This document shows, in pieces, positions 1 through 64,000 of a stretch of DNA of 64,000 nucleotides (position 1 is its first letter; the number at the start of each line of letters is the position of its first letter). The stretch spans positions 2,418,001-2,482,000 of the forward strand of contig NZ_JQLI01000001.1 of the NCBI RefSeq assembly GCF_000744095.1, given 5' to 3'. This DNA comes from Cupriavidus necator A5-1. Its GTDB lineage: Bacteria; Pseudomonadota; Gammaproteobacteria; Burkholderiales; Burkholderiaceae. The notes under the pieces were generated by a model. It had not been told where the DNA came from and ran no database searches. It saw only the letters and a list, made by a program, of their open reading frames with translations. The translations under genes and the position numbers were made by a program.

Positions 1-670
1 CTTCGACCATGCTGAGCAGGCCGAGCAGGCTGGGGCTCTCATAGGACATGCGATAGGCGATCCTGGCTTGCTCCAGGCTGCGGATCGCAATGTCGCGGGC
101 GACGCTGCCCGACTGGAATACGGCGATGGGTAGCGGCCGCTCGTTCCAGATCTCATGCGCAGCCGGCGAGGCGGCCCACACCATCGGCTCCAGCCGGATA
201 AACTCGCCGGACAAGCCTTTGACCCGCGTTGCGCAGACCAGGTCGACCGTGCCGTCCTTGACCATGGGCGCCAGCGCCACGCTCGGCTGCCCGATGACCT
301 GGATCTCGACCTTGGGGTAGGTCGCGGAGAACTTCTTCAGGATCGCGGGCAGCAGCGACGAGGCATAGTCGTCCGGCATGCCGAGCACCACGCGCCCGGT
401 CACGTCGGGACGGACCACGGCCGCCCAGGCCTCGTCGCGCAAGGCCAGCATGCGGCGCGCAAAGCCCAGCAGCACTTCGCCTTCCGGCGTCAGCAGCACG
501 TTCCTTGGCTTGCGCACGAACAAGGGCTTGCCCAGTGCCTGCTCGAGCGCCTTGATCTGCATGCTGACCGCTGACTGCGAGCGGTGGACGAGCTCCGCCG
601 CACGGGAAATGCTGCCCGTATCGGCCACCGCCACCATCATCGTCAGCACATCCAAGTCAAGCGCTTTCAT
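1..670 (-). CDS. LysR-family transcriptional regulator, 3' part missing (cut by window edge)
   Basis: The frame opens with an ATG at 670 and runs to position 1 without a stop, giving about 223 residues of a protein that is normally near 300. The N-terminus MKALDLDVLTMMVAVADTG, followed by a helix-turn-helix containing SISRAAELVHRSQSAVSMQI, is the typical LysR DNA-binding domain. The rest is the start of the effector-binding domain (VVLGMPDDYASSLLPAILKKF). It is divergent from the DUF3422 gene, with 92 bp between the two starts, so it may act on that gene as well as on itself. The effector is unknown. Family assignment is secure; the target is inference. Confidence 0.9.
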   Translation of the reverse strand, partial: MKALDLDVLTMMVAVADTGSISRAAELVHRSQSAVSMQIKALEQALGKPLFVRKPRNVLLTPEGEVLLGFARRMLALRDEAWAAVVRPDVTGRVVLGMPDDYASSLLPAILKKFSATYPKVEIQVIGQPSVALAPMVKDGTVDLVCATRVKGLSGEFIRLEPMVWAASPAAHEIWNERPLPIAVFQSGSVARDIAIRSLEQARIAYRMSYESPSLLGLLSMVE

Positions 671-762
671 TGGTATCAGGAAAACTGAAGCAACAGATCA
701 ATATTACGCGTTTTTCTTAACGGTCGGCGGTCGGCATACTGTTCGGAAACGTTTGAAACCTT

Positions 763-2082
763 ATGGCACAGCCGATCATGGACCACCCGTTGCGCGACAG
801 CCTTGCGCGTGAATTGCATGCCCGACCCTTCCTGCGCATCGGCGGCTCCGCTTCGCTCGCGCACTTTGCCATCTATGCCGACGGCGATACCGCGGTCCAC
901 CACGCCTTGCTGACCTCCTTGTGCCGGCTGACCGGGCTGGAAGAACCGGCCGATGGCGTGACGCACTATTCAGCGCAATGGGGCGATGACAAGCAACTGA
1001 AGTGGGAGCGGCACACCGAGTTCTCCACCTTTACCTTCGTGGCCCGGCGCGGCGACACCGACTACTTCTCCGACCTCGCCACGTCACATATCCCGGCTGA
1101 CTGGTTCGACAACTTCGCCGGCAAGCGCCTGGTCGCACTGCGCATGGAACTCGTTTCAGGCGAGGGTGCGGCTTATGCGCGCGACAACGTGCGGCAATGG
1201 ATCGACGGTCCCATCCTGGCAGGCAGCCATGTGCTGGGCGGCGGGCAGGTGTTCTGCGACTGGACCATCCCGCCGGATGGCTTTTCGCGCTTCCTGGTGA
1301 TCGACAACGGCTTCCGCGAAGTGCAGGGCGGACGGCTGCTGCAGCGGCTGTACGAGATCGAGACCTACCGGATGATGGCGCTGCTGGCCTTGCCGGTGGC
1401 GCGTGAGCTGGGCCGCAGCGTGGACAACCTGCAGCGCTCGCTGGCGCCGCTGATGCGCAGCATGGACACGAGCCAGGGCGGGCGCCACGATGCCGAGCTA
1501 TTGGAGCGGCTGACGCACCTGGCGGTGCGCATTGAGGCGCTGGCCGAATCCGGCAACCGCTTCAGCGCGTCGCGTGCCTACGAGAAGCTGGTGCTGGCGC
1601 GCATCCAGGAACTACGCGAGGAGCGGATTGAAGGCATCCCGACCATCGCCGAATTCATGGAGCGCCGCTTCGCCCCGGCAATGGAGACGTGCCGGTCGGT
1701 CTGGGCGCGGCACGAACAGTTTGCCGGCCGCGTGGCGCGCGCGCTCGACCTGCTACGCACGCGCGTCAACCTGGCGCAGGAGCAGGACACCACGCGCCTG
1801 CTCGAGGGCATGGACCAGACCGCGCGCAGCCAGTTGCGCTTGCAGCACGCGGTTGAAGGGCTGTCGGTCGCCGCCATTTCCTACTATGTGCTGTCGCTGG
1901 CGGGGACCGGGCTCAAGGCGCTGCATGCGGTGCATATCCCGATGGACCCGGAGCTGATCAAGGGCTTGCTGATCGTGCCGGTGGTGTTGCTGGTGCTGCG
2001 CGCTACCAGGCGCAGCAAGCATGCCGGGGAGAAGGCGGCAGAGGCGGCAGCGCGGCGGACGGCAACGAGGCAGGTTGTGTAG
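763..2082 (+). CDS. DUF3422 family membrane-anchored protein
   Basis: A 439-residue protein of a conserved proteobacterial family without an established function. The N-terminal signature is visible (DHPLRDSLARELHARPF, then a HFA motif). The middle is a long helical, Arg- and Leu-rich region of roughly residues 200-350 that could form coiled coil. Two hydrophobic segments lie near the C-terminus (about 365-385 and 395-415), followed by a basic tail (RATRRSKHAGEKAAEAAARR). This layout suggests a cytoplasmic domain tethered to the inner membrane by a C-terminal hairpin. An alternative start is the ATG at 778, immediately before the DHPLRD motif. The divergent LysR gene is the only close neighbour. 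Confidence 0.85.
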   Translation: MAQPIMDHPLRDSLARELHARPFLRIGGSASLAHFAIYADGDTAVHHALLTSLCRLTGLEEPADGVTHYSAQWGDDKQLKWERHTEFSTFTFVARRGDTDYFSDLATSHIPADWFDNFAGKRLVALRMELVSGEGAAYARDNVRQWIDGPILAGSHVLGGGQVFCDWTIPPDGFSRFLVIDNGFREVQGGRLLQRLYEIETYRMMALLALPVARELGRSVDNLQRSLAPLMRSMDTSQGGRHDAELLERLTHLAVRIEALAESGNRFSASRAYEKLVLARIQELREERIEGIPTIAEFMERRFAPAMETCRSVWARHEQFAGRVARALDLLRTRVNLAQEQDTTRLLEGMDQTARSQLRLQHAVEGLSVAAISYYVLSLAGTGLKALHAVHIPMDPELIKGLLIVPVVLLVLRATRRSKHAGEKAAEAAARRTATRQVV

Positions 2083-2107
2083 GGGCCACCGGCCGCCACG
2101 CCCGGCA

Positions 2108-2332
2108 CTAGGTTCGGCCGCGCAACGGCTTGAGCAGATGGGACAGCCCGTTGTGGTCGAGCTCGTGCATCAGCGCCAGCAGGCCGCCGATTTCCCCAGG
2201 CGGAAAGCCTTCGCGGGCAAACCAGTTCAGATAATTTCCAGGCAGGTCGGCGATCACCGTGCCCTTGTGTTTCCCGTAAGGCATGGTGACGGTGACCAGC
2301 CGCTTTAGTGCGTCGGCGTCGAAGGCGGTCAT
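2108..2332 (-). CDS. DUF3820 family small protein
   Basis: A protein of about 74 residues with the family core MPYGKHKGTVIADLPGNYL followed by NWFAREGFPPGEIGG and a C-terminal LLKPLRGRT. DUF3820 proteins are sometimes labelled quorum-sensing-regulated virulence factors, but their biochemical role is not established. The ATG at 2332 (MTAFDADALKRL) is preferred because it starts just before the conserved domain; a GTG at 2359 would add nine residues. Neither start has a strong Shine-Dalgarno sequence. The gene is convergent with DUF3422, with 25 bp between the stops. Confidence 0.75.
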   Translation of the reverse strand: MTAFDADALKRLVTVTMPYGKHKGTVIADLPGNYLNWFAREGFPPGEIGGLLALMHELDHNGLSHLLKPLRGRT

Positions 2333-2527
2333 GGAAAGCGGAAGGTGAGAAGGCGCCACGCTACCACAATCGGGAATCAGAAGCCCACGCTCCCGTTGTC
2401 GGAGGGCGGGTATTCACGCAAGCAAAAGGGGTCATTCGCGAAATAGAGATTTACGAACACCCCCAAATCGCGCGGAAATTACGTTCTGGCCATCGCTTGA
2501 GAGTTTCCGGTCTCGCCAAGCAACACG

Positions 2528-3001
2528 ATGACGGTACCGGTATCAAAGCGACTCATGAGCAAAATGAAAACGGAGGCAGCGCGCTCCACGGATGTGACCG
2601 ATCCAGTGGGGGAGGGCGAATTCTGTCTGGATAATCCGGCGTTGGAGAGCATCGGTGTCCGGATCACCCAGTGGCGCCGCGATTACGTAGAGCTTGAACT
2701 CCCGGTCGGGCCGGGAATGTTCAACCGCAGCCGGGTGATCCACGGCGGCACCCTCTGCACGTTGCTCGATGCTGCCACCGGCTACTCAGGCCTTTATTCA
2801 CCGCCGGGCGACACGCCTCTCCATGCCGTCACGCTGTCGCTGACATCGAACTTTCTGAGCAACGGCACGGGTCGCCTGCTGACTGCGAAAGGCTTCGTCG
2901 ACCGGCGCGGCCGTTCCATTTTCTTTTCGCGCGCGGAGGTCTGGCTGGACGATGAATTGCTCGTCGCCACCGGTGTCGCCACGATGAAGTACCTGAAATA
3001 G
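2528..3001 (+). CDS. PaaI-type hotdog-fold acyl-CoA thioesterase
   Basis: A protein of up to 157 residues with a single hotdog domain. The active-site helix region carries the family signature VIHGGTLCTLLDAATGYSGL, in which the HGG motif and the following acidic residue bind and hydrolyse acyl-CoA thioesters. The final strands (SIFFSRAEVWLDDELLVATGVA) are typical of PaaI/YdiI relatives. The start is uncertain: ATG codons at 2528, 2555 and 2564 are in frame and none has a good ribosome site, although 2555 gives a more usual length. Substrate cannot be told from sequence. It is followed by the convergent EamA gene. Confidence 0.8.
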   Translation: MTVPVSKRLMSKMKTEAARSTDVTDPVGEGEFCLDNPALESIGVRITQWRRDYVELELPVGPGMFNRSRVIHGGTLCTLLDAATGYSGLYSPPGDTPLHAVTLSLTSNFLSNGTGRLLTAKGFVDRRGRSIFFSRAEVWLDDELLVATGVATMKYLK

Positions 3002-3013
3002 CGGCTTGAGCAA

Positions 3014-3922
3014 TCAGCGTCGCTGCGCCAGCCAGATCCCCGCCGCGATCGCGGCCAGCCCCGCCGCGTGGTACCAGCGCGGCCAGTCGCCCAGCAGCAG
3101 CGTGGACAGCAGCGCCGCGAACACCGGCGTCAGCGTGATGAAGAACACCGGTAGCTGCGCGCCTGCGCGGGCGATGGCGCGGTCCCAGGCAAAGTAGGCG
3201 AGCAGGGAGGGGATGGTCGCCACATAGAGCAGGATGGCTGCGACCTTGCCGCTCCATTGCAGCGGCTGGTCCAGCGTCATCAGTTCCCACGCCGTCACTG
3301 GCGCGCTCGCCACCAGTCCGGCGACGATCTGCGCGAACAGCAGCACGGGCAGCGGCAAGTCGGGACGCTGCTTGCGCAGCAGCCACGTATAGGCGCTCCA
3401 GGCGATGGTCGCCGCCAGCATGAACAGGTCGCCGGCAACGAAATCGAGCTGGGCCAGCCGGCCAAGCTCGCCGCGCACCAATACAAAACACACACCCACC
3501 AGGCACAACAGCGCGCCGGCGACATGCCATGGCTTCACCCGTTCGCCAAAGCAGGTGGCACCGATCACTAGCAGGAACAGTGGGGTGGAGGCCCCGATCA
3601 GCGTCACATTGATCGGCGTCGAGGTGGTCAGCGCCAGGTACTGCAAGGCGTTATAGCTGGCGATCGACAGCATGCCCATGGCGAAGATCACGCCGACATG
3701 CCGGCGCAGCGTCGCGCGGTGCTCGATCACGCCACGCCAGGCATAGGGCGCCAGCACCAGCCCGGCCAGCAGCCAGCGCACGAAGTTCAGGGTAATGGGT
3801 GGCACCGTGCCGGCGGCGAGGCGGCCGACGATGGCATTCCCGGCCCAGCTCAGCGGCGGGAAGGTCAGCAGGAACAGGGTGGTCCAGTCGATAAGCCTGG
3901 CGCCGTGGATTCTGGCGTGCAT
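3014..3922 (-). CDS. EamA/DMT-superfamily transporter
   Basis: About 302 residues with ten hydrophobic segments arranged as two homologous EamA repeats, as expected for the drug/metabolite exporter family (for example RhaT/YdcZ-type). The first helix begins at LFLLTFPPLSWAGNAIVGRL and carries the Gly-Asn typical of repeat 1; the second repeat contains LPVFFITLTPVFAALLSTLL. The ATG at 3922 gives the normal family length; an ATG at 3970 would add 16 residues and has GAGG upstream. It lies 83 bp downstream of lacI on the same strand and may be co-transcribed with it. Substrate unknown. Confidence 0.85.
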   Translation of the reverse strand: MHARIHGARLIDWTTLFLLTFPPLSWAGNAIVGRLAAGTVPPITLNFVRWLLAGLVLAPYAWRGVIEHRATLRRHVGVIFAMGMLSIASYNALQYLALTTSTPINVTLIGASTPLFLLVIGATCFGERVKPWHVAGALLCLVGVCFVLVRGELGRLAQLDFVAGDLFMLAATIAWSAYTWLLRKQRPDLPLPVLLFAQIVAGLVASAPVTAWELMTLDQPLQWSGKVAAILLYVATIPSLLAYFAWDRAIARAGAQLPVFFITLTPVFAALLSTLLLGDWPRWYHAAGLAAIAAGIWLAQRR

Positions 3923-4004
3923 GGGAGGTGTTGGTCTTGTTGGTGCCGCATTATCCGCCAGGACCGGCATATCGCGCGCCAGGGCCTCAAGTAAAGCAAA
4001 GGCC

Positions 4005-5000
4005 CTACGTTGACCCTCGTTCGACGATCCGGAATCCGACATCGACGACCGGCTCGGCAACCGCTTCTCCCCGACACCGGTCCAGCAACATGCGCGCCGC
4101 CAGCTTGCCGATGTGTGCCCCATCGACCTGCACGGTAGTCAGCGACGGCTCCATGTGCGCCGCGAAGTCGGCATCGCCAAATCCGCACACGGCGAGGTCC
4201 TGCGGAATGCGCAGGCCGCGTGCCAGGGCTTCCACGATGACGCCTTGCGCGAGCTGGTCGGAACTGCAATAGATCGCTTCGATGCCGGGATCCCTGGCCA
4301 GCAGTTCGGACAATGCCTGCCGGCCCAGCGCCAGGCTGCTCGGCGCCGGCACCACGGCGGTCCGCACGTCATGCCCGACCGTCGACAGGAAGCCTTCGCG
4401 GCGCACGGCAGCGCGCTGGTCGTCGCCGGTCGCGATACCCAGCCTGCGCCATCCCTTGCCAAGGAAAAAGCCGGCAATTGCGCTGCCGACCTTGAGATGG
4501 GAGAACCCCACGGCCATGTCGACGGGCCGGTCGGTCAGATCCCAGGTTTCGACGACGGGGATGCCGGCGCGCCGCAACCGGTCGCGGGACACCTGCGAGT
4601 GGATCAAACCGGTGACGATGATGCCGTCAGGGCGGCGGCTGATCATGGTGCCGAGCAGCGCCTCTTCACGCGCATGGTCATAGCCGGTCTGGCCCAGGAT
4701 CAGCTGGTAGCCGGCCGCGTCCAGCGCGTCGGTCAGCGCCTTGATGGTCGGCAGGAACTGCGCCACCGCGATGTTCGGCACCAGCGCGGCCACCGTCAGG
4801 CTGCGGCGCGACTTCAGGCCGCCGGCCAGCAGGTTGGGGATGTAGCCGGTCGCCTCGACTGCCCGCTGCACGCGCGCAATGGTCTTCTCGGACACGACGC
4901 CCGGATTGCTCAGGGCCCGCGACGCGGTGATCAGGGAGACCCCGGCCTCACGCGCCACGTCATGCAGCGTCACGGACTTTGGGGCGTTGGAGTCGCTCAT
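4005..5000 (-). CDS. LacI-family transcriptional regulator of the adjacent sugar-acid operon
   Basis: A 331-residue LacI/GalR regulator. The N-terminal helix-turn-helix is clear (VTLHDVAREAGVSLITASRA), followed by the hinge helix with the NLLAGGLKSRR segment and a periplasmic-binding-protein-like effector domain to the C-terminus. It is close to the GntR gluconate subgroup of LacI. The gene is divergent from the dehydratase/Bug operon, and two palindromes with an AACGTT core, one near each promoter, fit an autorepressed local regulator that is released by a sugar acid. The effector (galactarate, talarate or similar) is inferred from the neighbouring enzyme. Confidence 0.92.
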   Translation of the reverse strand: MSDSNAPKSVTLHDVAREAGVSLITASRALSNPGVVSEKTIARVQRAVEATGYIPNLLAGGLKSRRSLTVAALVPNIAVAQFLPTIKALTDALDAAGYQLILGQTGYDHAREEALLGTMISRRPDGIIVTGLIHSQVSRDRLRRAGIPVVETWDLTDRPVDMAVGFSHLKVGSAIAGFFLGKGWRRLGIATGDDQRAAVRREGFLSTVGHDVRTAVVPAPSSLALGRQALSELLARDPGIEAIYCSSDQLAQGVIVEALARGLRIPQDLAVCGFGDADFAAHMEPSLTTVQVDGAHIGKLAARMLLDRCRGEAVAEPVVDVGFRIVERGST

Positions 5001-5063
5001 GCCAGTTCAGACTTAGGGAAAATCGCTATGCCAGGTCACGCAGTCAGCGGTTGACCGTGGTAA

Positions 5064-5079
5064 ATGACAACGTTAGCAT
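5064..5079. promoter_or_regulatory. LacI-type operator, lacI-proximal copy
   Basis: The sequence ATGACAACGTTAGCAT is an imperfect palindrome centred on AACGTT. It matches the second site at 5197-5212 at 14 of 16 positions when read in the reverse direction. It lies 64 bp upstream of the lacI start, in position for autoregulation. Binding is inferred from symmetry and location. Confidence 0.65.
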
Positions 5080-5196
5080 CGTTCTATTCCGCGCGGCAAC
5101 GGTTCCATGCGGGCAGAAGGATCCTGGATGAAGCCGGTCATTGTTCATTTAGGGGGACAGTGCATTCGCATTATACCCAATCGTTCTCGCTCAAAA

Positions 5197-5212
5197 ATGA
5201 TAACGTTGTCAT
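5197..5212. promoter_or_regulatory. LacI-type operator, dehydratase-proximal copy
   Basis: The sequence ATGATAACGTTGTCAT is an almost perfect palindrome with the central CG typical of LacI-family operators. It lies 55 bp upstream of the dehydratase start, where bound repressor would cover the promoter. The centres of the two sites are 133 bp apart, a spacing that could allow looping by a tetramer or simply independent binding at the two divergent promoters. Confidence 0.7.
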
Positions 5213-5267
5213 ATGTGGCTAGGGGCCCACGGGCTGGCATCGAACCCTCACGTACTTGAACGGACAT

Positions 5268-6413
5268 ATGACGCTCTCCAACCGACCCGCCGACACCATC
5301 ACCCGGATCCGGCTTTCTTCCTGCTACCTGCCGCTGGCGACCCCCATCAGCGACGCCAAGGTACTGACGGGCCGGCAGAAGCCGATGACCGAGGTGGCCA
5401 TCCTGTTCGCGGAAATCCAGACCGCCAACGGCCACGAAGGCCTGGGCTTCAGCTATTCCAAGCGCGCCGGCGGGCCCGGGCAGTTTGCGCACGCCAGAGA
5501 AATCGCCCCGGCGCTGATCGGCGAAGACCCGAGCGATATTGCCCGGCTGTGGGACAAGCTCTGCTGGGCGGGCGCGTCGGTCGGCCGCAGCGGCTTGTCG
5601 ACGCAGGCCATCGGCGCCTTCGACGTGGCGCTGTGGGATTTGAAGGCCAAGCGGGCAGGGCTGTCGCTGGCCAAGCTGCTTGGCGCCCATCGCGATTCCG
5701 TACGCTGCTACAACACCTCGGGCGGCTTCCTGCACACGCCGCTGGACCAACTGCTTGTCAATTCTGCGGCGTCCGTCGCGCGCGGCATCGGCGGCATCAA
5801 GCTGAAGGTGGGGCAGCCGGACGGCGCGCTCGATATCAAGCGCGTGGCCGCCGTGCGGGAACACCTGGGCGACGCCGTGCCGGTCATGGTCGACGCCAAC
5901 CAGCAATGGGACCGCCCGACGGCGCAGCGGATGTGCCGCACCTTCGAGTCGTTCAACCTGGTATGGATCGAAGAGCCGCTCGATGCCTACGACCACGAAG
6001 GCCATGCCGCGCTCGCGGCGCATTTCGACACCCCAATCGCGACCGGCGAAATGCTGACCAGCGCCGCCGAACACTGGGACCTGATCCGCCACCGCGCCGC
6101 CGACTACCTGATGCCGGATGCGCCGCGGGTAGGGGGCATCACGCCGTTTCTCAAGGTCGCGGCGCTGGCGGAGCATGCGGGACTGATGATCGCACCGCAT
6201 TTTGCAATGGAGCTGCATGTGCACCTTGCCGCCGCGTATCCGCGCGAGCCGTGGGTCGAGCATTTCGACTGGCTGGAGCCGTTGTTCAATGAGCGGCTCG
6301 ACATCCGCGATGGCCGCATCACAGTGCCGACACCGCCCGGGCTCGGGGTCACGATCAGCGAGCAGGCCAGGGCCTGGACGCGCGAGCACGCCGAATTTGG
6401 CAACCAGTCGTAA
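5268..6413 (+). CDS. Enolase-superfamily dehydratase, galactarate/L-talarate dehydratase-like
   Basis: A 381-residue mandelate racemase/muconate lactonizing enzyme family protein. The barrel carries the Lys-x-Lys catalytic pair in GIKLKVGQ, the metal ligands in VMVDANQQWD, WIEEPLD and ATGEM, and a later histidine in the MIAPHFAMELH segment. The overall layout, including the opening CYLPLATPISDAKVLTGRQKP, resembles the characterised bifunctional L-talarate/galactarate dehydratase of Salmonella. It would dehydrate a C6 aldarate to a keto-deoxy acid in the cytoplasm. ATG 5268 is preferred over the TTG at 5256. The Bug receptor follows after 45 bp, suggesting uptake and first step encoded together. 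Exact substrate is inferred. Confidence 0.85.
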   Translation: MTLSNRPADTITRIRLSSCYLPLATPISDAKVLTGRQKPMTEVAILFAEIQTANGHEGLGFSYSKRAGGPGQFAHAREIAPALIGEDPSDIARLWDKLCWAGASVGRSGLSTQAIGAFDVALWDLKAKRAGLSLAKLLGAHRDSVRCYNTSGGFLHTPLDQLLVNSAASVARGIGGIKLKVGQPDGALDIKRVAAVREHLGDAVPVMVDANQQWDRPTAQRMCRTFESFNLVWIEEPLDAYDHEGHAALAAHFDTPIATGEMLTSAAEHWDLIRHRAADYLMPDAPRVGGITPFLKVAALAEHAGLMIAPHFAMELHVHLAAAYPREPWVEHFDWLEPLFNERLDIRDGRITVPTPPGLGVTISEQARAWTREHAEFGNQS

Positions 6414-6458
6414 GCAAGCCCGGCACACCGGGTCGTGAGAACACACAGGAGACAACCG

Positions 6459-7415
6459 ATGAAAAAGCTGATTGCATCCGTGCTGCTGGGCGCAGCCATG
6501 GTGACCGCGCATGCCGCGTGGCCGGAAAAACCCGTGACACTGCTCGTCCCCTTTCCCGCGGGCGGATCGACCGACAATGTCGCCCGCATCCTCGGCGCCA
6601 AGCTGCAGCAGCAGTTTGGCGGCAGCTTCGTGGTCGATAACAAGCCGGGCGCAGCCGGCATGATCGGCGCCGCGATGGCCAAGCGCGCGCCGGCCGATGG
6701 CTACACCGTGTTCGTGTCGTCATTGGGGCCGTTCGTGATCGGCCCGCACCTGGTGAAGAATCCCGGCTACGATCCGCTGAAGGACTTCGACTACATCAGC
6801 GTCGCGGTGCAGGCGCCCAACGTGCTGGCGGTTCCCGTCAATTCGCCGCACAAGAGCCTGCAGGATGTTATCGCTTTCGAGAAGGCCAATCCCAACAAGA
6901 TGACGTTCGCCTCGGCCGGCAATGGCACCAGCGACCACCTTACCGCGGAGCTGTTCTGGCAGCAGACCGGCACCACCGGCATCCATGTTCCCTACAAGGG
7001 CGGCGCGCCGGCGATGAATGACCTGCTCGGTGGCCAGGTCGATGCCACCTTCATGAACATCAACACCGCCGTGCCGCATATCAGGGCCGGCAAGCTGCGC
7101 GCCCTCGCCATCACCAGCAACAAGCGCTCGCCGATCCTGCCCGATGTGCCGACCATGGAGGAGTCCGGCGTCAAAGGCGTGACGGTCTACTCATGGCAGG
7201 CCGTTGCCGCGCCGAAGGGGTTGCCGCCGGAGATCAAGGCCAAGCTGCATGCCGCCGTCGTCGCGGCGCTCAACGACCCGGCGGTCAAGCCCAAGCTGCT
7301 CGACGTGGGCTTCGAGATCGTCGCCAATACGCCGGAGCAGTTCACGGCATTCCAGGCGTCGGAGTACGCGCGCTGGAAGAAGGTCATCGAGGTGGGCAAG
7401 ATCACGGCGGATTGA
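6459..7415 (+). CDS. Bug/TctC-type periplasmic solute-binding protein
   Basis: A 318-residue tripartite-tricarboxylate-transporter substrate receptor. The ATG at 6459 has an AGGAGAC ribosome site and opens a signal peptide (KKLIASVLLGAAMVTAHA) with probable cleavage before WPEKPV. Family marks are VTLLVPFPAGGSTDNVARIL, VVDNKPGAAGMIGA and PADGYT near the N-terminus and VPYKGGAPAMNDLLGGQVD in the second lobe. No TctA or TctB membrane genes are nearby, as is common for Bug genes in Burkholderiales, so it must use a transporter encoded elsewhere or act as a sensor. Its place after the aldarate dehydratase suggests a sugar-acid ligand, which is inference. Confidence 0.9.
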   Translation: MKKLIASVLLGAAMVTAHAAWPEKPVTLLVPFPAGGSTDNVARILGAKLQQQFGGSFVVDNKPGAAGMIGAAMAKRAPADGYTVFVSSLGPFVIGPHLVKNPGYDPLKDFDYISVAVQAPNVLAVPVNSPHKSLQDVIAFEKANPNKMTFASAGNGTSDHLTAELFWQQTGTTGIHVPYKGGAPAMNDLLGGQVDATFMNINTAVPHIRAGKLRALAITSNKRSPILPDVPTMEESGVKGVTVYSWQAVAAPKGLPPEIKAKLHAAVVAALNDPAVKPKLLDVGFEIVANTPEQFTAFQASEYARWKKVIEVGKITAD

Positions 7416-7478
7416 GGTCGGCCAGCCCGCTCGCCCGGCTAGCGCCGTCGATCCGTACGGCGTTGTCCGGGCGCGACC

Positions 7479-8138
7479 TCAGGTTGCAAGAACCAATGCC
7501 AGCGCCCCAACCAGGATAAGGCTGCAGGCCCAGACCTTATCCAGATTGAACCAGCTCCGCGACACAAACTTCAGTCCCAGGTAGCGGTAGACCAGCCATG
7601 CCATGGCACCGCCCACCGCGATCATGGCCAGGGTATGCACGACGGCGACCACCAGCGCCATGCCCAGGTTGGCGCCGGCCAGCGCGGAGGCCGCCTGATG
7701 CCCCGGGTCGGTATCGGTACGGCAAAGTCCGAGATAGATCGGCACCAGCATTAGTCCGGCGCCGTGCGCAATCGCCACGGCAAACGACCATAGCGCGAGC
7801 CGCGATGGCGCGATCCGTACCAGCGCCCGTGGATGGCGCTGCCAGATCAGCAGCGCGACGCCGAAGCCCATGACGAGCACAGCCGCACCGATCCGGATCT
7901 GCGCTTGCCAGGCGAGCAGCGCGGCAAGCATGCCGAAGGGCAGCGTCACCGCAAACACCGCCAGCGCGTGCCCGAAGGCGAGATACCCCAGCGCCGCGAG
8001 CAGCGCGCGCTGGCTTTGCGCCAGCAACCCGTTCGACACCGCCAGCGGCCAGCCCATCGCCGGGTTGAGCCCGTGATAGAGGCCGCTTGCCAGGACCGCC
8101 GACCAGAGGCCGAGCTGCTCCCAGGAGTTGCCGATCAA
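7479..8138 (-). CDS. Polytopic membrane protein of unknown function, coupled to mtoX
   Basis: A 219-residue protein with about six hydrophobic helices. The first helix carries the polar motif HGLNPAMGWPLAV, and later helices carry GHALAVF and AHGAGLMLVP, so three histidine-containing motifs lie in or beside membrane segments; a similar pattern occurs in NiCoT/UreH-like metal transporters, but the match is too weak to assign that role. The start is TTG at 8138, whose TTGA overlaps the stop of the upstream SBP56 gene, so translation is probably coupled. That arrangement suggests a role in transport or maturation linked to methanethiol oxidase. Function not recognised with confidence. Confidence 0.7.
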   Translation of the reverse strand: MIGNSWEQLGLWSAVLASGLYHGLNPAMGWPLAVSNGLLAQSQRALLAALGYLAFGHALAVFAVTLPFGMLAALLAWQAQIRIGAAVLVMGFGVALLIWQRHPRALVRIAPSRLALWSFAVAIAHGAGLMLVPIYLGLCRTDTDPGHQAASALAGANLGMALVVAVVHTLAMIAVGGAMAWLVYRYLGLKFVSRSWFNLDKVWACSLILVGALALVLAT

Positions 8139-9541
8139 GGCCTGACCGACGGATAGCAGAACGAATCGGTCGAGCAGTCTCCGCCTTCCAGCCGGATCTG
8201 GTGGGCCCGGTAGCCTTCCGGGAAGTCGACCCAGTAGTCATCTGCCAGCGTCAGGCCGCCGTTGGGATCGGCATGCGCCATCACCTGCGTCCCGGGAACG
8301 CCGTCGGGGTAGAACTGGTTGTCCCAGGTCGAGTAGAGCGAGTTGGTCCAATAGACGCGCTTGCCGTCGCGGCTGATCTCGACCATCTGCGGACCGCCCG
8401 TGAAGGGCTTGCCATTCGGATGCGGTGTGCGCCGCGCAATGCCGCCGATATGGACCGCTCCGGAGAGCTTCGGCTTGCGCGGGTCCGTCACGTCGTATTG
8501 GCGCATCTCGCCCGTGCCCCAGCAGGAGACATAGAGGAACTTGTCGTCGAGGGACAGATCGATGTCGGTCACCAGCGGCGGCACGGCACCAAAGCCCTGC
8601 AGCAGCGGCGGCAGCAGATCGGCTGCGGCAGGTTCAGGCGGAATGGTCGCCGTCTTCTCGACGTGGAACTTGCCGCCTTCGCGCCACCAGGTCCAGATCG
8701 AGCCTTCCAGGTTGGTGGTGTCGACCACCACGCCAACGAAGCCGTATTCTCGGATCGGGTCGTGCGCGGGCCTCACTTCCAAAGCCATCTGGTGATTGGC
8801 GCCCAGGTCGATCGTCTGCACGTTGCGGCGCGCGCGCAGGTCCCAGAAATGCAGCTTGTGCCCGTACTTATTGGAGAGCAGGTCCTCGGCCACGATGCCG
8901 TTCTCGAATTGCGGCGGCAGGGCCCATTCGCTGGACACCATGTAGTCGCGCGGCAGGTTCCACCAGAAGTCGTAGTGCTTCTCCTGCTCGCCGCGGTCGA
9001 TCTCCCAGCGGCCCAGGACGTCGAAGGTCTCGCAGTCCATGATGAAGATGCCGGGAGGGCCGTCTGTACCATCCTTGCCGCCACCGCCAAGCGTGCTGAC
9101 GTAGATGCCTTCAGGTCCGCAATGGATGGTATGGGGCCTGGAGTAGCCGGTCTTGCGGAAGACTTCGTCGGGCTCGATGATCTTGTGGATGCGCGCCTGC
9201 GTCGGGTGCGGCTTGGTGTCCACGATGTACAGGCGGGACGAGCGCATGCCCGGGATGACCAGGTAGCGCCGTTCGAGGAAAGCGTGGCCGGTCAGCGGCG
9301 ACAGCGCCGACGAGCATGCATTCCAACCGAAGTGATGCAATTCGTCGCCCGTGTTCGCCATCGGCACGGTGTGCACCACCGTGCTGTAGGTGGGCGAGCC
9401 GGGTTTGACATCGATCACCGCGAGGGCGTCTGGCTTGGAGGCGTCGGGGCTGAGCAGCAGCGTATAAGCAAATGATTCCGCTGGCGCGCTCATCGCAAGT
9501 TCCGGCGAGGCGTGAAACGTCGGATCTGGCCGCATGTTCAT
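8135..9541 (-). CDS. mtoX: Selenium-binding protein SBP56 family, probable methanethiol oxidase
   Basis: A 468-residue protein of the SBP56 family. Bacterial members of this family include the copper-dependent methanethiol oxidase, which converts methanethiol to formaldehyde, hydrogen sulfide and hydrogen peroxide. Recognisable blocks are DELHHFGWNACSS, SRPHTIHCGPEGIYVSTLGG, FWWNLPRDYMVSSEWALP and the C-terminal HQIRLEGGDCSTDSFCYP. The histidines in these blocks are candidate metal ligands. No signal peptide is evident at the chosen start. ATG 9541 has an AGGAGGG ribosome site; the second ATG at 9535 is possible. The SCO1 and MauG-like genes often beside mtoX are absent; instead the gene overlaps a membrane-protein gene. 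The specific activity is inferred from family. Confidence 0.82.
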   Translation of the reverse strand: MNMRPDPTFHASPELAMSAPAESFAYTLLLSPDASKPDALAVIDVKPGSPTYSTVVHTVPMANTGDELHHFGWNACSSALSPLTGHAFLERRYLVIPGMRSSRLYIVDTKPHPTQARIHKIIEPDEVFRKTGYSRPHTIHCGPEGIYVSTLGGGGKDGTDGPPGIFIMDCETFDVLGRWEIDRGEQEKHYDFWWNLPRDYMVSSEWALPPQFENGIVAEDLLSNKYGHKLHFWDLRARRNVQTIDLGANHQMALEVRPAHDPIREYGFVGVVVDTTNLEGSIWTWWREGGKFHVEKTATIPPEPAAADLLPPLLQGFGAVPPLVTDIDLSLDDKFLYVSCWGTGEMRQYDVTDPRKPKLSGAVHIGGIARRTPHPNGKPFTGGPQMVEISRDGKRVYWTNSLYSTWDNQFYPDGVPGTQVMAHADPNGGLTLADDYWVDFPEGYRAHQIRLEGGDCSTDSFCYPSVRP

Positions 9542-9727
9542 GGTGAGCCCTCCTGGTTCTGCCGGATCACACGTCGCAAGATCGCCGCGATATCACCTCG
9601 CCGAAACGGGCTTCCGATGTGCACTTCGAGCCTACTTAGACTAGGACGTTCTCAATTCCGAGTCAACGCGCGAAGCACAGGCGCGCCGGCGCGGCGTGCA
9701 TGCTGACTGCAGAAGAAAACGCGCTGG

Positions 9728-10552
9728 CTACATCGCTTCCTGAGCGCTCATGGCACCGCTGCTAATGATCTGCTCCATATGCAGCTTCGAAATACCGGCA
9801 TCGAAACGGGCTCGGTTGCCGCCGAGAATCTCAGTTGCCTGCCCGGCGACCTTCAGCAGCGTTGCCACTGCAGCGAACATGGTCGGCGCAGCGCTTAGTC
9901 TCTGCCTCGGCCCGGACAATGTCAGGGCTCCTACCAGTTCTCCCATGGCACCGAATACAGGCGCTGAGGCAGCAGCGGTTTCGGCATCCCGCTCGCCATA
10001 TGACACGGCCCAAAGGCTCTCGCGCACCTCGCGCCAGCGCTGATCGTTGGGCTCGCTGAAGGCGAGCAGCACCTTGCCCGAGGCGCCGTGATCGATGGGG
10101 AATTCATCGCCGACACCGATCGACACGCGCACGGCGCGCGCCGGCTCGACGCGATACAGCACGAGTCGCCGATCCCCTTGCCGGACGTAGAACGATGCCG
10201 TCTCGCCGAGTTCGCGGCTGAGTTGCTCCAGCAGGTGCTCGATGACGGGACCGACACGGAACGAGCGCTGATAAATGGCCGCCAGCCGCAGTGGCTGCGG
10301 GCCGATCGCATACTGCCCGTCCTCCAGCTTGCGAATAAAGCCGCCGTGCTCCAGGGCAGCCAGCAGACGTAACACAGTGCTCTTGTACAGATTCGTGCGA
10401 CGCGACAGCTCCGTCAGGGTCAGGCGCTCATCGGTCGGACCGAACGCGCCAAGGATGGCAAAGGCGCGGTCCAGCACCGCCACGCCGCTGGAGCTCTCGG
10501 ATGCAGCGGTGTCGGTAACGTCACTCGACGCGGATGTTTGCTTCTCGTCCAT
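9728..10552 (-). CDS. IclR-family transcriptional regulator
   Basis: A 274-residue regulator starting at ATG 10552 (MDEKQTSASS). The winged helix-turn-helix lies near residues 25-90 (VLDRAFAILGAF, LTLTELSRRTNLYKSTVLRL), followed by the IclR effector domain (FPIDHGASGKVLLAF). The open frame continues upstream to 10870, but that part overlaps the divergent Bug promoter and has no domain, so it was excluded. The divergent operon encodes a Bug receptor, a CoA-transferase and a citrate-synthase-like lyase. Three GTTCT-N7-AGAAC sites lie in the shared promoter region, which makes this gene the likely local regulator and autoregulator. Confidence 0.92.
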   Translation of the reverse strand: MDEKQTSASSDVTDTAASESSSGVAVLDRAFAILGAFGPTDERLTLTELSRRTNLYKSTVLRLLAALEHGGFIRKLEDGQYAIGPQPLRLAAIYQRSFRVGPVIEHLLEQLSRELGETASFYVRQGDRRLVLYRVEPARAVRVSIGVGDEFPIDHGASGKVLLAFSEPNDQRWREVRESLWAVSYGERDAETAAASAPVFGAMGELVGALTLSGPRQRLSAAPTMFAAVATLLKVAGQATEILGGNRARFDAGISKLHMEQIISSGAMSAQEAM

Positions 10553-10570
10553 GGATTGGATCTCCAGGTA

Positions 10571-10587
10571 GTTCTGTCTAGTAGAAC
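10571..10587. promoter_or_regulatory. Candidate IclR operator 1 (GTTCT-N7-AGAAC)
   Basis: A perfect 5-bp inverted repeat with a 7-nt spacer, 17 bp overall, placed 19 bp upstream of the iclR start codon. The same architecture recurs at 10655-10671 and 10675-10691. The distance between the centres of this site and the second is 84 bp, close to eight helical turns, which would allow looping between the two promoters. Assignment to the adjacent IclR protein is inference. Confidence 0.65.
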
Positions 10588-10654
10588 ATAAGGCCAGAAA
10601 AGACGAAAGCCTGAGGGTATACCCTCCTACTCCTCGCACAATCGCAGCACTAAA

Positions 10655-10671
10655 GTTCTTTTCCATAGAAC
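10655..10671. promoter_or_regulatory. Candidate IclR operator 2 (GTTCT-N7-AGAAC)
   Basis: The second copy of the 17-bp inverted repeat, with the same arms and the same 7-nt spacer length as the other two. Its centre is 20 bp from that of the third copy, about two helical turns, so two dimers could bind side by side on the same face of the DNA. Confidence 0.65.
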
Positions 10672-10674
10672 ATA

Positions 10675-10691
10675 GTTCTATCAGAAAGAAC
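10675..10691. promoter_or_regulatory. Candidate IclR operator 3 (GTTCT-N7-AGAAC)
   Basis: The third copy of the 17-bp inverted repeat, separated from the second by only three bases and ending 162 bp upstream of the Bug receptor start. A purine-rich stretch (AAGGAGGG) follows it. The clustered pair is in the position expected for activator or repressor control of the Bug-CoA transferase-lyase operon. Confidence 0.65.
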
Positions 10692-10853
10692 AAGGAGGGC
10701 AATAAACGCTGGCCAGGTTCGTCGCGTCGAGCTCGTAGACGGACGGACTGGCTGCCTGCCGACCAACGGCGCAGCACGCCCCTTCCCGCATTTCTTAACC
10801 AGAGCAACACGCTCGTTGGACGGACAAATGTTGCCGTCTGAACAGGAGACGAC

Positions 10854-11873
10854 ATGAACCACGATTTCACTAATCACCGGATCGCCACGGAGCCTGGGCA
10901 TACCTTTGCTCGCGCGCTGCTCGGCTGCGCCTTGTCGGCGCTGCTCGCCGTTGGCGCCACAGGCGCAATGGCGGCCGATGCCTATCCCTCGCAACCGGTC
11001 CGTCTGATCGTGCCATTCCCGCCCGCTGGCGGCACCGACGTGCTGTCGCGGCTCGTGTTCAACAAGATCGGCATGGCCACCAAGTGGAACGTGGTGGTGG
11101 AGAACCGCGCCGGCGCGGGCGGCAATATTGGGCTCGATAGCGTGGCCAAGGCAAAGGCCGACGGCTACACGCTGGGCATGGGGCAGACCGCCAACCTCGC
11201 GATCAATCCCACGCTGTATCCAAAGATGCCCTACAACGCGCAGAAGGATTTCACGCCGGTGGCGCTGGTGGCAGCACAGCCGGTGGTGCTGATCGTGCGC
11301 AACGACGCGCCCTACAAGAACGTTGCCGAGCTGGTGGCCTCGGCCAAGGCTAAGCAACTGTCGATGGCGTCCGCCGGCACCGGCACGGTCGGGCACCTGA
11401 CCGGCGAGATGTTCGCGCGTCGCGCCGGTATCAAGATGCTGCATGTGCCGTACAAGGGTGCCTCGCCGGCGCTGACCGACCTGCTGGGCGGGCAGACCGA
11501 TTTCTATTTCGCCACGCCGCCGATCGCCATGCCCATGATCAAGGCAGGCAAGGTCCGCGCGCTGGCGGTGACCTCGGCCAAGCGCATGCCGTTGCTGTCG
11601 GCGGTGCCTACCATTGCAGAGTCGGGCTACGCCGGCTTCCAGGCGGAAGACTGGAAGGCACTGGTGGCGCCGGCCGGCACGCCGCCGGAGATGGTGGCGC
11701 GCCTGAATGCCGAGGTCAACAAGGCGCTGGCGCAGCCGGACACCATCAGCAAGCTGCGTGAAGAAGGCAGCGAGCCGCGTGGCGGCTCGGCCAGGGACCT
11801 TGGTGCCTTTATCCAGAGCGAGAACACGCGCTGGGGCGAAATCGTGCGCCAGTCCGGCGCGCGCGTCGAATAA
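10854..11873 (+). CDS. Bug/TctC-type periplasmic solute-binding protein
   Basis: A 339-residue receptor starting at an ATG with an AGGAGAC ribosome site. A long signal peptide ends near GATGAMAADA, then YPSQPVRLIVPFPPAGGTD begins the first lobe. Other family blocks are VVENRAGAGGNIGLDSVAKA, VPYKGASPALTDLLGGQTD and the C-terminal EPRGGSARDLGAFIQSENTRW. It is the first gene of an operon with a CoA-transferase and a lyase, and no TctAB genes are present. The likely ligand is a carboxylic acid that the next two enzymes activate and cleave, such as a citrate or malate derivative; this is inference from context. Confidence 0.9.
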   Translation: MNHDFTNHRIATEPGHTFARALLGCALSALLAVGATGAMAADAYPSQPVRLIVPFPPAGGTDVLSRLVFNKIGMATKWNVVVENRAGAGGNIGLDSVAKAKADGYTLGMGQTANLAINPTLYPKMPYNAQKDFTPVALVAAQPVVLIVRNDAPYKNVAELVASAKAKQLSMASAGTGTVGHLTGEMFARRAGIKMLHVPYKGASPALTDLLGGQTDFYFATPPIAMPMIKAGKVRALAVTSAKRMPLLSAVPTIAESGYAGFQAEDWKALVAPAGTPPEMVARLNAEVNKALAQPDTISKLREEGSEPRGGSARDLGAFIQSENTRWGEIVRQSGARVE

Positions 11874-11933
11874 ACTATCCCGTCGCGCTACGGCGGCCGT
11901 ACCGTCGTGGCGCCACGCCATCGGAAGCCAGTC

Positions 11934-13133
11934 ATGCAAAAGCCCTTGCGCAATATCCGCGTGCTCGACCTCACCAACGTGCTGGCCGGGCCCTTCTGCT
12001 GCCATCAGCTCGCCCATATGGGCGCCGAGGTCATCAAGGTGGAAACTCCCGGCACCGGGGACCTCGCGCGCCAGCTCGGCGCCGATGCCGAGCTGAACCA
12101 GCGCCTGATGGGGGTGTCGTTCCTGGCCCAGAACCCTGGCAAGCAGTCGATCACCATCAACCTCAAGCATGCGCGCGGCAAGGAAGTGTTCCGCAAGCTG
12201 GTGCGCAGCGCCGACGTCCTGGTCGAAAACTTCCGGCCCGGCGTGATGGACCGGCTGGGCCTGGGCTACGAAACGCTGAAGCAGGACAACCCGCGCCTGA
12301 TCTACTGCGCGATCTCGGGCTTCGGCCAGGACGGTCCGCTGGCGGAGCTGCCGGCCTATGACCAGATCATCCAGGGCATGTCGGGCGTGATGAGCATCAC
12401 CGGCGATCCGCAGACCGCGCCGTACCGTGTCGGCTATCCGGTGTCGGATACCATCGGCGGCCTGACCGCGGCCTTTGCGGTGGCGGCGTCGCTGGCGGAC
12501 CACCAGCGCACCGAGGGCTATTTCATCGACGTGTCGATGCTGGAGGCCACGCTTGCCACCATGGGCTGGGTCGTGTCCAACCACCTGATCGCGGGCAAGG
12601 ACCCGGTGCCGATGGGCAACGAGAACATGACCGCCAGCCCGTCGGGCACCTTCCGCACCGGCGACGGCCTGCTCAATATCGCCGCCAACAAGCAGGAGCA
12701 GTTCGAGGCCGTGTGCCGCGTGGTGGGCAAGCCCGAGCTGGCCACCGACGAACGCTTTGCCCAGCGCCAGGCGCGGCTGGCCAACCGCGCTGCGCTGACC
12801 GCGGCACTGGAAGCGGAACTGGCCAAGAAGCCGGCCACGGACTGGTGGCCGCTGCTGAACGACGCCGGCGTGCCGGCAGGGCCGGTCCTGGGCGTGCCCG
12901 ACACGCTGGCGCATCCGCAGGTGCGCGACCGCGGCATGATCGGCGAATTTGCCAATGCGCCCGGCGTCGGCCGCGACATCCGGGTTGTGCGTACCGGCTT
13001 CAAGCTCAACCGCGAGGCGCCGGCAGTCGACACGCCGCCGCCCGAACTCGGCCAGCATACGCGCGAGATCCTGGGCAACCTGGGCTACAGCGACGCGGAC
13101 ATAAACCAACTCAGCGAGGAGCGCGCGATATGA
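11934..13133 (+). CDS. CaiB/BaiF (family III) CoA-transferase
   Basis: A 399-residue class III CoA-transferase. The N-terminus LRNIRVLDLTNVLAGPFCC is typical, and the catalytic aspartate is expected in the VENFRPGVMDRLGLGYE block, near the invariant RPGVMDRLG motif. The body contains YDQIIQGMSGVMSITGDP and FIDVSMLEATLATM as in formyl-, succinyl- and carnitine-CoA transferases. ATG 11934 with GGAAG upstream is chosen over a GTG at 11907. Its stop overlaps the start of the next gene (ATGA), so the two are translationally coupled. It most likely moves CoA onto the acid taken up with the upstream Bug protein, preparing it for C-C cleavage. Confidence 0.9.
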   Translation: MQKPLRNIRVLDLTNVLAGPFCCHQLAHMGAEVIKVETPGTGDLARQLGADAELNQRLMGVSFLAQNPGKQSITINLKHARGKEVFRKLVRSADVLVENFRPGVMDRLGLGYETLKQDNPRLIYCAISGFGQDGPLAELPAYDQIIQGMSGVMSITGDPQTAPYRVGYPVSDTIGGLTAAFAVAASLADHQRTEGYFIDVSMLEATLATMGWVVSNHLIAGKDPVPMGNENMTASPSGTFRTGDGLLNIAANKQEQFEAVCRVVGKPELATDERFAQRQARLANRAALTAALEAELAKKPATDWWPLLNDAGVPAGPVLGVPDTLAHPQVRDRGMIGEFANAPGVGRDIRVVRTGFKLNREAPAVDTPPPELGQHTREILGNLGYSDADINQLSEERAI

Positions 13134-14014
13134 GCAGCAACATGAGCGGCATCGGCCAGGACCCCAACGCCGGCGACAACACCATGGACCCCGCCCAGCG
13201 CCTGTCGCAGGACTGGTGGCGCACCGAAATCATCGACATGCGCCCGGGCGAGATCCGCTACCGCGGCTATCCCATCGAGCAACTGATCGGCCGCGTCTCG
13301 TTCGTGCAGATGATCTGGCTGATGCTGCGCGGCGAGCTGCCCGGCCCGGGCCAGGGCGAACTACTCGACGCGGCGCTGATGGCCGCGGTGGACCACGGCC
13401 CGCAGGCGCCCAGCATCGCCATCGCACGCATGGCCGCGACCTGTGGCGTGGGGCTGAACAATGCCATGGCCTCCGCCGTCAACGTGCTGGGCGATGTGCA
13501 TGGCGGCGCCGGCGAGCAGGCGGTGGCGCTGTACGAAGACGTCGCTGCCCGCGTCGATGCCGGCAACACGATGGAAGACGCGGTCGCCGCGGCGTTGCAG
13601 CACTATCGCGACCATCATGGCAAGTTCGTCTCGGGCTTCGGCCACCGATTTCACCCCGTCGATCCTCGCGCGCCGCGCCTGCTGGCGCTGGTGGACCAGG
13701 CTGCGGCCAACGGCGTGGTCAAGGGGCGCTACGTGGCGATCGCGCGGGCCATCGAACAAACGCTGGCCGCGGGCCGCAGCAAGCCGATCCCGATGAATAT
13801 CGACGGCGCCACCGCCGTCATCTATGCCGAACTCGGTTTCCCCGCACCGCTGGCGCGGGGCCTTTTCTGCTTGTCGCGCTCGGTCGGCATCCTGGCGCAT
13901 GCGTGGGAGCAGACCAACCAGGGCGGCCGCAACAAGGGGCCAATCCCGCGCCAGTTCCTGTGGACCTATAACGGCACGCCGCAGCGCGATGTGCCGGAGG
14001 CGCCGCCGCGCTAA
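13130..14014 (+). CDS. Citrate synthase-fold lyase, citryl-CoA lyase-like
   Basis: A 294-residue protein, much shorter than a full citrate synthase, with the same fold elements as citryl-CoA lyases and the C-terminal part of ATP-citrate lyase. Visible blocks are IRYRGYPIEQLIGRVSFVQM, a conserved histidine and glycines in LGDVHGGAGEQAV, the HGKFVSGFGHRFHPVDPRAP segment that normally carries the catalytic histidine, and NIDGATAVIYAELGFP followed by SRSVGILAHAWEQ. It overlaps the CoA-transferase gene by four bases. A retro-Claisen cleavage of a CoA ester made by the upstream enzyme is the most economical reading. Substrate is unknown: citrate, citramalate or methylcitrate are possibilities. Confidence 0.82.
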   Translation: MSSNMSGIGQDPNAGDNTMDPAQRLSQDWWRTEIIDMRPGEIRYRGYPIEQLIGRVSFVQMIWLMLRGELPGPGQGELLDAALMAAVDHGPQAPSIAIARMAATCGVGLNNAMASAVNVLGDVHGGAGEQAVALYEDVAARVDAGNTMEDAVAAALQHYRDHHGKFVSGFGHRFHPVDPRAPRLLALVDQAAANGVVKGRYVAIARAIEQTLAAGRSKPIPMNIDGATAVIYAELGFPAPLARGLFCLSRSVGILAHAWEQTNQGGRNKGPIPRQFLWTYNGTPQRDVPEAPPR

Positions 14015-14175
14015 CCACGATTACGTCTCGCGATGAGCGAAACGACAACATCGGCATGAATTGAAAAGACGCGGGCAGTAGCGCCATCGATACCATCGAC
14101 CCGCCAGGCGATTCCTCGTCCCGTGACCGCCTCGCAAGCGCCTGTACACGGACGAGTCACCACCAAGGAGAGACA

Positions 14176-14343
14176 GTATCCCGACTGATCACCACTGGTG
14201 TGCTGGTTTGTGCGAGCCTTCCCCGCCATGCGGACACGTGGCCCACCAAGACCGTGCGCATCGTCGTGCCTTGTTCGGCTGGCGGTACTACCGACTTCGT
14301 TGCAAGACAGGTCGCGCAAAAGCTGACCGAGAGCACTGGCTAA
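14176..14343 (+). pseudogene. 5' fragment of a Bug/TctC receptor gene
   Basis: A purine-rich ribosome site (AAGGAGAGACA) is followed, without a proper start codon, by an open stretch coding for a signal peptide and the first lobe of a Bug receptor: LITTGVLVCASLPRHADTWP, then TVRIVVPCSAGGTTDFVARQ and VAQKLTESTG, ending at a TAA. About 50 of the usual 320 residues remain. The next part of the gene is not continuous on this strand. It lies directly after the Bug-transferase-lyase operon, which itself has an intact Bug gene. Confidence 0.75.
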
Positions 14344-14465
14344 TCAGCTCGCGCGACTTGCATAGTGCCGATCGTACCGCTGGCCCCGGGCTTGTTCTCG
14401 ACAAAGAATGAATCGCCCGCGAGAGCCTCGACCTGTGTGGCTACCAAGGTCCGATCCCGCCGCGG
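14340..14465 (-). pseudogene. Internal fragment of a second Bug/TctC gene, opposite strand
   Basis: Read on the minus strand, this segment encodes LVATQVEALAGDSFFVENKP and GASGTIGTMQVARAD before a stop, which is the Bug block containing the conserved VENKPGASG. It covers the same family region as the end of the neighbouring plus-strand fragment, so the two are remnants of different Bug genes joined head to head, or the product of an inverted duplication followed by divergence. The reading frame differs from that of the topB fragment fused upstream of it. Confidence 0.7.
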
Positions 14466-14472
14466 TCGCCGC

Positions 14473-14700
14473 CTTGGGCTCGACACGCCAGCGTTCGGAA
14501 ATGATGGGCAACTGCTCGATGGCCCAGCGCTTGCACTGCTCGCCGTAGCTTTCGGGCGGAACCGTCTCGACCAGATGACCGATGCGCCAGGTCATGACGA
14601 TTCCCGCACCGCTGTAACAGCCGGCCCCGCGTTGGCTGGCGCCCAGCACATGGGCGATGTCCCTGCCTTGCGACGGCTTCTCGCGCAGGAATACGCGCAT
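14473..14700 (-). pseudogene. topB: 5' fragment of an ICE-type DNA topoisomerase III gene
   Basis: The ATG at 14700 has a GAGGAGG ribosome site and opens about 76 residues matching the N-terminus of TopB: MRVFLREKPSQGRDIAHVLG, then MTWRIGHLVETVPPESYGEQ and KRWAIEQLPIISERWRVEP. A full TopB has about 650-700 residues. Homology stops near 14473 and the frame then runs into an unrelated Bug fragment. The normally strict VTWCIGH block reads MTWRIGH, a further sign of decay. The ssb remnant lies upstream on the same strand, as in clc/PAPI-type elements. Confidence 0.8.
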
Positions 14701-14906
14701 GAAGCCTCCTCGGAAATGTGCGGTTCATCAGATGGACGAAAGCATGGCTGCGCCGGATGAGACCGGCAGCAAGGAAGCCGGACGGCATGGACACCGATTT
14801 GTGATCGACGGGGGAACGGTTGCCGCAGCGGTATACGTAGATCGCTTCAGGCTACGGGGCGGGTGTTTCGCGTCGGGAGGGCTGATTGAACCCGGTGGAT
14901 CGCAGT

Positions 14907-15000
14907 GGAACTATCCCCTGGAGGATAGCACCACTGATGGAACTATTATCCCCAGGGGATAGCACCACTGTTGGAACTATCCCCTGGGGATAGCACTATT
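14907..15000. repeat. Three tandem copies of a 28-34 bp unit with an internal palindrome
   Basis: Copies lie at 14907-14938, 14939-14972 and 14973-15000. Each begins with GGAACTAT and carries a near-perfect palindrome of the form TATCCCC-N-GGGGATA followed by AGCACCACTG in the first two copies. The middle copy has an extra TT before the palindrome. The array sits between the topB and ssb fragments, directly after the ssb stop on the minus strand. It may be an iterated protein-binding site or a degenerated repeat of the element. Confidence 0.8.
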
Positions 15001-15345
15001 GGCGCATGGTGGGCGTCTGATGATTGCTACAGCCGCCCTCGGCGGTTGTCGAGAAAAGCGACGACTGCCCGCCGGTAGGCTTGGCGTTCAGCGTCACAGC
15101 TTCAACGCGGTACCACAGGATGCCCACGCGCCGAGCCTCGACCTTGAACTTGACGCGCTCGTTCTCGTTGGCAGCCTCCCATTCGTCGCGCACCGTATGA
15201 CCCTCGACCAGCACCCGCATGCCATTCTGGTACAAGGTCTTCCCGTGCTCGGCATTGCGGTGCCACAGCTCTACCGGCGCCCAGAAGCCGCCGCGGTCCT
15301 CGTAGTCGCCGTCCTTCTTCGGGAACGGGTTGTCGAAACAGACGC
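14996..15345 (-). pseudogene. ssb: Fragment of an ICE-encoded single-stranded DNA-binding protein gene, 5' end missing
   Basis: The minus-strand frame between a stop at 15348-15346 and the stop at 14996 encodes FDNPFPKKDGDYEDRGGFWA, then PVELWHRNAEHGKTLYQNGM, RVLVEGHTVRDEWEAANENE and FKVEARRVGILWYRVEAVTL. This is the core and C-terminus of the SSB type carried by clc/PFGI-like elements. The first 25-30 residues and the start codon are missing. The downstream neighbour on this strand is the topB fragment, which preserves the usual ssb-topB order. Confidence 0.8.
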
Positions 15346-15356
15346 CTTAGGAATGA

Positions 15357-15720
15357 TGGGAGTGGACGCGGCATGACCAAGGATACGCCGCAGGTGACGA
15401 CCGCAGCACGCTGGAGCGCTGGCTCAACGATGGCGCGCACGCACTGCGCAGCCTGTTTTCGCTAGCCCAGCAGTATCGCTACTCCAGCACGACGCGCGAT
15501 GACTTCGCGGCGAAGAACGAGGCGGCGCGTGCGGCGGTGGAGAAGTTCGGCGAGCTGCCGCAGGACGTGCTCGAAGGCACGCGCCGCTCGCGCTTTGCGC
15601 CATCCGTCGCGCGCCGGCACGGTTGCTCCGAATCCTCGGCCGCGCCAACCGCGGCGGGCCCGACTTCCACCTCTATCGATGGCGCAGCCGGCGCCGCGCG
15701 CGCGACGAGGATGCGACGGA
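15357..15720 (+). pseudogene. C-terminal fragment of a PFL_4669-family ICE protein gene
   Basis: An open plus-strand frame without a start encodes RSTLERWLNDGAHALRSLFS, then LAQQYRYSSTTRDDFAAKNE and AARAAVEKFGELPQDVLEGT before low-complexity sequence. This pattern matches, from memory, the C-terminal part of the PFL_4669 family of integrating conjugative element proteins. The N-terminal two thirds are absent. It runs in the opposite direction to the ssb and topB remnants, whereas in intact elements these genes run the same way. A profile search would settle the family. Confidence 0.6.
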
Positions 15721-15946
15721 ATGACGGCACCCACCATTCCTGTCCAGCCGACGCGCTTCGGCGCTGGAACAGGCGGACTTCCAGCGACTGGAACACGCAG
15801 GCTACCTAAAAGGCCTTTTACAACCTTTTAAAGGTAAGGGGAGTCTGGAGGCCTGGGCCAGCCAGTGCCTGGCGCTGCGCGACAGCTTGATCGTTCCCGC
15901 GCCACCCGCGTCGCTACCCCTTGCGCTCACCACCGATACTGTATAA
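15721..15946 (+). pseudogene. Frameshifted fragment of a DUF3158-family ICE gene
   Basis: ATG 15721 starts MTAPTIPVQPTRFGA; after a one-base slip near 15764 the coding sense continues in another frame as LEQADFQRLEHAGYLKGLLQ, then PFKGKGSLEAWASQCLALRD, ending at a TAA at 15944-15946. This resembles the start of DUF3158 proteins, which follow PFL_4669 genes in conjugative elements. The stop codon lies inside the LexA box of the next operon, so the fragment abuts the SOS cassette directly. Family call is from memory. Confidence 0.6.
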
Positions 15947-15954
15947 ATATACAG
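15939..15954. promoter_or_regulatory. LexA (SOS) box of the imuA-imuB-dnaE2 operon
   Basis: The sequence CTGTATAAATATACAG is a perfect CTGT-N8-ACAG palindrome with an AT-rich core, matching the proteobacterial LexA consensus. It lies 52 bp upstream of the imuA start codon. This is the expected control for the mutagenesis cassette: repressed by LexA and induced by DNA damage. Confidence 0.93.
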
Positions 15955-16006
15955 GTATCATAAACATCCTAAATCCTCGCCAACTGGCGAGCGATGCCAA
16001 TTTCAC

Positions 16007-16885
16007 ATGACTGCGCAATCCGCAGCCCTCCCTACGACGGCGGAGAGAGTTCTTTTCCCTGCGCCCACGCCAGCCGAGGTCCCGGCCACGCGCCAGCAGG
16101 CGCTGTCGGCGCTCGAGCAGCGCTATCCCGGACTCTGGCGGGCCGGCCAGCTGGGCCGTGCCGGCAGCGAGTCGGTATGCCCGACCGGGTATGACGCGCT
16201 GTCGGAGGAGCTGCCCGGCGGCGGCTGGCCGGCGGGCGGGCTGACCGAACTGCTGACCATGCAGGGCGGGGCGGGCGAGCTGCGCCTGCTGCTGCCGGCG
16301 CTGCGCACGCTGGCCGGCGCAGGGCGCCGCATCGCGCTGGTGGCGCCGCCGTACCTGCCCAATGCGATGGGGCTGGCGGCGGCCGGGCTGCCGGCGCGCC
16401 AGCTCTACTGGGTGCGCCCACCCGCCGGCACCGCCAAGGCCGCGCAGGCCGACATGCTGTGGGCGGCCGAGCAGGTGCTGCGCAGCCAGGCCTTCGGCGG
16501 CGTGCTGGTATGGCTGCCCACGGCCCGGCCCGAGGCACTGCGCCGGCTGCAGGTGCTGGCGCAGGGCGGCGACGCGGTGGTCTGGGCGCTGCGCCCGGCC
16601 GCGGCGCTGCGCGAATCATCGCCGGCGGTGCTGCGGCTGCTGCTGGCGCCGCAGCCCGGCAATATGCTGTCGATCACCTTCCACAAGCGGCGCGGGCCTG
16701 TGCGGGATACCCCGCTGCTGGTGCGCCTGGACGGGATGGAAGCGGCCACGCGCACCGCCGCCTGGCCGTCGCCCGTACGGGCGCCTTCGTCTCTCTCGTC
16801 TTCTCAGCCTTCTTCCGATGCCGTACTGGATCGCGGTGCACCTGCCGCGCCTGCCCCTGGACGCACTGCAGCCCACCTGGCCTAA
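16007..16885 (+). CDS. imuA: ImuA, RecA-like/SulA-related component of the SOS mutasome
   Basis: A 292-residue ImuA-type protein. The N-terminal region has QQALSALEQRYPGLWRAGQL and then LSEELPGGGWPAGGLTELLT, the block in which the RecA-like fold begins. The remainder (RIALVAPPYLPNAMGLAAAG, DAVVWALRPAAALRESSPAV) follows the RecA-related core but without a classical Walker A motif. The C-terminal 50 residues are Ser/Pro/Ala-rich. It is the first gene of the damage-inducible cassette and its 3' end overlaps imuB by 68 bp. In other bacteria ImuA supports ImuB-DnaE2 translesion synthesis. Confidence 0.9.
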   Translation: MTAQSAALPTTAERVLFPAPTPAEVPATRQQALSALEQRYPGLWRAGQLGRAGSESVCPTGYDALSEELPGGGWPAGGLTELLTMQGGAGELRLLLPALRTLAGAGRRIALVAPPYLPNAMGLAAAGLPARQLYWVRPPAGTAKAAQADMLWAAEQVLRSQAFGGVLVWLPTARPEALRRLQVLAQGGDAVVWALRPAAALRESSPAVLRLLLAPQPGNMLSITFHKRRGPVRDTPLLVRLDGMEAATRTAAWPSPVRAPSSLSSSQPSSDAVLDRGAPAAPAPGRTAAHLA

Positions 16886-18392
16886 GCCGGCGCCCGCCCC
16901 GGGTCCGTCCTTCGCCACCGGCACGCTGCACCATGCGCTGCCGGTGGCGGTGATGGCGCAGGAGCAGGTGGTGCTGGCCAACGGCCCGGCGCTGCAGCTC
17001 GGCGTGCGCTATGGCATGCGCCGCGGCGGCGTGCAGGCGCTGTCGGCGGATATCGTGCAGCTGGAGCGCGAGCCGAACGCCGAGGCCGAGCTGATGGAGG
17101 CGGTGGCGCTGGCGCTGCTGCGTTTCACGCCGGCCGTGACCTTCGACGAGGAGCCGGAATCGGCCACCGTAATGCTGGACGTCACCGCCAGCCTGCGCCT
17201 GTTCGGCGGCCATCGCACGCTGTGCCGCGCGGTGCGCGCCTGCGTGCGCCAGCTCGGCACCATTGCGCAAGTGGGCTCCGGCCCGACCGCGCACGGTGCC
17301 GCGTGGCTCGCGCGCCAGCCGCTGTGGCGCACGCGGCGCGGCGTGGTGCGGCCCGCGCGCCGGGCGGTGGGCATGGCGCGCCTGCACCGGCTGCTCGACG
17401 ACCTGCCGGTGGAGGCCCTGCATACGCTGGCCGACCCGGCCTGGCTGGACGGCATCGGCTGCCGCACGCTGGGCCAGGTGCGGCGCCTGCCGCGCGCCGG
17501 CCTGACGCGGCGGCTGGGCCCCGCGCTGCTGGCGCGGCTGGACCAGGCCTATGGCGATGCTCCGGTGCGCTTTGCCTGGTATGCGGCGCCGCCCGCGTTT
17601 GCGCAGCGCATGGACCTGCCCGGACGCATCGAATCGGCCGAAGGCGTGCTGGCCGGGGCGCAGCGCCTGTTGCTGGCGCTGGCCGGCTGGCTGGCGGTAC
17701 AGCAGGCTGGCGTCACGCGCTGCGTGCTGGTGCTGGAGCACGAACGCTACCGGCGCGGCGTCGATACCGAGGGTACGCCCGTGCTGGTGGGCCTGGCTCA
17801 GCCCAGCCGCGATCCCGTGCACCTGTCGCGGCTGCTGCGCGAAAAGCTCGACAAGCTCAACTTTCACGCCCCGGTCACGGGCCTGGCGCTGCGGGTGGAG
17901 ACGATGGCCGCCTGCGTGCCGCAAAGCGATGCGCTGTTCCCCGAGCCCGGCGGCACGCCCGAGGATCTTGGCCGCCTGCTCGATACGCTGATGGCCCGCC
18001 TCGGCCGCGACAATGTGCTGCAACCCAGGCCGCTGGCCGACCACCGCCCTGAATGCGCCAACCGCTGGTGCCCGGTCGACGAGGCGCAGCCTGGCGGCAA
18101 GGTCGGCGCGCTGCCCGGCCCGCTGCCGGAGCGCCCGCTGTGGCTGCTGCCGCAACCGTTGCCGCTGCCGGTGCAGCAGCACCGCCCCTGCCACGGCGGG
18201 CCGCTGGCGCTGCTGAGCCGGCCCGAGCGCATCGAGGCCGGCTGGTGGGACGGCGCGCTGGCCACGCGCGACTACTTTATCGCCGAGCGCGCCGACGGCC
18301 TGCGCTGCTGGATCTTCCGCGAGCGCCCGGGTCATGCGGCGCAGGACAATGGCGGCGAATACCGCTGGTTCCTGCATGGGTTGTTCGCATGA
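16818..18392 (+). CDS. imuB: ImuB, catalytically inactive Y-family polymerase homolog
   Basis: A 524-residue protein starting at ATG 16818 (MPYWIAVHLPRLPLDAL) inside the end of imuA. In active Y-family polymerases the first strand carries a catalytic aspartate; here the position reads IAVHLPRL, consistent with the inactive ImuB group. VMLDVTASLRLFGGHRTLCR and IAQVGSGPTAHGAAWLARQP are the palm and fingers blocks, with a little-finger region up to about residue 370. A QPLPLPV segment near residue 450 is a candidate beta-clamp-binding motif. ImuB acts as the hub that links the clamp, ImuA and DnaE2. Its stop overlaps the dnaE2 start (ATGA). Confidence 0.9.
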   Translation: MPYWIAVHLPRLPLDALQPTWPKPAPAPGPSFATGTLHHALPVAVMAQEQVVLANGPALQLGVRYGMRRGGVQALSADIVQLEREPNAEAELMEAVALALLRFTPAVTFDEEPESATVMLDVTASLRLFGGHRTLCRAVRACVRQLGTIAQVGSGPTAHGAAWLARQPLWRTRRGVVRPARRAVGMARLHRLLDDLPVEALHTLADPAWLDGIGCRTLGQVRRLPRAGLTRRLGPALLARLDQAYGDAPVRFAWYAAPPAFAQRMDLPGRIESAEGVLAGAQRLLLALAGWLAVQQAGVTRCVLVLEHERYRRGVDTEGTPVLVGLAQPSRDPVHLSRLLREKLDKLNFHAPVTGLALRVETMAACVPQSDALFPEPGGTPEDLGRLLDTLMARLGRDNVLQPRPLADHRPECANRWCPVDEAQPGGKVGALPGPLPERPLWLLPQPLPLPVQQHRPCHGGPLALLSRPERIEAGWWDGALATRDYFIAERADGLRCWIFRERPGHAAQDNGGEYRWFLHGLFA

Positions 18393-21300
18393 CGGTCCTG
18401 CCATCGCTGCCCGGCTTGCTGCCGGGTTTGCTTCCCTCCTTGCCCGACTATGTCGAGTTGCACTGCATCTCCAACTTCACCTTCCTCACCGGCGCCTCGC
18501 ACCCGGGCGAGCTGATCGAGCGCGCCTTCGAACTGGGCTACCGCGGGCTGGCGCTGACCGATGAATGCTCGGTGGCCGGCACCGCGCGCGCGTATGATGC
18601 GATCGAGACGCTGCGCAAGCGCCTGCGCGATGCGGTGGCGCGCAGCGCGGCACGCGGGGAGGAAGGCGTGGACGATCCACTGCTCGGCAACGATGACGAG
18701 GCCGACGAGGACCACGACGATCCCCACGCGCATGCCAGCCGCCACCAGGGGCTGCAGGCGCTGGCCGCGGCCGCTGAGGCCTTCACGCTGCTGATCGGCA
18801 GCCGCTTCAGCCTGACCCCGGCCGATGGCGCGGAACGCTCGCCGCTGCGGCTGGTGCTGATCGCCCAGCATCGCGACGGCTTCGGCAACCTCAGCGAGCT
18901 GATCACGCTGGGCCGCCGGCGCGCGCCGAAGGGCACCTATCGGCTGCATCCCGAAGACCTGACCACGCCCGCGCCTGGCGAGGCGCACCTGCGTGGCATG
19001 CCCGGGTGCTTGGCGCTGCTGCTGCCCGACTACTGCGTCGATCCCGAGTTGCTGCGCGAACAGGCTGAATGGTGCCGCGAGGTCTTCGGCGACCGCGCCT
19101 GGATCGCGCTGGAACAACTGCAGGGCCATGCCGATGCGCTGCACCGCGCGCGCCTGCAGGCGGTCTCGGCGCAGACGGGCGTGCCGCTCGCGGCAGCCGG
19201 CGCGGTCACCATGCACGTGCGCTCGCGCAAGCCGCTGTCCGATGTGCTGACCGCGATCCGGCTGGGCCAGCCGCTGGCCGAATGCGGCATGGCGCTGGCG
19301 CCCAATGCCGAGCAGCACCTGCGCATGCGCCAGGTGCTGTCGCGCCTGTACCCACACGAGGCGCTGACGCAGACGCTGAAGATCGCCACGCAGTGCGATT
19401 TCTCGCTCGGGATGCTGCGCTATGAATACCCCGAAGAGCTGGTTCCGCCTGGCGAAACGCCGATCTCCTACCTGCGCAAGGAAGTCGAGCGCGGCATGCA
19501 CGAGCGCTTTCCCAACGGCATGCAGCAAGAGTGGAAAGACCAGCTCAAAGAGGAGCTAGCGCTGATCGAGGAAAAGCAGTACGAACCCTTCTTCCTCACC
19601 GTCCACGACATCGTGCGCTTTGCGCGCGCCAACGGCATTCTGTGCCAGGGGCGCGGCTCGGCCGCCAATTCGCTGGTCTGCTTCTGCCTGTACGTGACCG
19701 AGGTCAGTCCCGAGCAAGCCAACCTGCTGTTCGGCCGCTTCCTTTCGCGCGAGCGCGATGAGCCGCCCGATATCGACGTGGACTTCGAGCACCAGCGGCG
19801 CGAGGAAGTCATCCAGTACATCTACGAGAAATACGGCCGCCACCGCGCCGCGCTGGCGGCGTCGCTGATCACCTACCGCTCGCGCAGCGCGCTGCGCGAC
19901 GTGGGCCGCGCACTGGGCATCGATGCCAGCGTGGTCGAGCAGGTGGTCAAGGGTCAGGCATGGTGGGACGGCGGCCCGGGCTTTGTCGACAAGATCGCCC
20001 GCTACGGGCTCGATCCGGATTCGCCGGCAGTGCAGATGTGGGCCGGCCTGACCGCGCAGCTGCGCGGCTTCCCGCGCCACCTGTCACAGCACGTGGGCGG
20101 TTTCGTGATCGCGCGCCACAAGCTGTCGCGGCTAGTGCCGATCGAGAACGCGGCCATGGCCGACCGCAGCGTAATCCAGTGGGACAAGGACGACCTGGAG
20201 TCGCTCGGCCTGCTCAAGGTCGATGTGCTGGCACTGGGCATGCTGTCGGCGATCCGGCGCGCGCTGGAAATGATCCCCAACCCGGATCCCGAACGCGCCG
20301 CGCTGCCGACGCGGATGGAAGACATCCCCAAGGAAGACAAGCAAACCTACGACATGATCTGCAAGGCCGACACCATCGGCGTGTTCCAGATCGAGTCGCG
20401 CGCGCAGCAGTCGATGCTGCCGCGGCTGCAGCCACGCAAATACTACGACCTGGTGGTCGAAGTGGCGATCGTGCGCCCCGGGCCGATCCAGGGCGGCATG
20501 GTGCATCCCTACCTGAAGCGGCGCGAGGCCTTCCGCCGCAGCGGCAAGCCACCGGTCTACTTCAACGCGGTGATCGAGAACGTGCTGGGCCGCACGCTGG
20601 GCGTGCCGATCTTCCAGGAGCAGGTGATGCAGCTGGCCATCGACGCGGCCGGTTTCTCGCCGGGGCAGGCCGACCAGTTGCGCCGCTCGATGGCTGCGTG
20701 GCGGCGGCGTGGCGACCTGCGCCAGCACCAGGATGCCCTGGTGCGCGCGCTGACCGGCAACGGCTATCCGGGGTCCTTTGCGCTGGCGATCTGCAAGCAG
20801 ATCGAGGGGTTTGGCGAGTACGGCTTCCCCGAGAGCCATGCGGCCAGCTTTGCCAAGCTGGTGTATGTCAGTTCCTGGCTCAAGTGCCACCACCCGTCGG
20901 CGTTCCTGTGCGCGCTGCTGAACAGCCAGCCGATGGGGTTCTATTCACCGTCGCAGCTGGTGCAGGACGCGGGCCGGCATGGCGTGCGAGTGCTGCCGGT
21001 GGATGTCACCATGAGCCAGTGGGAGAGCACGCTGGAGCCGGCGGCGGAGGTCGATGTCGCGGACGCACAGGCCCGCACCCGGCCACGCCAGCCGCAGCAC
21101 CCGCTGGTGCGCCTCGGCCTGAGCCGCGTCAAGGGCATGCGGGAAGAGGCCGCGCTGCGCATCGAGGCAGCGCGGGCGCAGCGTCCGTTCGACAGCGTCG
21201 AGGACCTTGCGTTGCGCGCCGAGCTGGACCGGCACGATATCGATGTGCTGGCCGCGTCCGACGCCCTGGCGCCGCTGGCGGGCCACCGCCGCCAGGCCCG

Positions 21301-21814
21301 CTGGCAGGCGCGCGCCGCGGCCAGTCACGCCGCGCATCGCGACCTGCTGTACGAAGCGCCGCCCGCCGAGGACGCGCTGGCACTGCCTGCGCCCCGGCTG
21401 GGTGAAGACGTGGCGGCGGACTACGCCAGCCTGGGCCTGTCGCTCAAGTCGCATCCGCTGGCGCTGCTGCGGCACAAGCTGGCGGCGATGCGCTTTGCCA
21501 CCGCCAGCCAGCTCCAGCGCTGCGCCAACGGCCGCCGCGTGCGCGCCTGCGGCATCGTCACCGTGCGCCAGCGGCCCTCCACGGCCAGCGGCACCATCTT
21601 CGCGACCATCGAGGACGAGACCGGCACTGTCAACCTGATCCTGTGGCCGGACCTGGTCGAGCGCCAGCGCAAGGAGGTGCTGGGTGCCACACTGCTGGGC
21701 GTGGTCGGCACCTGGCAGCGCCAGGGTGACGTGCGCCACCTGGTGGCCAAGGAGCTGGTGGACCTGAGCCCGTTGCTGGGCCGGCTGATGGTGGGGAGCC
21801 GGGACTTCCACTAG
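18389..21814 (+). CDS. dnaE2: Error-prone DNA polymerase III alpha subunit DnaE2 (ImuC)
   Basis: A 1141-residue C-family polymerase of normal DnaE2 length. The N-terminal PHP domain begins YVELHCISNFTFLTGASHPG with LALTDECSVAG following. The polymerase active site shows the catalytic aspartates in PPDIDVDFEH (about residues 459-466), and the helix-hairpin-helix and OB-fold domains follow, ending with LRACGIVT-type OB strands and VNLILWPDLVERQRKEV. The start ATG at 18389 overlaps the imuB stop. It performs damage-induced mutagenic translesion synthesis with ImuA and ImuB under LexA control. An in-frame upstream extension to 18053 lies inside imuB and was rejected. Confidence 0.95.
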   Translation: MTVLPSLPGLLPGLLPSLPDYVELHCISNFTFLTGASHPGELIERAFELGYRGLALTDECSVAGTARAYDAIETLRKRLRDAVARSAARGEEGVDDPLLGNDDEADEDHDDPHAHASRHQGLQALAAAAEAFTLLIGSRFSLTPADGAERSPLRLVLIAQHRDGFGNLSELITLGRRRAPKGTYRLHPEDLTTPAPGEAHLRGMPGCLALLLPDYCVDPELLREQAEWCREVFGDRAWIALEQLQGHADALHRARLQAVSAQTGVPLAAAGAVTMHVRSRKPLSDVLTAIRLGQPLAECGMALAPNAEQHLRMRQVLSRLYPHEALTQTLKIATQCDFSLGMLRYEYPEELVPPGETPISYLRKEVERGMHERFPNGMQQEWKDQLKEELALIEEKQYEPFFLTVHDIVRFARANGILCQGRGSAANSLVCFCLYVTEVSPEQANLLFGRFLSRERDEPPDIDVDFEHQRREEVIQYIYEKYGRHRAALAASLITYRSRSALRDVGRALGIDASVVEQVVKGQAWWDGGPGFVDKIARYGLDPDSPAVQMWAGLTAQLRGFPRHLSQHVGGFVIARHKLSRLVPIENAAMADRSVIQWDKDDLESLGLLKVDVLALGMLSAIRRALEMIPNPDPERAALPTRMEDIPKEDKQTYDMICKADTIGVFQIESRAQQSMLPRLQPRKYYDLVVEVAIVRPGPIQGGMVHPYLKRREAFRRSGKPPVYFNAVIENVLGRTLGVPIFQEQVMQLAIDAAGFSPGQADQLRRSMAAWRRRGDLRQHQDALVRALTGNGYPGSFALAICKQIEGFGEYGFPESHAASFAKLVYVSSWLKCHHPSAFLCALLNSQPMGFYSPSQLVQDAGRHGVRVLPVDVTMSQWESTLEPAAEVDVADAQARTRPRQPQHPLVRLGLSRVKGMREEAALRIEAARAQRPFDSVEDLALRAELDRHDIDVLAASDALAPLAGHRRQARWQARAAASHAAHRDLLYEAPPAEDALALPAPRLGEDVAADYASLGLSLKSHPLALLRHKLAAMRFATASQLQRCANGRRVRACGIVTVRQRPSTASGTIFATIEDETGTVNLILWPDLVERQRKEVLGATLLGVVGTWQRQGDVRHLVAKELVDLSPLLGRLMVGSRDFH

Positions 21815-21819
21815 CGGCG

Positions 21820-21844
21820 CGGGCAGCTGGCAATGGGCTGCCCG
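21820..21844. terminator. Hairpin between convergent dnaE2 and mipA
   Basis: CGGGCAGC and GCTGCCCG form an 8-bp stem around a 9-nt loop in the 37-bp gap between two convergent stop codons. There is no clear T-run on either strand, so it may act as a weak bidirectional terminator or 3'-end stabiliser. Function is inferred from structure and position. Confidence 0.45.
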
Positions 21845-21851
21845 TGCCCCC

Positions 21852-22712
21852 TCAGAATTCGTAGTTGACCGAGAAATCGAACACACCGTTGGTTGTCTTG
21901 CGCGTGATGGGGCTGTTCGCCGCATCGCCGGTGAGCTGGGAAATGGCCACGTCCCACGAGGCAAACCAGTGCTTGGCAAAGTACCAGACGGACGTCACGC
22001 CGAACCCGTACGACTTGATGCCGCCGCGCGCGTGGAACTCGGGCCGTCCCGCGCGGGCCTGTGTGGCACTGACGCCGTACCACGCGTTCATGTAGCGCGA
22101 ATCGGCCAGCGTGATGGTGGGGCCGGCAAACCAGAAGAATTTCTCCGAGCTGCCCGGCAGCGGCATATAGGCGCCGATATCGCCGACCCAGCCGTCGCTG
22201 CCGCCCAGGCTGCGGCGCGCGTCGACGCGCAGCACCAGCGGGAATTCCTTCGACACCGCGTAGTCCGCGAACAGCTTGGCCTCCGGCGCGGGGCTGATAT
22301 TGCCCATGCCGTCCAGGTGCGGCGAGTCTTCCTTCCCGCGCCGTCCGAGGTTGTACGTGAGCGCCACGCCCGCGCGCCAGTTCTTGCCGCGCAGCAGGTT
22401 GACGCCGAGCCCTTCGCCGATCGAGGCGAAGGCCAGGTCGCGGTAGCGGATGTCGATGCTGGGGCCGCCCACGACAATGTATTCGGACGAACCGTCATAG
22501 CGCGGCCGCACCATGGCCGCGCCGCCCAGCCGGACCTGCCAGTCGGGGATCTCGTCCTGGAACAGCTTCTGCAGCGGGATGCCGGCCGAGAACTGCCATT
22601 CGGCCAGCGGCGCCGGGGTCTGCGCGCTGGCCAGGCCCGGGGCCAACATGGCGCCAGCGGCCAGCAGCAGGACAATGCGCGGCGACGGACGCCTGGGGGT
22701 GAACTCGGTCAC
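21852..22712 (-). CDS. mipA: MipA/OmpV-family outer membrane protein
   Basis: A 286-residue protein with a signal peptide (PRIVLLLAAGAMLAPGLASA) and a beta-barrel body of alternating strands ending in phenylalanine (NGVFDFSVNYEF). Family blocks include MVRPRYDGSSEYIVVGGPSI and RAGVALTYNLGRRGKEDSPH, and a YGVSATQA segment late in the barrel. GTG at 22712 is chosen because GGAGG lies five bases upstream and the signal peptide then has normal length; an upstream ATG at 22772 has no such site. MipA proteins have been described as scaffolds for murein enzymes, but many family members are simply porin-like. It may be transcribed with the upstream paoABC genes. Confidence 0.85.
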   Translation of the reverse strand: MTEFTPRRPSPRIVLLLAAGAMLAPGLASAQTPAPLAEWQFSAGIPLQKLFQDEIPDWQVRLGGAAMVRPRYDGSSEYIVVGGPSIDIRYRDLAFASIGEGLGVNLLRGKNWRAGVALTYNLGRRGKEDSPHLDGMGNISPAPEAKLFADYAVSKEFPLVLRVDARRSLGGSDGWVGDIGAYMPLPGSSEKFFWFAGPTITLADSRYMNAWYGVSATQARAGRPEFHARGGIKSYGFGVTSVWYFAKHWFASWDVAISQLTGDAANSPITRKTTNGVFDFSVNYEF

Positions 22713-22823
22713 GGCAGCCTCCACGCCCGCCAGGCGGGCAGTCAGGTTGCGGGCGCGGGGCCCGTGGGCCACATCTTTTCACTGGATGGCCGCTTGCGCA
22801 ACCATCCGACAATCCTGCGCAGA

Positions 22824-25037
22824 TCAGTCCAGCAGCTTGTCCAGCGTGATCGGCAAATCCCGCACGCGCCGGCCGGTGGCGTGGTACACCGCATTGGCGA
22901 TGGCGGCGGCCACGCCGACGATGCCGATTTCGCCGATGCCCTTGGTGCCCAGCGCGTTGATATGCGGATCGTTCTCGTCCACCACGCTGACGTCGATGGT
23001 GCCGATGTCGGCATTGACCGGCACGTGGTACTCGGCCAGGTTGGCGTTGGCGACGCGGCCGGTGGCCAGGTCCAGCTCGCTCTTCTCATGCAGCGCCATG
23101 CCGATGCCCCAGACAATGCCGCCCATCAGCTGGTTGTACGCGGTCTTGCGGTTCAGCAGCCGGCCCACGCCGTAGCTGGCGACGATGCGGTGCACGCGGA
23201 TCTCGCCCAGGTCGGGGTCGACGCGGACCTCGGCGAAGACCGCGCCGAAGGAGTGCATCGAGTATTTCTCCCTTTCTTTTCCGGGTTTGGCGCTGGCTTT
23301 CGCTTCGATCGGCTTGCCGCCTGCGCGGGCGATCGGCGCGGCGATGGGCTCGCGCTGCGCCGGATCGGAACGCCGTTGCAGCCAGCCGTCGGCGATCTCC
23401 ACGTCTTCCGGCGGTGCGCCAGACAGTGGCGAGGCCGGATCCGCCACGGCCTGGCGGATCAGTTGCTTGCGCGCAGTCATGGCCGCGGCCTGCACAGCGG
23501 GTGCGACACTGGCGACCGATTGCGAGCCGCCCGATACCGGGGCTTCGGGGAAGGTGGTGTCGCCCAGTTCGACCTGCACGCGTTCGGGCGGCAGGCCGAG
23601 CGCGTCGGCGGCAACCTGCGTCATGACCGTGTAGGTGCCCGTGCCGAGGTCTTGCGAGCCGGTCCGGACCAGGGCCGTGCCGTCCGGCAGGATGCGCGCC
23701 ATGGCGCTGGCTTCCGAGCGGTAGGCCGGGTAGGTGGCGGTGGCCATGCCCAGGCCCACCAGCTTGCCGTTGGCCTGCATCGAGCGCGGCGCGGGGTTGC
23801 GGCGCGACCAGCCAAAGCGCTCCGCCGCCACGCGGTAGCATTCGCGCAGCGACTTGCTGGAGAACGGCAGCTGCTTTTGCGGATCGGACTCGGCATGGTT
23901 GCGCAGCCGCAGCTCGACCGGATCGATGCCAAGCTGTTCGGCCAGCTCGTCCAGTGCGCATTCCAGCGCAAAGCTGCCGGGCGCCTCGCCCGGCGCGCGC
24001 ATGAAGGTGGTGGTGCCGATATGCAGTTTCGCCAGCCGGTGGCTGGTCTGCCGGCTGGGGCAGGCGTACAGCGAGCGCGTCAGCGCGCCGCAGGACTCGA
24101 GCCATTCCTCGATCATCGAGGTACTGTTGACGACATCGTGGCGCAGCGCCTGCAGGCGGCCATCCTCGCCGGTGGCAGCCACCACGTGCTGCTCGGTGGC
24201 GGGTCGCGCGCCCACCGTGCCGAACATCTGGGTGCGGTCGACCACCAGCTTGACCGGCCGGCCCGCCTCGCGCGCGGCCATCGCCGCCAGCACCACGTGC
24301 GACCACACCGAACCCTTGCAGCCGAAGCCGCCGCCGACAAAGGGACAGATCACGCGCACCTTGTCCACCGGGATGCCAAGCGTGGATGACACCGCCTTGC
24401 GCACGCCGGAGACGTACTGGGTGGCGTCGTACAGCGTCAGCGCGTCGCCGTTCCAGGCGGCGATGGTGGCGTGCGGCTCCATCGGGTTGTGGTGTTCCAT
24501 CGGCGTGGTGTAGACCGCGTCGACGGTGGTGGTGGCGGCGCGCAGCGCGGCGGCGACATCGCCGCGGCGGCTGTCGGCTCCGCCCGCGTCTTCGCCTTGC
24601 GGCTTGCCTGCCTGCGCGCGCGCCTTGCCGAAATCAAGCACGGCATCGTGCGCGCGATAGCTGACCGACAAGCGCGCGGCGGCGGCACGTGCCTGCTCCA
24701 GCGTGTCGGCTACCACCACGGCGATGGGCTGGTTGTTGTAATGCACCGCAGTGTCCTGCAGCAGGTGCATCACGTGGCCGGCGGTGGGCGTGTCGGCGCC
24801 GGCCTTGCCGCCCTTCGGCAGGCGCGGCGCGTTGAACGGCGTCATCACCAGCCGCACGCCGGGCATGCCTTCGCTCGCGGCGGTGTCCATCGCCGTGATC
24901 TCGCCGCTGGGGATGGTGCTGGTGACCATCACCGCATGGACCAGTCCCGGCAGCCGATGGTCGGCGGTGTAGCATGCGCGGCCGGTGACCTTGAGGATGC
25001 CGTCGGTGCGGTCGAGGGGGGCGCCGGTGACGCTCAT
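22824..25037 (-). CDS. paoC: Molybdopterin-binding catalytic subunit of aldehyde oxidase (PaoC-like)
   Basis: A 737-residue subunit of the xanthine dehydrogenase family. The start [19 protein letters not shown] and the substrate-domain block [19 protein letters not shown] are characteristic, as are [34 protein letters not shown] and the near-terminal [18 protein letters not shown] that holds the catalytic glutamate. It binds molybdopterin cytosine dinucleotide and hydroxylates aldehydes with water. The start overlaps the paoB stop by four bases. Family blocks resemble E. coli PaoC more closely than xanthine dehydrogenase proper. Natural substrate, probably aromatic aldehydes, is inferred. Confidence 0.88.
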
Positions 25038-26032
25038 GAGGATCCTCCCTGCGGCCGGCTGGCAACCTGCAGCGCGCGCACCACGGCCCGCTGCGCCAGA
25101 CTGACTTTAAACGCGTTGTGCGCATAGGGCCGGGCCCCGTCGAGCAGCAGGAGCGCGGCCGCGGCAGCGCTCTGCGCGCTCAACGGGCGACCTGCCAGCG
25201 CCTGTTCGGCCGCGGGCACACGCCATGGCTTGTGCGCCACGCCGCCCAGTGCCAGCCGGGCGCTGCGAACGGTGCTGTCCGTCATTTCCAGTGCCGCCGC
25301 CACCGAGACCAGCGCAAAGGCAAAGCTGGCGCGGTCGCGCACCTTCAGGTAGCAGGCGTGCGCGGCATAGGGCGAGGGTGGCAGGTCCACCGCGACCACC
25401 AGCTCGCCCGGCGCCAGCGTGGTATCGACCTGCGGCGTGTCGCCCGGCAGGCGGTGGAACTCGCCGATCGGGATGCGCCGTTCGCCCACCGGCGCACGCG
25501 CGACGATCACGGCATCGAGCGCGGCCAGCGCCACGCACATGTCGGACGGATGCACGGCGATGCATTGCTCGCTCGCACCCAGGATCGCATGCATGCGGTT
25601 GATGCCCTCGCGCGCACCGCAGCCCGAGCCAGGTTTGCGCTTGTTGCAGGCAGGAAAGCCGGGGTCGTAGAAGTAGTGGCAACGCGTGCGCTGCAGCAGG
25701 TTGCCGCCCACCGTCGCCATATTGCGCAACTGTCCCGAGGCCCCGGACAGCAGCGCCTGCGCCAGCAGCGGGTAGCGCTCGCGCACCAGCGGGTGGTTGG
25801 CCGTGTCGGTGTTGCTGGCCATCGCGCCGATACGCAGCCCGCCGTCCGGCAGCGCCGCCACCTGTGCCAGCGGCAGTCGGCTCACGTCGACCAGGTGCTG
25901 TGGCTGCTCGACCCCGGCCTTGACCAGGTCGAGCAGGTTGGTGCCGCCGCCGAGATAGCGCGCGCCCGGCTGGTTGCCCAGGCGCAGCGCTTCATCGACG
26001 GTGTCGGGCCGTGCATACGAGAAAGGATTCAT
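25034..26032 (-). CDS. paoB: FAD-binding subunit of aldehyde oxidase with extra iron-sulfur segment (PaoB-like)
   Basis: A 332-residue flavoprotein subunit. The FAD motif is in [20 protein letters not shown] and [20 protein letters not shown]. Between them and the C-terminal domain is an insertion with four cysteines ([20 protein letters not shown] followed by [10 protein letters not shown]), the pattern known from E. coli PaoB, where it binds a [4Fe-4S] cluster absent from most family members. It carries electrons from the [2Fe-2S] subunit to FAD. Stop and start overlap with paoC, and the gap to paoA is 18 bp. Confidence 0.87.
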
Positions 26033-26050
26033 CCGCTGCCCTCAGCTTGT

Positions 26051-26614
26051 TCAGCGCTTGCCGTCGACCTCGCGGATCGCGGCAACGATATTGGGATAGG
26101 CGCCGCAGCGGCACAGGTTGCCGCTCATGCGCTCGCGGATCTCGTCTTCGCTGAGCGGCAGCGCCGGAGCGGCCAGCGGCTCCACCGCGCTCGCTTCGCC
26201 GGCGCGCGCCTCGGCCAGCAGCGCGACCGCGGCGCAGATCTGGCCCGGCGTGCAGAAGCCGCATTGCAGCGCGTCGTGCGCGACAAAGGCGGCCTGCAGC
26301 GGGTGCAGCGTATCGCCGCTGGCGAGGCCCTCGATGGTGGTGATCTCACGTCCTTCCTGCATCACCGCCAGCGTCAGGCAGGCTTGGATGCGGCGCCCGT
26401 CCGACAGCACCGTGCAGGCGCCGCACTGGCCGCGGTCGCAGCCCTTCTTGGTGCCGGTCAGGTGCATCACTTCGCGCAGCGCGTCGAGCAGGGTGGTGCG
26501 TGGTTCCAGTAGCAGGGTGTAGGGGTTGCCGTTGACCTGCAAGGTGACCGGGCGCGCCGCGGCCCCAGGGGGCAGGGCGGTGCTGCCGGGGGCAGGGGCC
26601 TGGTTCTCGGACAT
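26051..26614 (-). CDS. paoA: [2Fe-2S] subunit of aldehyde oxidase (PaoA-like)
   Basis: A 187-residue ferredoxin subunit starting at ATG 26614 ([11 protein letters not shown]). The plant-type cluster is [13 protein letters not shown] with an additional downstream cysteine, and the C-terminal helical cluster is seen in [13 protein letters not shown] and [17 protein letters not shown]. Unlike E. coli PaoA, no twin-arginine signal peptide is visible at this start or at the in-frame ATG at 26668, so the enzyme is probably cytoplasmic. It is the first gene of the paoABC operon. No PaoD-type maturation chaperone gene follows, so cofactor insertion must rely on a gene elsewhere. Confidence 0.88.
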
Positions 26615-27013
26615 GCGCTGGCCTTTTGTGGAAGCTTCGGCACGGTGGGACGTTGCCGGGGATGCCAAAAGGCAGCAAGTTCGGTGCCGGGCACGGCGCG
26701 GTGGGCGCGTTGCGCGCGGAGAGGCGGGCGTCTGGGGGGGCGCGTCAAAACTCCACGGGTTTTGTAGAAATTACGCTGGTGAGGGCGGCGCGTTGGAAAA
26801 CAAAAAGCGGCGCACGATGGCGCCGCTTGGATATGCTGACTACGTCTGGATGCCCGCTTGTTCTCTCCCCTCTCCCATTTATAGGAGAGGGGCGGGGGTT
26901 AGGGCGGGAGTCCCCACGAAGTGAAGCGCCGCGATGCTTGCCATGCGCCTGCCCTCACCTCCGGCCCCTCTCCCGCACGCGGGAGAGGGGAGCAAACCGG
27001 CGTGATCCCAGCC
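26615..27013. other. Intergenic region upstream of paoA and downstream of tyrB
   Basis: This 399-bp gap contains the paoA promoter region on its left and two REP-like palindromes on its right (26867-26892 and 26965-26990). Several short frames are open in it, but none has a recognisable domain, a good ribosome site or typical codon use. No RNA gene was recognised. Confidence 0.6.
26867..26990. repeat. Pair of REP-like palindromes with CCCCTCTCC arms
   Basis: Two hairpins occur 72 bp apart: CCCCTCTCC at 26867-26875 pairs with GGAGAGGGG at 26884-26892, and CCCCTCTCCCGC at 26965-26976 pairs with GCGGGAGAGGGG at 26979-26990. A third relative is at 62129-62156 in another intergenic gap. All lie just beyond gene ends, which is the usual place for REP elements in this group of bacteria. 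The first lies between paoA and tyrB, and the second only 24 bp after the tyrB stop, where it could serve as transcript-end structure. Confidence 0.75.
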
Positions 27014-28210
27014 TCAACCCTTCAGCACACTCCCAATAGCCTTTGCCACGATCCCCACATTGCGCTCATTCAACCCCGCCACGCACATTCGCCCCGAACG
27101 CAGTAGGTACACGCCATGCTCTTCGCGCAGCCGGTCGGCCTGGCCGGCGGTGAGGCCGGTGTAGGTGAACATCCCGCGCTGGGTCAGGTAGCGCGACAGC
27201 GCCTCGCCGCTGACATGCTCACGCAGGTGACCATGGATCGCTTCACGCATGCGCGCGATGCGGCCGCACATCTGGGCCAGTTCCTCTTCCCACAGCTGGC
27301 GCAGCTCGGGCGTGGTCAGCACCTTGGCCACCACGCGCGCGCCGTGCGTCGGCGGGTTGCTGTAGTTGGCGCGCACCGCGCCGGTCAGCTGGCCCAGCAC
27401 GTTGGCGGCTTCGCCGGCGGTGTTGCAGAACACGCTCAGGCCGCCGCAGCGCTCACCGTACAGCGAGAAGTTCTTGGAGAACGAGTTGGCCACCAGGCAG
27501 GGCACGTCCTGCGCCACCAGTTCGCGGATGGCAAAGGCGTCGTCTTCCAGCCCGGCGCCGAAGCCCTGGTAAGCCATGTCGACGAACGGCAGCAGTTCAT
27601 TGGCCTTGAGCAGCGCGATCAGCTGGCGCCACTGGTCCTGGTTCAGATCCACGCCGGTCGGGTTGTGGCAGCAGGCGTGCAGCAGCACGATGCTGCGCGC
27701 GGGGATGGCGCGCAGCGCGTCCATCATCGCGTCGAACTTCAGGCCGCCGGTGGCGTCGTCGTAGTATGGGTAGGTGTTGACCGTGAAGCCCGCGCGCTCG
27801 AACACCACGCGGTGGTTTTCCCAGCTCGGGTCGCTGATCCACACTTGCGACTGCGGGTAGTAGCGCTTGAGGAAATCCGCACCCACGCGCAGCGCGCCCG
27901 AACCGCCCAGCGTCTGCAGCGTGGCGATGCGGCCGGCGGCGCGCGCCGGCGAGTCTTCGCCGAACACCAGCGCCTGCACCGCGCTGCGGTAGCCGACCAG
28001 GCCCGACATCGGCAGGTAGGGGCGTGGGCCCATGTCGGCCAGCAGCGACGCTTCGGCCCTGGCCACGGCCTGCATCACCGGCAGGCGGCCTTCATCGTCA
28101 AAGTAGATGCCGATGCTCAGGTTGACCTTGTCGGTGCGCGGGTCTCGCTGGAAGTCCTCGTTGAGCGAGAGGATCGGATCGCCGGGAAAGGCCTCGATGT
28201 GTGCAAACAT
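27014..28210 (-). CDS. tyrB: Aromatic amino acid aminotransferase (aspartate aminotransferase family I)
   Basis: A 398-residue PLP enzyme starting MFAHIEAFPGDPILSLNEDF. The aspartate aminotransferase Ia layout is clear: NLSIGIYFDDEGRLPVMQAV, HACCHNPTGVDLNQDQW, the PLP-binding lysine in ANSFSKNFSLYGERCGGLSV, and the substrate arginine near LLRSGRMCVAGLNERNV. It would transfer the amino group of tyrosine or phenylalanine to 2-oxoglutarate. Its place beside an aromatic permease and hppD supports use in tyrosine degradation, giving the 4-hydroxyphenylpyruvate that HppD consumes. Aspartate aminotransferase activity is the main alternative. ATG 28210 is preferred because the region upstream is Pro-rich without a domain. 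Confidence 0.88.
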   Translation of the reverse strand: MFAHIEAFPGDPILSLNEDFQRDPRTDKVNLSIGIYFDDEGRLPVMQAVARAEASLLADMGPRPYLPMSGLVGYRSAVQALVFGEDSPARAAGRIATLQTLGGSGALRVGADFLKRYYPQSQVWISDPSWENHRVVFERAGFTVNTYPYYDDATGGLKFDAMMDALRAIPARSIVLLHACCHNPTGVDLNQDQWRQLIALLKANELLPFVDMAYQGFGAGLEDDAFAIRELVAQDVPCLVANSFSKNFSLYGERCGGLSVFCNTAGEAANVLGQLTGAVRANYSNPPTHGARVVAKVLTTPELRQLWEEELAQMCGRIARMREAIHGHLREHVSGEALSRYLTQRGMFTYTGLTAGQADRLREEHGVYLLRSGRMCVAGLNERNVGIVAKAIGSVLKG

Positions 28211-28321
28211 GGGATGCGATGGAATTGAGGTCGGAGGAGGGGGCTGCGGCGGCGGCAAGGGCGCCGCGCAGCCTGGATTCTAACCGGCGGCGCCCGCAGC
28301 CTGCAGGCGCCGCCTTGCCGT

Positions 28322-29716
28322 TCAGCGAAGTTGCTGGGCGGCCACGCCGCTTTGCAGCGCGGCGGCGGACTTCTTCTGGCGCAGCATGTAGCTCACGCCG
28401 AGCACCGCCAGCCACACCGGGATCAGGTACACCGACAGGCGCAGGCCCGGCGTCAGGTACATCACCACCAGGATGCCGGCCAGGAACGCCAGGCACAGGT
28501 AGTTGGTCAGCGGATAGCCCCAGCTCTGGAAGCGGGTGGCCTGGCCGGCCTTGCGCTTGTCGGCGCGGAACTTCAGGTGGATCAGGCTGATCATGGCCCA
28601 GTTGATGATCAGTGCCGACACCACCAGGCCCATCAGCATCTCGAAGGCCTTGCCCGGCATGAAGTAGTTGATCACCACGCACACCGCGGTGGCCAGCGCC
28701 GACAGCCCCAGCGCCGTCAGCGGGATGCCGCGCTTGCTGACCTTAAGCAGCGCCTTGGGGGCGTTGCCTTGCTGCGCCAGGCCGTACAGCATGCGGCTGT
28801 TGCAGTACACGCCGCTGTTGTAGACCGACAGCGCCGCGGTCAGCACCACCACGTTCAGCACATTCGCGACCCAGTTGCTGTTCAGCGCGTGGAAGATCAG
28901 CACGAAGGGGCTGCCGCCGCTGACCACGTTCTCCCACGGATACAGCGACAGCAGCACTGCCAGCGCGCCCACGTAGAAGATCAGGATGCGGTAGATCACC
29001 TGGTTGGTAGCCTTGGGGATGGTCTTCTCGGGCGCATCCGCTTCAGCCGCGGTGATGCCCACCAGCTCCAGCCCGCCGAACGAGAACATGATCACCGCCA
29101 TGGCCATCACCAGCCCGCCCATGCCGTTGGGGAAGAAGCCACCGTGCTGCCACAGGTTGGCCACGCTCGCCTGCGGGCCGGCGTTGCCAGACATGAGCAG
29201 GTAGCCGCCAAAGCCGATCATGCCGATGATGGCTGCGACCTTGATGATCGAGAACCAGAATTCCATCTCGCCGAAGGACTTCACGCTCGACAGGTTGATC
29301 GCGTTGATGATCAGGAAGAAGGCCAGCGCCGACACCCAGGTCGGCATCTCCGGCCACCAGTACTGCATGTAGATGCCCACGGCGGAGAGCTCGGCCATGC
29401 TCACCAGGATGTACAGCACCCAGTAGTTCCAGCCCGAAATAAAGCCGGCGAAGTGGCCGCAGTATTTGTCGGCGAAGTAGCTGAAGGAGCCGGCGACGGG
29501 CTCGTCCACCACCATCTCGCCGAGCTGGCGCATGATGAAGAACGCCACGATGCCGGCGATCGCGTAGCCCAGCAGGACCGAGGGGCCTGCCATCTTGATG
29601 GTCTGGGCAATGCCCAGGAAAAGGCCGGTGCCGATGGCGCCGCCCAGGGCGATCAGCTGGATATGCCGGTTCTTCAGGCCACGCTTGAGCGTGCCGTCAT
29701 TGCTGCTTGCATGCAT
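28322..29716 (-). CDS. aroP: Aromatic amino acid permease of the AroP/PheP type
   Basis: A 464-residue amino acid-polyamine-organocation family transporter with twelve hydrophobic segments. The first helix has IQLIALGGAIGTGLFLGIAQ, and the family loop is seen in GGLELVGITAAEADAPEKTI with PKATNQVIYRILIFYVGALA following. These match the AroP, PheP and ProY group. It lies between the aminotransferase (105 bp downstream) and hppD (172 bp upstream) on the same strand, which favours tyrosine/phenylalanine uptake. Proline permease would be the alternative on sequence alone. Confidence 0.85.
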   Translation of the reverse strand: MHASSNDGTLKRGLKNRHIQLIALGGAIGTGLFLGIAQTIKMAGPSVLLGYAIAGIVAFFIMRQLGEMVVDEPVAGSFSYFADKYCGHFAGFISGWNYWVLYILVSMAELSAVGIYMQYWWPEMPTWVSALAFFLIINAINLSSVKSFGEMEFWFSIIKVAAIIGMIGFGGYLLMSGNAGPQASVANLWQHGGFFPNGMGGLVMAMAVIMFSFGGLELVGITAAEADAPEKTIPKATNQVIYRILIFYVGALAVLLSLYPWENVVSGGSPFVLIFHALNSNWVANVLNVVVLTAALSVYNSGVYCNSRMLYGLAQQGNAPKALLKVSKRGIPLTALGLSALATAVCVVINYFMPGKAFEMLMGLVVSALIINWAMISLIHLKFRADKRKAGQATRFQSWGYPLTNYLCLAFLAGILVVMYLTPGLRLSVYLIPVWLAVLGVSYMLRQKKSAAALQSGVAAQQLR

Positions 29717-29888
29717 TCAGTTGTTTCCTCTACCCATTCTCATGGAATGCGGGCCCGCGCCTCTGGCTGTTTGGAGTCGGACGCTTGGGCCGGGGACGTC
29801 ACCGCCCCGCGCGGCAGGGTTACTGCCGCGAAGGAGGTGTGCGCGTTTCCGGAACCGGCCGGGGCCGGTCAGGGAAGATCGATGCCGG

Positions 29889-30968
29889 TCAGGCCTCGAC
29901 CTTGAGCGTGCCGCGTTCGATCTGGTCGCGTTCCAGCGACTCGAACAACGCCTTGAAGTTGCCTTCGCCGAAGCCTTCGTCGCCCTTGCGCTGGATGAAC
30001 TCGAAGAACACCGGGCCGAGCGCGGTCTTGGAGAAGATCTGCAGCAGCAGGCGGGGCTTGCCGCCTTCCGTGGTGCCGTCCAGCAGGATGCCGCGCGACT
30101 TCAGTTGCTCGACGGGCTGGCCGTGGCCGGGCAGGCGCGTGTCCAGCGCGTCATAGTAGTAGTCGTTCGGCGCGGTCATCAGCGGCACGCCTGCCAGTTG
30201 CAGGTTGTCGATGACTTCGATCAGGTTGTCGGTCAGGAAGGCGATGTGCTGGATGCCCTCGCCGTTGAAGGCCATCAGGAACTCTTCGATCTGGCCGGCG
30301 CCCTTGGACGATTCCTCGTTCAGCGGAATGCGGATTTTACCATCCGGCGCGGTCATGGCCTTGGAGGTCAGGCCGGTGTATTCGCCCTGGATGTCGAAGT
30401 AGCGGATTTCGCGGAAGTTGAACAGCTTTTCGTAGAAGTTGGCCCAGTAGGCCATGCGGCCACGGTAGACGTTGTGGGTCAGGTGGTCGATCAGCTTGAG
30501 GCCGTGGCCGACCGGGTGGCGGTCGACGCCCTCGATGAACTCGAAGTCGATGTCATAGATCGACTTGCCTTCCTCGAAGCGGTCGATCAGGTACAGCGGC
30601 GCGCCGCCGATGCCCTTGATCGCGGGCAGGCGCAGCTCCATCGGGCCGGTCGGGATCTCCACCGGCTGTGCGCCCAGTTCCAGCGCGCGGGCGTAGGCCT
30701 TGTGCGAATCCTTGACGCGGAAAGCCATGCCGCAGGCGCTCGGGCCGTGCTCGGCGGCAAAGTAGGCGGCGTAGCTCTGCGGCTCGCGGTTGACGATGAA
30801 GTTCACTTCGCCCTGGCGGTACAGCACCACGTCCTTGGAGCGGTGCTTTGCCACCAGCGTGAAGCCCATCTGCTCGAATAGCGGCTCGAGCACATTGGGG
30901 GTGGGCGAGGCGAATTCCACGAATTCGAAGCCCATCAGCTGCATCGGGTTGTCAAACAGGTCGGCCAT
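29889..30968 (-). CDS. hppD: 4-Hydroxyphenylpyruvate dioxygenase
   Basis: A 359-residue non-haem iron dioxygenase of normal length, starting at ATG 30968 ([20 protein letters not shown]). The vicinal-oxygen-chelate fold has its metal ligands in the second half: a histidine in [16 protein letters not shown], one in [20 protein letters not shown], and the glutamate in [20 protein letters not shown]. It converts 4-hydroxyphenylpyruvate to homogentisate. The frame is open upstream to 31139, but that extension has no domain. A divergent Lrp-family gene 404 bp away is the likely regulator. No homogentisate dioxygenase gene is in the window. Confidence 0.95.
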
Positions 30969-31372
30969 GGCTTTCTCACTAAAGGGGGAGGTTAAGTGAT
31001 TGGATCGATGCGAGGCGGGCGGAGTTGCAGGGTGGGGCGACGGGCGGGCTCGCATCGGATATCGGGTATCCGGTTCAGCGTCCCGCGCCATCGGGGCTGG
31101 CGCCTGGAACACAGGCAGGGGCAGCAGGTTCGTGGTCATGGGGGCGTTCGGAACCGGTCAGTCGCGAAATATTATTGCAGTGGCGGCACTTCGCAATGAT
31201 GTGGCGCCGCCGTCAGTCGTCGTGGCACAAAGCTATTATCTGTGGTGCTACTGTCCGCTGGCTTGGTATGCAGTGTATATTCTGGGCAGCAAAATTGGAT
31301 TTCGTTAGTCACGCAGGGAAACCCTAGATTATGAAATCTGATTGCGTGTAAATCTCGGATGAGGAAATCGAC
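30969..31372. promoter_or_regulatory. Divergent hppD/lrp intergenic region
   Basis: A 404-bp gap between hppD and its divergent Lrp-type regulator. The half nearer the regulator (about 31170-31372) is clearly more AT-rich than the surroundings and contains several short ATTTC/GAAAT and GATT/AATC pairs. This is typical of Lrp-regulated promoters, which often hold several weak sites. No single operator could be fixed by eye, and no extra gene or RNA was recognised. Confidence 0.5.
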
Positions 31373-31846
31373 ATGCCATCGATCGAGCTGGACCGTACCG
31401 ATCGCCGCCTGCTGGGGGTCTTGCAGGAGCACGGGCGCGCTTCCAACCTGGAACTGGCCGAGGCCATCGCGCTGTCGCCGGCGCAGACTTTGCGGCGCCA
31501 CCGCCGCCTGGAAGAGGCCGGCCTGGTAAAGCGCTATGAGGCGCGACTGGATGCCGCCGCGCTGGGCCTGGGCGTGGTCGCGTTTATCCATGTGACGATG
31601 GAGCGGGGCCATATTCGCGACCTGTCCAACTTCAAGCGGCTGGTGGCGGAACTGGCGCAGATCCAGGAGTGCTTCTCCGTGACCGGGGATATCGACTACG
31701 TGCTGAAGGTGGTGGCCAAGGACCTGAAGTCACTGTCGGACTTCCTGCTCGATACTCTGATGCGCATTCCGGGCGTCAGTGGGGTGAAGTCGAGCGTGTG
31801 CCTGGACGAGATCAAGTGCACCAGTGCCGTGCCGCTGGAGACGTGA
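31373..31846 (+). CDS. Lrp/AsnC-family regulator, probable activator of hppD cluster
   Basis: A 157-residue Lrp-type protein. Helix-turn-helix: LDRTDRRLLGVLQEHGRASN then LELAEAIALSPAQTLRRHRR. The ligand-binding RAM domain follows (GVVAFIHVTMERGHIRDLSN, ECFSVTGDIDYVLKVVAKDL, GVSGVKSSVCLDEIK). GAGGAAA lies about eight bases before the ATG. It is divergent from hppD, and Lrp-type regulators in this position are usually activators responding to tyrosine or phenylalanine. Effector is inferred. Confidence 0.92.
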   Translation: MPSIELDRTDRRLLGVLQEHGRASNLELAEAIALSPAQTLRRHRRLEEAGLVKRYEARLDAAALGLGVVAFIHVTMERGHIRDLSNFKRLVAELAQIQECFSVTGDIDYVLKVVAKDLKSLSDFLLDTLMRIPGVSGVKSSVCLDEIKCTSAVPLET

Positions 31847-31868
31847 GCGGCCGTTGTCATAGTCCAAG

Positions 31869-33860
31869 CTAGGCCGGAGTCTCCGGGTCCTGCCGGTCGC
31901 ACTGCACGTTCATTTCGCGGCACACCGCGCACCAGGACGGCCGCGAACCCGGCTTGGCGCGGCAGCGGGCAGCATCGTCCACCTCGGGCGCTGCCGCCAG
32001 CCCCGGCAAGGCCACCCGGTAAGGCGGCAACCCGCCGGCGCAAGCCCGCGCCACTGCTTCATCCAGCGCCTGCAGCCCGACCGGCTTGACGATCACGGCA
32101 TTCATGCCGGCGTCCAGCGCCGCCTGGTGGTCTTCCGCCACGGCACTGGCGGTGCAGCCGATCACCGGCACGCAGCGGACCGCGTCCTCGCGCGCCCGCA
32201 CGGCGCGCGTGAAGGCGAGGCCGTCCATCATCGGCATCGGCGCCGAGGCACAGGCGCGGCTCTTCGAACCATTCGAGCAGGTGCACGGCCTATCGGCGTC
32301 CAGGCTGGCCAGCGCATCGCGGCCGTCGCAGGCGGTGCTCACCCGGTGGCCCAGGTGTTCGAGCTGGCGCTGTAGCAGCAGCCGGTTGGGCGCGTGGTCG
32401 TCGATCATCAGGATGCGCGCGTGACGCCGTGCGCAGCAGGCCACCGGCGCGCATGGCGGCGTGTGATCCTCGACCACGGTGGCAACCGGCAGCGGCAGCG
32501 ATACCGCCACCCGCGTGCCTGCCCCGGGCTCGCTGGAGAGCGTGATCTGGCCGCCCATCGCGCTGACCAGGCGCTGGCAGATTGCCAGCCCCAGCCCGGT
32601 GCCGCCGGCCTGCGGGCGCGACAGGCCGTGCACCTGCTCGAATGGTTCGAAGAGCCGCGCCTGTGCCTCGGCGCCGATGCCGATGCCGGTATCCGATACC
32701 GTCAGCAGCACCTGCTGCACGCCGTCGCGGGGCGGCTGCGCGTCCAGCGCGACGTGGATGGTGCCGTGGTCGGTAAAGTGCACCGCATTGGAAACCAGGT
32801 TGGCCAGGATCTGCCGGAAGCGCAGCCCGTCGACCTGGTGCAGCGGCGCCAGGCTCTCACCGAGGTCGCTGCCAAGCGACAAGCCTTTCTGCGCAGCCAC
32901 GGGGCCGAAGATCAACAGCGTGTCCTGCACCAGTCCCGCGAGCACGGCCGGCGCGGGCTGGATGCTGAACTTGCCGGCCTCCATCTTGGACAGGTCCAGG
33001 CTGTCGTCGATCAGCCCCAGCAGGCCCAGCGCCGACTTGTGGGCCGTGACCAGCTGCAGGCGTTTGTCCTCCGACAGCCGGCAGCGCGCCAGCGTCAGTT
33101 CCAGCATGCCGGTGATGGCGTTCATCGGCGTGCGGATCTCATGGCTGACCGAGGCGAGGAAGGTGGACTTGGCCCGGTTGGCGGCCTCGGCCTCGGTCTT
33201 GGCCTGCGCCAGTTCGGCCAGCATCTCGTGGCGTTCGGTCAGGTCCACGCAGCCGCCGGCCAGCCCCTTGACGGTCCCGTCGGCACCGCGCAGCGGCGTC
33301 AGCCAGTTGAGTACATGGTGGTTGCGATCGCCCAGCCGCAGGCAGCGGTCCTTGAGTAGCGGCGCGCCGTCTTCAAGCACCTTGCGGTAGTCGCGTGCCA
33401 CCTCGGCCATGTCGGTGACGATGGGGTGCACATGGCCCGCTGCGTCCAGCCCCTGACCGCGCAGCGTGTCGCGCGTGGCACCGACCAGTTCCTCATAGCT
33501 GCGGTTGCAAGTGATGAGTCGCAGCGAAGCATCGCGCAGGTAGACCGGTTGTGGAATGCCGTCGAGCAGCGCCGACTGGATCGCGGCCTGGTCTTTCAGC
33601 GCGATCTCGGCCGCGCGCCGCAGGCGCACCTCGCGATAGAGCATGACGATCCAGGCCAGCAGCAGCGGCGTCAGGAAGCACAGCACCGAAGCGGCCCACC
33701 ACAGCATGCGTTGGTGGGCGCTGGCCTGGGCCGGCGTGGTCGCAGCCGCGTGGAGCGACAGGTCGAGCAGCAGGATGACGGCCCCGGCGATGGGCCAGGC
33801 GCGGACAGGTTTGGGGGAGCGGTCAGGCAAGCGGGACGGCGAGGAGCGATGGAAAACCAA
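31869..33860 (-). CDS. Hybrid sensor histidine kinase with disrupted receiver domain
   Basis: A 663-residue membrane kinase. Two hydrophobic segments (about 22-40 and 52-75) flank a short periplasmic loop; a PAS domain follows at about 95-210, then HisKA with the phosphorylated His240 in FLASVSHEIRTPMNAITGML, and a HATPase domain at 300-455 (N box ILANLVSNAVHFTDHGT, G boxes TVSDTGIGIG and GGTGLGLAI). The receiver at 481-610 keeps the acidic pair (LMIDDH), MDG and the lysine (VIVKPVG), but residues 524-544 come from an inverted copy of the ATPase segment and the phosphoacceptor aspartate is gone. Divergent from the LuxR-type regulator and Hpt genes. Kinase activity is plausible; relay through its own receiver is not. 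Confidence 0.9.
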   Translation of the reverse strand: MVFHRSSPSRLPDRSPKPVRAWPIAGAVILLLDLSLHAAATTPAQASAHQRMLWWAASVLCFLTPLLLAWIVMLYREVRLRRAAEIALKDQAAIQSALLDGIPQPVYLRDASLRLITCNRSYEELVGATRDTLRGQGLDAAGHVHPIVTDMAEVARDYRKVLEDGAPLLKDRCLRLGDRNHHVLNWLTPLRGADGTVKGLAGGCVDLTERHEMLAELAQAKTEAEAANRAKSTFLASVSHEIRTPMNAITGMLELTLARCRLSEDKRLQLVTAHKSALGLLGLIDDSLDLSKMEAGKFSIQPAPAVLAGLVQDTLLIFGPVAAQKGLSLGSDLGESLAPLHQVDGLRFRQILANLVSNAVHFTDHGTIHVALDAQPPRDGVQQVLLTVSDTGIGIGAEAQARLFEPFEQVHGLSRPQAGGTGLGLAICQRLVSAMGGQITLSSEPGAGTRVAVSLPLPVATVVEDHTPPCAPVACCARRHARILMIDDHAPNRLLLQRQLEHLGHRVSTACDGRDALASLDADRPCTCSNGSKSRACASAPMPMMDGLAFTRAVRAREDAVRCVPVIGCTASAVAEDHQAALDAGMNAVIVKPVGLQALDEAVARACAGGLPPYRVALPGLAAAPEVDDAARCRAKPGSRPSWCAVCREMNVQCDRQDPETPA
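32229..32685. repeat. 63-nt perfect inverted repeat inside the hybrid kinase gene
   Basis: Positions 32229-32291 are the exact reverse complement of 32623-32685; the two arms are 331 bp apart. The right arm encodes the normal HATPase segment around GAEAQARLFEPFEQVHGL. The left arm, read antisense to that, encodes RPCTCSNGSKSRACASAPMP in the receiver domain. The left arm starts exactly at a codon boundary and is 21 codons long, so the frame is kept. The donor is the ATPase copy, because it is the one that matches the protein family. Confidence 0.95.
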
Positions 33861-34201
33861 CGATGGAAAACCGAAGGCGTCCGCGGCCCGGCAGGCGCGG
33901 CGGACGCAGGATAGTCCCCACTCTATGGGCGTGATCCCGCCGTCTGATTAAGACATATCTGAAAATCGGTGTGGAAATTTCCGAATCTTATGTAGCGGTC
34001 GCCTGCGCAGCGACGTTTCGATCCATTCAGAAATTGCGGCATGGATTGCCGCGCGGCCGATTGACGGGTTATTGGGAAAAATCGTAGTGCTCCTCGGAAA
34101 ATTCCGGTGCCTTCCGGAGCAAATGCTGAGCACAATGCGGTGACATGGCGCTGCGTGCCCGCTCTTCCGGACACCAAGGCGTTCGCTATGGAGTTCAAGC
34201 T
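33861..34201. other. Divergent kinase/response-regulator intergenic region
   Basis: About 340 bp between the two divergent starts. Near the kinase start there is a short direct repeat (GATGGAAAAC twice within 33848-33872) and a hairpin with GCGTCCGC at 33877-33884 pairing with GCGGACGC at 33900-33907. The region 33945-34110 is AT-richer than its surroundings and probably holds the promoters. The last 57 bp could be coding if the response regulator starts at 34145. Confidence 0.5.
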
Positions 34202-34825
34202 GTGGCCACAATCCTGATCGTCGACGACCACCCCCCGGTGCGTGTCGTACTCAAGACGCACTTGTCGCAGATGCTGGGCGTCACGCATGTCCTGGAGGCA
34301 GACAACGGCCAGGCCGCCATCGAGATCGTGCGGCAATACGCCCCCGACGTGGTGATCCTGGATCTCGACATACCCAAGATCAACGGCCTGGAGGTCATCC
34401 CGCGCCTCAAGGCCATCCACCCCGGCGTGCGCATCCTGGTCCTTTCAGGCCAGGACCAGAACACCTTTGCGCCGCGCGCGCGCCAGGCCGGGGCGCACGG
34501 CTACGTCAGCAAGACCCAGGAACTGCCGGAAATCGTGCGCTGCGCGGAATCGGTCCTGGCCCGTTATACCGTGATGCCGGAAATCGATCGCAGCAAGGCC
34601 GAGCATCCCGACGAGGACGCCCGCCTGGCCAGCCTCTCGGACAAGGAGCTGAGCATCATGCAGATGCTGGCCAAGGGCATGACCAACAAGGAAATCGGCG
34701 ACACGCTGTTTATTTCCAACAAGACGGTCAGTACCCACAAGACCCGGATCATGGAAAAACTCGGTGCCAGATCGATCGTCGATGTCATCGATTCTGCGCG
34801 GCGCCACCATATTGCGATCGGCTAG
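34202..34825 (+). CDS. NarL/FixJ (LuxR-HTH) response regulator, BvgA-like
   Basis: A 207-residue response regulator. The receiver starts ATILIVDDHPPVRVVLKTHL, with the phosphoacceptor aspartate in VVILDLDIPKINGLEVIPRL and the switch lysine in GYVSKTQELPEIV. The C-terminal LuxR helix-turn-helix is LSDKELSIMQMLAKGMTNKE followed by NKTVSTHKTRIMEKLGARSI. The GTG at 34202 is chosen because the receiver begins directly after it and GGAG lies eight bases upstream; an in-frame ATG at 34145 would add 19 residues. It is followed by an Hpt gene and is divergent from the hybrid kinase, so the three form a Bvg-like phosphorelay. Confidence 0.88.
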   Translation: MATILIVDDHPPVRVVLKTHLSQMLGVTHVLEADNGQAAIEIVRQYAPDVVILDLDIPKINGLEVIPRLKAIHPGVRILVLSGQDQNTFAPRARQAGAHGYVSKTQELPEIVRCAESVLARYTVMPEIDRSKAEHPDEDARLASLSDKELSIMQMLAKGMTNKEIGDTLFISNKTVSTHKTRIMEKLGARSIVDVIDSARRHHIAIG

Positions 34826-34870
34826 CATGGCACATCCGGACGCTCTTGCCGTGCGCCGGCGCGCCCGCTC

Positions 34871-35542
34871 ATGACCGGGGCGCTGCTCCTTGCCGGGCCC
34901 GGCGACGCGCGCTGGGCCGCTGGCGTGGGGGAAATCCTGCGCGGCCTGGGTTTCACCATCCAGACTACGGCGCACGCGCCGGCTGCCACGGCGGACATTG
35001 GCGTGGTGCTGGCCGGACCTGACGGCGCCTGCACGCTGCGCGCCTGGCACGCCGACGGCGCCATCTGCGCCGTGGTGCTGCCCGCCGATGCGCCGACGCC
35101 GGCCGAGCAGTGCAAGCCCGTCATCGCACGGCTGCGCGAACGGGTGACCGAAGCCGCCATCCTGGAGATGCTGGCCAACCACCGCTACCTGGCCTTGTCC
35201 GCGCGCGAGGCGGCCGGCATCCCCGCTGCACTCGCCGAACAGACCATGGGCGACCCCGAATTCGCCGCCGAACTGGTGCACGCGCTGGCGACCTCAACCC
35301 AGGCCGATCTGGCGCAGTTGCGCGCCGCGGGCAGCGACCTGGAAACCCTGCGCAGCATCGCCCACCGGCTGAAGCCTTCGGCGCACTACGCCGGCTGCCA
35401 GTCGCTGCGGGCGCTGGCGCAACGCCTGGAGCATGCCGCCCGCGACGGCGATGCGGCAACCACCGCGGCGCTGGCCGCGATTTTCGTGCCGACCGTGGCG
35501 CGGCTGCTCGATCTGCTGGCGGCACTGCCGACAAAAAAATAA
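34871..35542 (+). CDS. Stand-alone histidine phosphotransfer (Hpt) protein
   Basis: A 223-residue protein. The first 90 residues look like a degenerate receiver-like or alpha/beta domain without the phosphoacceptor residues. Residues 125-220 form an Hpt helical bundle, with the phosphorylatable histidine expected at His165 in LRSIAHRLKPSAHYAGCQSL and the following helices LRALAQRLEHAARDG. It starts 46 bp after the response regulator. In BvgS-type systems the Hpt is fused to the kinase; here it is separate. It would pass phosphate from a hybrid kinase receiver to the regulator, but the neighbouring kinase receiver lacks its aspartate. Confidence 0.8.
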   Translation: MTGALLLAGPGDARWAAGVGEILRGLGFTIQTTAHAPAATADIGVVLAGPDGACTLRAWHADGAICAVVLPADAPTPAEQCKPVIARLRERVTEAAILEMLANHRYLALSAREAAGIPAALAEQTMGDPEFAAELVHALATSTQADLAQLRAAGSDLETLRSIAHRLKPSAHYAGCQSLRALAQRLEHAARDGDAATTAALAAIFVPTVARLLDLLAALPTKK

Positions 35543-35729
35543 AACCTGCAAAATCCGCCGAATTATGGGGGCGGTAATTCACCGGATAGGCGCGCGGCAC
35601 TGCGTTGATTATGCTGGATTAGTCGCGGTCTTTATTCCGGAGCGCCGTGAATAGATCGAGCAGGCTGATGTAATACCCGCCTCAATCGGATTTTCAATGC
35701 GCTGGCGCGGGTATTTTCCGGGGAGCATC

Positions 35730-36236
35730 ATGCACCACGCCATGGCGGCAATGCCGGAATGGGCATCCTATTTCCACCTGGCCGCGGTGGCGCTGCTGCT
35801 GCTGGTGCTGGACACCGCCTGGGCGGTGTACCGGGTGCTGGCCACCCCCGACGCGCGTGCCATCCGCGCGCGGCGCGTGGCGCTGGCCATGGCAGGGCGC
35901 TTGCTGGCAGTGGGCGGCATCTGGACTGCCATCGTCTACGGCCATGGCGCCTGGGAGCGCGCGGGCGCGCACAATTGCCGCCACCTGCCGGCGGTGGATG
36001 CCAGCGCCCGCTACGCCGCCGAGTACTGCTACCTGCGCCAGGACCGGCTGCTGTTGCGGATCTACGATGCCCGTCGCGACGGCGTGCTGGCCCGGCGCAC
36101 CTTCACCAGCGTGGAGCCGGTGCGGCTGAGCTGGGATGGCCAGGCGCTGGTCTACGACGCCGCGGCGCCCGGCGCGAAAGGCCGCCTGCTGCTGCCGCCG
36201 ACAATGCGTGACAAGTTGCTCGCGCGGCTGCCCTGA
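35730..36236 (+). CDS. Uncharacterised membrane-associated protein
   Basis: A 168-residue protein starting at ATG 35730 with GGGGAG six bases upstream. Two hydrophobic helices occur near the N-terminus (SYFHLAAVALLLLVLDTAWAV and ALAMAGRLLAVGGIWTAIVY), followed by a soluble domain of about 90 residues with two cysteines (HNCRHLP and AEYCYLRQ) and short beta strands (RLLLRIYDARRDGVL). The cysteine pair could form a disulfide if the domain is periplasmic. I do not recognise a family. It follows the Hpt gene after 187 bp and may be independent of it. Confidence 0.65.
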   Translation: MHHAMAAMPEWASYFHLAAVALLLLVLDTAWAVYRVLATPDARAIRARRVALAMAGRLLAVGGIWTAIVYGHGAWERAGAHNCRHLPAVDASARYAAEYCYLRQDRLLLRIYDARRDGVLARRTFTSVEPVRLSWDGQALVYDAAAPGAKGRLLLPPTMRDKLLARLP

Positions 36237-36277
36237 AGCCAGCGGCTTCACGTCCTGCGCGCCGGCCACCCCTCGCC

Positions 36278-37024
36278 TCAGCCGTCCTGCTCAAACATCG
36301 CGCGGATAATGCCGCCCATTTCATGCCGGCGCGCTACCGGCATGCGCGACGCCGTGGAGACGATGCTGATGGCAGCGTCGGCGCCCATCGTCAGCGGTAG
36401 CGCATAGCCCACGCCCGCCACGCCTTCGGCGCCCGCCAGCGCATAGCCTTGCCTGCGGCTGCGCTCGACGCCGCGCAGCAGCTTGAGCAGGCTCAGTCCG
36501 CCGGCCTCGTACTCGGCGCGATGGCGCTCGAAGTGCGCGCGCACGGCCTCGTTGTCCATCAGCGCCAGCAGCGCCATGCTGCCGGTGCCCTGGCCCAGCA
36601 GGCGCGAGGTGCCGGTCAGCATGTGGAAGGACTTGATGCGGTGGCTGCCTTGCTCGGTATGCAGGCAATGGCCGTGGTCGCCCATGCGCACGGTCAGGAA
36701 GACCGTGTCGCCGGTCAGCCGCGCCAGTGCCTTCATGCGCGTCACCAGCACGCCGTTGGGCGAGGGGCGGTTCATCGCGCGCAGGCCCAGCGCCATCGCG
36801 GCGGTGCCCAGGTGGTAGCGCTTGCCGGCGGATTCGCGCTCGATGTAGCCGGCCGATTCCAGGAAACGTGCCATGCGGTGCGCCGTGGTGCGGTCGATGC
36901 CGGTGCGGGTAGTGAGCTCCTGCAGGCTCAGCCCGGCATCGTGGTGTTCGGCAAGCAGGTGGAGCAGGGCGAACGCGCGCGCGAGGCTCTGAACGCCGCC
37001 TGGCGCTGAAGGCTTTGTGGTCAT
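36278..37024 (-). CDS. IclR-family transcriptional regulator (second)
   Basis: A 248-residue regulator. Winged helix-turn-helix: QSLARAFALLHLLAEHHDAG then LSLQELTTRTGIDRTTAHRM, and the effector domain with GTSRLLGQGTGSMALLALMD and a late AGVGYALPL. The ATG at 37024 precedes the domain by about ten residues. The gene is divergent from a Bug receptor with a 236-bp shared promoter region that contains a 19-bp inverted repeat, the likely operator. The IclR/Bug pairing parallels that at 9.7-11.9 kb, although no catabolic genes follow here. Confidence 0.9.
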   Translation of the reverse strand: MTTKPSAPGGVQSLARAFALLHLLAEHHDAGLSLQELTTRTGIDRTTAHRMARFLESAGYIERESAGKRYHLGTAAMALGLRAMNRPSPNGVLVTRMKALARLTGDTVFLTVRMGDHGHCLHTEQGSHRIKSFHMLTGTSRLLGQGTGSMALLALMDNEAVRAHFERHRAEYEAGGLSLLKLLRGVERSRRQGYALAGAEGVAGVGYALPLTMGADAAISIVSTASRMPVARRHEMGGIIRAMFEQDG

Positions 37025-37148
37025 GGAATGAGGCGCCGGGGCGGCACGGCGCTGGCGCAGCGCGGGCCGGCGGGGGGACGCCGCAGGCGGTGCGCGCGTA
37101 CTTTGCCCACCTGGTGCAGGGCGAGGTGGAGCGTTTCGAGGTCCCGTG

Positions 37149-37167
37149 GTCGGACGTTACGTCTGAC
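37149..37167. promoter_or_regulatory. Candidate IclR operator in the iclR/Bug intergenic region
   Basis: GTCGGACG, TTA and CGTCTGAC form an inverted repeat with seven of eight matching pairs. It lies 125 bp upstream of iclR and about 94 bp upstream of the Bug start. Its sequence differs from the GTTCT-N7-AGAAC sites of the other IclR gene. A single copy was seen, so the assignment is tentative. Confidence 0.4.
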
Positions 37168-37260
37168 GCGCGCATAACAAACGGCTTCAGACTACGCCGC
37201 ACGTAGGTCGACTAGCTCCCCAAGGAACTTGACAAACTAATGCTCATAGAAGGAGGAGAC

Positions 37261-38253
37261 ATGAATCCATCGCAACGCACCCGGCGCCGGCTTGGCCTGG
37301 GCCTGTTCGCCGCGCTCGCCGCGGGCATCGCCACACCAGCCCTGGCGCAGGTCGATGCCTTCCCCAACCGGCCGATCCGCGTGGTGGTCCCATACACGCC
37401 CGGCGGCGTGTCCGATGCCGTGACGCGGCTCGTCATGCAGAAGCTTTCCGAGCGCCTCGGCCAGCCGGTGGTGGTGGAGAACCGCCCCGGCGCCAACGGC
37501 ATGATCGGCTCGGACAACGTCGCCAAGTCGGCGCCGGACGGCTATTCGCTGCTGGTGGTGGTGGCAGCGCATGCCATCAATCCCAGCCTGTATCCGAAGA
37601 TGACCTATGACCCGCTCAGGGACCTGACCGGCGTCAGCATGATCGGCCGCATTCCGCTGCTGCTGGTGTCGAGCGCGCAACTGCCGCCGGCCAGCGTGAA
37701 AGCGCTGGTGAGCTGGGGCAAGGCCAATCCCAACAAGATGACGTTCGCCTCCAGCGGCAACGGCTCCGGCGCGCACCTCGCGGGCGAGCTGTTCTCGCAG
37801 GCGGTGGGCATGCCGATGACGCACGTGCCGTACAAGGGCATCGCGCCGGCCTTGCCCAATCTCTTCTCTGGCCAGGTGGCGGTCATCTTCGACTCGGTGC
37901 AGACCATGATGCCGCAGGTCAAGGCCGGCAAGGTGCGCGCGCTGGCCATCACCAGCCCCGCGCGCTGGCCGGCGGCGCCCGATGTGCCGACCATGGCGGA
38001 AGCGGGCTATCCGGCCGTCACCGCCGGCAGCTGGATCGGCCTAATCGCCCCGGCCAGGACGCCGCCCGCGGTGCTGGCGAAGCTGTCGGCCGAGATGGAT
38101 GCGGTGGTGCATCAGCCGGACGTGAGGGCGCGGTTGATCGATTACGGCATCGACCCGGTCGGCGGCAAGTCCGACCAGTTCCAGGCGTTTATCCGGGAGG
38201 AGTCGGTGCGCTGGGCCGCGGTGGTGAAGAAAGGCGGCGTGAAGCTGGAGTGA
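37261..38253 (+). CDS. Bug/TctC-type periplasmic solute-binding protein
   Basis: A 330-residue receptor. ATG 37261 follows an AGGAGGAGAC ribosome site. The signal peptide has a positively charged start (NPSQRTRRR) and ends near ATPALAQ. Family blocks are IRVVVPYTPGGVSDAVTRLV, VVVENRPGANGMIGSDNVAK, MTHVPYKGIAPALPNLFSGQ and a C-terminal PVGGKSDQFQAFIREESVRW. It is divergent from an IclR regulator and followed by a convergent tetR remnant; there is no enzyme gene in the same unit, so the ligand cannot be guessed. Confidence 0.9.
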   Translation: MNPSQRTRRRLGLGLFAALAAGIATPALAQVDAFPNRPIRVVVPYTPGGVSDAVTRLVMQKLSERLGQPVVVENRPGANGMIGSDNVAKSAPDGYSLLVVVAAHAINPSLYPKMTYDPLRDLTGVSMIGRIPLLLVSSAQLPPASVKALVSWGKANPNKMTFASSGNGSGAHLAGELFSQAVGMPMTHVPYKGIAPALPNLFSGQVAVIFDSVQTMMPQVKAGKVRALAITSPARWPAAPDVPTMAEAGYPAVTAGSWIGLIAPARTPPAVLAKLSAEMDAVVHQPDVRARLIDYGIDPVGGKSDQFQAFIREESVRWAAVVKKGGVKLE

Positions 38254-38275
38254 GCGGCGAGGATTTGCGGCGCTA

Positions 38276-38877
38276 TCAGCCCCGCATGGCGGCGCGCACG
38301 CGCGCCAGTACCGCGTCCTGCCCGTCTGGCTTGGGCAGGTGCCTGAGCAGCCATCGCACCGCGTCGGCCAACGCATGCGTGTCGTAATCCGGGGCGAAGC
38401 TGTGCTGCGTGGCACCGTGCAGGAAGCAGCGCAGCGCCAGCCATTCCGGGTGCGGCGGGGCGTCCGGAGGCTGGCCGAAAAGCATCTGGGGCACCGCGGC
38501 CAGCGGCGCGCGTACCGCCCTGGCCAGGCGCTCGTCGCCGCGCGCTGCCATCCAGACTTCCAGCATGGCGAGCGAGGTGTGGCGCTGCGGCCGGCTGGCG
38601 AGGATATGCAGCATCAGGTGCAGCCGCACCGAGGGGCTGAGAGGCCCCAGCGCGTCCAGCCGCGCGGCTTCGCGTTCCAGAGCCAGCCCAGCATGGCCGG
38701 CAGCAGGTCATAGCGCCCGTCGGGGAAATAATGGCGCAGCGAGCCGCGGCTGGTGCCGGCGAGCTCGGCCACGCGCGCTTCCGAGAAGGCCGCGTAGCCC
38801 TGCTCGGTCAGCAAGGTGACGGCGGCGTCGATCAGGGACTGGCGGGTGCTGGCGCTGCGTGCGGCTTGGGTGGGCAT
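38276..38877 (-). pseudogene. TetR-family regulator gene with a frameshift
   Basis: ATG 38877 opens a normal TetR DNA-binding domain: TRQSLIDAAVTLLTEQGYAA, ARVAELAGTSRGSLRHYFPD and LLPAMLGW. Between about 38694 and 38677 the coding sense moves to another frame, where ALEREAARLDALGPLSPSVR and the ligand domain (LHLMLHILASRPQRHTSLAM) continue to a stop at 38276. The combined length is 602 nt, not a multiple of three, and together the parts make a regulator of about 200 residues. Either the gene was inactivated by a small indel or the sequence carries an error at this site. It would regulate nearby genes such as the patatin upstream. Confidence 0.75.
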
Positions 38878-38986
38878 GGCCCGATTGTAGCAACGGCGCC
38901 GGGGGCATCCCGCGGGGGAGGCGGACCCCGGCGAAGGGCCGCGGACCCACTGCGGGCTTCGCCAAGCCGGGCGCTGGCTGTGCAAG

Positions 38987-39889
38987 CTAATGCGGCGCAG
39001 CCGCCGGGATATCGGCGCTGCAGCTGGGCGCCCCGTCGTCGTGCGAGTGCACATGCAGCGCGCCCGGCACATGACGGCTGTCCAGGCCCTTGGCCTTCAG
39101 CCACTGCCCGGTAGTGGCCGCGGCGCGGTCGATCAGCTCGCCGCACTTGCTGTAGTCGTAGGGCGAGATATCGAGCGGGCACAGCGGCGGCACCACGCTG
39201 ATATGCGCGCGCTCGGCAAAGTGCTGCAGGTCGTTGACCAGCTGCCGCGCCACCAGCAGCGACAGCGCGTTGAAGGCATGCTCGAGCGCGCCGCGCGGCG
39301 GGCGGCGCTCGGCGCAGGTGAAGCCCGCCGGCAGCACGATCACGCGCGTGGCGCCCAGCGCGATCGCGGTGGACACCGGCGTGTTGTTGGCCACGCCGCC
39401 GTCGATCAGCGTGCGGCCTTCGAATTGCACCGGCGGGAACACGCCCGGGATGGCGGCGCTGGCCAGGACCGCGTCGACGATGCTGCCGCTGGAGAGCAGC
39501 ACTTCAGCGCCGCTTTGCATGTCGGTCGCCACCACATGCAGCGGCAGCTCCGCCGCTTCCAGCCGCCGTGGCCCGAAGTGCCGCGTCAGCAGGCCGCGCA
39601 GGCCGGCCGATTCCACCAGGTGGCCGCGGTTGCCGCCGACCATGCTCCAGACGCTGCGCCAGCTCCACGGCATGATGTCCGAGCGCCGGATGCCGCGCCA
39701 GAGCTCGTCGAGCCGCCCAGCGCCGGCCACGCCCGGATTGCAGGCGAAATACGCGCCGTTGATGGCGCCAGCCGAGGCGCCGATCACGATATCGGGCATT
39801 ACGCCCCAGGCCACCAGCTCGCGCAACATGCCGACCTGGATCGCACCCAGGCTGCCGCCGCCGGCAAATACGAAGGCTGTCTTTTCCAT
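38987..39889 (-). CDS. Patatin-like phospholipase
   Basis: A 300-residue patatin-family lipid hydrolase starting at ATG 39889 (MEKTAFVFAGGGSLGAIQVG). The oxyanion-hole GGGSLG, the nucleophile serine in IGASAGAING and the catalytic aspartate in LIDGGVANNTP form the Ser-Asp dyad of this family. No signal peptide or membrane segment is visible, so it is probably cytoplasmic or peripheral. The C-terminus is rich in His and Asp (LHVHSHDDGAP). The frame is open further upstream, but the added residues hold no domain. Function is likely phospholipid or acyl-ester hydrolysis; RssA-type proteins are close relatives. Confidence 0.88.
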   Translation of the reverse strand: MEKTAFVFAGGGSLGAIQVGMLRELVAWGVMPDIVIGASAGAINGAYFACNPGVAGAGRLDELWRGIRRSDIMPWSWRSVWSMVGGNRGHLVESAGLRGLLTRHFGPRRLEAAELPLHVVATDMQSGAEVLLSSGSIVDAVLASAAIPGVFPPVQFEGRTLIDGGVANNTPVSTAIALGATRVIVLPAGFTCAERRPPRGALEHAFNALSLLVARQLVNDLQHFAERAHISVVPPLCPLDISPYDYSKCGELIDRAAATTGQWLKAKGLDSRHVPGALHVHSHDDGAPSCSADIPAAAPH

Positions 39890-40106
39890 GGTTGTCCGAT
39901 GCGGCGCCGCTGCGGCGGCGCCTTTCTCCCCTTTGGTGTCTGTCTGCTCTGAGCAAAGCATAGGCGACATCGGCGCAGCCGGGCAGGGGCATGCGGTGCG
40001 CCTGAATAACGCAATTAACCGCCAGAAATCTACCCCGACCACAAACTCGGCCGGCAGGCGGTGAGGGTGGCCGGGGTACTGACTGACTGCTTGCAGGCGC
40101 GGACTA

Positions 40107-40853
40107 CTAGCCGAGGAATTCGTCCGAGGCGATGCCCAGTTGCGCGGCTATGTGTTCCACCAGGCCTTGCAAGCGGGCGACCTTGTCGGTCAGGGCCTGC
40201 TGCTCGGCGCGCAGCTGTTCGAGCTCGCTGGACGACACCGTGGCGCCATCCGCTGCGCGCTCGCTGCCTTCGGCTGCCGCGGCGGCGCTGACTTCGCCGC
40301 TTAGCAGGTGCATCCAGCGGCTTTCGCGCGCGCCGGGCGCACGGGCCAGGCGCACCACAAAGGGCGGCGCGTGGTCGGCCAGCTCGTCCAGGAAGCCCTC
40401 GACCGATGAGATATCGGCAAAGGCATGCAGCCGGGCCGTGTTCAGGCGCAGTTCCGCGGCGGTCTGCGGGCCGCGCAGCAGCAGCAGCGCCAGCAGCGCA
40501 ACCGACTGCTTGGGCACGGCCAGAGCGCGCTGCATATTGTGCTCGAAGCGCGGCACGCGGCTGCTGCTGCCTTCAAAGACCAGGCTCAGGCCCTTGAGGC
40601 CGTCGATGGCGTCGAGGATCTCGGCCTCGCTGACGTTCATCACGGGCGCGCGGGCGGTCTTCTGGTTGCAGCCGGAGGCCAGCGCGTTGAGCGACAGCGG
40701 GTAGGTGTCGGGGACGGTGTGCTGCTTTTCGACCAGCACGCCCAGCACGCGGCCCTCCACGGGCGTCAGGGGGCGCAGCGCGCGGGCGGGGCGGTCGCCG
40801 GGCTGGCCGGCGTCAGAGGTGTAGTCGGAAGCGGAATCGGAATCGGAATGCAT
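40107..40853 (-). CDS. yceH: YceH/DUF480-family protein
   Basis: A 248-residue protein. ATG 40853 starts a Ser/Asp-rich leader (HSDSDSASDYTSD), then LTPVEGRVLGVLVEKQHTVP and LSLNALASGCNQKTARAPVM, the family signature with two tandem winged-helix domains. The second wing is LLALLLLRGPQTAAELRLNT. A C-terminal segment from about residue 205 is a predicted coiled coil (SSSELEQLRAEQQALTDKVA). Some homologs affect biofilm or motility, but the molecular function is not defined. It is divergent from the cNMP-domain flavoprotein, with 224 bp between starts. Confidence 0.88.
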   Translation of the reverse strand: MHSDSDSASDYTSDAGQPGDRPARALRPLTPVEGRVLGVLVEKQHTVPDTYPLSLNALASGCNQKTARAPVMNVSEAEILDAIDGLKGLSLVFEGSSSRVPRFEHNMQRALAVPKQSVALLALLLLRGPQTAAELRLNTARLHAFADISSVEGFLDELADHAPPFVVRLARAPGARESRWMHLLSGEVSAAAAAEGSERAADGATVSSSELEQLRAEQQALTDKVARLQGLVEHIAAQLGIASDEFLG

Positions 40854-41077
40854 CAAGGCTCGATCTGGGCTGGAGGGAAAGGATGGCGGCGGGTTCACGG
40901 GGTCGGCCGAGGCGATCATTCAATCCCAAGCCGGCCTAATCCGCAACTGTGCCATGCCCCGCACCGGGGAAACCCGCCCGCAGGCGGCGCACCCCTCGCA
41001 TTCTCCGCCGCGCCGACTACTATCGATAAGCCGCGCCGCCACAGCCGGGCAGGCGCGGGTCCAGACAGGAGGGAAGC

Positions 41078-42838
41078 ATGGCGAGTTCGCAGACGGAAGC
41101 GATGGGTCGGGGCGCGGCGGAGGAGACCGGCGGCGCCCCCGAGGTGGCACCGGAGGCGGGCGGCGGGCTGGAAGCCCCGTACTCCACGCTGGAGACGCGC
41201 TGGCACCAGATGTTCCCGCGCCTCAGCGCCGAGGACATGGCACGGGTGCGGCGCTTCGGCACGCAGCAGTGCTGGCGCGCCGGCGAGAAACTGTTCGCGA
41301 TCGGCGAGACCGGCCGAGGCATGTACCTGGTCACCAGCGGCTGCGTGCGCATCGTACGGCGCGACGGGCTGGGCCGCGAGCATTCGATCACCGAGCTGGG
41401 CCCCGGCCATTTCCTGGCCGAGGTCGGCACGCTGAGCGGCCGTCCCGCGCTGGTCGACGGTGTCGCCGTGACCGACACCGAGGGCTACGCGATCACGCCC
41501 GAGCGGCTGCGCGCGTTGCTGGTGGCAGAGGCCGAACTGGGCGAGCGCATCATGCGCGCGCTGATCCTGCGCCGCGTGGGGCTGATCGAGTTCGGCAGCG
41601 GGCCAGTGCTGGTGGGCCACGGCGCCGAGCCGCTGCTGCTGTCGCTGCAGGCTTTCCTGCGGCGCAACGGCTACCCGCACAGCGTGATCGACATGGACGA
41701 CGACAATGAATGCTCGCTGTTGCTCGAATACACGAACGCGCCGGCCAGCGACTTCCCGCTGGTGATCTGCCCGGATGGCAGCGTGCTGCGCGCCCCGGAT
41801 GAAGGCCAGCTGGCTTCATGCCTGGGGCTGTTGCCGGAGTTCGATCCGCACCACGTGTATGACGTGGTGGTGGTGGGCGCCGGGCCGGCCGGGCTGGCGA
41901 CGGCGGTGTATGCGGCCTCGGAAGGCTTGTCGGTGGCGGTGATCGACTGCCGCTCGCCCGGGGGGCAGGCCGGGGCCAGCGCGCGCATCGAGAACTACCT
42001 GGGCTTTCCCACCGGCATCTCGGGGCAGGCGCTGGCGGGGCGGGCCTTCGTGCAGGCGCTGAAGTTCGGCGCGCATATGGCGATCCCGCTGGAGGTAAAG
42101 GCACTGCATTGCGGCGCCGACCCGATCCGGCTGGAACTGGCCGACGGACGCATGATCCCCACGCACACGGTGGTGATCGCCACCGGCGCGCAGTACCGGC
42201 GTCCGGGCATCCCGGGGCTGGAGCACTTTGAAGGGCGCGGCGTCTACTACTGGGCCTCGCCGGTGGAGGCCAAACTGTGCCGGCAGGAGCCGGTGATGCT
42301 GGTCGGCGGCGGCAATTCGGCGGGGCAGGCGGCGGTCTACCTGGCCTCGCACGCGGCGCACGTGCATATGCTGGTGCGCGGACCTGGGCTGGGGGCGACC
42401 ATGTCGCGCTACCTGATCGACCGCCTCGGCTCGCTGTCCAACGTCACGCTGCACACGCACGCGCAGATCTGCGCGCTGTCGGGCGAAGGGTGGTTGTCCA
42501 GCGTGCGCTACGAGGCCCCGGCGGAAAGCCCGCAGCCCATCGAGATGGACGTGCGGCACCTGTTCCTGTTTATCGGCGCCGATCCCAACACGGCATGGCT
42601 GCGCACCTGCAACGCGGAGGTCGACGACAAGGGCTTCGTGCGTACCGGTGGCGGCGCGCTGGGCTGCGCGACCGTGGTGCCATATCCGCTGCAGACCAGC
42701 GTGCCCGGCGTGTTCGCCATCGGCGATGTGCGTTCGGGCTCGATCAAGCGGGTCGCCGCGGCGGTGGGCGAGGGCGCGGCGGTGGTGGCGCAGATCCACG
42801 ACTACCTGTCCAAGGTGCAGGTGGCCGTGGCGCAGTGA
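41078..42838 (+). CDS. cNMP-binding domain fused to thioredoxin-reductase-like flavoprotein
   Basis: A 586-residue three-part protein. Residues 45-160 are a cyclic-nucleotide-binding domain (QCWRAGEKLFAIGETGRGMY, HFLAEVGTLSGRPALVDG). Residues 170-265 resemble a thioredoxin/glutaredoxin-like domain without active cysteines (FLRRNGYPHSVIDMDDDNEC). Residues 268-580 are a class II pyridine nucleotide-disulfide reductase fold with FAD motif VVVVGAGPAGLATAVYAASE, NAD(P)H motif VMLVGGGNSAGQAAVYLASH and terminal VFAIGDVRSGSIKRVAAAVG. At the place of the redox CxxC of thioredoxin reductase the sequence is YYWASPVEAKLCRQE, so the disulfide centre is missing. It may be a cNMP-gated NAD(P)H oxidase or ferredoxin/flavodoxin-type reductase. 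Confidence 0.85.
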   Translation: MASSQTEAMGRGAAEETGGAPEVAPEAGGGLEAPYSTLETRWHQMFPRLSAEDMARVRRFGTQQCWRAGEKLFAIGETGRGMYLVTSGCVRIVRRDGLGREHSITELGPGHFLAEVGTLSGRPALVDGVAVTDTEGYAITPERLRALLVAEAELGERIMRALILRRVGLIEFGSGPVLVGHGAEPLLLSLQAFLRRNGYPHSVIDMDDDNECSLLLEYTNAPASDFPLVICPDGSVLRAPDEGQLASCLGLLPEFDPHHVYDVVVVGAGPAGLATAVYAASEGLSVAVIDCRSPGGQAGASARIENYLGFPTGISGQALAGRAFVQALKFGAHMAIPLEVKALHCGADPIRLELADGRMIPTHTVVIATGAQYRRPGIPGLEHFEGRGVYYWASPVEAKLCRQEPVMLVGGGNSAGQAAVYLASHAAHVHMLVRGPGLGATMSRYLIDRLGSLSNVTLHTHAQICALSGEGWLSSVRYEAPAESPQPIEMDVRHLFLFIGADPNTAWLRTCNAEVDDKGFVRTGGGALGCATVVPYPLQTSVPGVFAIGDVRSGSIKRVAAAVGEGAAVVAQIHDYLSKVQVAVAQ

Positions 42839-42851
42839 GCGCGCGGCCGGC

Positions 42852-43961
42852 TCAGGACTGCGCCTCGCGCTCGAGCAGCTCGCGCTTGCGCGCCACGCCC
42901 CAGCGGTAGCCGGACAGGTTGCCGTCACTGCGCACCACGCGATGGCAGGGGATGGCCACAGCGAGGTGGTTGGCGGCGCAGGCCTGCGCCACCGCGCGCA
43001 CCGCGCGTGGCGCGCCGATGCGGGCCGCGATTTCGGCATAGCTGGCGGTCGTGCCCGCGGGGATTTCCTGCAGGGCCTGCCACACGCGTTGCTGGAACGC
43101 GGTGCCGCGCACATCCAGCGGCAGGTCAAGCCCGATCGAGGGCGCCTCGATAAAACCGACCACCCGCGCCACCAGTTGCTCGAACTGCGCATCGCCGCCG
43201 ATCAGGTTGGCGCGCGGAAACTGGTCCTGCAGCGCCTGCAGCAGCGCCTGCGGATCGTCGCCCAGCAGGATCGCGCACACGCCGCGCTCGCTCTGCGCCA
43301 CCAGGATCGCACCCAGCGAGCACTGGCCGATGGCAAAGCGGATATCGGTGTCCACGCCGCCGGCGCGGTAGCGCGACGGGGTCATGCCGAGCACGGCGTC
43401 GGCCTTCTCATAGAAGCGGCTGTTGGAGCCGAAGCCGGCGTCGTAGATCGCCTCGGTGACGGAGTCGCTGGTGCCGAGCTGTTCGCGCAGCTTCCGCGCG
43501 CGCTGCGCGGCGGCGTAGGCGCGCGGCGTCAGGCCGGTGGCGGCCTTGAAGATGCGGTGGAAATGGTAGGGGCTGACGCCCGCGGCCCGGGCCAGCGCTG
43601 GCAGCGTCGGCAGGGTGTCCGAGGCCTCGATGCGGCGGCACACCTCGGCCACGATCGCCGCGTGCTGCGCGGCAAGTTCGGGGGCTGCGGCGCGGCGGCT
43701 GGGCCGGTAGCCGGCGGCCTCGGCTGCGGCGGCGTTGTCGAAGAACTCGACATTGGCCGGATGCGGCAGGCGCGACGGGCTGCTCGGCAGGCAGTAGACG
43801 CCGGTGGTCCTGACCGCGTAGACAAAGGCATCGCCGGCGGACGGATCGCGCGCCAGCACGCGGGCCCAGCGCGGATCGGCCTCGACGGTGGTGGCAGGAG
43901 CTCGATGCGGATTCGGCCTGGTCTCGCCTGCCTCGGATCGATGGGTTCGACGGTGGCTCAT
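42852..43961 (-). CDS. ada: Ada-type methyltransferase/AraC regulator with degenerate N-terminal zinc site
   Basis: A 369-residue Ada protein. The N-terminal domain has AVRTTGVYCLPSSPSRL with Cys57 matching E. coli Ada Cys38, but the other three zinc ligands are replaced: PSS for PSC (Ser61), and RPSRRA for RPCKRC (Ser88, Ala91). An AraC helix-turn-helix follows (LARAAGVSPYHFHRIFKAAT), then the O6-alkylguanine transferase domain with the acceptor in AVAIPCHRVVRSDG. The C-terminal repair activity should be intact; methylphosphotriester sensing through a Cys4 zinc site probably is not. The start ATG 43961 has GAGGG upstream; a GTG at 43973 overlaps the stop of the upstream oxygenase gene. Confidence 0.92.
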   Translation of the reverse strand: MSHRRTHRSEAGETRPNPHRAPATTVEADPRWARVLARDPSAGDAFVYAVRTTGVYCLPSSPSRLPHPANVEFFDNAAAAEAAGYRPSRRAAAPELAAQHAAIVAEVCRRIEASDTLPTLPALARAAGVSPYHFHRIFKAATGLTPRAYAAAQRARKLREQLGTSDSVTEAIYDAGFGSNSRFYEKADAVLGMTPSRYRAGGVDTDIRFAIGQCSLGAILVAQSERGVCAILLGDDPQALLQALQDQFPRANLIGGDAQFEQLVARVVGFIEAPSIGLDLPLDVRGTAFQQRVWQALQEIPAGTTASYAEIAARIGAPRAVRAVAQACAANHLAVAIPCHRVVRSDGNLSGYRWGVARKRELLEREAQS

Positions 43962-43969
43962 GACAACCC

Positions 43970-44800
43970 TCACGTGGCGTCGTGGAAGATGATGCCCAGC
44001 GTGTAGCGCTGGCCCGCATGCAGCCGGCTCACGCCGTGCCGCAGGTTGACGCGGTAGCTGCCGCGGCTGCCCTGCACCGGGCGCTGGCTGACCGCAAAGA
44101 CCATGGCATCGCCCTGGCGCAGCGTCACCACCTCCGCGCGCGACTGCATGCGCGGCCGCTGCTCGGTCATCACGAACTCGCCGCCGCTAAAGTCGCGGCC
44201 CGGCTCGGACAGCAGGATCGTGACCTGCAGCGGGAAAACGTGCTCGCCATACAGGTCCTGGTGCAGGCAGTTGTAGTCGTCCGGGCCGTAGCGCAGCAGA
44301 AGCGGGGTGGGGCGCAGCTGGCCGGCGCGGTGGCAGCGGGCGAGATAGTCCGCGTGCGCGGCCGGATAGCGCGTATCGATGCCCATGGCGGCGTTCCAGT
44401 GGTTGGCCACCGGCACCAGGTGCGGGTACAGCGCTGCGCGCAAATCCGCAACGGTGGCGGGCAGGGGATAGGCGAAGTACTTGTACTCGCCGCGCCCGAA
44501 TCCGTGGCGTGCCATGACGATGCGCGAGCGGAACAGCGCGTCGTGCGCGTAGCAGGTTGCCAGGGCTTCGCATTCGGCGGGTGACAGCAGGCCTGGGATC
44601 GCGGCGCAGCCGTAGTCGTCCAGTGCTGCGCCGAGTGCGGTCCAATCCACGCGGTCCACGCGCGTGGCGAAATCTGTCTGGGGTGCGGTTATGAGCGTGG
44701 CCTTTGGCGCCGGGCCGCCCGGCGCCGGGATCGGCCTGCGCGGGCCCGCCACAGCCACGTCGCGGGCCTGGGGACGCTGTGCCTGCTTGATGCTGCTCAC
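43970..44800 (-). CDS. 2OG-Fe(II) oxygenase, Oxygenase-NA/DUF2086 (COG3826) family, probable DNA-damage repair enzyme
   Basis: A 276-residue dioxygenase. GTG 44800 has AGGAGA six bases upstream and is chosen over the long upstream extension. The double-stranded beta-helix core has the iron ligands His and Asp in YNCLHQDLYGEHVFPLQVTI and the distal histidine in RVNLRHGVSRLHAGQR, with an arginine following for 2-oxoglutarate. Other blocks are MARHGFGRGEYKYFAYPLP and GGEFVMTEQRPRMQSRAEVV. From memory this is the family predicted to demethylate damaged bases oxidatively, distinct from AlkB. It is the first gene of an operon with ada, whose start lies within a few bases of its stop, which supports a repair role. 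Confidence 0.82.
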   Translation of the reverse strand: MSSIKQAQRPQARDVAVAGPRRPIPAPGGPAPKATLITAPQTDFATRVDRVDWTALGAALDDYGCAAIPGLLSPAECEALATCYAHDALFRSRIVMARHGFGRGEYKYFAYPLPATVADLRAALYPHLVPVANHWNAAMGIDTRYPAAHADYLARCHRAGQLRPTPLLLRYGPDDYNCLHQDLYGEHVFPLQVTILLSEPGRDFSGGEFVMTEQRPRMQSRAEVVTLRQGDAMVFAVSQRPVQGSRGSYRVNLRHGVSRLHAGQRYTLGIIFHDAT

Positions 44801-44931
44801 TGCCGTTCTCCTGTGTCTGGCTTGCATGGTGCCAACTTTAGGCCGCTGGCGCGCGCACCACACTCCGGGTCTTGCTTTTGAATTCTGCCCGGCGAAGGAC
44901 CTTGGGAATACAGCGGTGCGCTCTGCCATGT

Positions 44932-44968
44932 AAAAACCCCCAAAAAGTTGTCTCCAACTTCTGGGGGG
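44932..44968 (-). terminator. Intrinsic terminator after the M20 peptidase gene
   Basis: Read on the minus strand, a G-rich/C-rich stem with CAACTT/AAGTTG next to the loop (two unpaired bases on each side) is followed by TTTTTAC. It lies 47 bp past the stop of the M20 peptidase gene. The T-run is on the minus strand only, so it acts for the peptidase transcript and shields the oxygenase-ada promoter. Confidence 0.75.
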
Positions 44969-45014
44969 GCAGTTCACTGGCGGGAGGGGGCAAACAATCA
45001 GTAGCGCGAGAGCC

Positions 45015-46778
45015 TTACTGCATCTTGTCCAGATTCCCGATCCGAACCAGCATCTCCGTAAACATCTGCATATCCAGGTTCAGGTCGGCCACTTCCTTGT
45101 ACTCGCGCGCGTTGTGCGCGGTGTACTTCTTGCCCGGCATCGCCGGCCCGAAGTTGATCGCATTGGGCATCAGCTTGGCCGTGGTGCTGCCCGCGGTGGA
45201 CACCGGCTTGGCTTCCAGCCCCGTGGTATCGCCAAAGATGTTCAGCAGCGTGCTGAGCCACGCGCCCTTGGGATCGCGCGCCATCCAGTTGCCCTGGTCG
45301 TACTTGATCTCGACCGGCCCATGCGTGGCGGCCCAGCCGAAGATGCGCTTGGTGATCTTGCCGCCCAGCTCATCGGGCGTTCGGCCGCGCGGCATGCGCA
45401 CATTGGTGACCACGTCGACGTATTCGCCGCGTTCGCGCACCAGCGTGGGCGACATCGTCAGCGGGCCCATGAAGGGATCGCGATAGGCCACCTCCATCTT
45501 GTTGCCGAGGTAGTCCAGCCCGTACAGGTCGTTAAGGTAGCGAACCGCGTTCAGGTAGTGGTTCTCGGCAAAGCTCACGTCGCTGGCTTGCAGGAACAGC
45601 GCCAGCCGCGGCAGCGGATTGACGCCTTCCTCGGGGCGCGAGCCATGCGCCGAGGTCCCGGTGACCTTGACCTCGACTTCGTTGCCGTCGCGCTTCACGT
45701 CGATCGAGAACTTGCCGCGCGGCGTGTAGCGGCGCAGGAAGTCAGGCCGCGCCATTTCCAGCGAGGCGACCACCGCCGCGGGATCGCCGCCGGCAATCCG
45801 TGCGGTGGCGGTTTCCGGGATGGCGTTGGCCGAGGCCGCACCACGCATGGCGACGATGGCAGGGCCCTTGGTATCGGCCTTGCTGCGTTCCGCCTTGCCG
45901 TCCGCCGACTTGATGCCGAACGACACCGTCAGCGTGCCCGCGCCTTTCTCCGCCACCACGGCGGGATATTTGCTGTCGAGCACTACGTTGTACTCCGGCA
46001 GCGTGGTGTGCTGACGGTAGTACTTCATGCCGTCACCGCCGGTTTCCTCGGTGGTCTCAATCATCAGCCGGATGGTGCGCTCCAGTGGCACGCCGCTTTC
46101 CTTGACCGTCTTCATCGCGTACAGCACCGCGGCGATCGAGCCCTTGTCGTCGATGGTGCCACGCCCGTACAGCGTGTCGCCAATGCGCGTGAGCCGGAAC
46201 GGATCGAGTCTGGTGCCGTCGTCGAGCACCCATTCCTCGGCGATGGCCGGCACTACGTCGGCGTGCGTGAGGATGCCGAAGGTGTCCTTGCCGCCGCCGG
46301 GCAGCGTCACTTCAAACACGCGGTTGTCCACGTTGCGATAGGCCAGCCCGAAATCGCGCGCCATCGCCTCGACCAGCTTGCCGAATTCGATGATGGCGGG
46401 GTGCTCGTGCTGCGCGATCTTCTCATCGCGCACCGTGCGCAACGCCACCATCCTGCCGATGCTGTCGATCACCGCAGCCTCGTTGTGCACGCGGTTGTAG
46501 ACCCCCAGCAGGCGCCCGATATTGACCAGGTTGTCGCCCGACAACGGGCCCTTGGCCTGCCATGCGGCCACCGCCGGCGTCACCGCCGGCTCCGCCTTGG
46601 CTGCGGCCGCCATGAAGGCCGGCAGGTCGGCCGCCGCGGTGACTTTGGTGCTGGCAACGAGCGCCTCGAGTGCCGCTTTCTTCAGCGTTTGCGCCTGCGC
46701 CGGATGGGCCAGCAGCAGCGACAACGCAAGCATGGGTGCCCACCGATACAGGGTTGGCAGGCGGCAAGGTCGGGTCAT
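45015..46778 (-). CDS. Secreted M20-family metallopeptidase (dipeptidase-like)
   Basis: A 587-residue protein with a signal peptide (RWAPMLALSLLLAHPAQAQ) starting at ATG 46778. The zinc-dependent M20 catalytic core shows FGILTHADVVPA (His ligand and following Asp), GRGTIDDKGS (bridging Asp), and MIETTEETGGDG (general base and ligand Glu). The dimerisation domain contains VKVTGTSAHGSRPEEGVNPL, and the last His ligand is near KKYTAHNAREY. Together with length this places it with Xaa-His/PepV-like dipeptidases, exported to the periplasm. A hairpin terminator lies just downstream. Peptide specificity is unknown. Confidence 0.87.
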   Translation of the reverse strand: MTRPCRLPTLYRWAPMLALSLLLAHPAQAQTLKKAALEALVASTKVTAAADLPAFMAAAAKAEPAVTPAVAAWQAKGPLSGDNLVNIGRLLGVYNRVHNEAAVIDSIGRMVALRTVRDEKIAQHEHPAIIEFGKLVEAMARDFGLAYRNVDNRVFEVTLPGGGKDTFGILTHADVVPAIAEEWVLDDGTRLDPFRLTRIGDTLYGRGTIDDKGSIAAVLYAMKTVKESGVPLERTIRLMIETTEETGGDGMKYYRQHTTLPEYNVVLDSKYPAVVAEKGAGTLTVSFGIKSADGKAERSKADTKGPAIVAMRGAASANAIPETATARIAGGDPAAVVASLEMARPDFLRRYTPRGKFSIDVKRDGNEVEVKVTGTSAHGSRPEEGVNPLPRLALFLQASDVSFAENHYLNAVRYLNDLYGLDYLGNKMEVAYRDPFMGPLTMSPTLVRERGEYVDVVTNVRMPRGRTPDELGGKITKRIFGWAATHGPVEIKYDQGNWMARDPKGAWLSTLLNIFGDTTGLEAKPVSTAGSTTAKLMPNAINFGPAMPGKKYTAHNAREYKEVADLNLDMQMFTEMLVRIGNLDKMQ

Positions 46779-46883
46779 TGCGGGAAAACGAGTATGAGGG
46801 GATGCCGCATGATAGGGCACTCGCCAAGGTTTACAGAAAAAATATGCTCTTGCGTCCGCGCAGAGGAGCACCCTCTCGGCGCA

Positions 46884-46922
46884 ATAGGCACTTCCTATCC
46901 TGCGTCGATAGCGTTAGGCAAT
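46884..46922. promoter_or_regulatory. Candidate OxyR site upstream of the peroxiredoxin-glutaredoxin gene
   Basis: ATAG-N7-CTAT at 46884-46898 is a perfect OxyR half motif, and ATAG-N7-CAAT at 46908-46922 is a near-perfect second one. The spacer between the halves is nine bases instead of the usual seven. The site lies about 115 bp before the start of a peroxide-reducing enzyme gene, a common OxyR target. Binding is inferred. Confidence 0.5.
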
Positions 46923-47036
46923 CATCGTGGTTGAAACGATGAATTGTACAAATCACATCCCGATCGACAGAATGAGGCCTTCGCTGCAACCCTGCAGCCG
47001 AAACCAACCCACTGATCCAGACCAAGGAGTGATCTG

Positions 47037-47768
47037 ATGCTGCAATCCCGTGAAGGCCAACGCGTTCCCAACGTCACTTTCCGCGTCCGTGAAGACAACG
47101 AGTGGAAGACCATCACCACCGGCGAGCTGTTCGGCGGCAAGACCGTGGTCGTGTTCTCGCTGCCGGGCGCCTTCACGCCGACGTGTTCGTCCACGCACTT
47201 GCCGCGCTACAACGAACTGGCACCGGTGTTCGCGAAGAACGGCGTCGACGACATCCTGTGCGTGTCGGTCAACGACACCTTCGTGATGAACGAGTGGGCC
47301 AAGGACCAGGAATCCGAGAACATCACCATGATCCCCGACGGCAACGGTGAATTCACCGAAGGCATGGGCATGCTGGTGGACAAGGCCGACCTGGGCTTCG
47401 GCAAGCGCAGCTGGCGCTATTCCATGCTGGTCAAGGACGGCGTGGTGCAGAAGATGTTCATCGAGCCGGAAGAGCCGGGCGACCCGTTCAAGGTGTCCGA
47501 CGCCGACACCATGCTGGCCCATATCGCCCCGGATGCGCGCAAGCCTGACCAGGTGGTGGTGTTCTCCAAGGTCGGCTGCTCGTTCTGCGCCAAGGCCAAG
47601 CAACTGCTGGACGACAACGGCTACGACTATATCGACGTGCCGTTGGACAACAAGGTGCGCGGCAAGGTGCTGGGCGCCGTGTCGGGCGAGATGACGGCAC
47701 CGCAGGTGTTCATCAACGGCAAGCTGGTCGGCGGCGCCGAAGCGCTGCAGCAGTACCTGGCCAGGTAA
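47037..47768 (+). CDS. Peroxiredoxin-5/glutaredoxin fusion protein
   Basis: A 243-residue fusion. Residues 1-160 are a Prx5-type peroxiredoxin with the peroxidatic cysteine in [20 protein letters not shown]. Residues 170-243 are a glutaredoxin with the redox pair in [20 protein letters not shown] and the glutathione-binding [20 protein letters not shown]. Such hybrids reduce hydrogen and alkyl peroxides with electrons from glutathione through their own glutaredoxin domain. The gene has a candidate OxyR site upstream, and a pyridine nucleotide-disulfide oxidoreductase gene follows after 145 bp, so an oxidative-stress unit is likely. Confidence 0.93.
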
Positions 47769-47821
47769 GCCACCCGATCCCCATCGATTTCCGCTCCCGC
47801 GGACCGGCAGTCGCCGGACCC

Positions 47822-47860
47822 GATGGCGCCGCCTTGCCCACTGGCAGCGGCGGCGCCATC
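47822..47860. other. Strong 12-bp perfect hairpin between prx-grx and the reductase gene
   Basis: GATGGCGCCGCC at 47822-47833 pairs perfectly with GGCGGCGCCATC at 47849-47860 around a 15-nt loop. There is no T-run after it, so it is not a typical intrinsic terminator. Its place between two probably co-regulated genes suggests a partial terminator or an mRNA processing/stability element. Confidence 0.6.
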
Positions 47861-47913
47861 CAGCCCGCTGATTGACACCAGCTGTCACCATAAAAACAGA
47901 GGAACCGTACGCC

Positions 47914-49305
47914 ATGACTACCATCCAGACCGACGTCGCCGTGATCGGCGCAGGCACCGCCGGCCTTGCCGCCTACCGCGCCGCGATTGCCGCCGGCAAG
48001 CGCGCCGTGATCATCGAAGGCGGCCCGTACGGCACCACCTGCGCGCGCGTGGGCTGCATGCCTTCCAAGCTGCTGATCGCCGCCGCCGAGGCAGCGCACG
48101 AACTGCGCCACACCGCGCCGTTCGGCGTGCACGTCGACGGCCAGATCCGCATCGACGGCCGCGAGGTGATGGCCCGCGTGCGCAGCGAACGCGACCGCTT
48201 CGTCGGCTTCGTGGTGCGCGGCGTGGAAAACATCCCGGAAGCGGACCGCATCCGCGGCTACGCCCGCTTTATCGACAACACCACGCTGGAAGTGGACGGC
48301 CAGACCACCGTGCGCGCCAGCCGCGTGGTCATCGCCACCGGTTCCACGCCGACGCTGCCGGCGCCGTTCAAGGCGTTCGGCGACCGCCTGATCGTCAATG
48401 ACGACGTGTTTGCGTGGGAAGACCTGCCCGCCAGCGTGGTGGTGTTCGGCCCGGGCGTGATCGGGCTGGAACTGGGCCAGGCGCTGTCGCGCCTCGGCGT
48501 GCGGGTGCGCGTGTTCGGCGTCAGCGGCTCGCTCGGGCCGCTGACCGATCCGGTGATCCGTGCCTATGCGGCCAGTACCTTCAATGACGAGTTCTACCTC
48601 GACCCCAATGCCAGGGTGACCGAAATGGAGCGCGATGGCGATCAGGTGGTGGTGACCTATCTCGACCGCGAAGGCCGCAGCGTGACCGAGCGCTTCGACT
48701 ACGCGCTGGCCGCCACCGGACGCGAGCCCAATGTGCGCGGCCTGGGCCTGGAGAATACCGGCCTGGCGCTGGACGAGCGTGGCGTGCCCCTGTTCGATGC
48801 GCAGACGCTCCAGTGCGGCAATGCGCCGGTATTCATTGCCGGCGATGCCAACAACATCCTGCCGCTGCTGCACGAGGCCGCGGACGAAGGCAAGGCTGCC
48901 GGCGAGAACGCCGCCAGCTATCCGCAGGTGAAGCCGCTGGCGCGCCGCGCGCCCATCGGCGTGGTGTTTTCGGACCCGCAGATTGCCATGGTCGGCCAGC
49001 GCTTTGCAGACCTGGTCGACGGCAGCTTCGTCACCGGCGAGGTCAGCTTCGAAGACCAGGGCCGCAGCCGTGTGATGCTGAAGAACCGCGGCCTGATGCA
49101 CGTCTACGGCGACAAGGCCACCGGCCGCTTCCTGGGCGCCGAATGGACCGGTCCGCGTGCCGAGAACATCGCCCACTTGCTGGCGTGGTCGTACCAGCAG
49201 GGCCTGACCATCGGGCAGATGCTGGCGATGCCGTTCTACCACCCGGTGGTGGAAGAGGGCCTGCGCACTGCGCTGCGCGATGCGGCGGCAAAGCTGGCGC
49301 CGTGA
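47914..49305 (+). CDS. Dihydrolipoyl dehydrogenase-like pyridine nucleotide-disulfide oxidoreductase
   Basis: A 463-residue class I disulfide reductase starting at ATG 47914. The FAD motif is VAVIGAGTAGLAAYRAAIAA and the redox disulfide is in GTTCARVGCMPSKLLIAAAE. The NAD-binding motif is VVVFGPGVIGLELGQALSRL, and the dimer interface carries the catalytic histidine late in FYHPVVEEGLRTAL. Dihydrolipoyl dehydrogenases usually have CLNVGC; CARVGC and the overall shape fit a lipoamide- or mycothione-reductase-like side branch not tied to 2-oxoacid dehydrogenases. No 2-oxoacid dehydrogenase genes are nearby. Placement after the peroxiredoxin fusion suggests a redox-defence role. Confidence 0.85.
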   Translation: MTTIQTDVAVIGAGTAGLAAYRAAIAAGKRAVIIEGGPYGTTCARVGCMPSKLLIAAAEAAHELRHTAPFGVHVDGQIRIDGREVMARVRSERDRFVGFVVRGVENIPEADRIRGYARFIDNTTLEVDGQTTVRASRVVIATGSTPTLPAPFKAFGDRLIVNDDVFAWEDLPASVVVFGPGVIGLELGQALSRLGVRVRVFGVSGSLGPLTDPVIRAYAASTFNDEFYLDPNARVTEMERDGDQVVVTYLDREGRSVTERFDYALAATGREPNVRGLGLENTGLALDERGVPLFDAQTLQCGNAPVFIAGDANNILPLLHEAADEGKAAGENAASYPQVKPLARRAPIGVVFSDPQIAMVGQRFADLVDGSFVTGEVSFEDQGRSRVMLKNRGLMHVYGDKATGRFLGAEWTGPRAENIAHLLAWSYQQGLTIGQMLAMPFYHPVVEEGLRTALRDAAAKLAP

Positions 49306-49467
49306 GCGGCAGCCTTGCGGTAGCTAGATAGGTCTGTCTTCTATAGCGTTACGCCATAGGAGCCGGGCGGCGCAGCGCGTTACCCGGCTATCTCGTCGTC
49401 TTCGTATTTCCCTCGGCGCACTGGCTTTGTCTGCTTTTTGACACATTCAGGCTACAATCGGAATGTA

Positions 49468-49492
49468 ATTACGAATGGTTCGCATTCGTAAT
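49468..49492. promoter_or_regulatory. 25-bp palindrome upstream of the TonB-dependent receptor
   Basis: ATTACGAATG and CATTCGTAAT are perfect 10-bp inverted arms around five bases. The site ends 67 bp before the receptor start in an AT-rich promoter region. Its GAAT/ATTC pattern is reminiscent of a Fur box, as expected for a siderophore receptor gene, but it does not match the 7-1-7 consensus closely, so another dimeric regulator is possible. Confidence 0.6.
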
Positions 49493-49558
49493 AATAGATT
49501 TCCACTTGCCACGCCTCACCTAACAGGTCAGGGCGGGCAACATTCCGGTCCTTGATTC

Positions 49559-51802
49559 ATGCCTGTTCAACCCGCCAAACGGGAACAGCGGCGCTTTGCC
49601 TGTTCCCAGCCTGTCTTTCCATTCCTGAGCCCGTTCATCAGCCCCCGCGGCCTGTCGTTAACCACGCTGGCGCTGAGCCTGCAGGCGGGCGGCGTGCTGG
49701 CACAGTCGACGCAGCCAGCCCAGCCGCCGCAGGCTGTGCCTGCCACCGCAGCCGCGGCCGAACTCCCCGCCGTCACCGTCCGCGCCACGAACGACGACGA
49801 AACCGCCACCGGCCAGGTACATGGTTTCGTCGCAAAACGCAGCGCCACCGCGACCAAGACCGATACGCCGGTGATGGAAACCCCGCAATCGATCACGGTG
49901 ATCACACGCGACCGGATGGAAGCGCAGGGCGCGCAGAGCGTGCAGCAGGCTATCGGCTACAGCGCCGGCGTCTATGCCGGGCCGTTCGGCAACGACAACC
50001 GCGGTGACTGGGGCAAGTTCCGCGGCACCGATTTCACGCAGTATCGGGATGGCCTGCTGAACCAAGTCGGCTTCTACAACAACGTGCGTGCCGACGTGTA
50101 TGCGCTGGAGCGCATCGACGTGCTGCGCGGGCCGTCGTCGATGTTGTTCGGGCAGGGCGCGGTCGGCGGCATCCTGAACCTGGTCAGCAAGCGCCCGCAG
50201 CCGGAAGCGGCGCGCGAGATCGGCGTGCAGTTCGGCAACTACAACCGCAAGCAGGTACAGGCCGACCTGACAGGCCCGCTCGATGCGGACGGCAAATGGC
50301 TGTACCGGCTGGTGGCGCTGGCGCGCGACAGCGATACGCAGGTTGATTTCGTCAAGGACAACCGCTACCTGATCGCACCTTCGCTGACCTGGCGCCCGAG
50401 CGATGCCACTTCGCTGACGCTGCTGGCCAATTTCCAGCGCGACGAAAGCGGGACCTCGGTGGGCTTTTTCCCGTGGCGGGGCACGCTGTATGCCAACCCG
50501 GCCGGGCAGCTTCCGGACCACCTGTTTATCAGCGAACCCGGCTTCGACCGCTTCACCGCCGAGCAGGCATCGGTGGGCTATGAGTTCCAGCACAGGTTCA
50601 ACGAAGCCGTGACGGTGCGGCAGAACCTGCGCTATTCGCACAGCACGGTCGACTACCGCAGCATCTACTCCGCGGGCTTCACCGGCGCCACGCACGGCTG
50701 GGTCCCCGGCAGCGATACGCTGATGCGCCGCACGGTCTACCTGAACCAGCCCACGCTCAATTCATTCGCGGTCGATACGCAGGCGCAGAGCAACTTCCGC
50801 ACCGGCCCGATCGGCCATACCCTGCTGACCGGCGTCGACTACCAGCATGCCGAGATCACCGGCCGCTCCGGCGTGGGCGGCACGGCCGCGCCGCTGAACG
50901 TGTTCAACCCAGTCTACGGCAACTTCACGCCGCCCGGCACGCGCGACCTGAATCCGAGTACGCAGGCGCAGACCGGCCTCTATGTGCAGGACCAACTGTC
51001 GTGGAACAAATGGCTGCTGATGCTGGGCCTGCGCTATGACTGGTCGCGCGCGGCGCAGGACAACACGCCCTCGGCCACCCGCGACGACAATGAGCTGACC
51101 AAGCGTGCGGGGCTGATGTACCGCTCGGACATCGGCCTGAATCCATACATCAGCTATACCGAATCGTTCCAGGGCCTGGCGGGCGTCAACCAGTCGAACC
51201 AGGCCTTCAAGCCGCTTCGCGGCTCGCAGTGGGAGGCGGGCATCAAGTACCAGCCGCCGGGCAAGAACGCCACGCTGACGATTGCAGCGTTCGACATGTG
51301 CGAGAAGAACCGCAAGGTCAGCGGCGTGGTCAACGGCAGGCCGGATTTCGTGCAGGTGGGCGAAGCGCGCACGCGCGGGATCGAAGTGGAGGCACTGGCT
51401 TCACTGTCCAACCGCCTGGACCTGATCGCGACCTATACCTACCTGGATGCGCGCGTGATCGAAGGCACCGGCGCCGAGGTCGGCAAGCGCCTGGCCAGCA
51501 CGCCGTCGAACATGGCGTCGCTGTGGGCCAACTACCGCTTCAGGCTGTTCGAGATGCCGGGCTTCATGGCTGGCGGCGGCGTGCGCTATGTGGGGCCGAG
51601 CTACGACGGCAACGACCAGAACCGCGTCGGCGGCACCACGCTGTTCGACGCCATGCTGGCCTACGACCACGGCCCGGTGCGGGTGGCGCTGAACGTCACC
51701 AACCTGTTCGACAAGAAGTATCTGACCACCTGCCTGGCGCGCGGCGACTGCTATTTCGGCGCGCGCCGCACGGTGGTGGGCAGCGTGACATACCGCTTCT
51801 GA
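49559..51802 (+). CDS. TonB-dependent siderophore receptor
   Basis: A 747-residue outer membrane receptor. A signal region ends near SLQAGGVLAQ, and a TonB box-like stretch (LPAVTVRAT) lies at about residues 70-80. The plug domain follows (ETPQSITVITRDRMEAQGAQ, LERIDVLRGPSSMLFGQGAV, GGILNLVSKRP), then a 22-strand barrel ending in GARRTVVGSVTYRF, with the typical terminal phenylalanine. No N-terminal signalling extension of the FecA/FpvA type is present, so control is not by a surface-signalling sigma factor. It imports ferric siderophores with energy from TonB-ExbBD. The specific siderophore, possibly a hydroxamate, is not known. Confidence 0.92.
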   Translation: MPVQPAKREQRRFACSQPVFPFLSPFISPRGLSLTTLALSLQAGGVLAQSTQPAQPPQAVPATAAAAELPAVTVRATNDDETATGQVHGFVAKRSATATKTDTPVMETPQSITVITRDRMEAQGAQSVQQAIGYSAGVYAGPFGNDNRGDWGKFRGTDFTQYRDGLLNQVGFYNNVRADVYALERIDVLRGPSSMLFGQGAVGGILNLVSKRPQPEAAREIGVQFGNYNRKQVQADLTGPLDADGKWLYRLVALARDSDTQVDFVKDNRYLIAPSLTWRPSDATSLTLLANFQRDESGTSVGFFPWRGTLYANPAGQLPDHLFISEPGFDRFTAEQASVGYEFQHRFNEAVTVRQNLRYSHSTVDYRSIYSAGFTGATHGWVPGSDTLMRRTVYLNQPTLNSFAVDTQAQSNFRTGPIGHTLLTGVDYQHAEITGRSGVGGTAAPLNVFNPVYGNFTPPGTRDLNPSTQAQTGLYVQDQLSWNKWLLMLGLRYDWSRAAQDNTPSATRDDNELTKRAGLMYRSDIGLNPYISYTESFQGLAGVNQSNQAFKPLRGSQWEAGIKYQPPGKNATLTIAAFDMCEKNRKVSGVVNGRPDFVQVGEARTRGIEVEALASLSNRLDLIATYTYLDARVIEGTGAEVGKRLASTPSNMASLWANYRFRLFEMPGFMAGGGVRYVGPSYDGNDQNRVGGTTLFDAMLAYDHGPVRVALNVTNLFDKKYLTTCLARGDCYFGARRTVVGSVTYRF

Positions 51803-51807
51803 AGCGC

Positions 51808-52329
51808 CTAGGCTGCCATCGCGGTGTCGATGGCGCGCTGCAGCCGCTCCATGCCGAAGGTCACGTCCTGGACTACGCCGTTGACGAAGAACGACGGCGT
51901 GCCGCGCACCTGGCAGCGAGTGCCGCCCTGCAGGTCGGCGCGGACGCGGGGCAGGTGGCTGTGCTCGGCCATGTCGCGATCATAGCGGTCGAGGTCCAGC
52001 CCCGCCATGCCGGCATACTGGCGCAGCGCGTCGGGCTTCAGGCCCTGCGGGTGCTCGTAGAGCATGCGGTACATCTGCCAGAACCGGTCCTGCGCCGCCG
52101 CGGCCTCCGCGCATTCGGCGGCGGCTTCGGCGGACGGGTGCCACTTGCTCATCGGGTAGTGCCGGTAGACAAAGCGCACCTGCGGGCCGTAGTGCTCCAG
52201 CAGGATCTTCATCGCGCCATAGGCGATGCGGCAGTAGGAGCACTCGAAGTCGCCGTATTCGACGACGGTGACCTTGGCGGTGTCGGGGCCGATGACATGG
52301 TCGGCTGGGGTGACGGCGACTTCCGGCAT
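51808..52329 (-). CDS. DsbA-family thiol-disulfide oxidoreductase, cytoplasmic
   Basis: A 173-residue thioredoxin-fold protein starting at ATG 52329 with GGAGAA upstream. The active-site motif is CSYC in VVEYGDFECSYCRIAYGAMK, and the cis-proline loop is in VRGTPSFFVNGVV. There is no signal peptide, so unlike DsbA proper it probably works in the cytoplasm, where such proteins act as reductases or FrnE/2-hydroxychromene-type isomerases. The gene is convergent with the TonB receptor, with five bases between stops. Confidence 0.87.
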   Translation of the reverse strand: MPEVAVTPADHVIGPDTAKVTVVEYGDFECSYCRIAYGAMKILLEHYGPQVRFVYRHYPMSKWHPSAEAAAECAEAAAAQDRFWQMYRMLYEHPQGLKPDALRQYAGMAGLDLDRYDRDMAEHSHLPRVRADLQGGTRCQVRGTPSFFVNGVVQDVTFGMERLQRAIDTAMAA

Positions 52330-52437
52330 TTGCGTTCTCCGGTACGTGCGCGGCAAGGCATGCGCAAGATCTCTGGTGCGGGAGTTTCAGTTTAGTCGCC
52401 GCCGGCGGCAAGCGCGGGGTGTCGCAAAGTCCTTTGG

Positions 52438-53523
52438 TTACGGCACGATCGACAGGAACAGGTAGGCCGCCAGGATCACCAGGTGCACCACGCCCTGCAG
52501 GATGGTGGTACGCCCCATACCCAGCGTCAGGGACGACACCACCAGCGTCAGCACCAGCAGCACCATGTCCTTGGCGCCCAGCCCCAGCTCCAGCGGCTGG
52601 CCGATCCAGATGAATACCGCGGCCACGGTCGGGATGGTCAGCCCGATGCTGGCCAGCGCCGAGCCCAGCGCCAGGTTCAGGCTGGTCTGGATGCGGTCCG
52701 CGCGCGCCGCGCGCAGCGCGGCCAGCCCCTCGGGCAACAGCACCATGGCGGCAATCACGATCCCCACCACCGCGGCCGGCGCGCCAGCCTTCCGCACCGC
52801 GGCCTCGACCGAGGGCGACAGCAGCTTGGCCAGCGCCACCACCAGCACCAGGCAGACGATCAGCAGCGCGCCGCTGGCCAGCGCGATGCGCGCGGGCGGC
52901 GGCGGGGCGTGGGCGCTCTCGTCCGAGCTGCCTTCGGCCAGGAAGTAGTCGCGGTGGCGGATGGTCTGCACGAACACGAACGAGCCGTACAGCACCAGCG
53001 ACATCACGCCCGCGAAGGCCAGCTGCGCCGGCGTCAGCACCGGGCCCGGCGACGAGCTGGTGTAGTTGGGCAGCACCATGGTCAGCACCAGCAGCGCGGC
53101 CAGCACCGCCATCGCGGCATTGGCGCCAGGCGCCTGGAAGGCCTGCTCGCGGTGGTGCAGGCCGCCGACGAACAGACACAGCCCGACGATGCCATTGCAG
53201 ATCAGCATGACCGCGGCAAACACGGTGTCGCGCGCCAGGCCGGCTTTTTCCGGGCCGGACGACAGCATTACCGAGACGATCAGTGCCACTTCGATCACGG
53301 TCACGGCGATCGCCAGCACCAGCGTGCCGAAGGGCTCGCCCACCTTGTGCGCCACCACTTCGGCGTGGTGCACGGCAGAGAAGACGGCGCCGGCAAGTGC
53401 CGCCGCCATCAGCGCGATCAGCCAGCCCTGGTCGGGCAGCAGCCAGGCCAGGCCAAGCGTGGCCACGGCGGCCAGCGGCGCCCAGAGGGTCCAAGCCGGC
53501 AGCTTGTTGGAAGTCAGTGCCAT
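52438..53523 (-). CDS. chaA: Calcium/proton (or sodium/proton) antiporter ChaA
   Basis: A 361-residue CaCA-superfamily antiporter with about eleven hydrophobic segments. Two inverted repeats carry the conserved acidic motifs: FGTLVLAIAVTVIEVALIVS in the first, and MVLLPEGLAALRAARADRIQ with LNLALGSALASIGLTIPTVA in the second. An acidic cytoplasmic loop (SSDESAH) separates them. ATG 53523 fits the family start; the frame is open upstream to 53841, but that part has no membrane segment. It exports Ca2+, Na+ or K+ in exchange for protons. It lies 108 bp downstream of the DsbA-like gene start on the same strand. Confidence 0.9.
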   Translation of the reverse strand: MALTSNKLPAWTLWAPLAAVATLGLAWLLPDQGWLIALMAAALAGAVFSAVHHAEVVAHKVGEPFGTLVLAIAVTVIEVALIVSVMLSSGPEKAGLARDTVFAAVMLICNGIVGLCLFVGGLHHREQAFQAPGANAAMAVLAALLVLTMVLPNYTSSSPGPVLTPAQLAFAGVMSLVLYGSFVFVQTIRHRDYFLAEGSSDESAHAPPPPARIALASGALLIVCLVLVVALAKLLSPSVEAAVRKAGAPAAVVGIVIAAMVLLPEGLAALRAARADRIQTSLNLALGSALASIGLTIPTVAAVFIWIGQPLELGLGAKDMVLLVLTLVVSSLTLGMGRTTILQGVVHLVILAAYLFLSIVP

Positions 53524-53746
53524 CCCTGTTTTGTCCTTTCTTGTCGTTGTACCGTGCCGGGCGGCACGGGCGTGCCTGACGGCACGCATGATAGCTGAGA
53601 GGTGTGCCGCGAAAGCCACGTGGGTGGGTGCGGCAACAGTGGTATGGCAGGCGGGAAGCCGATCGGTTCCCTTCAATTGCCGAAATTTGCGGGCAATTGC
53701 ATGCGGTTTGCTGCGGGATGCGGGTCGTCGGCGCGAAAGCCGCACT

Positions 53747-53899
53747 TCAGTGGGTAGACGGTTTGTCTTCTTCAGCCGGCGCGGGCGCGGGCGGCCGCTC
53801 GCGCAAGGCGGGATGGTTGCGCAGGATCCACCGCGCGGCAAACAGCAATGCGATCAGGCACCCGAAAAAATACGCGCACAAGGCGACGACGTTTTGCAT
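53747..53899 (-). CDS. Small single-span membrane protein (50 aa)
   Basis: ATG 53899 starts a 50-residue frame with one hydrophobic helix (VVALCAYFFGCLIALLFAAR) followed by a short basic stretch and a Pro/Ala/Glu-rich acidic tail ending KPSTH. The hydrophobic-then-polar layout is typical of small inner membrane proteins. The ribosome site is weak, and no family was recognised. It lies alone between chaA and the HMCES-like gene. The same frame is open far upstream, so the start is less certain than the end. Confidence 0.4.
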   Translation of the reverse strand: MQNVVALCAYFFGCLIALLFAARWILRNHPALRERPPAPAPAEEDKPSTH

Positions 53900-54036
53900 G
53901 GTTTTGATTGACCCGGTGTGTCGGCTCTTGTGGCCGGTGTGGGCCGAGTATGCGCAGCATTCGCAACGTCCGACACCCTCATGAGGTGGGGCAGGCGCCG
54001 CTGGCGCCGGGTCACACGAAGGCAAGGGAAGGCAAC

Positions 54037-54711
54037 TCAGGCTGCGTCGGGAATCGGCGCGCCCTGCGCCTTGGGCGCCGGCTCGGCGTGCATGGCGTCT
54101 GCCGGCAGGAGGTTCAGGAAGGTCCGCGCCACCTCCGGGTCGCGGCAGGCCAGCCAGTCGTCCCACTGCGCGCGCGGCACAATGACCACCGAGCGCTTCT
54201 CGTCGCCCGGCTTGTGGAAGCGCTGCATCACCGGGTGCCGGTCGGAGTTGATGGTCAGCATGGTGAACGACAGGGCCTGGTCCGGCCAGCCGCGCCACAG
54301 CCCCGCAATGCCGAAGGCCGGCTCGCCCGGCAGCGTGATGCGCCAGCGCACCGGCTTGCCGGCTGGGCCGCCGGGAACCGCGTCCTCGGGGTAGGCGAAT
54401 TCGTAGAACGCGGTCGCCGGCACCAGGCACAGCTGGCCCTGGCGCCAGTAGCGGGCAAAAGCGGGGCGTTCGCCCACGGTTTCGCTGCGGGCATTGGTGG
54501 TGTCGTAGCGGCGCGCGCCGGGCGGGATGCGCTGGCGCGGCACCATGCCGAAGGTGGCCAGGTCGGCGCTGCGGGCGCCGTCGTCGGTGGCGCGCAAGAT
54601 CGGCGCCAGGTAGTCAGGGTAGGTCTCGGCCTTGAACAGCCCGGGCGGCGGTTCCACGCCGAAGATATCGCGCAGGACCTGGCGCTGGACCGGGGCGTAG
54701 TTGGTGCACAT
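54037..54711 (-). CDS. SOS response-associated peptidase/abasic-site shield (HMCES/YedK family)
   Basis: A 224-residue SRAP-domain protein. ATG 54711 has AGGAGG upstream, and the second residue is the catalytic cysteine (MCTNYAPVQRQ), which after methionine removal links covalently to abasic sites in single-stranded DNA. Other family residues are in TTNARSETVGERPAF (Asn and Arg), LVPATAFYEF (Glu) and MLTINSDRHPVMQRFHKPGD (active-site His in the HP-x-M-x-R-x-H motif). No LexA box was seen in the upstream 250 bp. It protects abasic sites from cleavage at replication forks. Confidence 0.92.
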   Translation of the reverse strand: MCTNYAPVQRQVLRDIFGVEPPPGLFKAETYPDYLAPILRATDDGARSADLATFGMVPRQRIPPGARRYDTTNARSETVGERPAFARYWRQGQLCLVPATAFYEFAYPEDAVPGGPAGKPVRWRITLPGEPAFGIAGLWRGWPDQALSFTMLTINSDRHPVMQRFHKPGDEKRSVVIVPRAQWDDWLACRDPEVARTFLNLLPADAMHAEPAPKAQGAPIPDAA

Positions 54712-54969
54712 GCGCTGCCTCCTTGCCGTGATGCGGCTATCGTCGGCGCGGCGCGGCATGGCGTCAAGCACACCGCGCCGGCCCGGTGCGGCAGGCGGCG
54801 CACCCCGTGCATGGCAAAAACCGTCAGCCGCGCTGGCCGATTCGGCTATTGCCCGCGCCGCGTGGCCCGCTCACACTCTTGCGGCAGCCGCTGCGTGCGG
54901 CACCGATTACAACAGGCACCATGCCGGCGCTCCAGGGTCCGGCATCCGGCCCGATCTACAGGAGACACC

Positions 54970-56631
54970 ATGCGCGACTACGTCCAAGCCTTCGACGGAT
55001 TTTCCTATGACGATGCCGTGGCCCGGCAATTGCACGGCAGCCTGGAGGCGCTCAACGCCTGCGTCGAATGCTGCGACCGTCATGCGCAGCCCGGCCGCAT
55101 CGCGCTGTTCTGGGAGGGACGCGACGGCGATTCGCGCAGTTGGACCTTTGCCGAGCTGCAGGCGCTGTCGGCGCAGTTCGCCGGCTTCCTGCAGGCGCAG
55201 GGCGTGCAGCCAGGCGACCGTGTCGCGGGCCTGTTGCCGCGCAACGCGGCTCTGCTGGTGACGATCCTCGGCACATGGCGCGCCGGCGCCGTGTACCAGC
55301 CGCTGTTCACGGCCTTCGGGCCCAAGGCGATCGAGCACCGGCTCAACAGCTCGGGCGCCAAGTTGGTGGTCACCGATACCGTCAACCGTCCCAAGCTCGA
55401 CGAGGTGGCGGATTGTCCCGCCATCGTCACCGTGGTCGGCGGGGAGGACAAGGAGGGCGCAGGCCCCGGCCGCGGCGACTTCAGCTTCTGGGCCGAGCTG
55501 GAACGCCAGCCGGCCTCGTTCGATCCGGTGATGCGCCGCGGCGACGATCCATTCCTGATGATGTTCACCTCGGGCACCACCGGCCCGGCCAAGCCGCTGC
55601 TGGTGCCGCTCAAGGCCATCGCCGCCTTTGCCGGCTATATGCGCGACGCGGTCGACCTGCGCCCGGAAGACGCATTCTGGAACCTGGCCGACCCGGGCTG
55701 GGCCTATGGCCTGTACTACGCCGTCACCGGCCCGCTGTCATTGGGCCATGCCACCACGTTCTACGACGGCCCGTTCACCGTGGAAAGCACCTGCCGGGTG
55801 ATCCGCAAGTACGGCATCACCAACCTGGCCGGCTCGCCCACCGCGTACCGGCTGCTGATCGCCGCCGGCGCGGCCGTGTCCGGCCCGCTGCGCGGGCAGT
55901 TGCGCGCGGTCAGCAGCGCCGGTGAGCCGCTCAACCCGGAAGTGATCCGCTGGTTCGCCAGCGAACTGGACGTGACCATCCACGACCACTACGGCCAGAC
56001 CGAACTCGGCATGGTGCTGTGCAACCACCACGCGCTGGCGCACCCGGTGCGCATGGGCGCGGCCGGCTTCGCCAGCCCCGGCCACCGCGTGGTGGTGCTC
56101 GACGACGAACAGCGCGAACTGCCGCCGGGCCAGCCGGGCACGCTGGCGCTGGACCTTGAGCGCTCGCCGATGTGCTGGTTCGGCGGCTACCACGGCACGC
56201 CGACCAGCGCCTTTGCCGGCCACTACTACCTGACCGGCGATTCGGCCGAACTGAACGACGACGGCAGCATCAGCTTTATCGGCCGCGCCGACGACGTCAT
56301 CACCACCTCCGGCTACCGCGTGGGCCCGTTCGACGTGGAAAGCGCGCTGATCGAGCACCCCGCCGTGGTCGAGGCCGCGGTGATCGGCAAGCCCGATCCG
56401 GAGCGCACCGAGCTGATCAAGGCCTTTGTCGTGCTCGATCCGCAGCACCGCGCCGCGCCTGAACTGGCTGAGGCGCTGCGCCAGCACGTGCGCAAGCGCC
56501 TGGCAGCCCACGCCTACCCGCGCGAGATCGAGTTCGTGGCCGAACTGCCCAAGACCCCCAGCGGCAAGGTCCAGCGTTTCATCCTGCGCAACCAGGAAGT
56601 CGCCCGCGCGCGCGAAGCCGCCGCTGCCTGA
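54970..56631 (+). CDS. AMP-forming acyl-CoA synthetase
   Basis: A 553-residue adenylate-forming enzyme starting at ATG 54970 with GGAGACACC upstream. Core motifs in order: P-loop MMFTSGTTGPAKPLLVPLK, the adenine-binding HDHYGQTELGMV, the hinge GDSAELNDDGSISFIGRADD, and the catalytic lysine in LPKTPSGKVQRFIL. It converts a carboxylic acid to its acyl-CoA via an acyl-adenylate in the cytoplasm. The sequence is closest in feel to medium-chain/short branched acyl-CoA ligases (MACS-like) rather than acetyl-CoA synthetase. There is no obvious pathway neighbour, so substrate is unknown. Upstream in-frame extension into the HMCES region was rejected. Confidence 0.9.
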   Translation: MRDYVQAFDGFSYDDAVARQLHGSLEALNACVECCDRHAQPGRIALFWEGRDGDSRSWTFAELQALSAQFAGFLQAQGVQPGDRVAGLLPRNAALLVTILGTWRAGAVYQPLFTAFGPKAIEHRLNSSGAKLVVTDTVNRPKLDEVADCPAIVTVVGGEDKEGAGPGRGDFSFWAELERQPASFDPVMRRGDDPFLMMFTSGTTGPAKPLLVPLKAIAAFAGYMRDAVDLRPEDAFWNLADPGWAYGLYYAVTGPLSLGHATTFYDGPFTVESTCRVIRKYGITNLAGSPTAYRLLIAAGAAVSGPLRGQLRAVSSAGEPLNPEVIRWFASELDVTIHDHYGQTELGMVLCNHHALAHPVRMGAAGFASPGHRVVVLDDEQRELPPGQPGTLALDLERSPMCWFGGYHGTPTSAFAGHYYLTGDSAELNDDGSISFIGRADDVITTSGYRVGPFDVESALIEHPAVVEAAVIGKPDPERTELIKAFVVLDPQHRAAPELAEALRQHVRKRLAAHAYPREIEFVAELPKTPSGKVQRFILRNQEVARAREAAAA

Positions 56632-56660
56632 CGCGCGCCGGCTGGCTCCGGACCGCTTCC

Positions 56661-56666
56661 TATAAT
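56661..56666 (+). promoter_or_regulatory. Consensus -10 element upstream of the BON-domain gene
   Basis: A perfect TATAAT occurs 118 bp upstream of the BON gene in very GC-rich surroundings. No good -35 element is visible at 16-18 bp spacing, so activity may depend on an activator or the match may be chance. It is the only consensus -10 in the gap. Confidence 0.4.
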
Positions 56667-56783
56667 GAGGGAGCGATTGCCAGGGCCCCCGGTGGTGATG
56701 GAGGCCGCGGCGCCGCACCAGGCGCGCCCGCAGGCAGGGGCGCGTGTCTTCCATCTCCAGACCATTCGGGCGAGGCGATCAAA

Positions 56784-57515
56784 ATGCAGAGTAGCGAAGC
56801 GGTGCTGACACAGGCGCGCGCAGCCTTGGCGCATGTGCCTTATCAGGGTCATATCCTCCATCCCACGATCAACCTGCGCCTGTCCGACGGCGCGCTGATC
56901 CTGGAAGGCGAGGTCGCCGATATCGTCGACAAGACCCGCGCGGCGGCGACGCTGCGGCGCGTGGACGGCGTAACCAGTGTGATCGACCACCTGCGCGTGG
57001 CCGACGGCGGCGTCCAGGCGGGCGACGGCGAACTGCGCGATGCGGTTTGCGAGCGCCTGCTCAATGCCATCGACTTCCGCAATTGCAAGATTTGCGCACG
57101 CGTCAAGGGCAAGCCCGAGTCCCTGCGCGAAGCCGTTGGCGAACGCAGCGGCTGGATCGAGGTAGAGGCGCACGACGGCGTGGTGACGCTGTGGGGGCAG
57201 GTGATCAGCCTCTCGCATATGCGCCTGGCTGGCGTGCTGGCATGGTGGTCGCGCGGCTGCCGCTGCGTGGTCAACGAACTGGTGGTGGCGCCCGCCGAAA
57301 CCGACCGCGACGATGAAATCACCGAGGCACTGATGCTGGTGCTGGAGACCGATCCCTTCGTCGATGCCGCCCAGGTCAGCGTGCATACCGACAATCGCGT
57401 GGTCACGCTGGAAGGCTGCGTCAGCAACGAGAACACGCGTCGGCAGGTCGAGCGCGATGCGTGGTACGTGCACGGCGTGGAGGACGTGGTCAACCACATC
57501 TCGCTGCGAGCCTGA
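56784..57515 (+). CDS. Protein with three BON domains
   Basis: A 243-residue protein without signal peptide. Three repeats of the BON pattern are seen: ILEGEVADIVDKTRAAATLR then GVTSVIDHLRV (about 30-72), VTLWGQVISLSHMRLAGVLA then CVVNELVV (about 130-168), and VTLEGCVSNENTRRQVERDA then GVEDVVNHISL (about 205-241). BON domains in OsmY and related proteins bind phospholipids or hydrophobic ligands; here the lack of export signals suggests a cytoplasmic or peripheral membrane role. Four cysteines occur (for example KICAR and GCRCV). GAGGCG lies shortly before the ATG. Function not known; stress-related by family analogy. Confidence 0.82.
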   Translation: MQSSEAVLTQARAALAHVPYQGHILHPTINLRLSDGALILEGEVADIVDKTRAAATLRRVDGVTSVIDHLRVADGGVQAGDGELRDAVCERLLNAIDFRNCKICARVKGKPESLREAVGERSGWIEVEAHDGVVTLWGQVISLSHMRLAGVLAWWSRGCRCVVNELVVAPAETDRDDEITEALMLVLETDPFVDAAQVSVHTDNRVVTLEGCVSNENTRRQVERDAWYVHGVEDVVNHISLRA

Positions 57516-57556
57516 AAGGGAACGTCTGGAACGTTGACGGAACGCCGCCGGCGCGG

Positions 57557-58633
57557 TCACCCGCGGGTGCCGCGCCGTACCGCGGTGTCTTCCATGCGCC
57601 AGTAGCGCCGCCGCGCCCGCAGCGCGAAGCGGGCGCGATAGTCCGACATCGACATCCCCGTGGTGCGCTGGAACAGCCGCCGGAACGCGGCAGCGTCGCT
57701 GTAGCCGCAGGCCTCGGCGATCGCCTGCGTGCCGTGTAGCGTGACTTCCAGCAGCATGCGCGCGCGCTCCACGCGCAGCGTGTGCAGGTAATCCAGCGGC
57801 GTGATGCCCGTGACCTGGCGGAAATGCCGCAGCAGCGTGCGTTCGCTGACCGCGGCGGCCTGCGCGACCGCGGCCAGCCGGTAGGGCTCGCCGACATGGT
57901 CCTGCAGCCACTGGATCGCGCGATAGACCGGGCTGTCGGCGGTGCGGCTGAGCCAGCGCTGCGACACCAGCGCCGGCACGCTGCGCTGGCGCTCGGACTG
58001 GAACAGCATCAGCTGCGATGCCGCCTGCGCCAGGTCGGGATCGTGCAGGTGCCCCAGCACGCGCAGCATGAACTCCACCTGCAGGGCCGGCGCCACGCAC
58101 GAGAACACGCGTTCGTGCACGTTCATCGCCTGCTCGCCGCCCAGGTCGCACCGCGGATATTCGCGCGTCATCCAGCTCTGGTACATCCATGGCGCGCCGA
58201 TGCGCGCGCCGTCCAGCAGCCCGAGCTGCAGCGGGAACAACGCCCCTGACGAACACGCCGCGATCCAGCCGCCGGCCTGCGCGTGTCGCTCCACCAGGCG
58301 CAGCGCCGCGGCGTCGCGCCGCACGATCTCGCCGAGCTGCGGCGCGTTGCTGGCGAGCAGGGCCGGGATGACGAGCAGCGAGTGGCCGTCCGCGGCGCGT
58401 GCGCGGCGGGTCGAGGGCACCAGCCCGGGGAGGTCGGTGGCCAGCGCGCGCCCGTTGCCGCCGCACAGCTGCCAGCTCAGCGTCGGCGCGGCCTCGGGCC
58501 GCTGCAGGCTGGCCACGCCGGCTACGGTGCGCAGCACGTCCAGCGTGGTGAAGAGCGTGCCCGGCATGGCGTCGGGCAGCCATAGCAGGCGGACATGCAG
58601 GGGCGTGCTGGTGGAAGCGTTCTGTGCTCGCAT
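57557..58633 (-). CDS. GlxA-type AraC-family regulator with DJ-1/PfpI domain
   Basis: A 358-residue regulator. The N-terminal 200 residues form a class I glutamine amidotransferase-like (DJ-1/PfpI) domain, with the nucleophile-elbow cysteine in AGGWIAACSSGALFPLQLGL. The C-terminal AraC/XylS DNA-binding domain has LAAVAQAAAVSERTLLRHFR and VTGITPLDYLHTLRVERARM, then AIAEACGYSDAAAFRRLFQR. ATG 58633 is chosen because the upstream extension has no domain. It is divergent from the CPG2-type peptidase with 202 bp between starts, and could control it. The ligand is unknown; related regulators respond to amino acids, betaines or amines. Confidence 0.9.
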   Translation of the reverse strand: MRAQNASTSTPLHVRLLWLPDAMPGTLFTTLDVLRTVAGVASLQRPEAAPTLSWQLCGGNGRALATDLPGLVPSTRRARAADGHSLLVIPALLASNAPQLGEIVRRDAAALRLVERHAQAGGWIAACSSGALFPLQLGLLDGARIGAPWMYQSWMTREYPRCDLGGEQAMNVHERVFSCVAPALQVEFMLRVLGHLHDPDLAQAASQLMLFQSERQRSVPALVSQRWLSRTADSPVYRAIQWLQDHVGEPYRLAAVAQAAAVSERTLLRHFRQVTGITPLDYLHTLRVERARMLLEVTLHGTQAIAEACGYSDAAAFRRLFQRTTGMSMSDYRARFALRARRRYWRMEDTAVRRGTRG

Positions 58634-58835
58634 GCGAGGGCGTCGGGCAGGGTGGTGGCAAGGGTGCACCGGGTTTGCGTGCGTGCGGCGTCGTGGCCGC
58701 TGGCGGGATCGGCATCCGGATTGGCGATATTGATCCTCCCCTAAGTTCCTGGCAAGGGCTAGCATCCTCCAGTCGTGCGGTGGCACAGCGCCGCGCCGCC
58801 GCACGGCCCCAACAAGATCAAATCGAGGAGATTCC

Positions 58836-60095
58836 ATGCCGTTGTCCGTCCGCCACGTTGCCGTTGCCGCCGCCCTGATGTTTGCCGGAGCCGGCACCCT
58901 TGCCGCCGCCGCCCAGCCCGATGCCGAGTTGCTCGCCGCCGCGCGCGCCGCCCAGCCCGCGCTGGTGCAGTCGCTCAAGGAGATGGTGTCGATCGAATCC
59001 GGCAGCGCCAACGCGCAAGGCCTGGCAAAGATGGCCAGCTATACCGAGAAGCGGCTGCAGGCGCTCGGCGCCAAGGTGGAGCGCGTGCCGGTGACCAAGG
59101 GCCCGGGCACCATGGTCAAAGCGACCTTCACCGGCAACGGCAAGCGCAGCATCATGTTGATCGCCCACATGGACACCGTGTACCCGGCCAACACGCTGGC
59201 CACGCAGCCGATCCGCGAGGAGGGCAACCGGCTCTACGGGCCCGGCATCGCCGACGACAAGGGCGGCATCGCCGTCATCCTGCACTCGCTCGAGATCCTG
59301 AAGAACAAGGGCTGGCGCGACTACGCGCAGATCACGGTGCTGTTCAACCCGGACGAGGAAGTCGGCTCGGTCGGCTCCGGCGAGGCCATCGCCGCGCTGG
59401 CCGCGCAGCACGACGTGGTGCTGTCGTGCGAGCCCACCGCGGCCAAGGACGTGGTCAAGGCCGAATCGCTGCTGCTGGGCGCCTCCGGCACCGCCACCGC
59501 CACCATGCAGGTCAAGGGCCGCGCCTCGCACGCCGGCGCCGCGCCGGACCGCGGCCGCAATGCGTTGATGGAACTTGCCTACCAGCTGCAGCAGACCCGC
59601 GACACCGCCAGCCTGGTGCCGGGCTCGCAGCTGAACTGGACCCAGGCGCAGGCCGGCACGGTGCGCAACCAGATCCCGGAAGGCGCCGTGGCCTACGGCG
59701 ACGTGCGCACCACCGCCAGCGGCGCGGCGGAGAAGCTCAGGGTCGCGCTGCAGGACAAGGTCAAGACCAGCCAGCTGGTGCCGGAGACGCAGACCACCGT
59801 GACGATGGAAGAAGGCCGCCCGCCGTTCGTGGCCGATGCGCGCGGCCGGGCGCTGGCCAAGCGCGCGCAGGAAATCTACGCCGAGCTGGACGGCCGCACG
59901 CTGGCGCTGGCCGAAGGCACCGGCGGCGCCACCGACGCCAGCTATGCCGCGCGCTCGGGCAAGCCCGCGGTGGTGGAGAGCTTCGGGCTGGCCGGCTTCG
60001 GCTACCACGCGCGCGACGAGTACATCGAGCTCGATTCGATCGTGCCGCGCCTGTACCTGATGACGCGCATCCTGGAAGACATCGGGCGCAACTGA
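58836..60095 (+). CDS. Exported M20-family glutamate carboxypeptidase (CPG2-like)
   Basis: A 419-residue zinc peptidase with a signal peptide (VAVAAALMFAGAGTLAAAA). Catalytic motifs: IMLIAHMDTVYP (His ligand and Asp), GPGIADDKGGIAVIL (bridging Asp), LFNPDEEVGSVGSGEA (general-base Glu and ligand). The dimerisation domain holds VKGRASHAGAAPDRGRNAL, and the final ligand is in GFGYHARDEYIEL. This is the architecture of Pseudomonas carboxypeptidase G2, which removes C-terminal glutamate from folates and peptides in the periplasm. AGGAGA lies seven bases upstream of the ATG. The divergent GlxA-type regulator may control it. Confidence 0.9.
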   Translation: MPLSVRHVAVAAALMFAGAGTLAAAAQPDAELLAAARAAQPALVQSLKEMVSIESGSANAQGLAKMASYTEKRLQALGAKVERVPVTKGPGTMVKATFTGNGKRSIMLIAHMDTVYPANTLATQPIREEGNRLYGPGIADDKGGIAVILHSLEILKNKGWRDYAQITVLFNPDEEVGSVGSGEAIAALAAQHDVVLSCEPTAAKDVVKAESLLLGASGTATATMQVKGRASHAGAAPDRGRNALMELAYQLQQTRDTASLVPGSQLNWTQAQAGTVRNQIPEGAVAYGDVRTTASGAAEKLRVALQDKVKTSQLVPETQTTVTMEEGRPPFVADARGRALAKRAQEIYAELDGRTLALAEGTGGATDASYAARSGKPAVVESFGLAGFGYHARDEYIELDSIVPRLYLMTRILEDIGRN

Positions 60096-60256
60096 CGGCG
60101 GGCTGGCCGGCGTCCGATAGCGCACTCGTGGCGGGGGCACCGGCCCCCGCAAGCTCCGGACTGTCCCCCGACTGACCCCACTCCCGCTCTGGCCTGCTAA
60201 AGTGTCAACGCCGCCCGCCGTGGCGGCCATGACAAGACACAGAGGGGAGACTGCAG

Positions 60257-60520
60257 ATGAACCGCAAAGGCCTGGTCGACGCCGCCATGGCGTTGGAAGA
60301 CCTCGCAGCCGGCAACATGCCCGCTGCCGCGCAGGTGGCGGCGGGGGCCGCCGCGCTGGAAAAGATCCACGCCGATTACCCGGCCTGGCGCGATGTGGGC
60401 GATGCGCTGTTCGGCCTGAAGGCGATTGCCAGCGGCTGCGGCATGGAGTTGGATGCCAAAGGCCGCCAGCGCGCCGAGCGGCTTGCCGATATCGTGCGCA
60501 GCCTGATCGACCAGATCTGA
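60257..60520 (+). CDS. Small uncharacterised helical protein (87 aa)
   Basis: An 87-residue frame with a good ribosome site (AGAGGGGAGA) before its ATG. The sequence is almost entirely alpha-helical and Ala-rich (LVDAAMALEDLAAGNMPAAA, GDALFGLKAIASGCGMELDA, AERLADIVRSLIDQI) without signal peptide or membrane segment. I do not recognise the family. It ends seven bases before the convergent phospholipase D gene. Good codon structure and ribosome site support a real gene. Confidence 0.65.
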   Translation: MNRKGLVDAAMALEDLAAGNMPAAAQVAAGAAALEKIHADYPAWRDVGDALFGLKAIASGCGMELDAKGRQRAERLADIVRSLIDQI

Positions 60521-60527
60521 CGCCCGA

Positions 60528-62105
60528 CTACAGCATCGACTCGATCGGCAGGATCTGCAGGAACCAGATGCCGAGCCGGCGCAACCAGCTCGTGTTGGGT
60601 TCGGTGTCGTAACGGATCACTTCGTCGCCGCGCCGTTCCAGCCAGTACAGCTTGCCGGTTTCGTCCAGCTTGACCTGGTAGGCCGCTTGCGGGATCACGC
60701 TGGCGAAGGTTGATTCGATCCTTTGCGCCAGTACGGGGCTGTCGATGACGAAGCCCAGTTCCGTATTCAGGTTGGCCGAGCGCGGATCAAAGTTGAACGA
60801 ACCCACGAACACGCGGCTGGCATCGACCGCAAAGGTCTTGGCGTGCAGGCTCGAGCCCGAGCTGCCGAACGGGCCGGCGCGCTCTTCCTTCCTGCCCGGC
60901 TGCGCCGCGCGCCGCAACTCGTACAGGTCCACGCCCGCCTCGAGCAGCGCCTTGCGGCGCTTCGCATAACCGGAATGCACGGCGGCCACGTCGGTGGCCT
61001 CGAGCGCGTTGGTCAGCACGCGCACCGCCACGCCGCGCTCGGCGAGCTGCGTGAAGTACGTGGTGCCGCCGGTGGCCGGGACGAAGTAGGGCGAGACCAG
61101 GTCCAGCTCGCGCTGGGGCTCGCCCAGGATCTCGCGCAACTGGTGTGCCACCAGCGTGTCGCGCGGCGCCTCGCCCAGCGCCTTGGCGGGATCGTCGCTG
61201 ACGATGCGGGTGCTGGCCCACTCGAACGTCAGCGTGCCGTCGAGCATGCGCTGCACGTCGGGCAGCTCGCGCACCGCCGTGATGTAGGCGCCTGCGGCCG
61301 GGTCTTCTTCGATGCCGCGGGCCTTGCCTTGCAGTTCGGCCAGCCGCTCGACACTGACCGGCAGCACCAGCCGGTCCACGGGGTAGGCCGAGCCGCTGGA
61401 CCAGTAGCGGTCGAAATCGCGCGCCACCTCGGCGGCCGCCGGCCCGATGGCGATCACGTCCAGGTCGGCGAACAGCACGCCGTCGGTGGCGCCGAAGTAC
61501 TCGTCGCCCACGTTGCGCCCGCCGATGATGGTGGCCACGCCATCCGCGGTGAACGACTTGTTGTGCATGCGCCGGTTCAGGCGGCGGAAGTCGGTCAGGA
61601 AGTTGAGCAGCTTGGGGTGCCGCACCACGAACGGGTTGAAGATGCGCACCTCGACTTGCGGATGCGCATCCAGCGCTGCCAGCAGCTCGTCCATGCCGGC
61701 GATGCCGTTGTCGTCCAGCAGCAGGCGCACGCGCACGCCGCGGTCGGCGGCTTCATGCAGCGCTTCGAGCAGCAGCGTGCCGGTCAGGTCGTTGCGCCAG
61801 ATGTAGTACTGCACGTCGAGCGTGCGCTGCGCGGTGCGCGCCAGTTGCACGCGCGCGGCGAAGGCGGCGTAGGCGTTGTTCAGCGGATGGATGCCGGTGA
61901 GCCCGGGATGCCGCTCCAGTTCAGGCGCGATCGCCTTGCCCAGCGCCGTGGCACGGGCTTCTGCAGGGGTAATGGCGGTGGATTCGGTGCGATGGTCCAG
62001 CGGAGGCAGTGCGCAGCCACCAAGCAGCGTGGCGCAGCACAGCAGCAGCGAATTGGCGCGCAGGCGGCGATGGAGCGGGAGCGCGGCGTCTGTCGGCGAT
62101 GGCAT
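60528..62105 (-). CDS. Phospholipase D-family lipoprotein, cardiolipin synthase C-like
   Basis: A 525-residue protein with a lipoprotein signal peptide: hydrophobic LLLCCATLLGGC, in which the lipobox cysteine is followed by ALPP. Two HKD catalytic motifs are present: HNKSFTADGVATIIGGRN (about residue 170) and HAKTFAVDASRVFVGSFNFD (about 405). The layout matches ClsC/YmdC-type cardiolipin synthases, which transfer a phosphatidyl group between phosphatidylglycerol and phosphatidylethanolamine. E. coli ClsC needs the partner YmdB; no such gene is here. ATG 62105 gives a normal leader. Confidence 0.88.
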   Translation of the reverse strand: MPSPTDAALPLHRRLRANSLLLCCATLLGGCALPPLDHRTESTAITPAEARATALGKAIAPELERHPGLTGIHPLNNAYAAFAARVQLARTAQRTLDVQYYIWRNDLTGTLLLEALHEAADRGVRVRLLLDDNGIAGMDELLAALDAHPQVEVRIFNPFVVRHPKLLNFLTDFRRLNRRMHNKSFTADGVATIIGGRNVGDEYFGATDGVLFADLDVIAIGPAAAEVARDFDRYWSSGSAYPVDRLVLPVSVERLAELQGKARGIEEDPAAGAYITAVRELPDVQRMLDGTLTFEWASTRIVSDDPAKALGEAPRDTLVAHQLREILGEPQRELDLVSPYFVPATGGTTYFTQLAERGVAVRVLTNALEATDVAAVHSGYAKRRKALLEAGVDLYELRRAAQPGRKEERAGPFGSSGSSLHAKTFAVDASRVFVGSFNFDPRSANLNTELGFVIDSPVLAQRIESTFASVIPQAAYQVKLDETGKLYWLERRGDEVIRYDTEPNTSWLRRLGIWFLQILPIESML

Positions 62106-62128
62106 GGCTGTCGGCGGGTCTGGTTTGC

Positions 62129-62156
62129 CCCCCTCTCCCACATGCGGGAGAGGGGG
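62129..62156. repeat. REP-like palindrome, third copy
   Basis: CCCCCTCTCCC at 62129-62139 pairs with GGGAGAGGGGG at 62146-62156. It shares arms with the pair at 26867-26990 and lies between the phospholipase D and SOD genes, 58 bp past the SOD stop. Confidence 0.75.
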
Positions 62157-62213
62157 AACACCGGCGAGTTCGCCAAACTTCGCGCCAAACTTCGCCAGCC
62201 GTTCGAAACGCGG

Positions 62214-62810
62214 TCAGGAAGCCGCCACCACCCCACAAGCAATGCGCCCGCCAGCATTACCCGTCGGTTGCGTCTTGTAATCGTCCGGGTCCTTGTGCAC
62301 CACCACCGCGCGGCCGATCACGCTGTTGGCGCCGGTGCCCACGGTCAGGTCCGGCAGCAGCATGCTGACGCGCACGTTGCCGCTGGCGTCAGCGGTCACG
62401 TTGTTCATGTCACCGGCGTGATGGTCGGGCATGGTCATCTGGCCATGCGGCTTGCCGGTCGGGTTGAAATGCCCGCCGGCGCTCATCGCGTCAGGCGCGG
62501 AGCAGTCGCCCTTCTCATGAACGTGGAAGCCGTGGACCGTGTTGGGCGGCAGGCCCGTGATTGCCGCGCTCATCAACACGCCGCCGGGCTGCTGCTGGAA
62601 GGTCACGGTGCCGGCGGTATTGGTGCCGCTCTTGGGCTGGAGCGTCGCACTCGCCCGGGTCGGACCGGATGTCGTGGACGCGCTGGCTGCCGCCGGGGCT
62701 GCGGCAGCCGCGCCGGATGAGGCCGAGGAGCTCTTGCTGGAACCGGCGCAGCCGGCCAGTGCCACGGTCGCGGCGATGCAGGCAGCCAGGGGGGTAAGCA
62801 ATTGTTTCAT
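62214..62810 (-). CDS. sodC: Cu/Zn superoxide dismutase-family lipoprotein
   Basis: A 198-residue protein with a lipoprotein signal (LLTPLAACIAATVALAGC, cleavage before Cys) and a Ser/Ala-rich linker of about 40 residues. The SOD fold follows with copper and zinc ligands: HGFHVHEKGDC, SAGGHFNPTGKPHG, and the late histidine in VVVHKDPDDYKTQ. The disulfide cysteines are in GDCSAPD and RIACGVV, and DHHAGDMNNV adds the zinc-loop residues. It would sit in the periplasm, anchored to a membrane, and dismutate superoxide. ATG 62810 has GAGGA five bases upstream. Confidence 0.93.
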   Translation of the reverse strand: MKQLLTPLAACIAATVALAGCAGSSKSSSASSGAAAAAPAAASASTTSGPTRASATLQPKSGTNTAGTVTFQQQPGGVLMSAAITGLPPNTVHGFHVHEKGDCSAPDAMSAGGHFNPTGKPHGQMTMPDHHAGDMNNVTADASGNVRVSMLLPDLTVGTGANSVIGRAVVVHKDPDDYKTQPTGNAGGRIACGVVAAS

Positions 62811-62942
62811 CGGAATCCTCTTCTGGTCGTGATTTCGGATGAAACAGTATAGGTCGGCCGGTGCCATGACGGCTTTCCGGTTTTGTCCTACCTGGCGTTA
62901 CCTGTCAGCCTGGCTTACCGATTACGACCAAGGCTGCGCGCG

Positions 62943-63878
62943 TCAGGCCGCCACCGCGAGCCGCTGCTGTGCCGCACCAAAATGCGGATGGCGCGAGAAC
63001 AGGTCCGCCGCCCAGTTGACGAACACCCGCACCTTGGCCGACAGGTGCCGGTTCTGCGGGTACATCGCCGAGATCGGCAGGTCATCGGTCTGCCAGTCGG
63101 CCAGGATCTCCACCAGCCGGCCGCTGTTCACGTAGGGCTCGGCCATCGCGCGCGAGATGCGGGCCACGCCGTGGCCTTCCAGCGTGCAGCTCACGTAGAC
63201 CTCGGCATCGTTGGTAGAGATGGCCGAGGGCAGCAGCACCTCGCTGCGTTCCATGCCGCGCGCCATCGGCCAGGGCATTTCGCGGCCATTGCGGTTGGAC
63301 AGATAGTTCACCGCCTTGTGCTGCGCCAGCTCGGCCAGGTCGCGCGGCGTGCCGAAGCGGTTCAGGTAGATGGGCGAGGCGTAGAAGGCCAGCTGCACGT
63401 GGCCGATGCGGCGAGCCACCATCGATTCATCCACCGGCGCGCCCACGCGCAGCACCACGTCCACGCCTTCCTGCAGCAGGTCGATGGGCTTGCCGTTGGT
63501 GGTCAGTTCCAGCTTCAGGTCCGGATAGGCCTGGAGGAAGTCTTGCAGGTTGGGCACCAGCATCATTTGCGCCAGTACCACCGTGGTGTCCACCGACAGC
63601 GTGCCGCGCGGCGAGTTGTTCTGCCGTGTCAGCGACTGCTCGGCTTCCTCGACATCGGCGAGGATGCGCACGCAGCGTTCGTAATAGGCCGCGCCGTCGT
63701 TGGTCACGCTGATGCGGCGCGTGGTCCGGTGCAGCAGCTTGACGCCCAGGTGGGTTTCCAGGTTCTGGATCAGGCGGGTCAGCGTGGCCTTGGGCAGGTC
63801 CAGCGATTCGGCGGCACGCGCAAAGCTGCCGACGTCCACGACCCGGGTGAATGCCTGCATTGATACGAGACGGTCCAT
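62943..63878 (-). CDS. LysR-family transcriptional regulator
   Basis: A 311-residue LysR regulator. DNA-binding domain: MQAFTRVVDVGSFARAAESL, LPKATLTRLIQNLETHLGVK, LLHRTTRRISVTNDGAAYYE. This belongs to the CrgA/DsdC-like subgroup with the LHRTTR motif. The effector domain continues to residue 300. The start is either the ATG at 63878 (MDRLVSMQ) or that at 63860; the first is usual for the subgroup. Nearest neighbour is sodC on the same strand, 132 bp downstream of its stop. Effector and targets unknown. Confidence 0.92.
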   Translation of the reverse strand: MDRLVSMQAFTRVVDVGSFARAAESLDLPKATLTRLIQNLETHLGVKLLHRTTRRISVTNDGAAYYERCVRILADVEEAEQSLTRQNNSPRGTLSVDTTVVLAQMMLVPNLQDFLQAYPDLKLELTTNGKPIDLLQEGVDVVLRVGAPVDESMVARRIGHVQLAFYASPIYLNRFGTPRDLAELAQHKAVNYLSNRNGREMPWPMARGMERSEVLLPSAISTNDAEVYVSCTLEGHGVARISRAMAEPYVNSGRLVEILADWQTDDLPISAMYPQNRHLSAKVRVFVNWAADLFSRHPHFGAAQQRLAVAA

Positions 63879-64000
63879 GATGAGGTTCCGACGATAGATC
63901 CGAACGGCGATGCCGCCCGCGCTCGTGGCGCGCGCGGCCGTTGCTGGTTGTTGTTATGGGATTCTGCCGGCTGGCTGGCACTGGACGCGCGCGCTGGCTG

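Follow-up and report, generated by a model that had tools for sequence, protein, structure and literature searches.

Introduction

Short inverted copies can arise when DNA synthesis changes template. In great apes most such switches follow one of two orders of switch points, 3-2-1-4 being one of them, and in the gold-standard set the copied length has a median of 12 and a maximum of 128 nt (PMC7954356). For quasipalindromes of Escherichia coli, a switch of synthesis to the nascent strand is an established process (PMC7202029). It makes an imperfect palindrome that was already present perfect; the reporters use one of 18 bp. In yeast coding genes, switching at inverted repeats produces multinucleotide protein changes, with at most 5 neighbouring residues altered in the cases described (PMC8604942). 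A separate literature concerns receiver domains without the phosphoacceptor aspartate, which make up 2.0% of sampled PF00072 domains (3,111 of 152,269; PMC12632262).

Here we analyse a hybrid histidine kinase gene of Cupriavidus necator A5-1 in which part of the receiver has been replaced by an inverted copy of a segment of the same gene's ATPase domain. As in the great-ape four-point switches, an inverted templated insert of about 60 nt, inside the reported range of lengths, replaces a short stretch, and the order 3-2-1-4 yields a single inverted repeat; the kinase case differs in lying in a bacterial coding gene, in its length of about five times the median and in the distance of about 330 nt between points 1 and 2 (PMC7954356). 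With the E. coli quasipalindrome mutations it would share a short excursion templated by the nascent strand, through which the arms gain complementarity, whereas the kinase has acquired a new 63-nt arm (PMC7202029). With the yeast cases it shares a multinucleotide protein change, but 12 residues have given way to 20 and a catalytic residue is lost (PMC8604942). The altered domain resembles the aspartate-less receivers (PMC12632262) in matching PF00072 without Asp while keeping other active-site residues; unlike these, it owes the loss to a replacement that also removed the third beta strand, and its likely phosphotransfer partners still adjoin. The mechanism is already known, and the kinase event is a bacterial case of it and not a new system. 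Searches of an open-access library listed no paper in which we recognised this locus or an equally large event in a bacterium. The best explanation in our judgment, and a highly probable one, is that DNA synthesis made one short-range template switch, with resulting loss of the phosphorelay.

Results and Discussion

An Exact Inverted Copy within One Kinase Gene

The window (the whole 64,000-nt stretch of DNA that was analysed, positions 2418001-2482000 of contig 1 of the source genome G000) contains two 63-nt arms that are exact reverse complements of each other (32229-32291 and 32623-32685, 63/63 nt), separated by 331 nt and both located within one hybrid histidine kinase gene of 663 codons starting from TTG (table 1). 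Extended to 32229-32295 and 32619-32685, the match covers 67 nt with one mismatch. Direct comparison confirms this inverted copy, which the initial annotation had pointed out, together with the assignment of the right arm to ATPase coding sequence: its product is IGIGAEAQARLFEPFEQVHG plus two bases of the following codon (L), within the HATPase_c domain. The left arm starts, in gene direction, at nt 1570, which is codon 524, and reads RPCTCSNGSKSRACASAPMPM.

Table 1. Features of the kinase locus in window coordinates.
Feature	Position	Strand	Basis
Hybrid histidine kinase gene: PAS, HisKA, HATPase_c, receiver, conserved Cys-containing tail	31869..33860	-	ORF, Pfam, orthologs
HATPase_c domain, residues 344-458	32487..32831	-	Pfam
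Receiver domain, residues 483-603; Ser539 replaces phosphoacceptor Asp; acidic pair, Thr and Lys kept	32052..32414	-	PF00072 3.6e-15, alignments
Pasted inverted copy (left arm), codons 524-544	32229..32291	-	Exact reverse complement of 32623-32685; absent from 28 site-reaching relatives
Source (right arm), HATPase segment IGIGAEAQARLFEPFEQVHG	32623..32685	-	Exact match to left arm; alignment with relatives
Entry junction; 7 nt over which the sister's receiver equals the source strand; the present window has one mismatch	32289..32295	-	Comparison with G032
Entry junction partner at source	32619..32625	+	Sequence comparison
Exit junction; 2 nt exact, 8/9 nt shared with the sister's receiver	32229..32237	-	Comparison with G032
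Exit junction partner at source	32677..32685	+	Sequence comparison
Response regulator, receiver and LuxR-type HTH, open frame; likely relay output	34145..34825	+	Pfam, alignment
Hpt-domain protein encoded separately, frame open; likely partner of the kinase receiver in phosphotransfer	34871..35542	+	Pfam, alignment

A window-wide scan (arms of at least 30 nt, 14-nt seed, within 3000 nt) returned the arm pair and only one other, of 32 nt at 81%. In the 1.2 Mb scanned of contig 1 of G000, an assembly of 9 contigs and 9.74 Mb, no second pair of exact inverted arms reaches 24 nt at a spacing of 30-5000 nt; the same scan over 0.4 Mb of the sister genome G032 found one pair, of 26 nt. A chance repeat is ruled out by the window-wide scan together with this uniqueness in the 1.2 Mb scanned. 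A donor elsewhere in the genome was likewise rejected: the source is the left arm's only match among the matches listed, and the source region's further listed matches lie at different loci, with identities of 71-93%, the highest of them over 29 nt. Among the matches listed for the assembly there is no second copy of the kinase gene, the next best having 36% identity. Four records of the plasmid collection have short stretches, 42-88 nt long, that match the HisKA-coding part of the gene.

The Insert Is Derived

The polarity of the change can be read from relatives in the same genus. The search covered 60 genomes including G000, and the best loci, L010-L038 (29 besides G000's own), were compared; one of the 29, L031, ends before the site. 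The CDCxMP phosphoacceptor motif is present and the extra codons are absent in all 28 loci that reach the site, the sister G032 included. Two of these, L037 and L038, have an identity of only about 50% and may not be orthologs. Since 28/28 carry Asp without the extra codons, the insert is the derived state, and an inherited, shared receiver form is ruled out by the same ordinary receivers. The initial annotation had asked whether orthologs bear the same 21 codons; none was found in the other species compared.

The sister, at 96% identity over 1,100 nt of the kinase gene (1060/1100), permits the replaced stretch to be delimited. In place of the 12 codons of G032 (36 nt, FDVIVCDCAMPV) there are 20 codons (60 nt) in the window, a net gain of 24 nt that leaves the frame intact, so that the left arm indeed sits in the receiver as an in-frame segment. 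An AGG codon is common to both at the replaced stretch, and the original estimate of about 13 codons replaced by 21 is accordingly corrected to 12 out and 20 in. The ATPase-domain source segment still aligns with G037, G014 and G019 (it is deleted in G032), and therefore the source was copied and pasted in reverse, with nothing moved.

Junctions and Probable Mechanism

Both junctions carry microhomology. At the entry, the G032 receiver agrees over 7 nt with the window's source read on its reverse strand, a match across two genomes (the source of G032 being deleted) in which the ancestor's letter is assumed; the window's own entry site has one mismatch to the source. At the exit, 2 nt match exactly and 8/9 with one mismatch, where the window has the source's letter. 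Among 400,000 random point pairs drawn in the gene, an entry match of at least 7 nt occurred at 3.0e-4, and an 8/9 exit match, a measure picked after the sequence was seen, at 4.5e-4. When the site was compared with the reverse-complemented source region in relatives having both, the best local match was reached by 91, 39, 41, 33, and 147 of 200 shuffles; no inverted similarity beyond shuffles is thus present in 5/5 relatives, and therefore the repeat did not pre-exist.

Switch points 3-2 fall in the source and points 1 and 4 in the receiver, giving the order 3-2-1-4. We put forward that the growing strand, at a 7-nt sequence common to the receiver and to the opposite ATPase strand about 330 nt away, would have re-primed on that opposite strand at the shared 7 nt, copied about 60 nt backwards from the ATPase segment and returned to the receiver at the second near-match, skipping 36 original nt and leaving the 60-nt inverted copy. 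We infer the strand and direction of synthesis, and that this was a single event. The state of the relatives, the retained source and the microhomology at both junctions support the fold-back template switch over receiver beta-3 and the phosphoacceptor that had initially been proposed.

A double-strand break closed by microhomology-mediated joining, with a templated inverted insert taken up and no running fork involved, would be expected to leave the same product: microhomologies at both ends, 36 nt lost and 60 nt inserted suit either route, and the two are inseparable by sequence alone. Break repair, however, calls for two ends and two separate annealing steps, and a single fork excursion is simpler; we therefore regard repair as an unlikely origin, albeit the least unlikely of the alternatives.

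Age of the Event

With the replaced segment left out, the kinase genes of the window and G032 show a synonymous distance of 0.125 and a total coding difference of 6.2%. An event at the split from G032 would predict about 6 differences between the arms, that is (0.0625 for a neutral pasted arm + 0.031 for the source arm) x 63, against 0 observed in 63 nt and 1 in 67 nt. By a 95% Poisson bound we estimate that the event falls within roughly the last half of the branch leading from the G032 split, a span that widens to the last three quarters when the junction mismatch is included. The event had been called recent on the strength of the complete identity of the arms; this holds only in the sense of that half (or three quarters) of the branch, but a very recent date is not implied.

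The Altered Receiver and Its Likely Relay

The replacement took out the third beta strand together with the Asp and some of the loop behind it. In the window receiver the core strand FDVIV has become mostly polar residues and the Asp position is Ser539, while the alignment bears out the earlier remark that the acidic pair and switch Lys are retained, as is the Thr. The AlphaFold model of the window receiver (9-sequence alignment) has a mean pLDDT of 74.7, and the blocks that cover the replaced segment average 60, 51, and 65. In the position of beta-3 the model has a short strand (residues 66-69 of the piece), and beta-2 is unassigned. The receiver of a C. necator relative (8 sequences) reaches a mean pLDDT of 85.0, with 93 and 89 in the beta-3 and Asp-loop blocks, and shows five strands. 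AlphaFold still builds a receiver-like fold for the window, so the model gives no proof of misfolding.

According to Pfam, adjoining genes encode HisKA, HATPase, receiver, Hpt, and output regulator, a neighbourhood suggesting that the kinase, Hpt protein and LuxR-type regulator form a His-Asp-His-Asp relay. The regulator and Hpt genes adjoin the kinase in 5/6 relatives examined with wide flanks. A regulator match above 60% is missing within the 1.5-kb flank in 8 of the 27 loci L010-L036 (L017, L027, L028, L030, L032, L033, L035, and L036); for L028 the regulator was found further off, in L047. Without its Asp and with a weakened beta-3, the altered receiver is predicted to be unable to pass phosphate to Hpt, which would leave the relay to the LuxR-type regulator switched off in this strain.

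Two side observations concern these loci. L017 (G043), a fairly close kinase relative (71%), has no regulator match above 60% within 1.5 kb, possibly through loss or rearrangement. The C-terminal tail of the kinase (window 31869-31940, minus strand) carries the motif WCxxCxxxNVxC. A pattern search over the 27 loci L010-L036 recovered it in 24; of the other three, L031 ends before the tail, and L016 and L021 gave an unrelated stretch. L037 and L038 are without the motif. As a guess, this Cys tail is possibly metal-binding or redox-active.

Other Lesions in the Relay and Selection

An addition to the initial annotation is that three relatives have other lesions in the same relay. In G032 the relay is broken twice (locus L119, 10680-13225), by a 379-nt deletion that fuses the ATPase part of the kinase to its receiver part and by a frameshifting 2-nt deletion in the regulator gene. 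In G019 (L122, 8049-10229) a 1-nt deletion in the receiver just past the MD of MPVMDG causes a frameshift, and the regulator and the N-terminal part of Hpt are gone, about 1.8 kb by difference of spacing. The G032 and G019 assemblies comprise 3 and 4 contigs. G014 (C. lacunae; L121, 10099-12010) has a 14-nt receiver deletion, with Hpt and regulator each matching in one piece; this genome is a draft of about 250 contigs, in which small indels could be sequencing errors. To judge from the different molecular changes, the lesions would be independent. With unrelated lesions in three further lineages, some members of the group seem able to do without the relay. Over the 27 loci L010-L036 the kinase matches in one piece in 22 and in pieces in 3, L031 being cut by a contig end and L036 matching only from probe residue 126; ten further loci, L039-L048, several from the same genomes, were left out of these counts.

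Rates of substitution do not show relaxed selection on the kinase. With the replaced segment left out, dN/dS is 0.341 against G032 and 0.268-0.358 against five other relatives; with it included, the values are 0.366 and 0.301-0.365. With the segment left out, the G032 value thus falls within the range of the five other relatives. The regulator gives 0.284 against G032 and 0.123-0.187 against four others, and the G032 figure says little about the window since the regulator of G032 is itself frameshifted; for Hpt the values are 0.468 and, in five others, 0.372-0.490. Polarised with the outgroup G037 and with the segment left out, the changes on the window branch are 15 synonymous and 14 nonsynonymous, those on the G032 branch 15 and 13, with 9 undecided. 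The Lrp-type regulator that adjoins the kinase (31373-31846) encodes a protein 100% identical to that of G032 (15 synonymous, 0 nonsynonymous), a conservation that contrasts with the fast-changing relay genes beside it.

Loss or Change of Function

Function might have changed rather than been lost, the altered receiver folding as an aspartate-less pseudo-receiver that works without phosphorylation, and several observations agree with this: the frame is kept, the Pfam match stands at 3.6e-15 with the acidic pair, Thr and Lys in place, most of the fold is retained in the predicted structure, the window's regulator and Hpt genes are still open, and Asp-less domains account for the fraction of PF00072 given above (PMC12632262). 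The window domain, a PF00072 match without the phosphoacceptor Asp, itself counts as an aspartate-less receiver. Against a working pseudo-receiver speak the loss of the FDVIV core strand to mostly polar residues with low pLDDT there, the lesions that break the relay in G032 and two others, and the further kinase changes Ile287 to Ser and Arg361 to His, at which four aligned relatives have Ile and Arg. We consider change instead of loss rather improbable, a shade more so than break repair. A bolder form of it is a one-step, in-frame birth of a foldable pseudo-receiver with an extra eight-residue loop, acting as a phosphorylation-independent regulator of the open Hpt and LuxR-type partners. This is a long shot; if true, a single replication error turned a phosphorelay kinase into a phosphorylation-independent regulator.

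Artefact and Inversion

The allele is present in one assembly only, and a chimeric fold-back read carried into the consensus could in principle imitate it. Fold-back chimeras are a known library artefact; such a read has one junction and then runs on. The kinase allele has two junctions, precise to the base, around its 60 nt; it lacks 36 nt of the original with the frame kept, and at its entry junction one letter does not match the source. The locus is moreover single in the 9-contig, 9.74-Mb assembly, with no second gene copy among the matches listed. Because the two precise junctions, the lost stretch, the kept frame and the differing letter would all need explaining, we hold an assembly or library artefact to be very unlikely. 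Site-specific inversion or a mobile element, for which nothing speaks beyond the inverted arms themselves, has practically no probability: the source is still in place with only the copy inverted, and the 331-nt spacer encodes part of the kinase and is co-linear with G037, G014, and G019.

Implications

On the template-switch reading, the locus offers a clean, polarised bacterial example in which a fairly long switch rewrote a catalytic protein segment, together with a sister sequence without the change and two readable junctions. Such events can escape annotation, Pfam still naming the altered domain a receiver. Finally, unrelated relay lesions in four Cupriavidus lineages, the present one among them, raise the question of what this relay does, and when it is dispensable.
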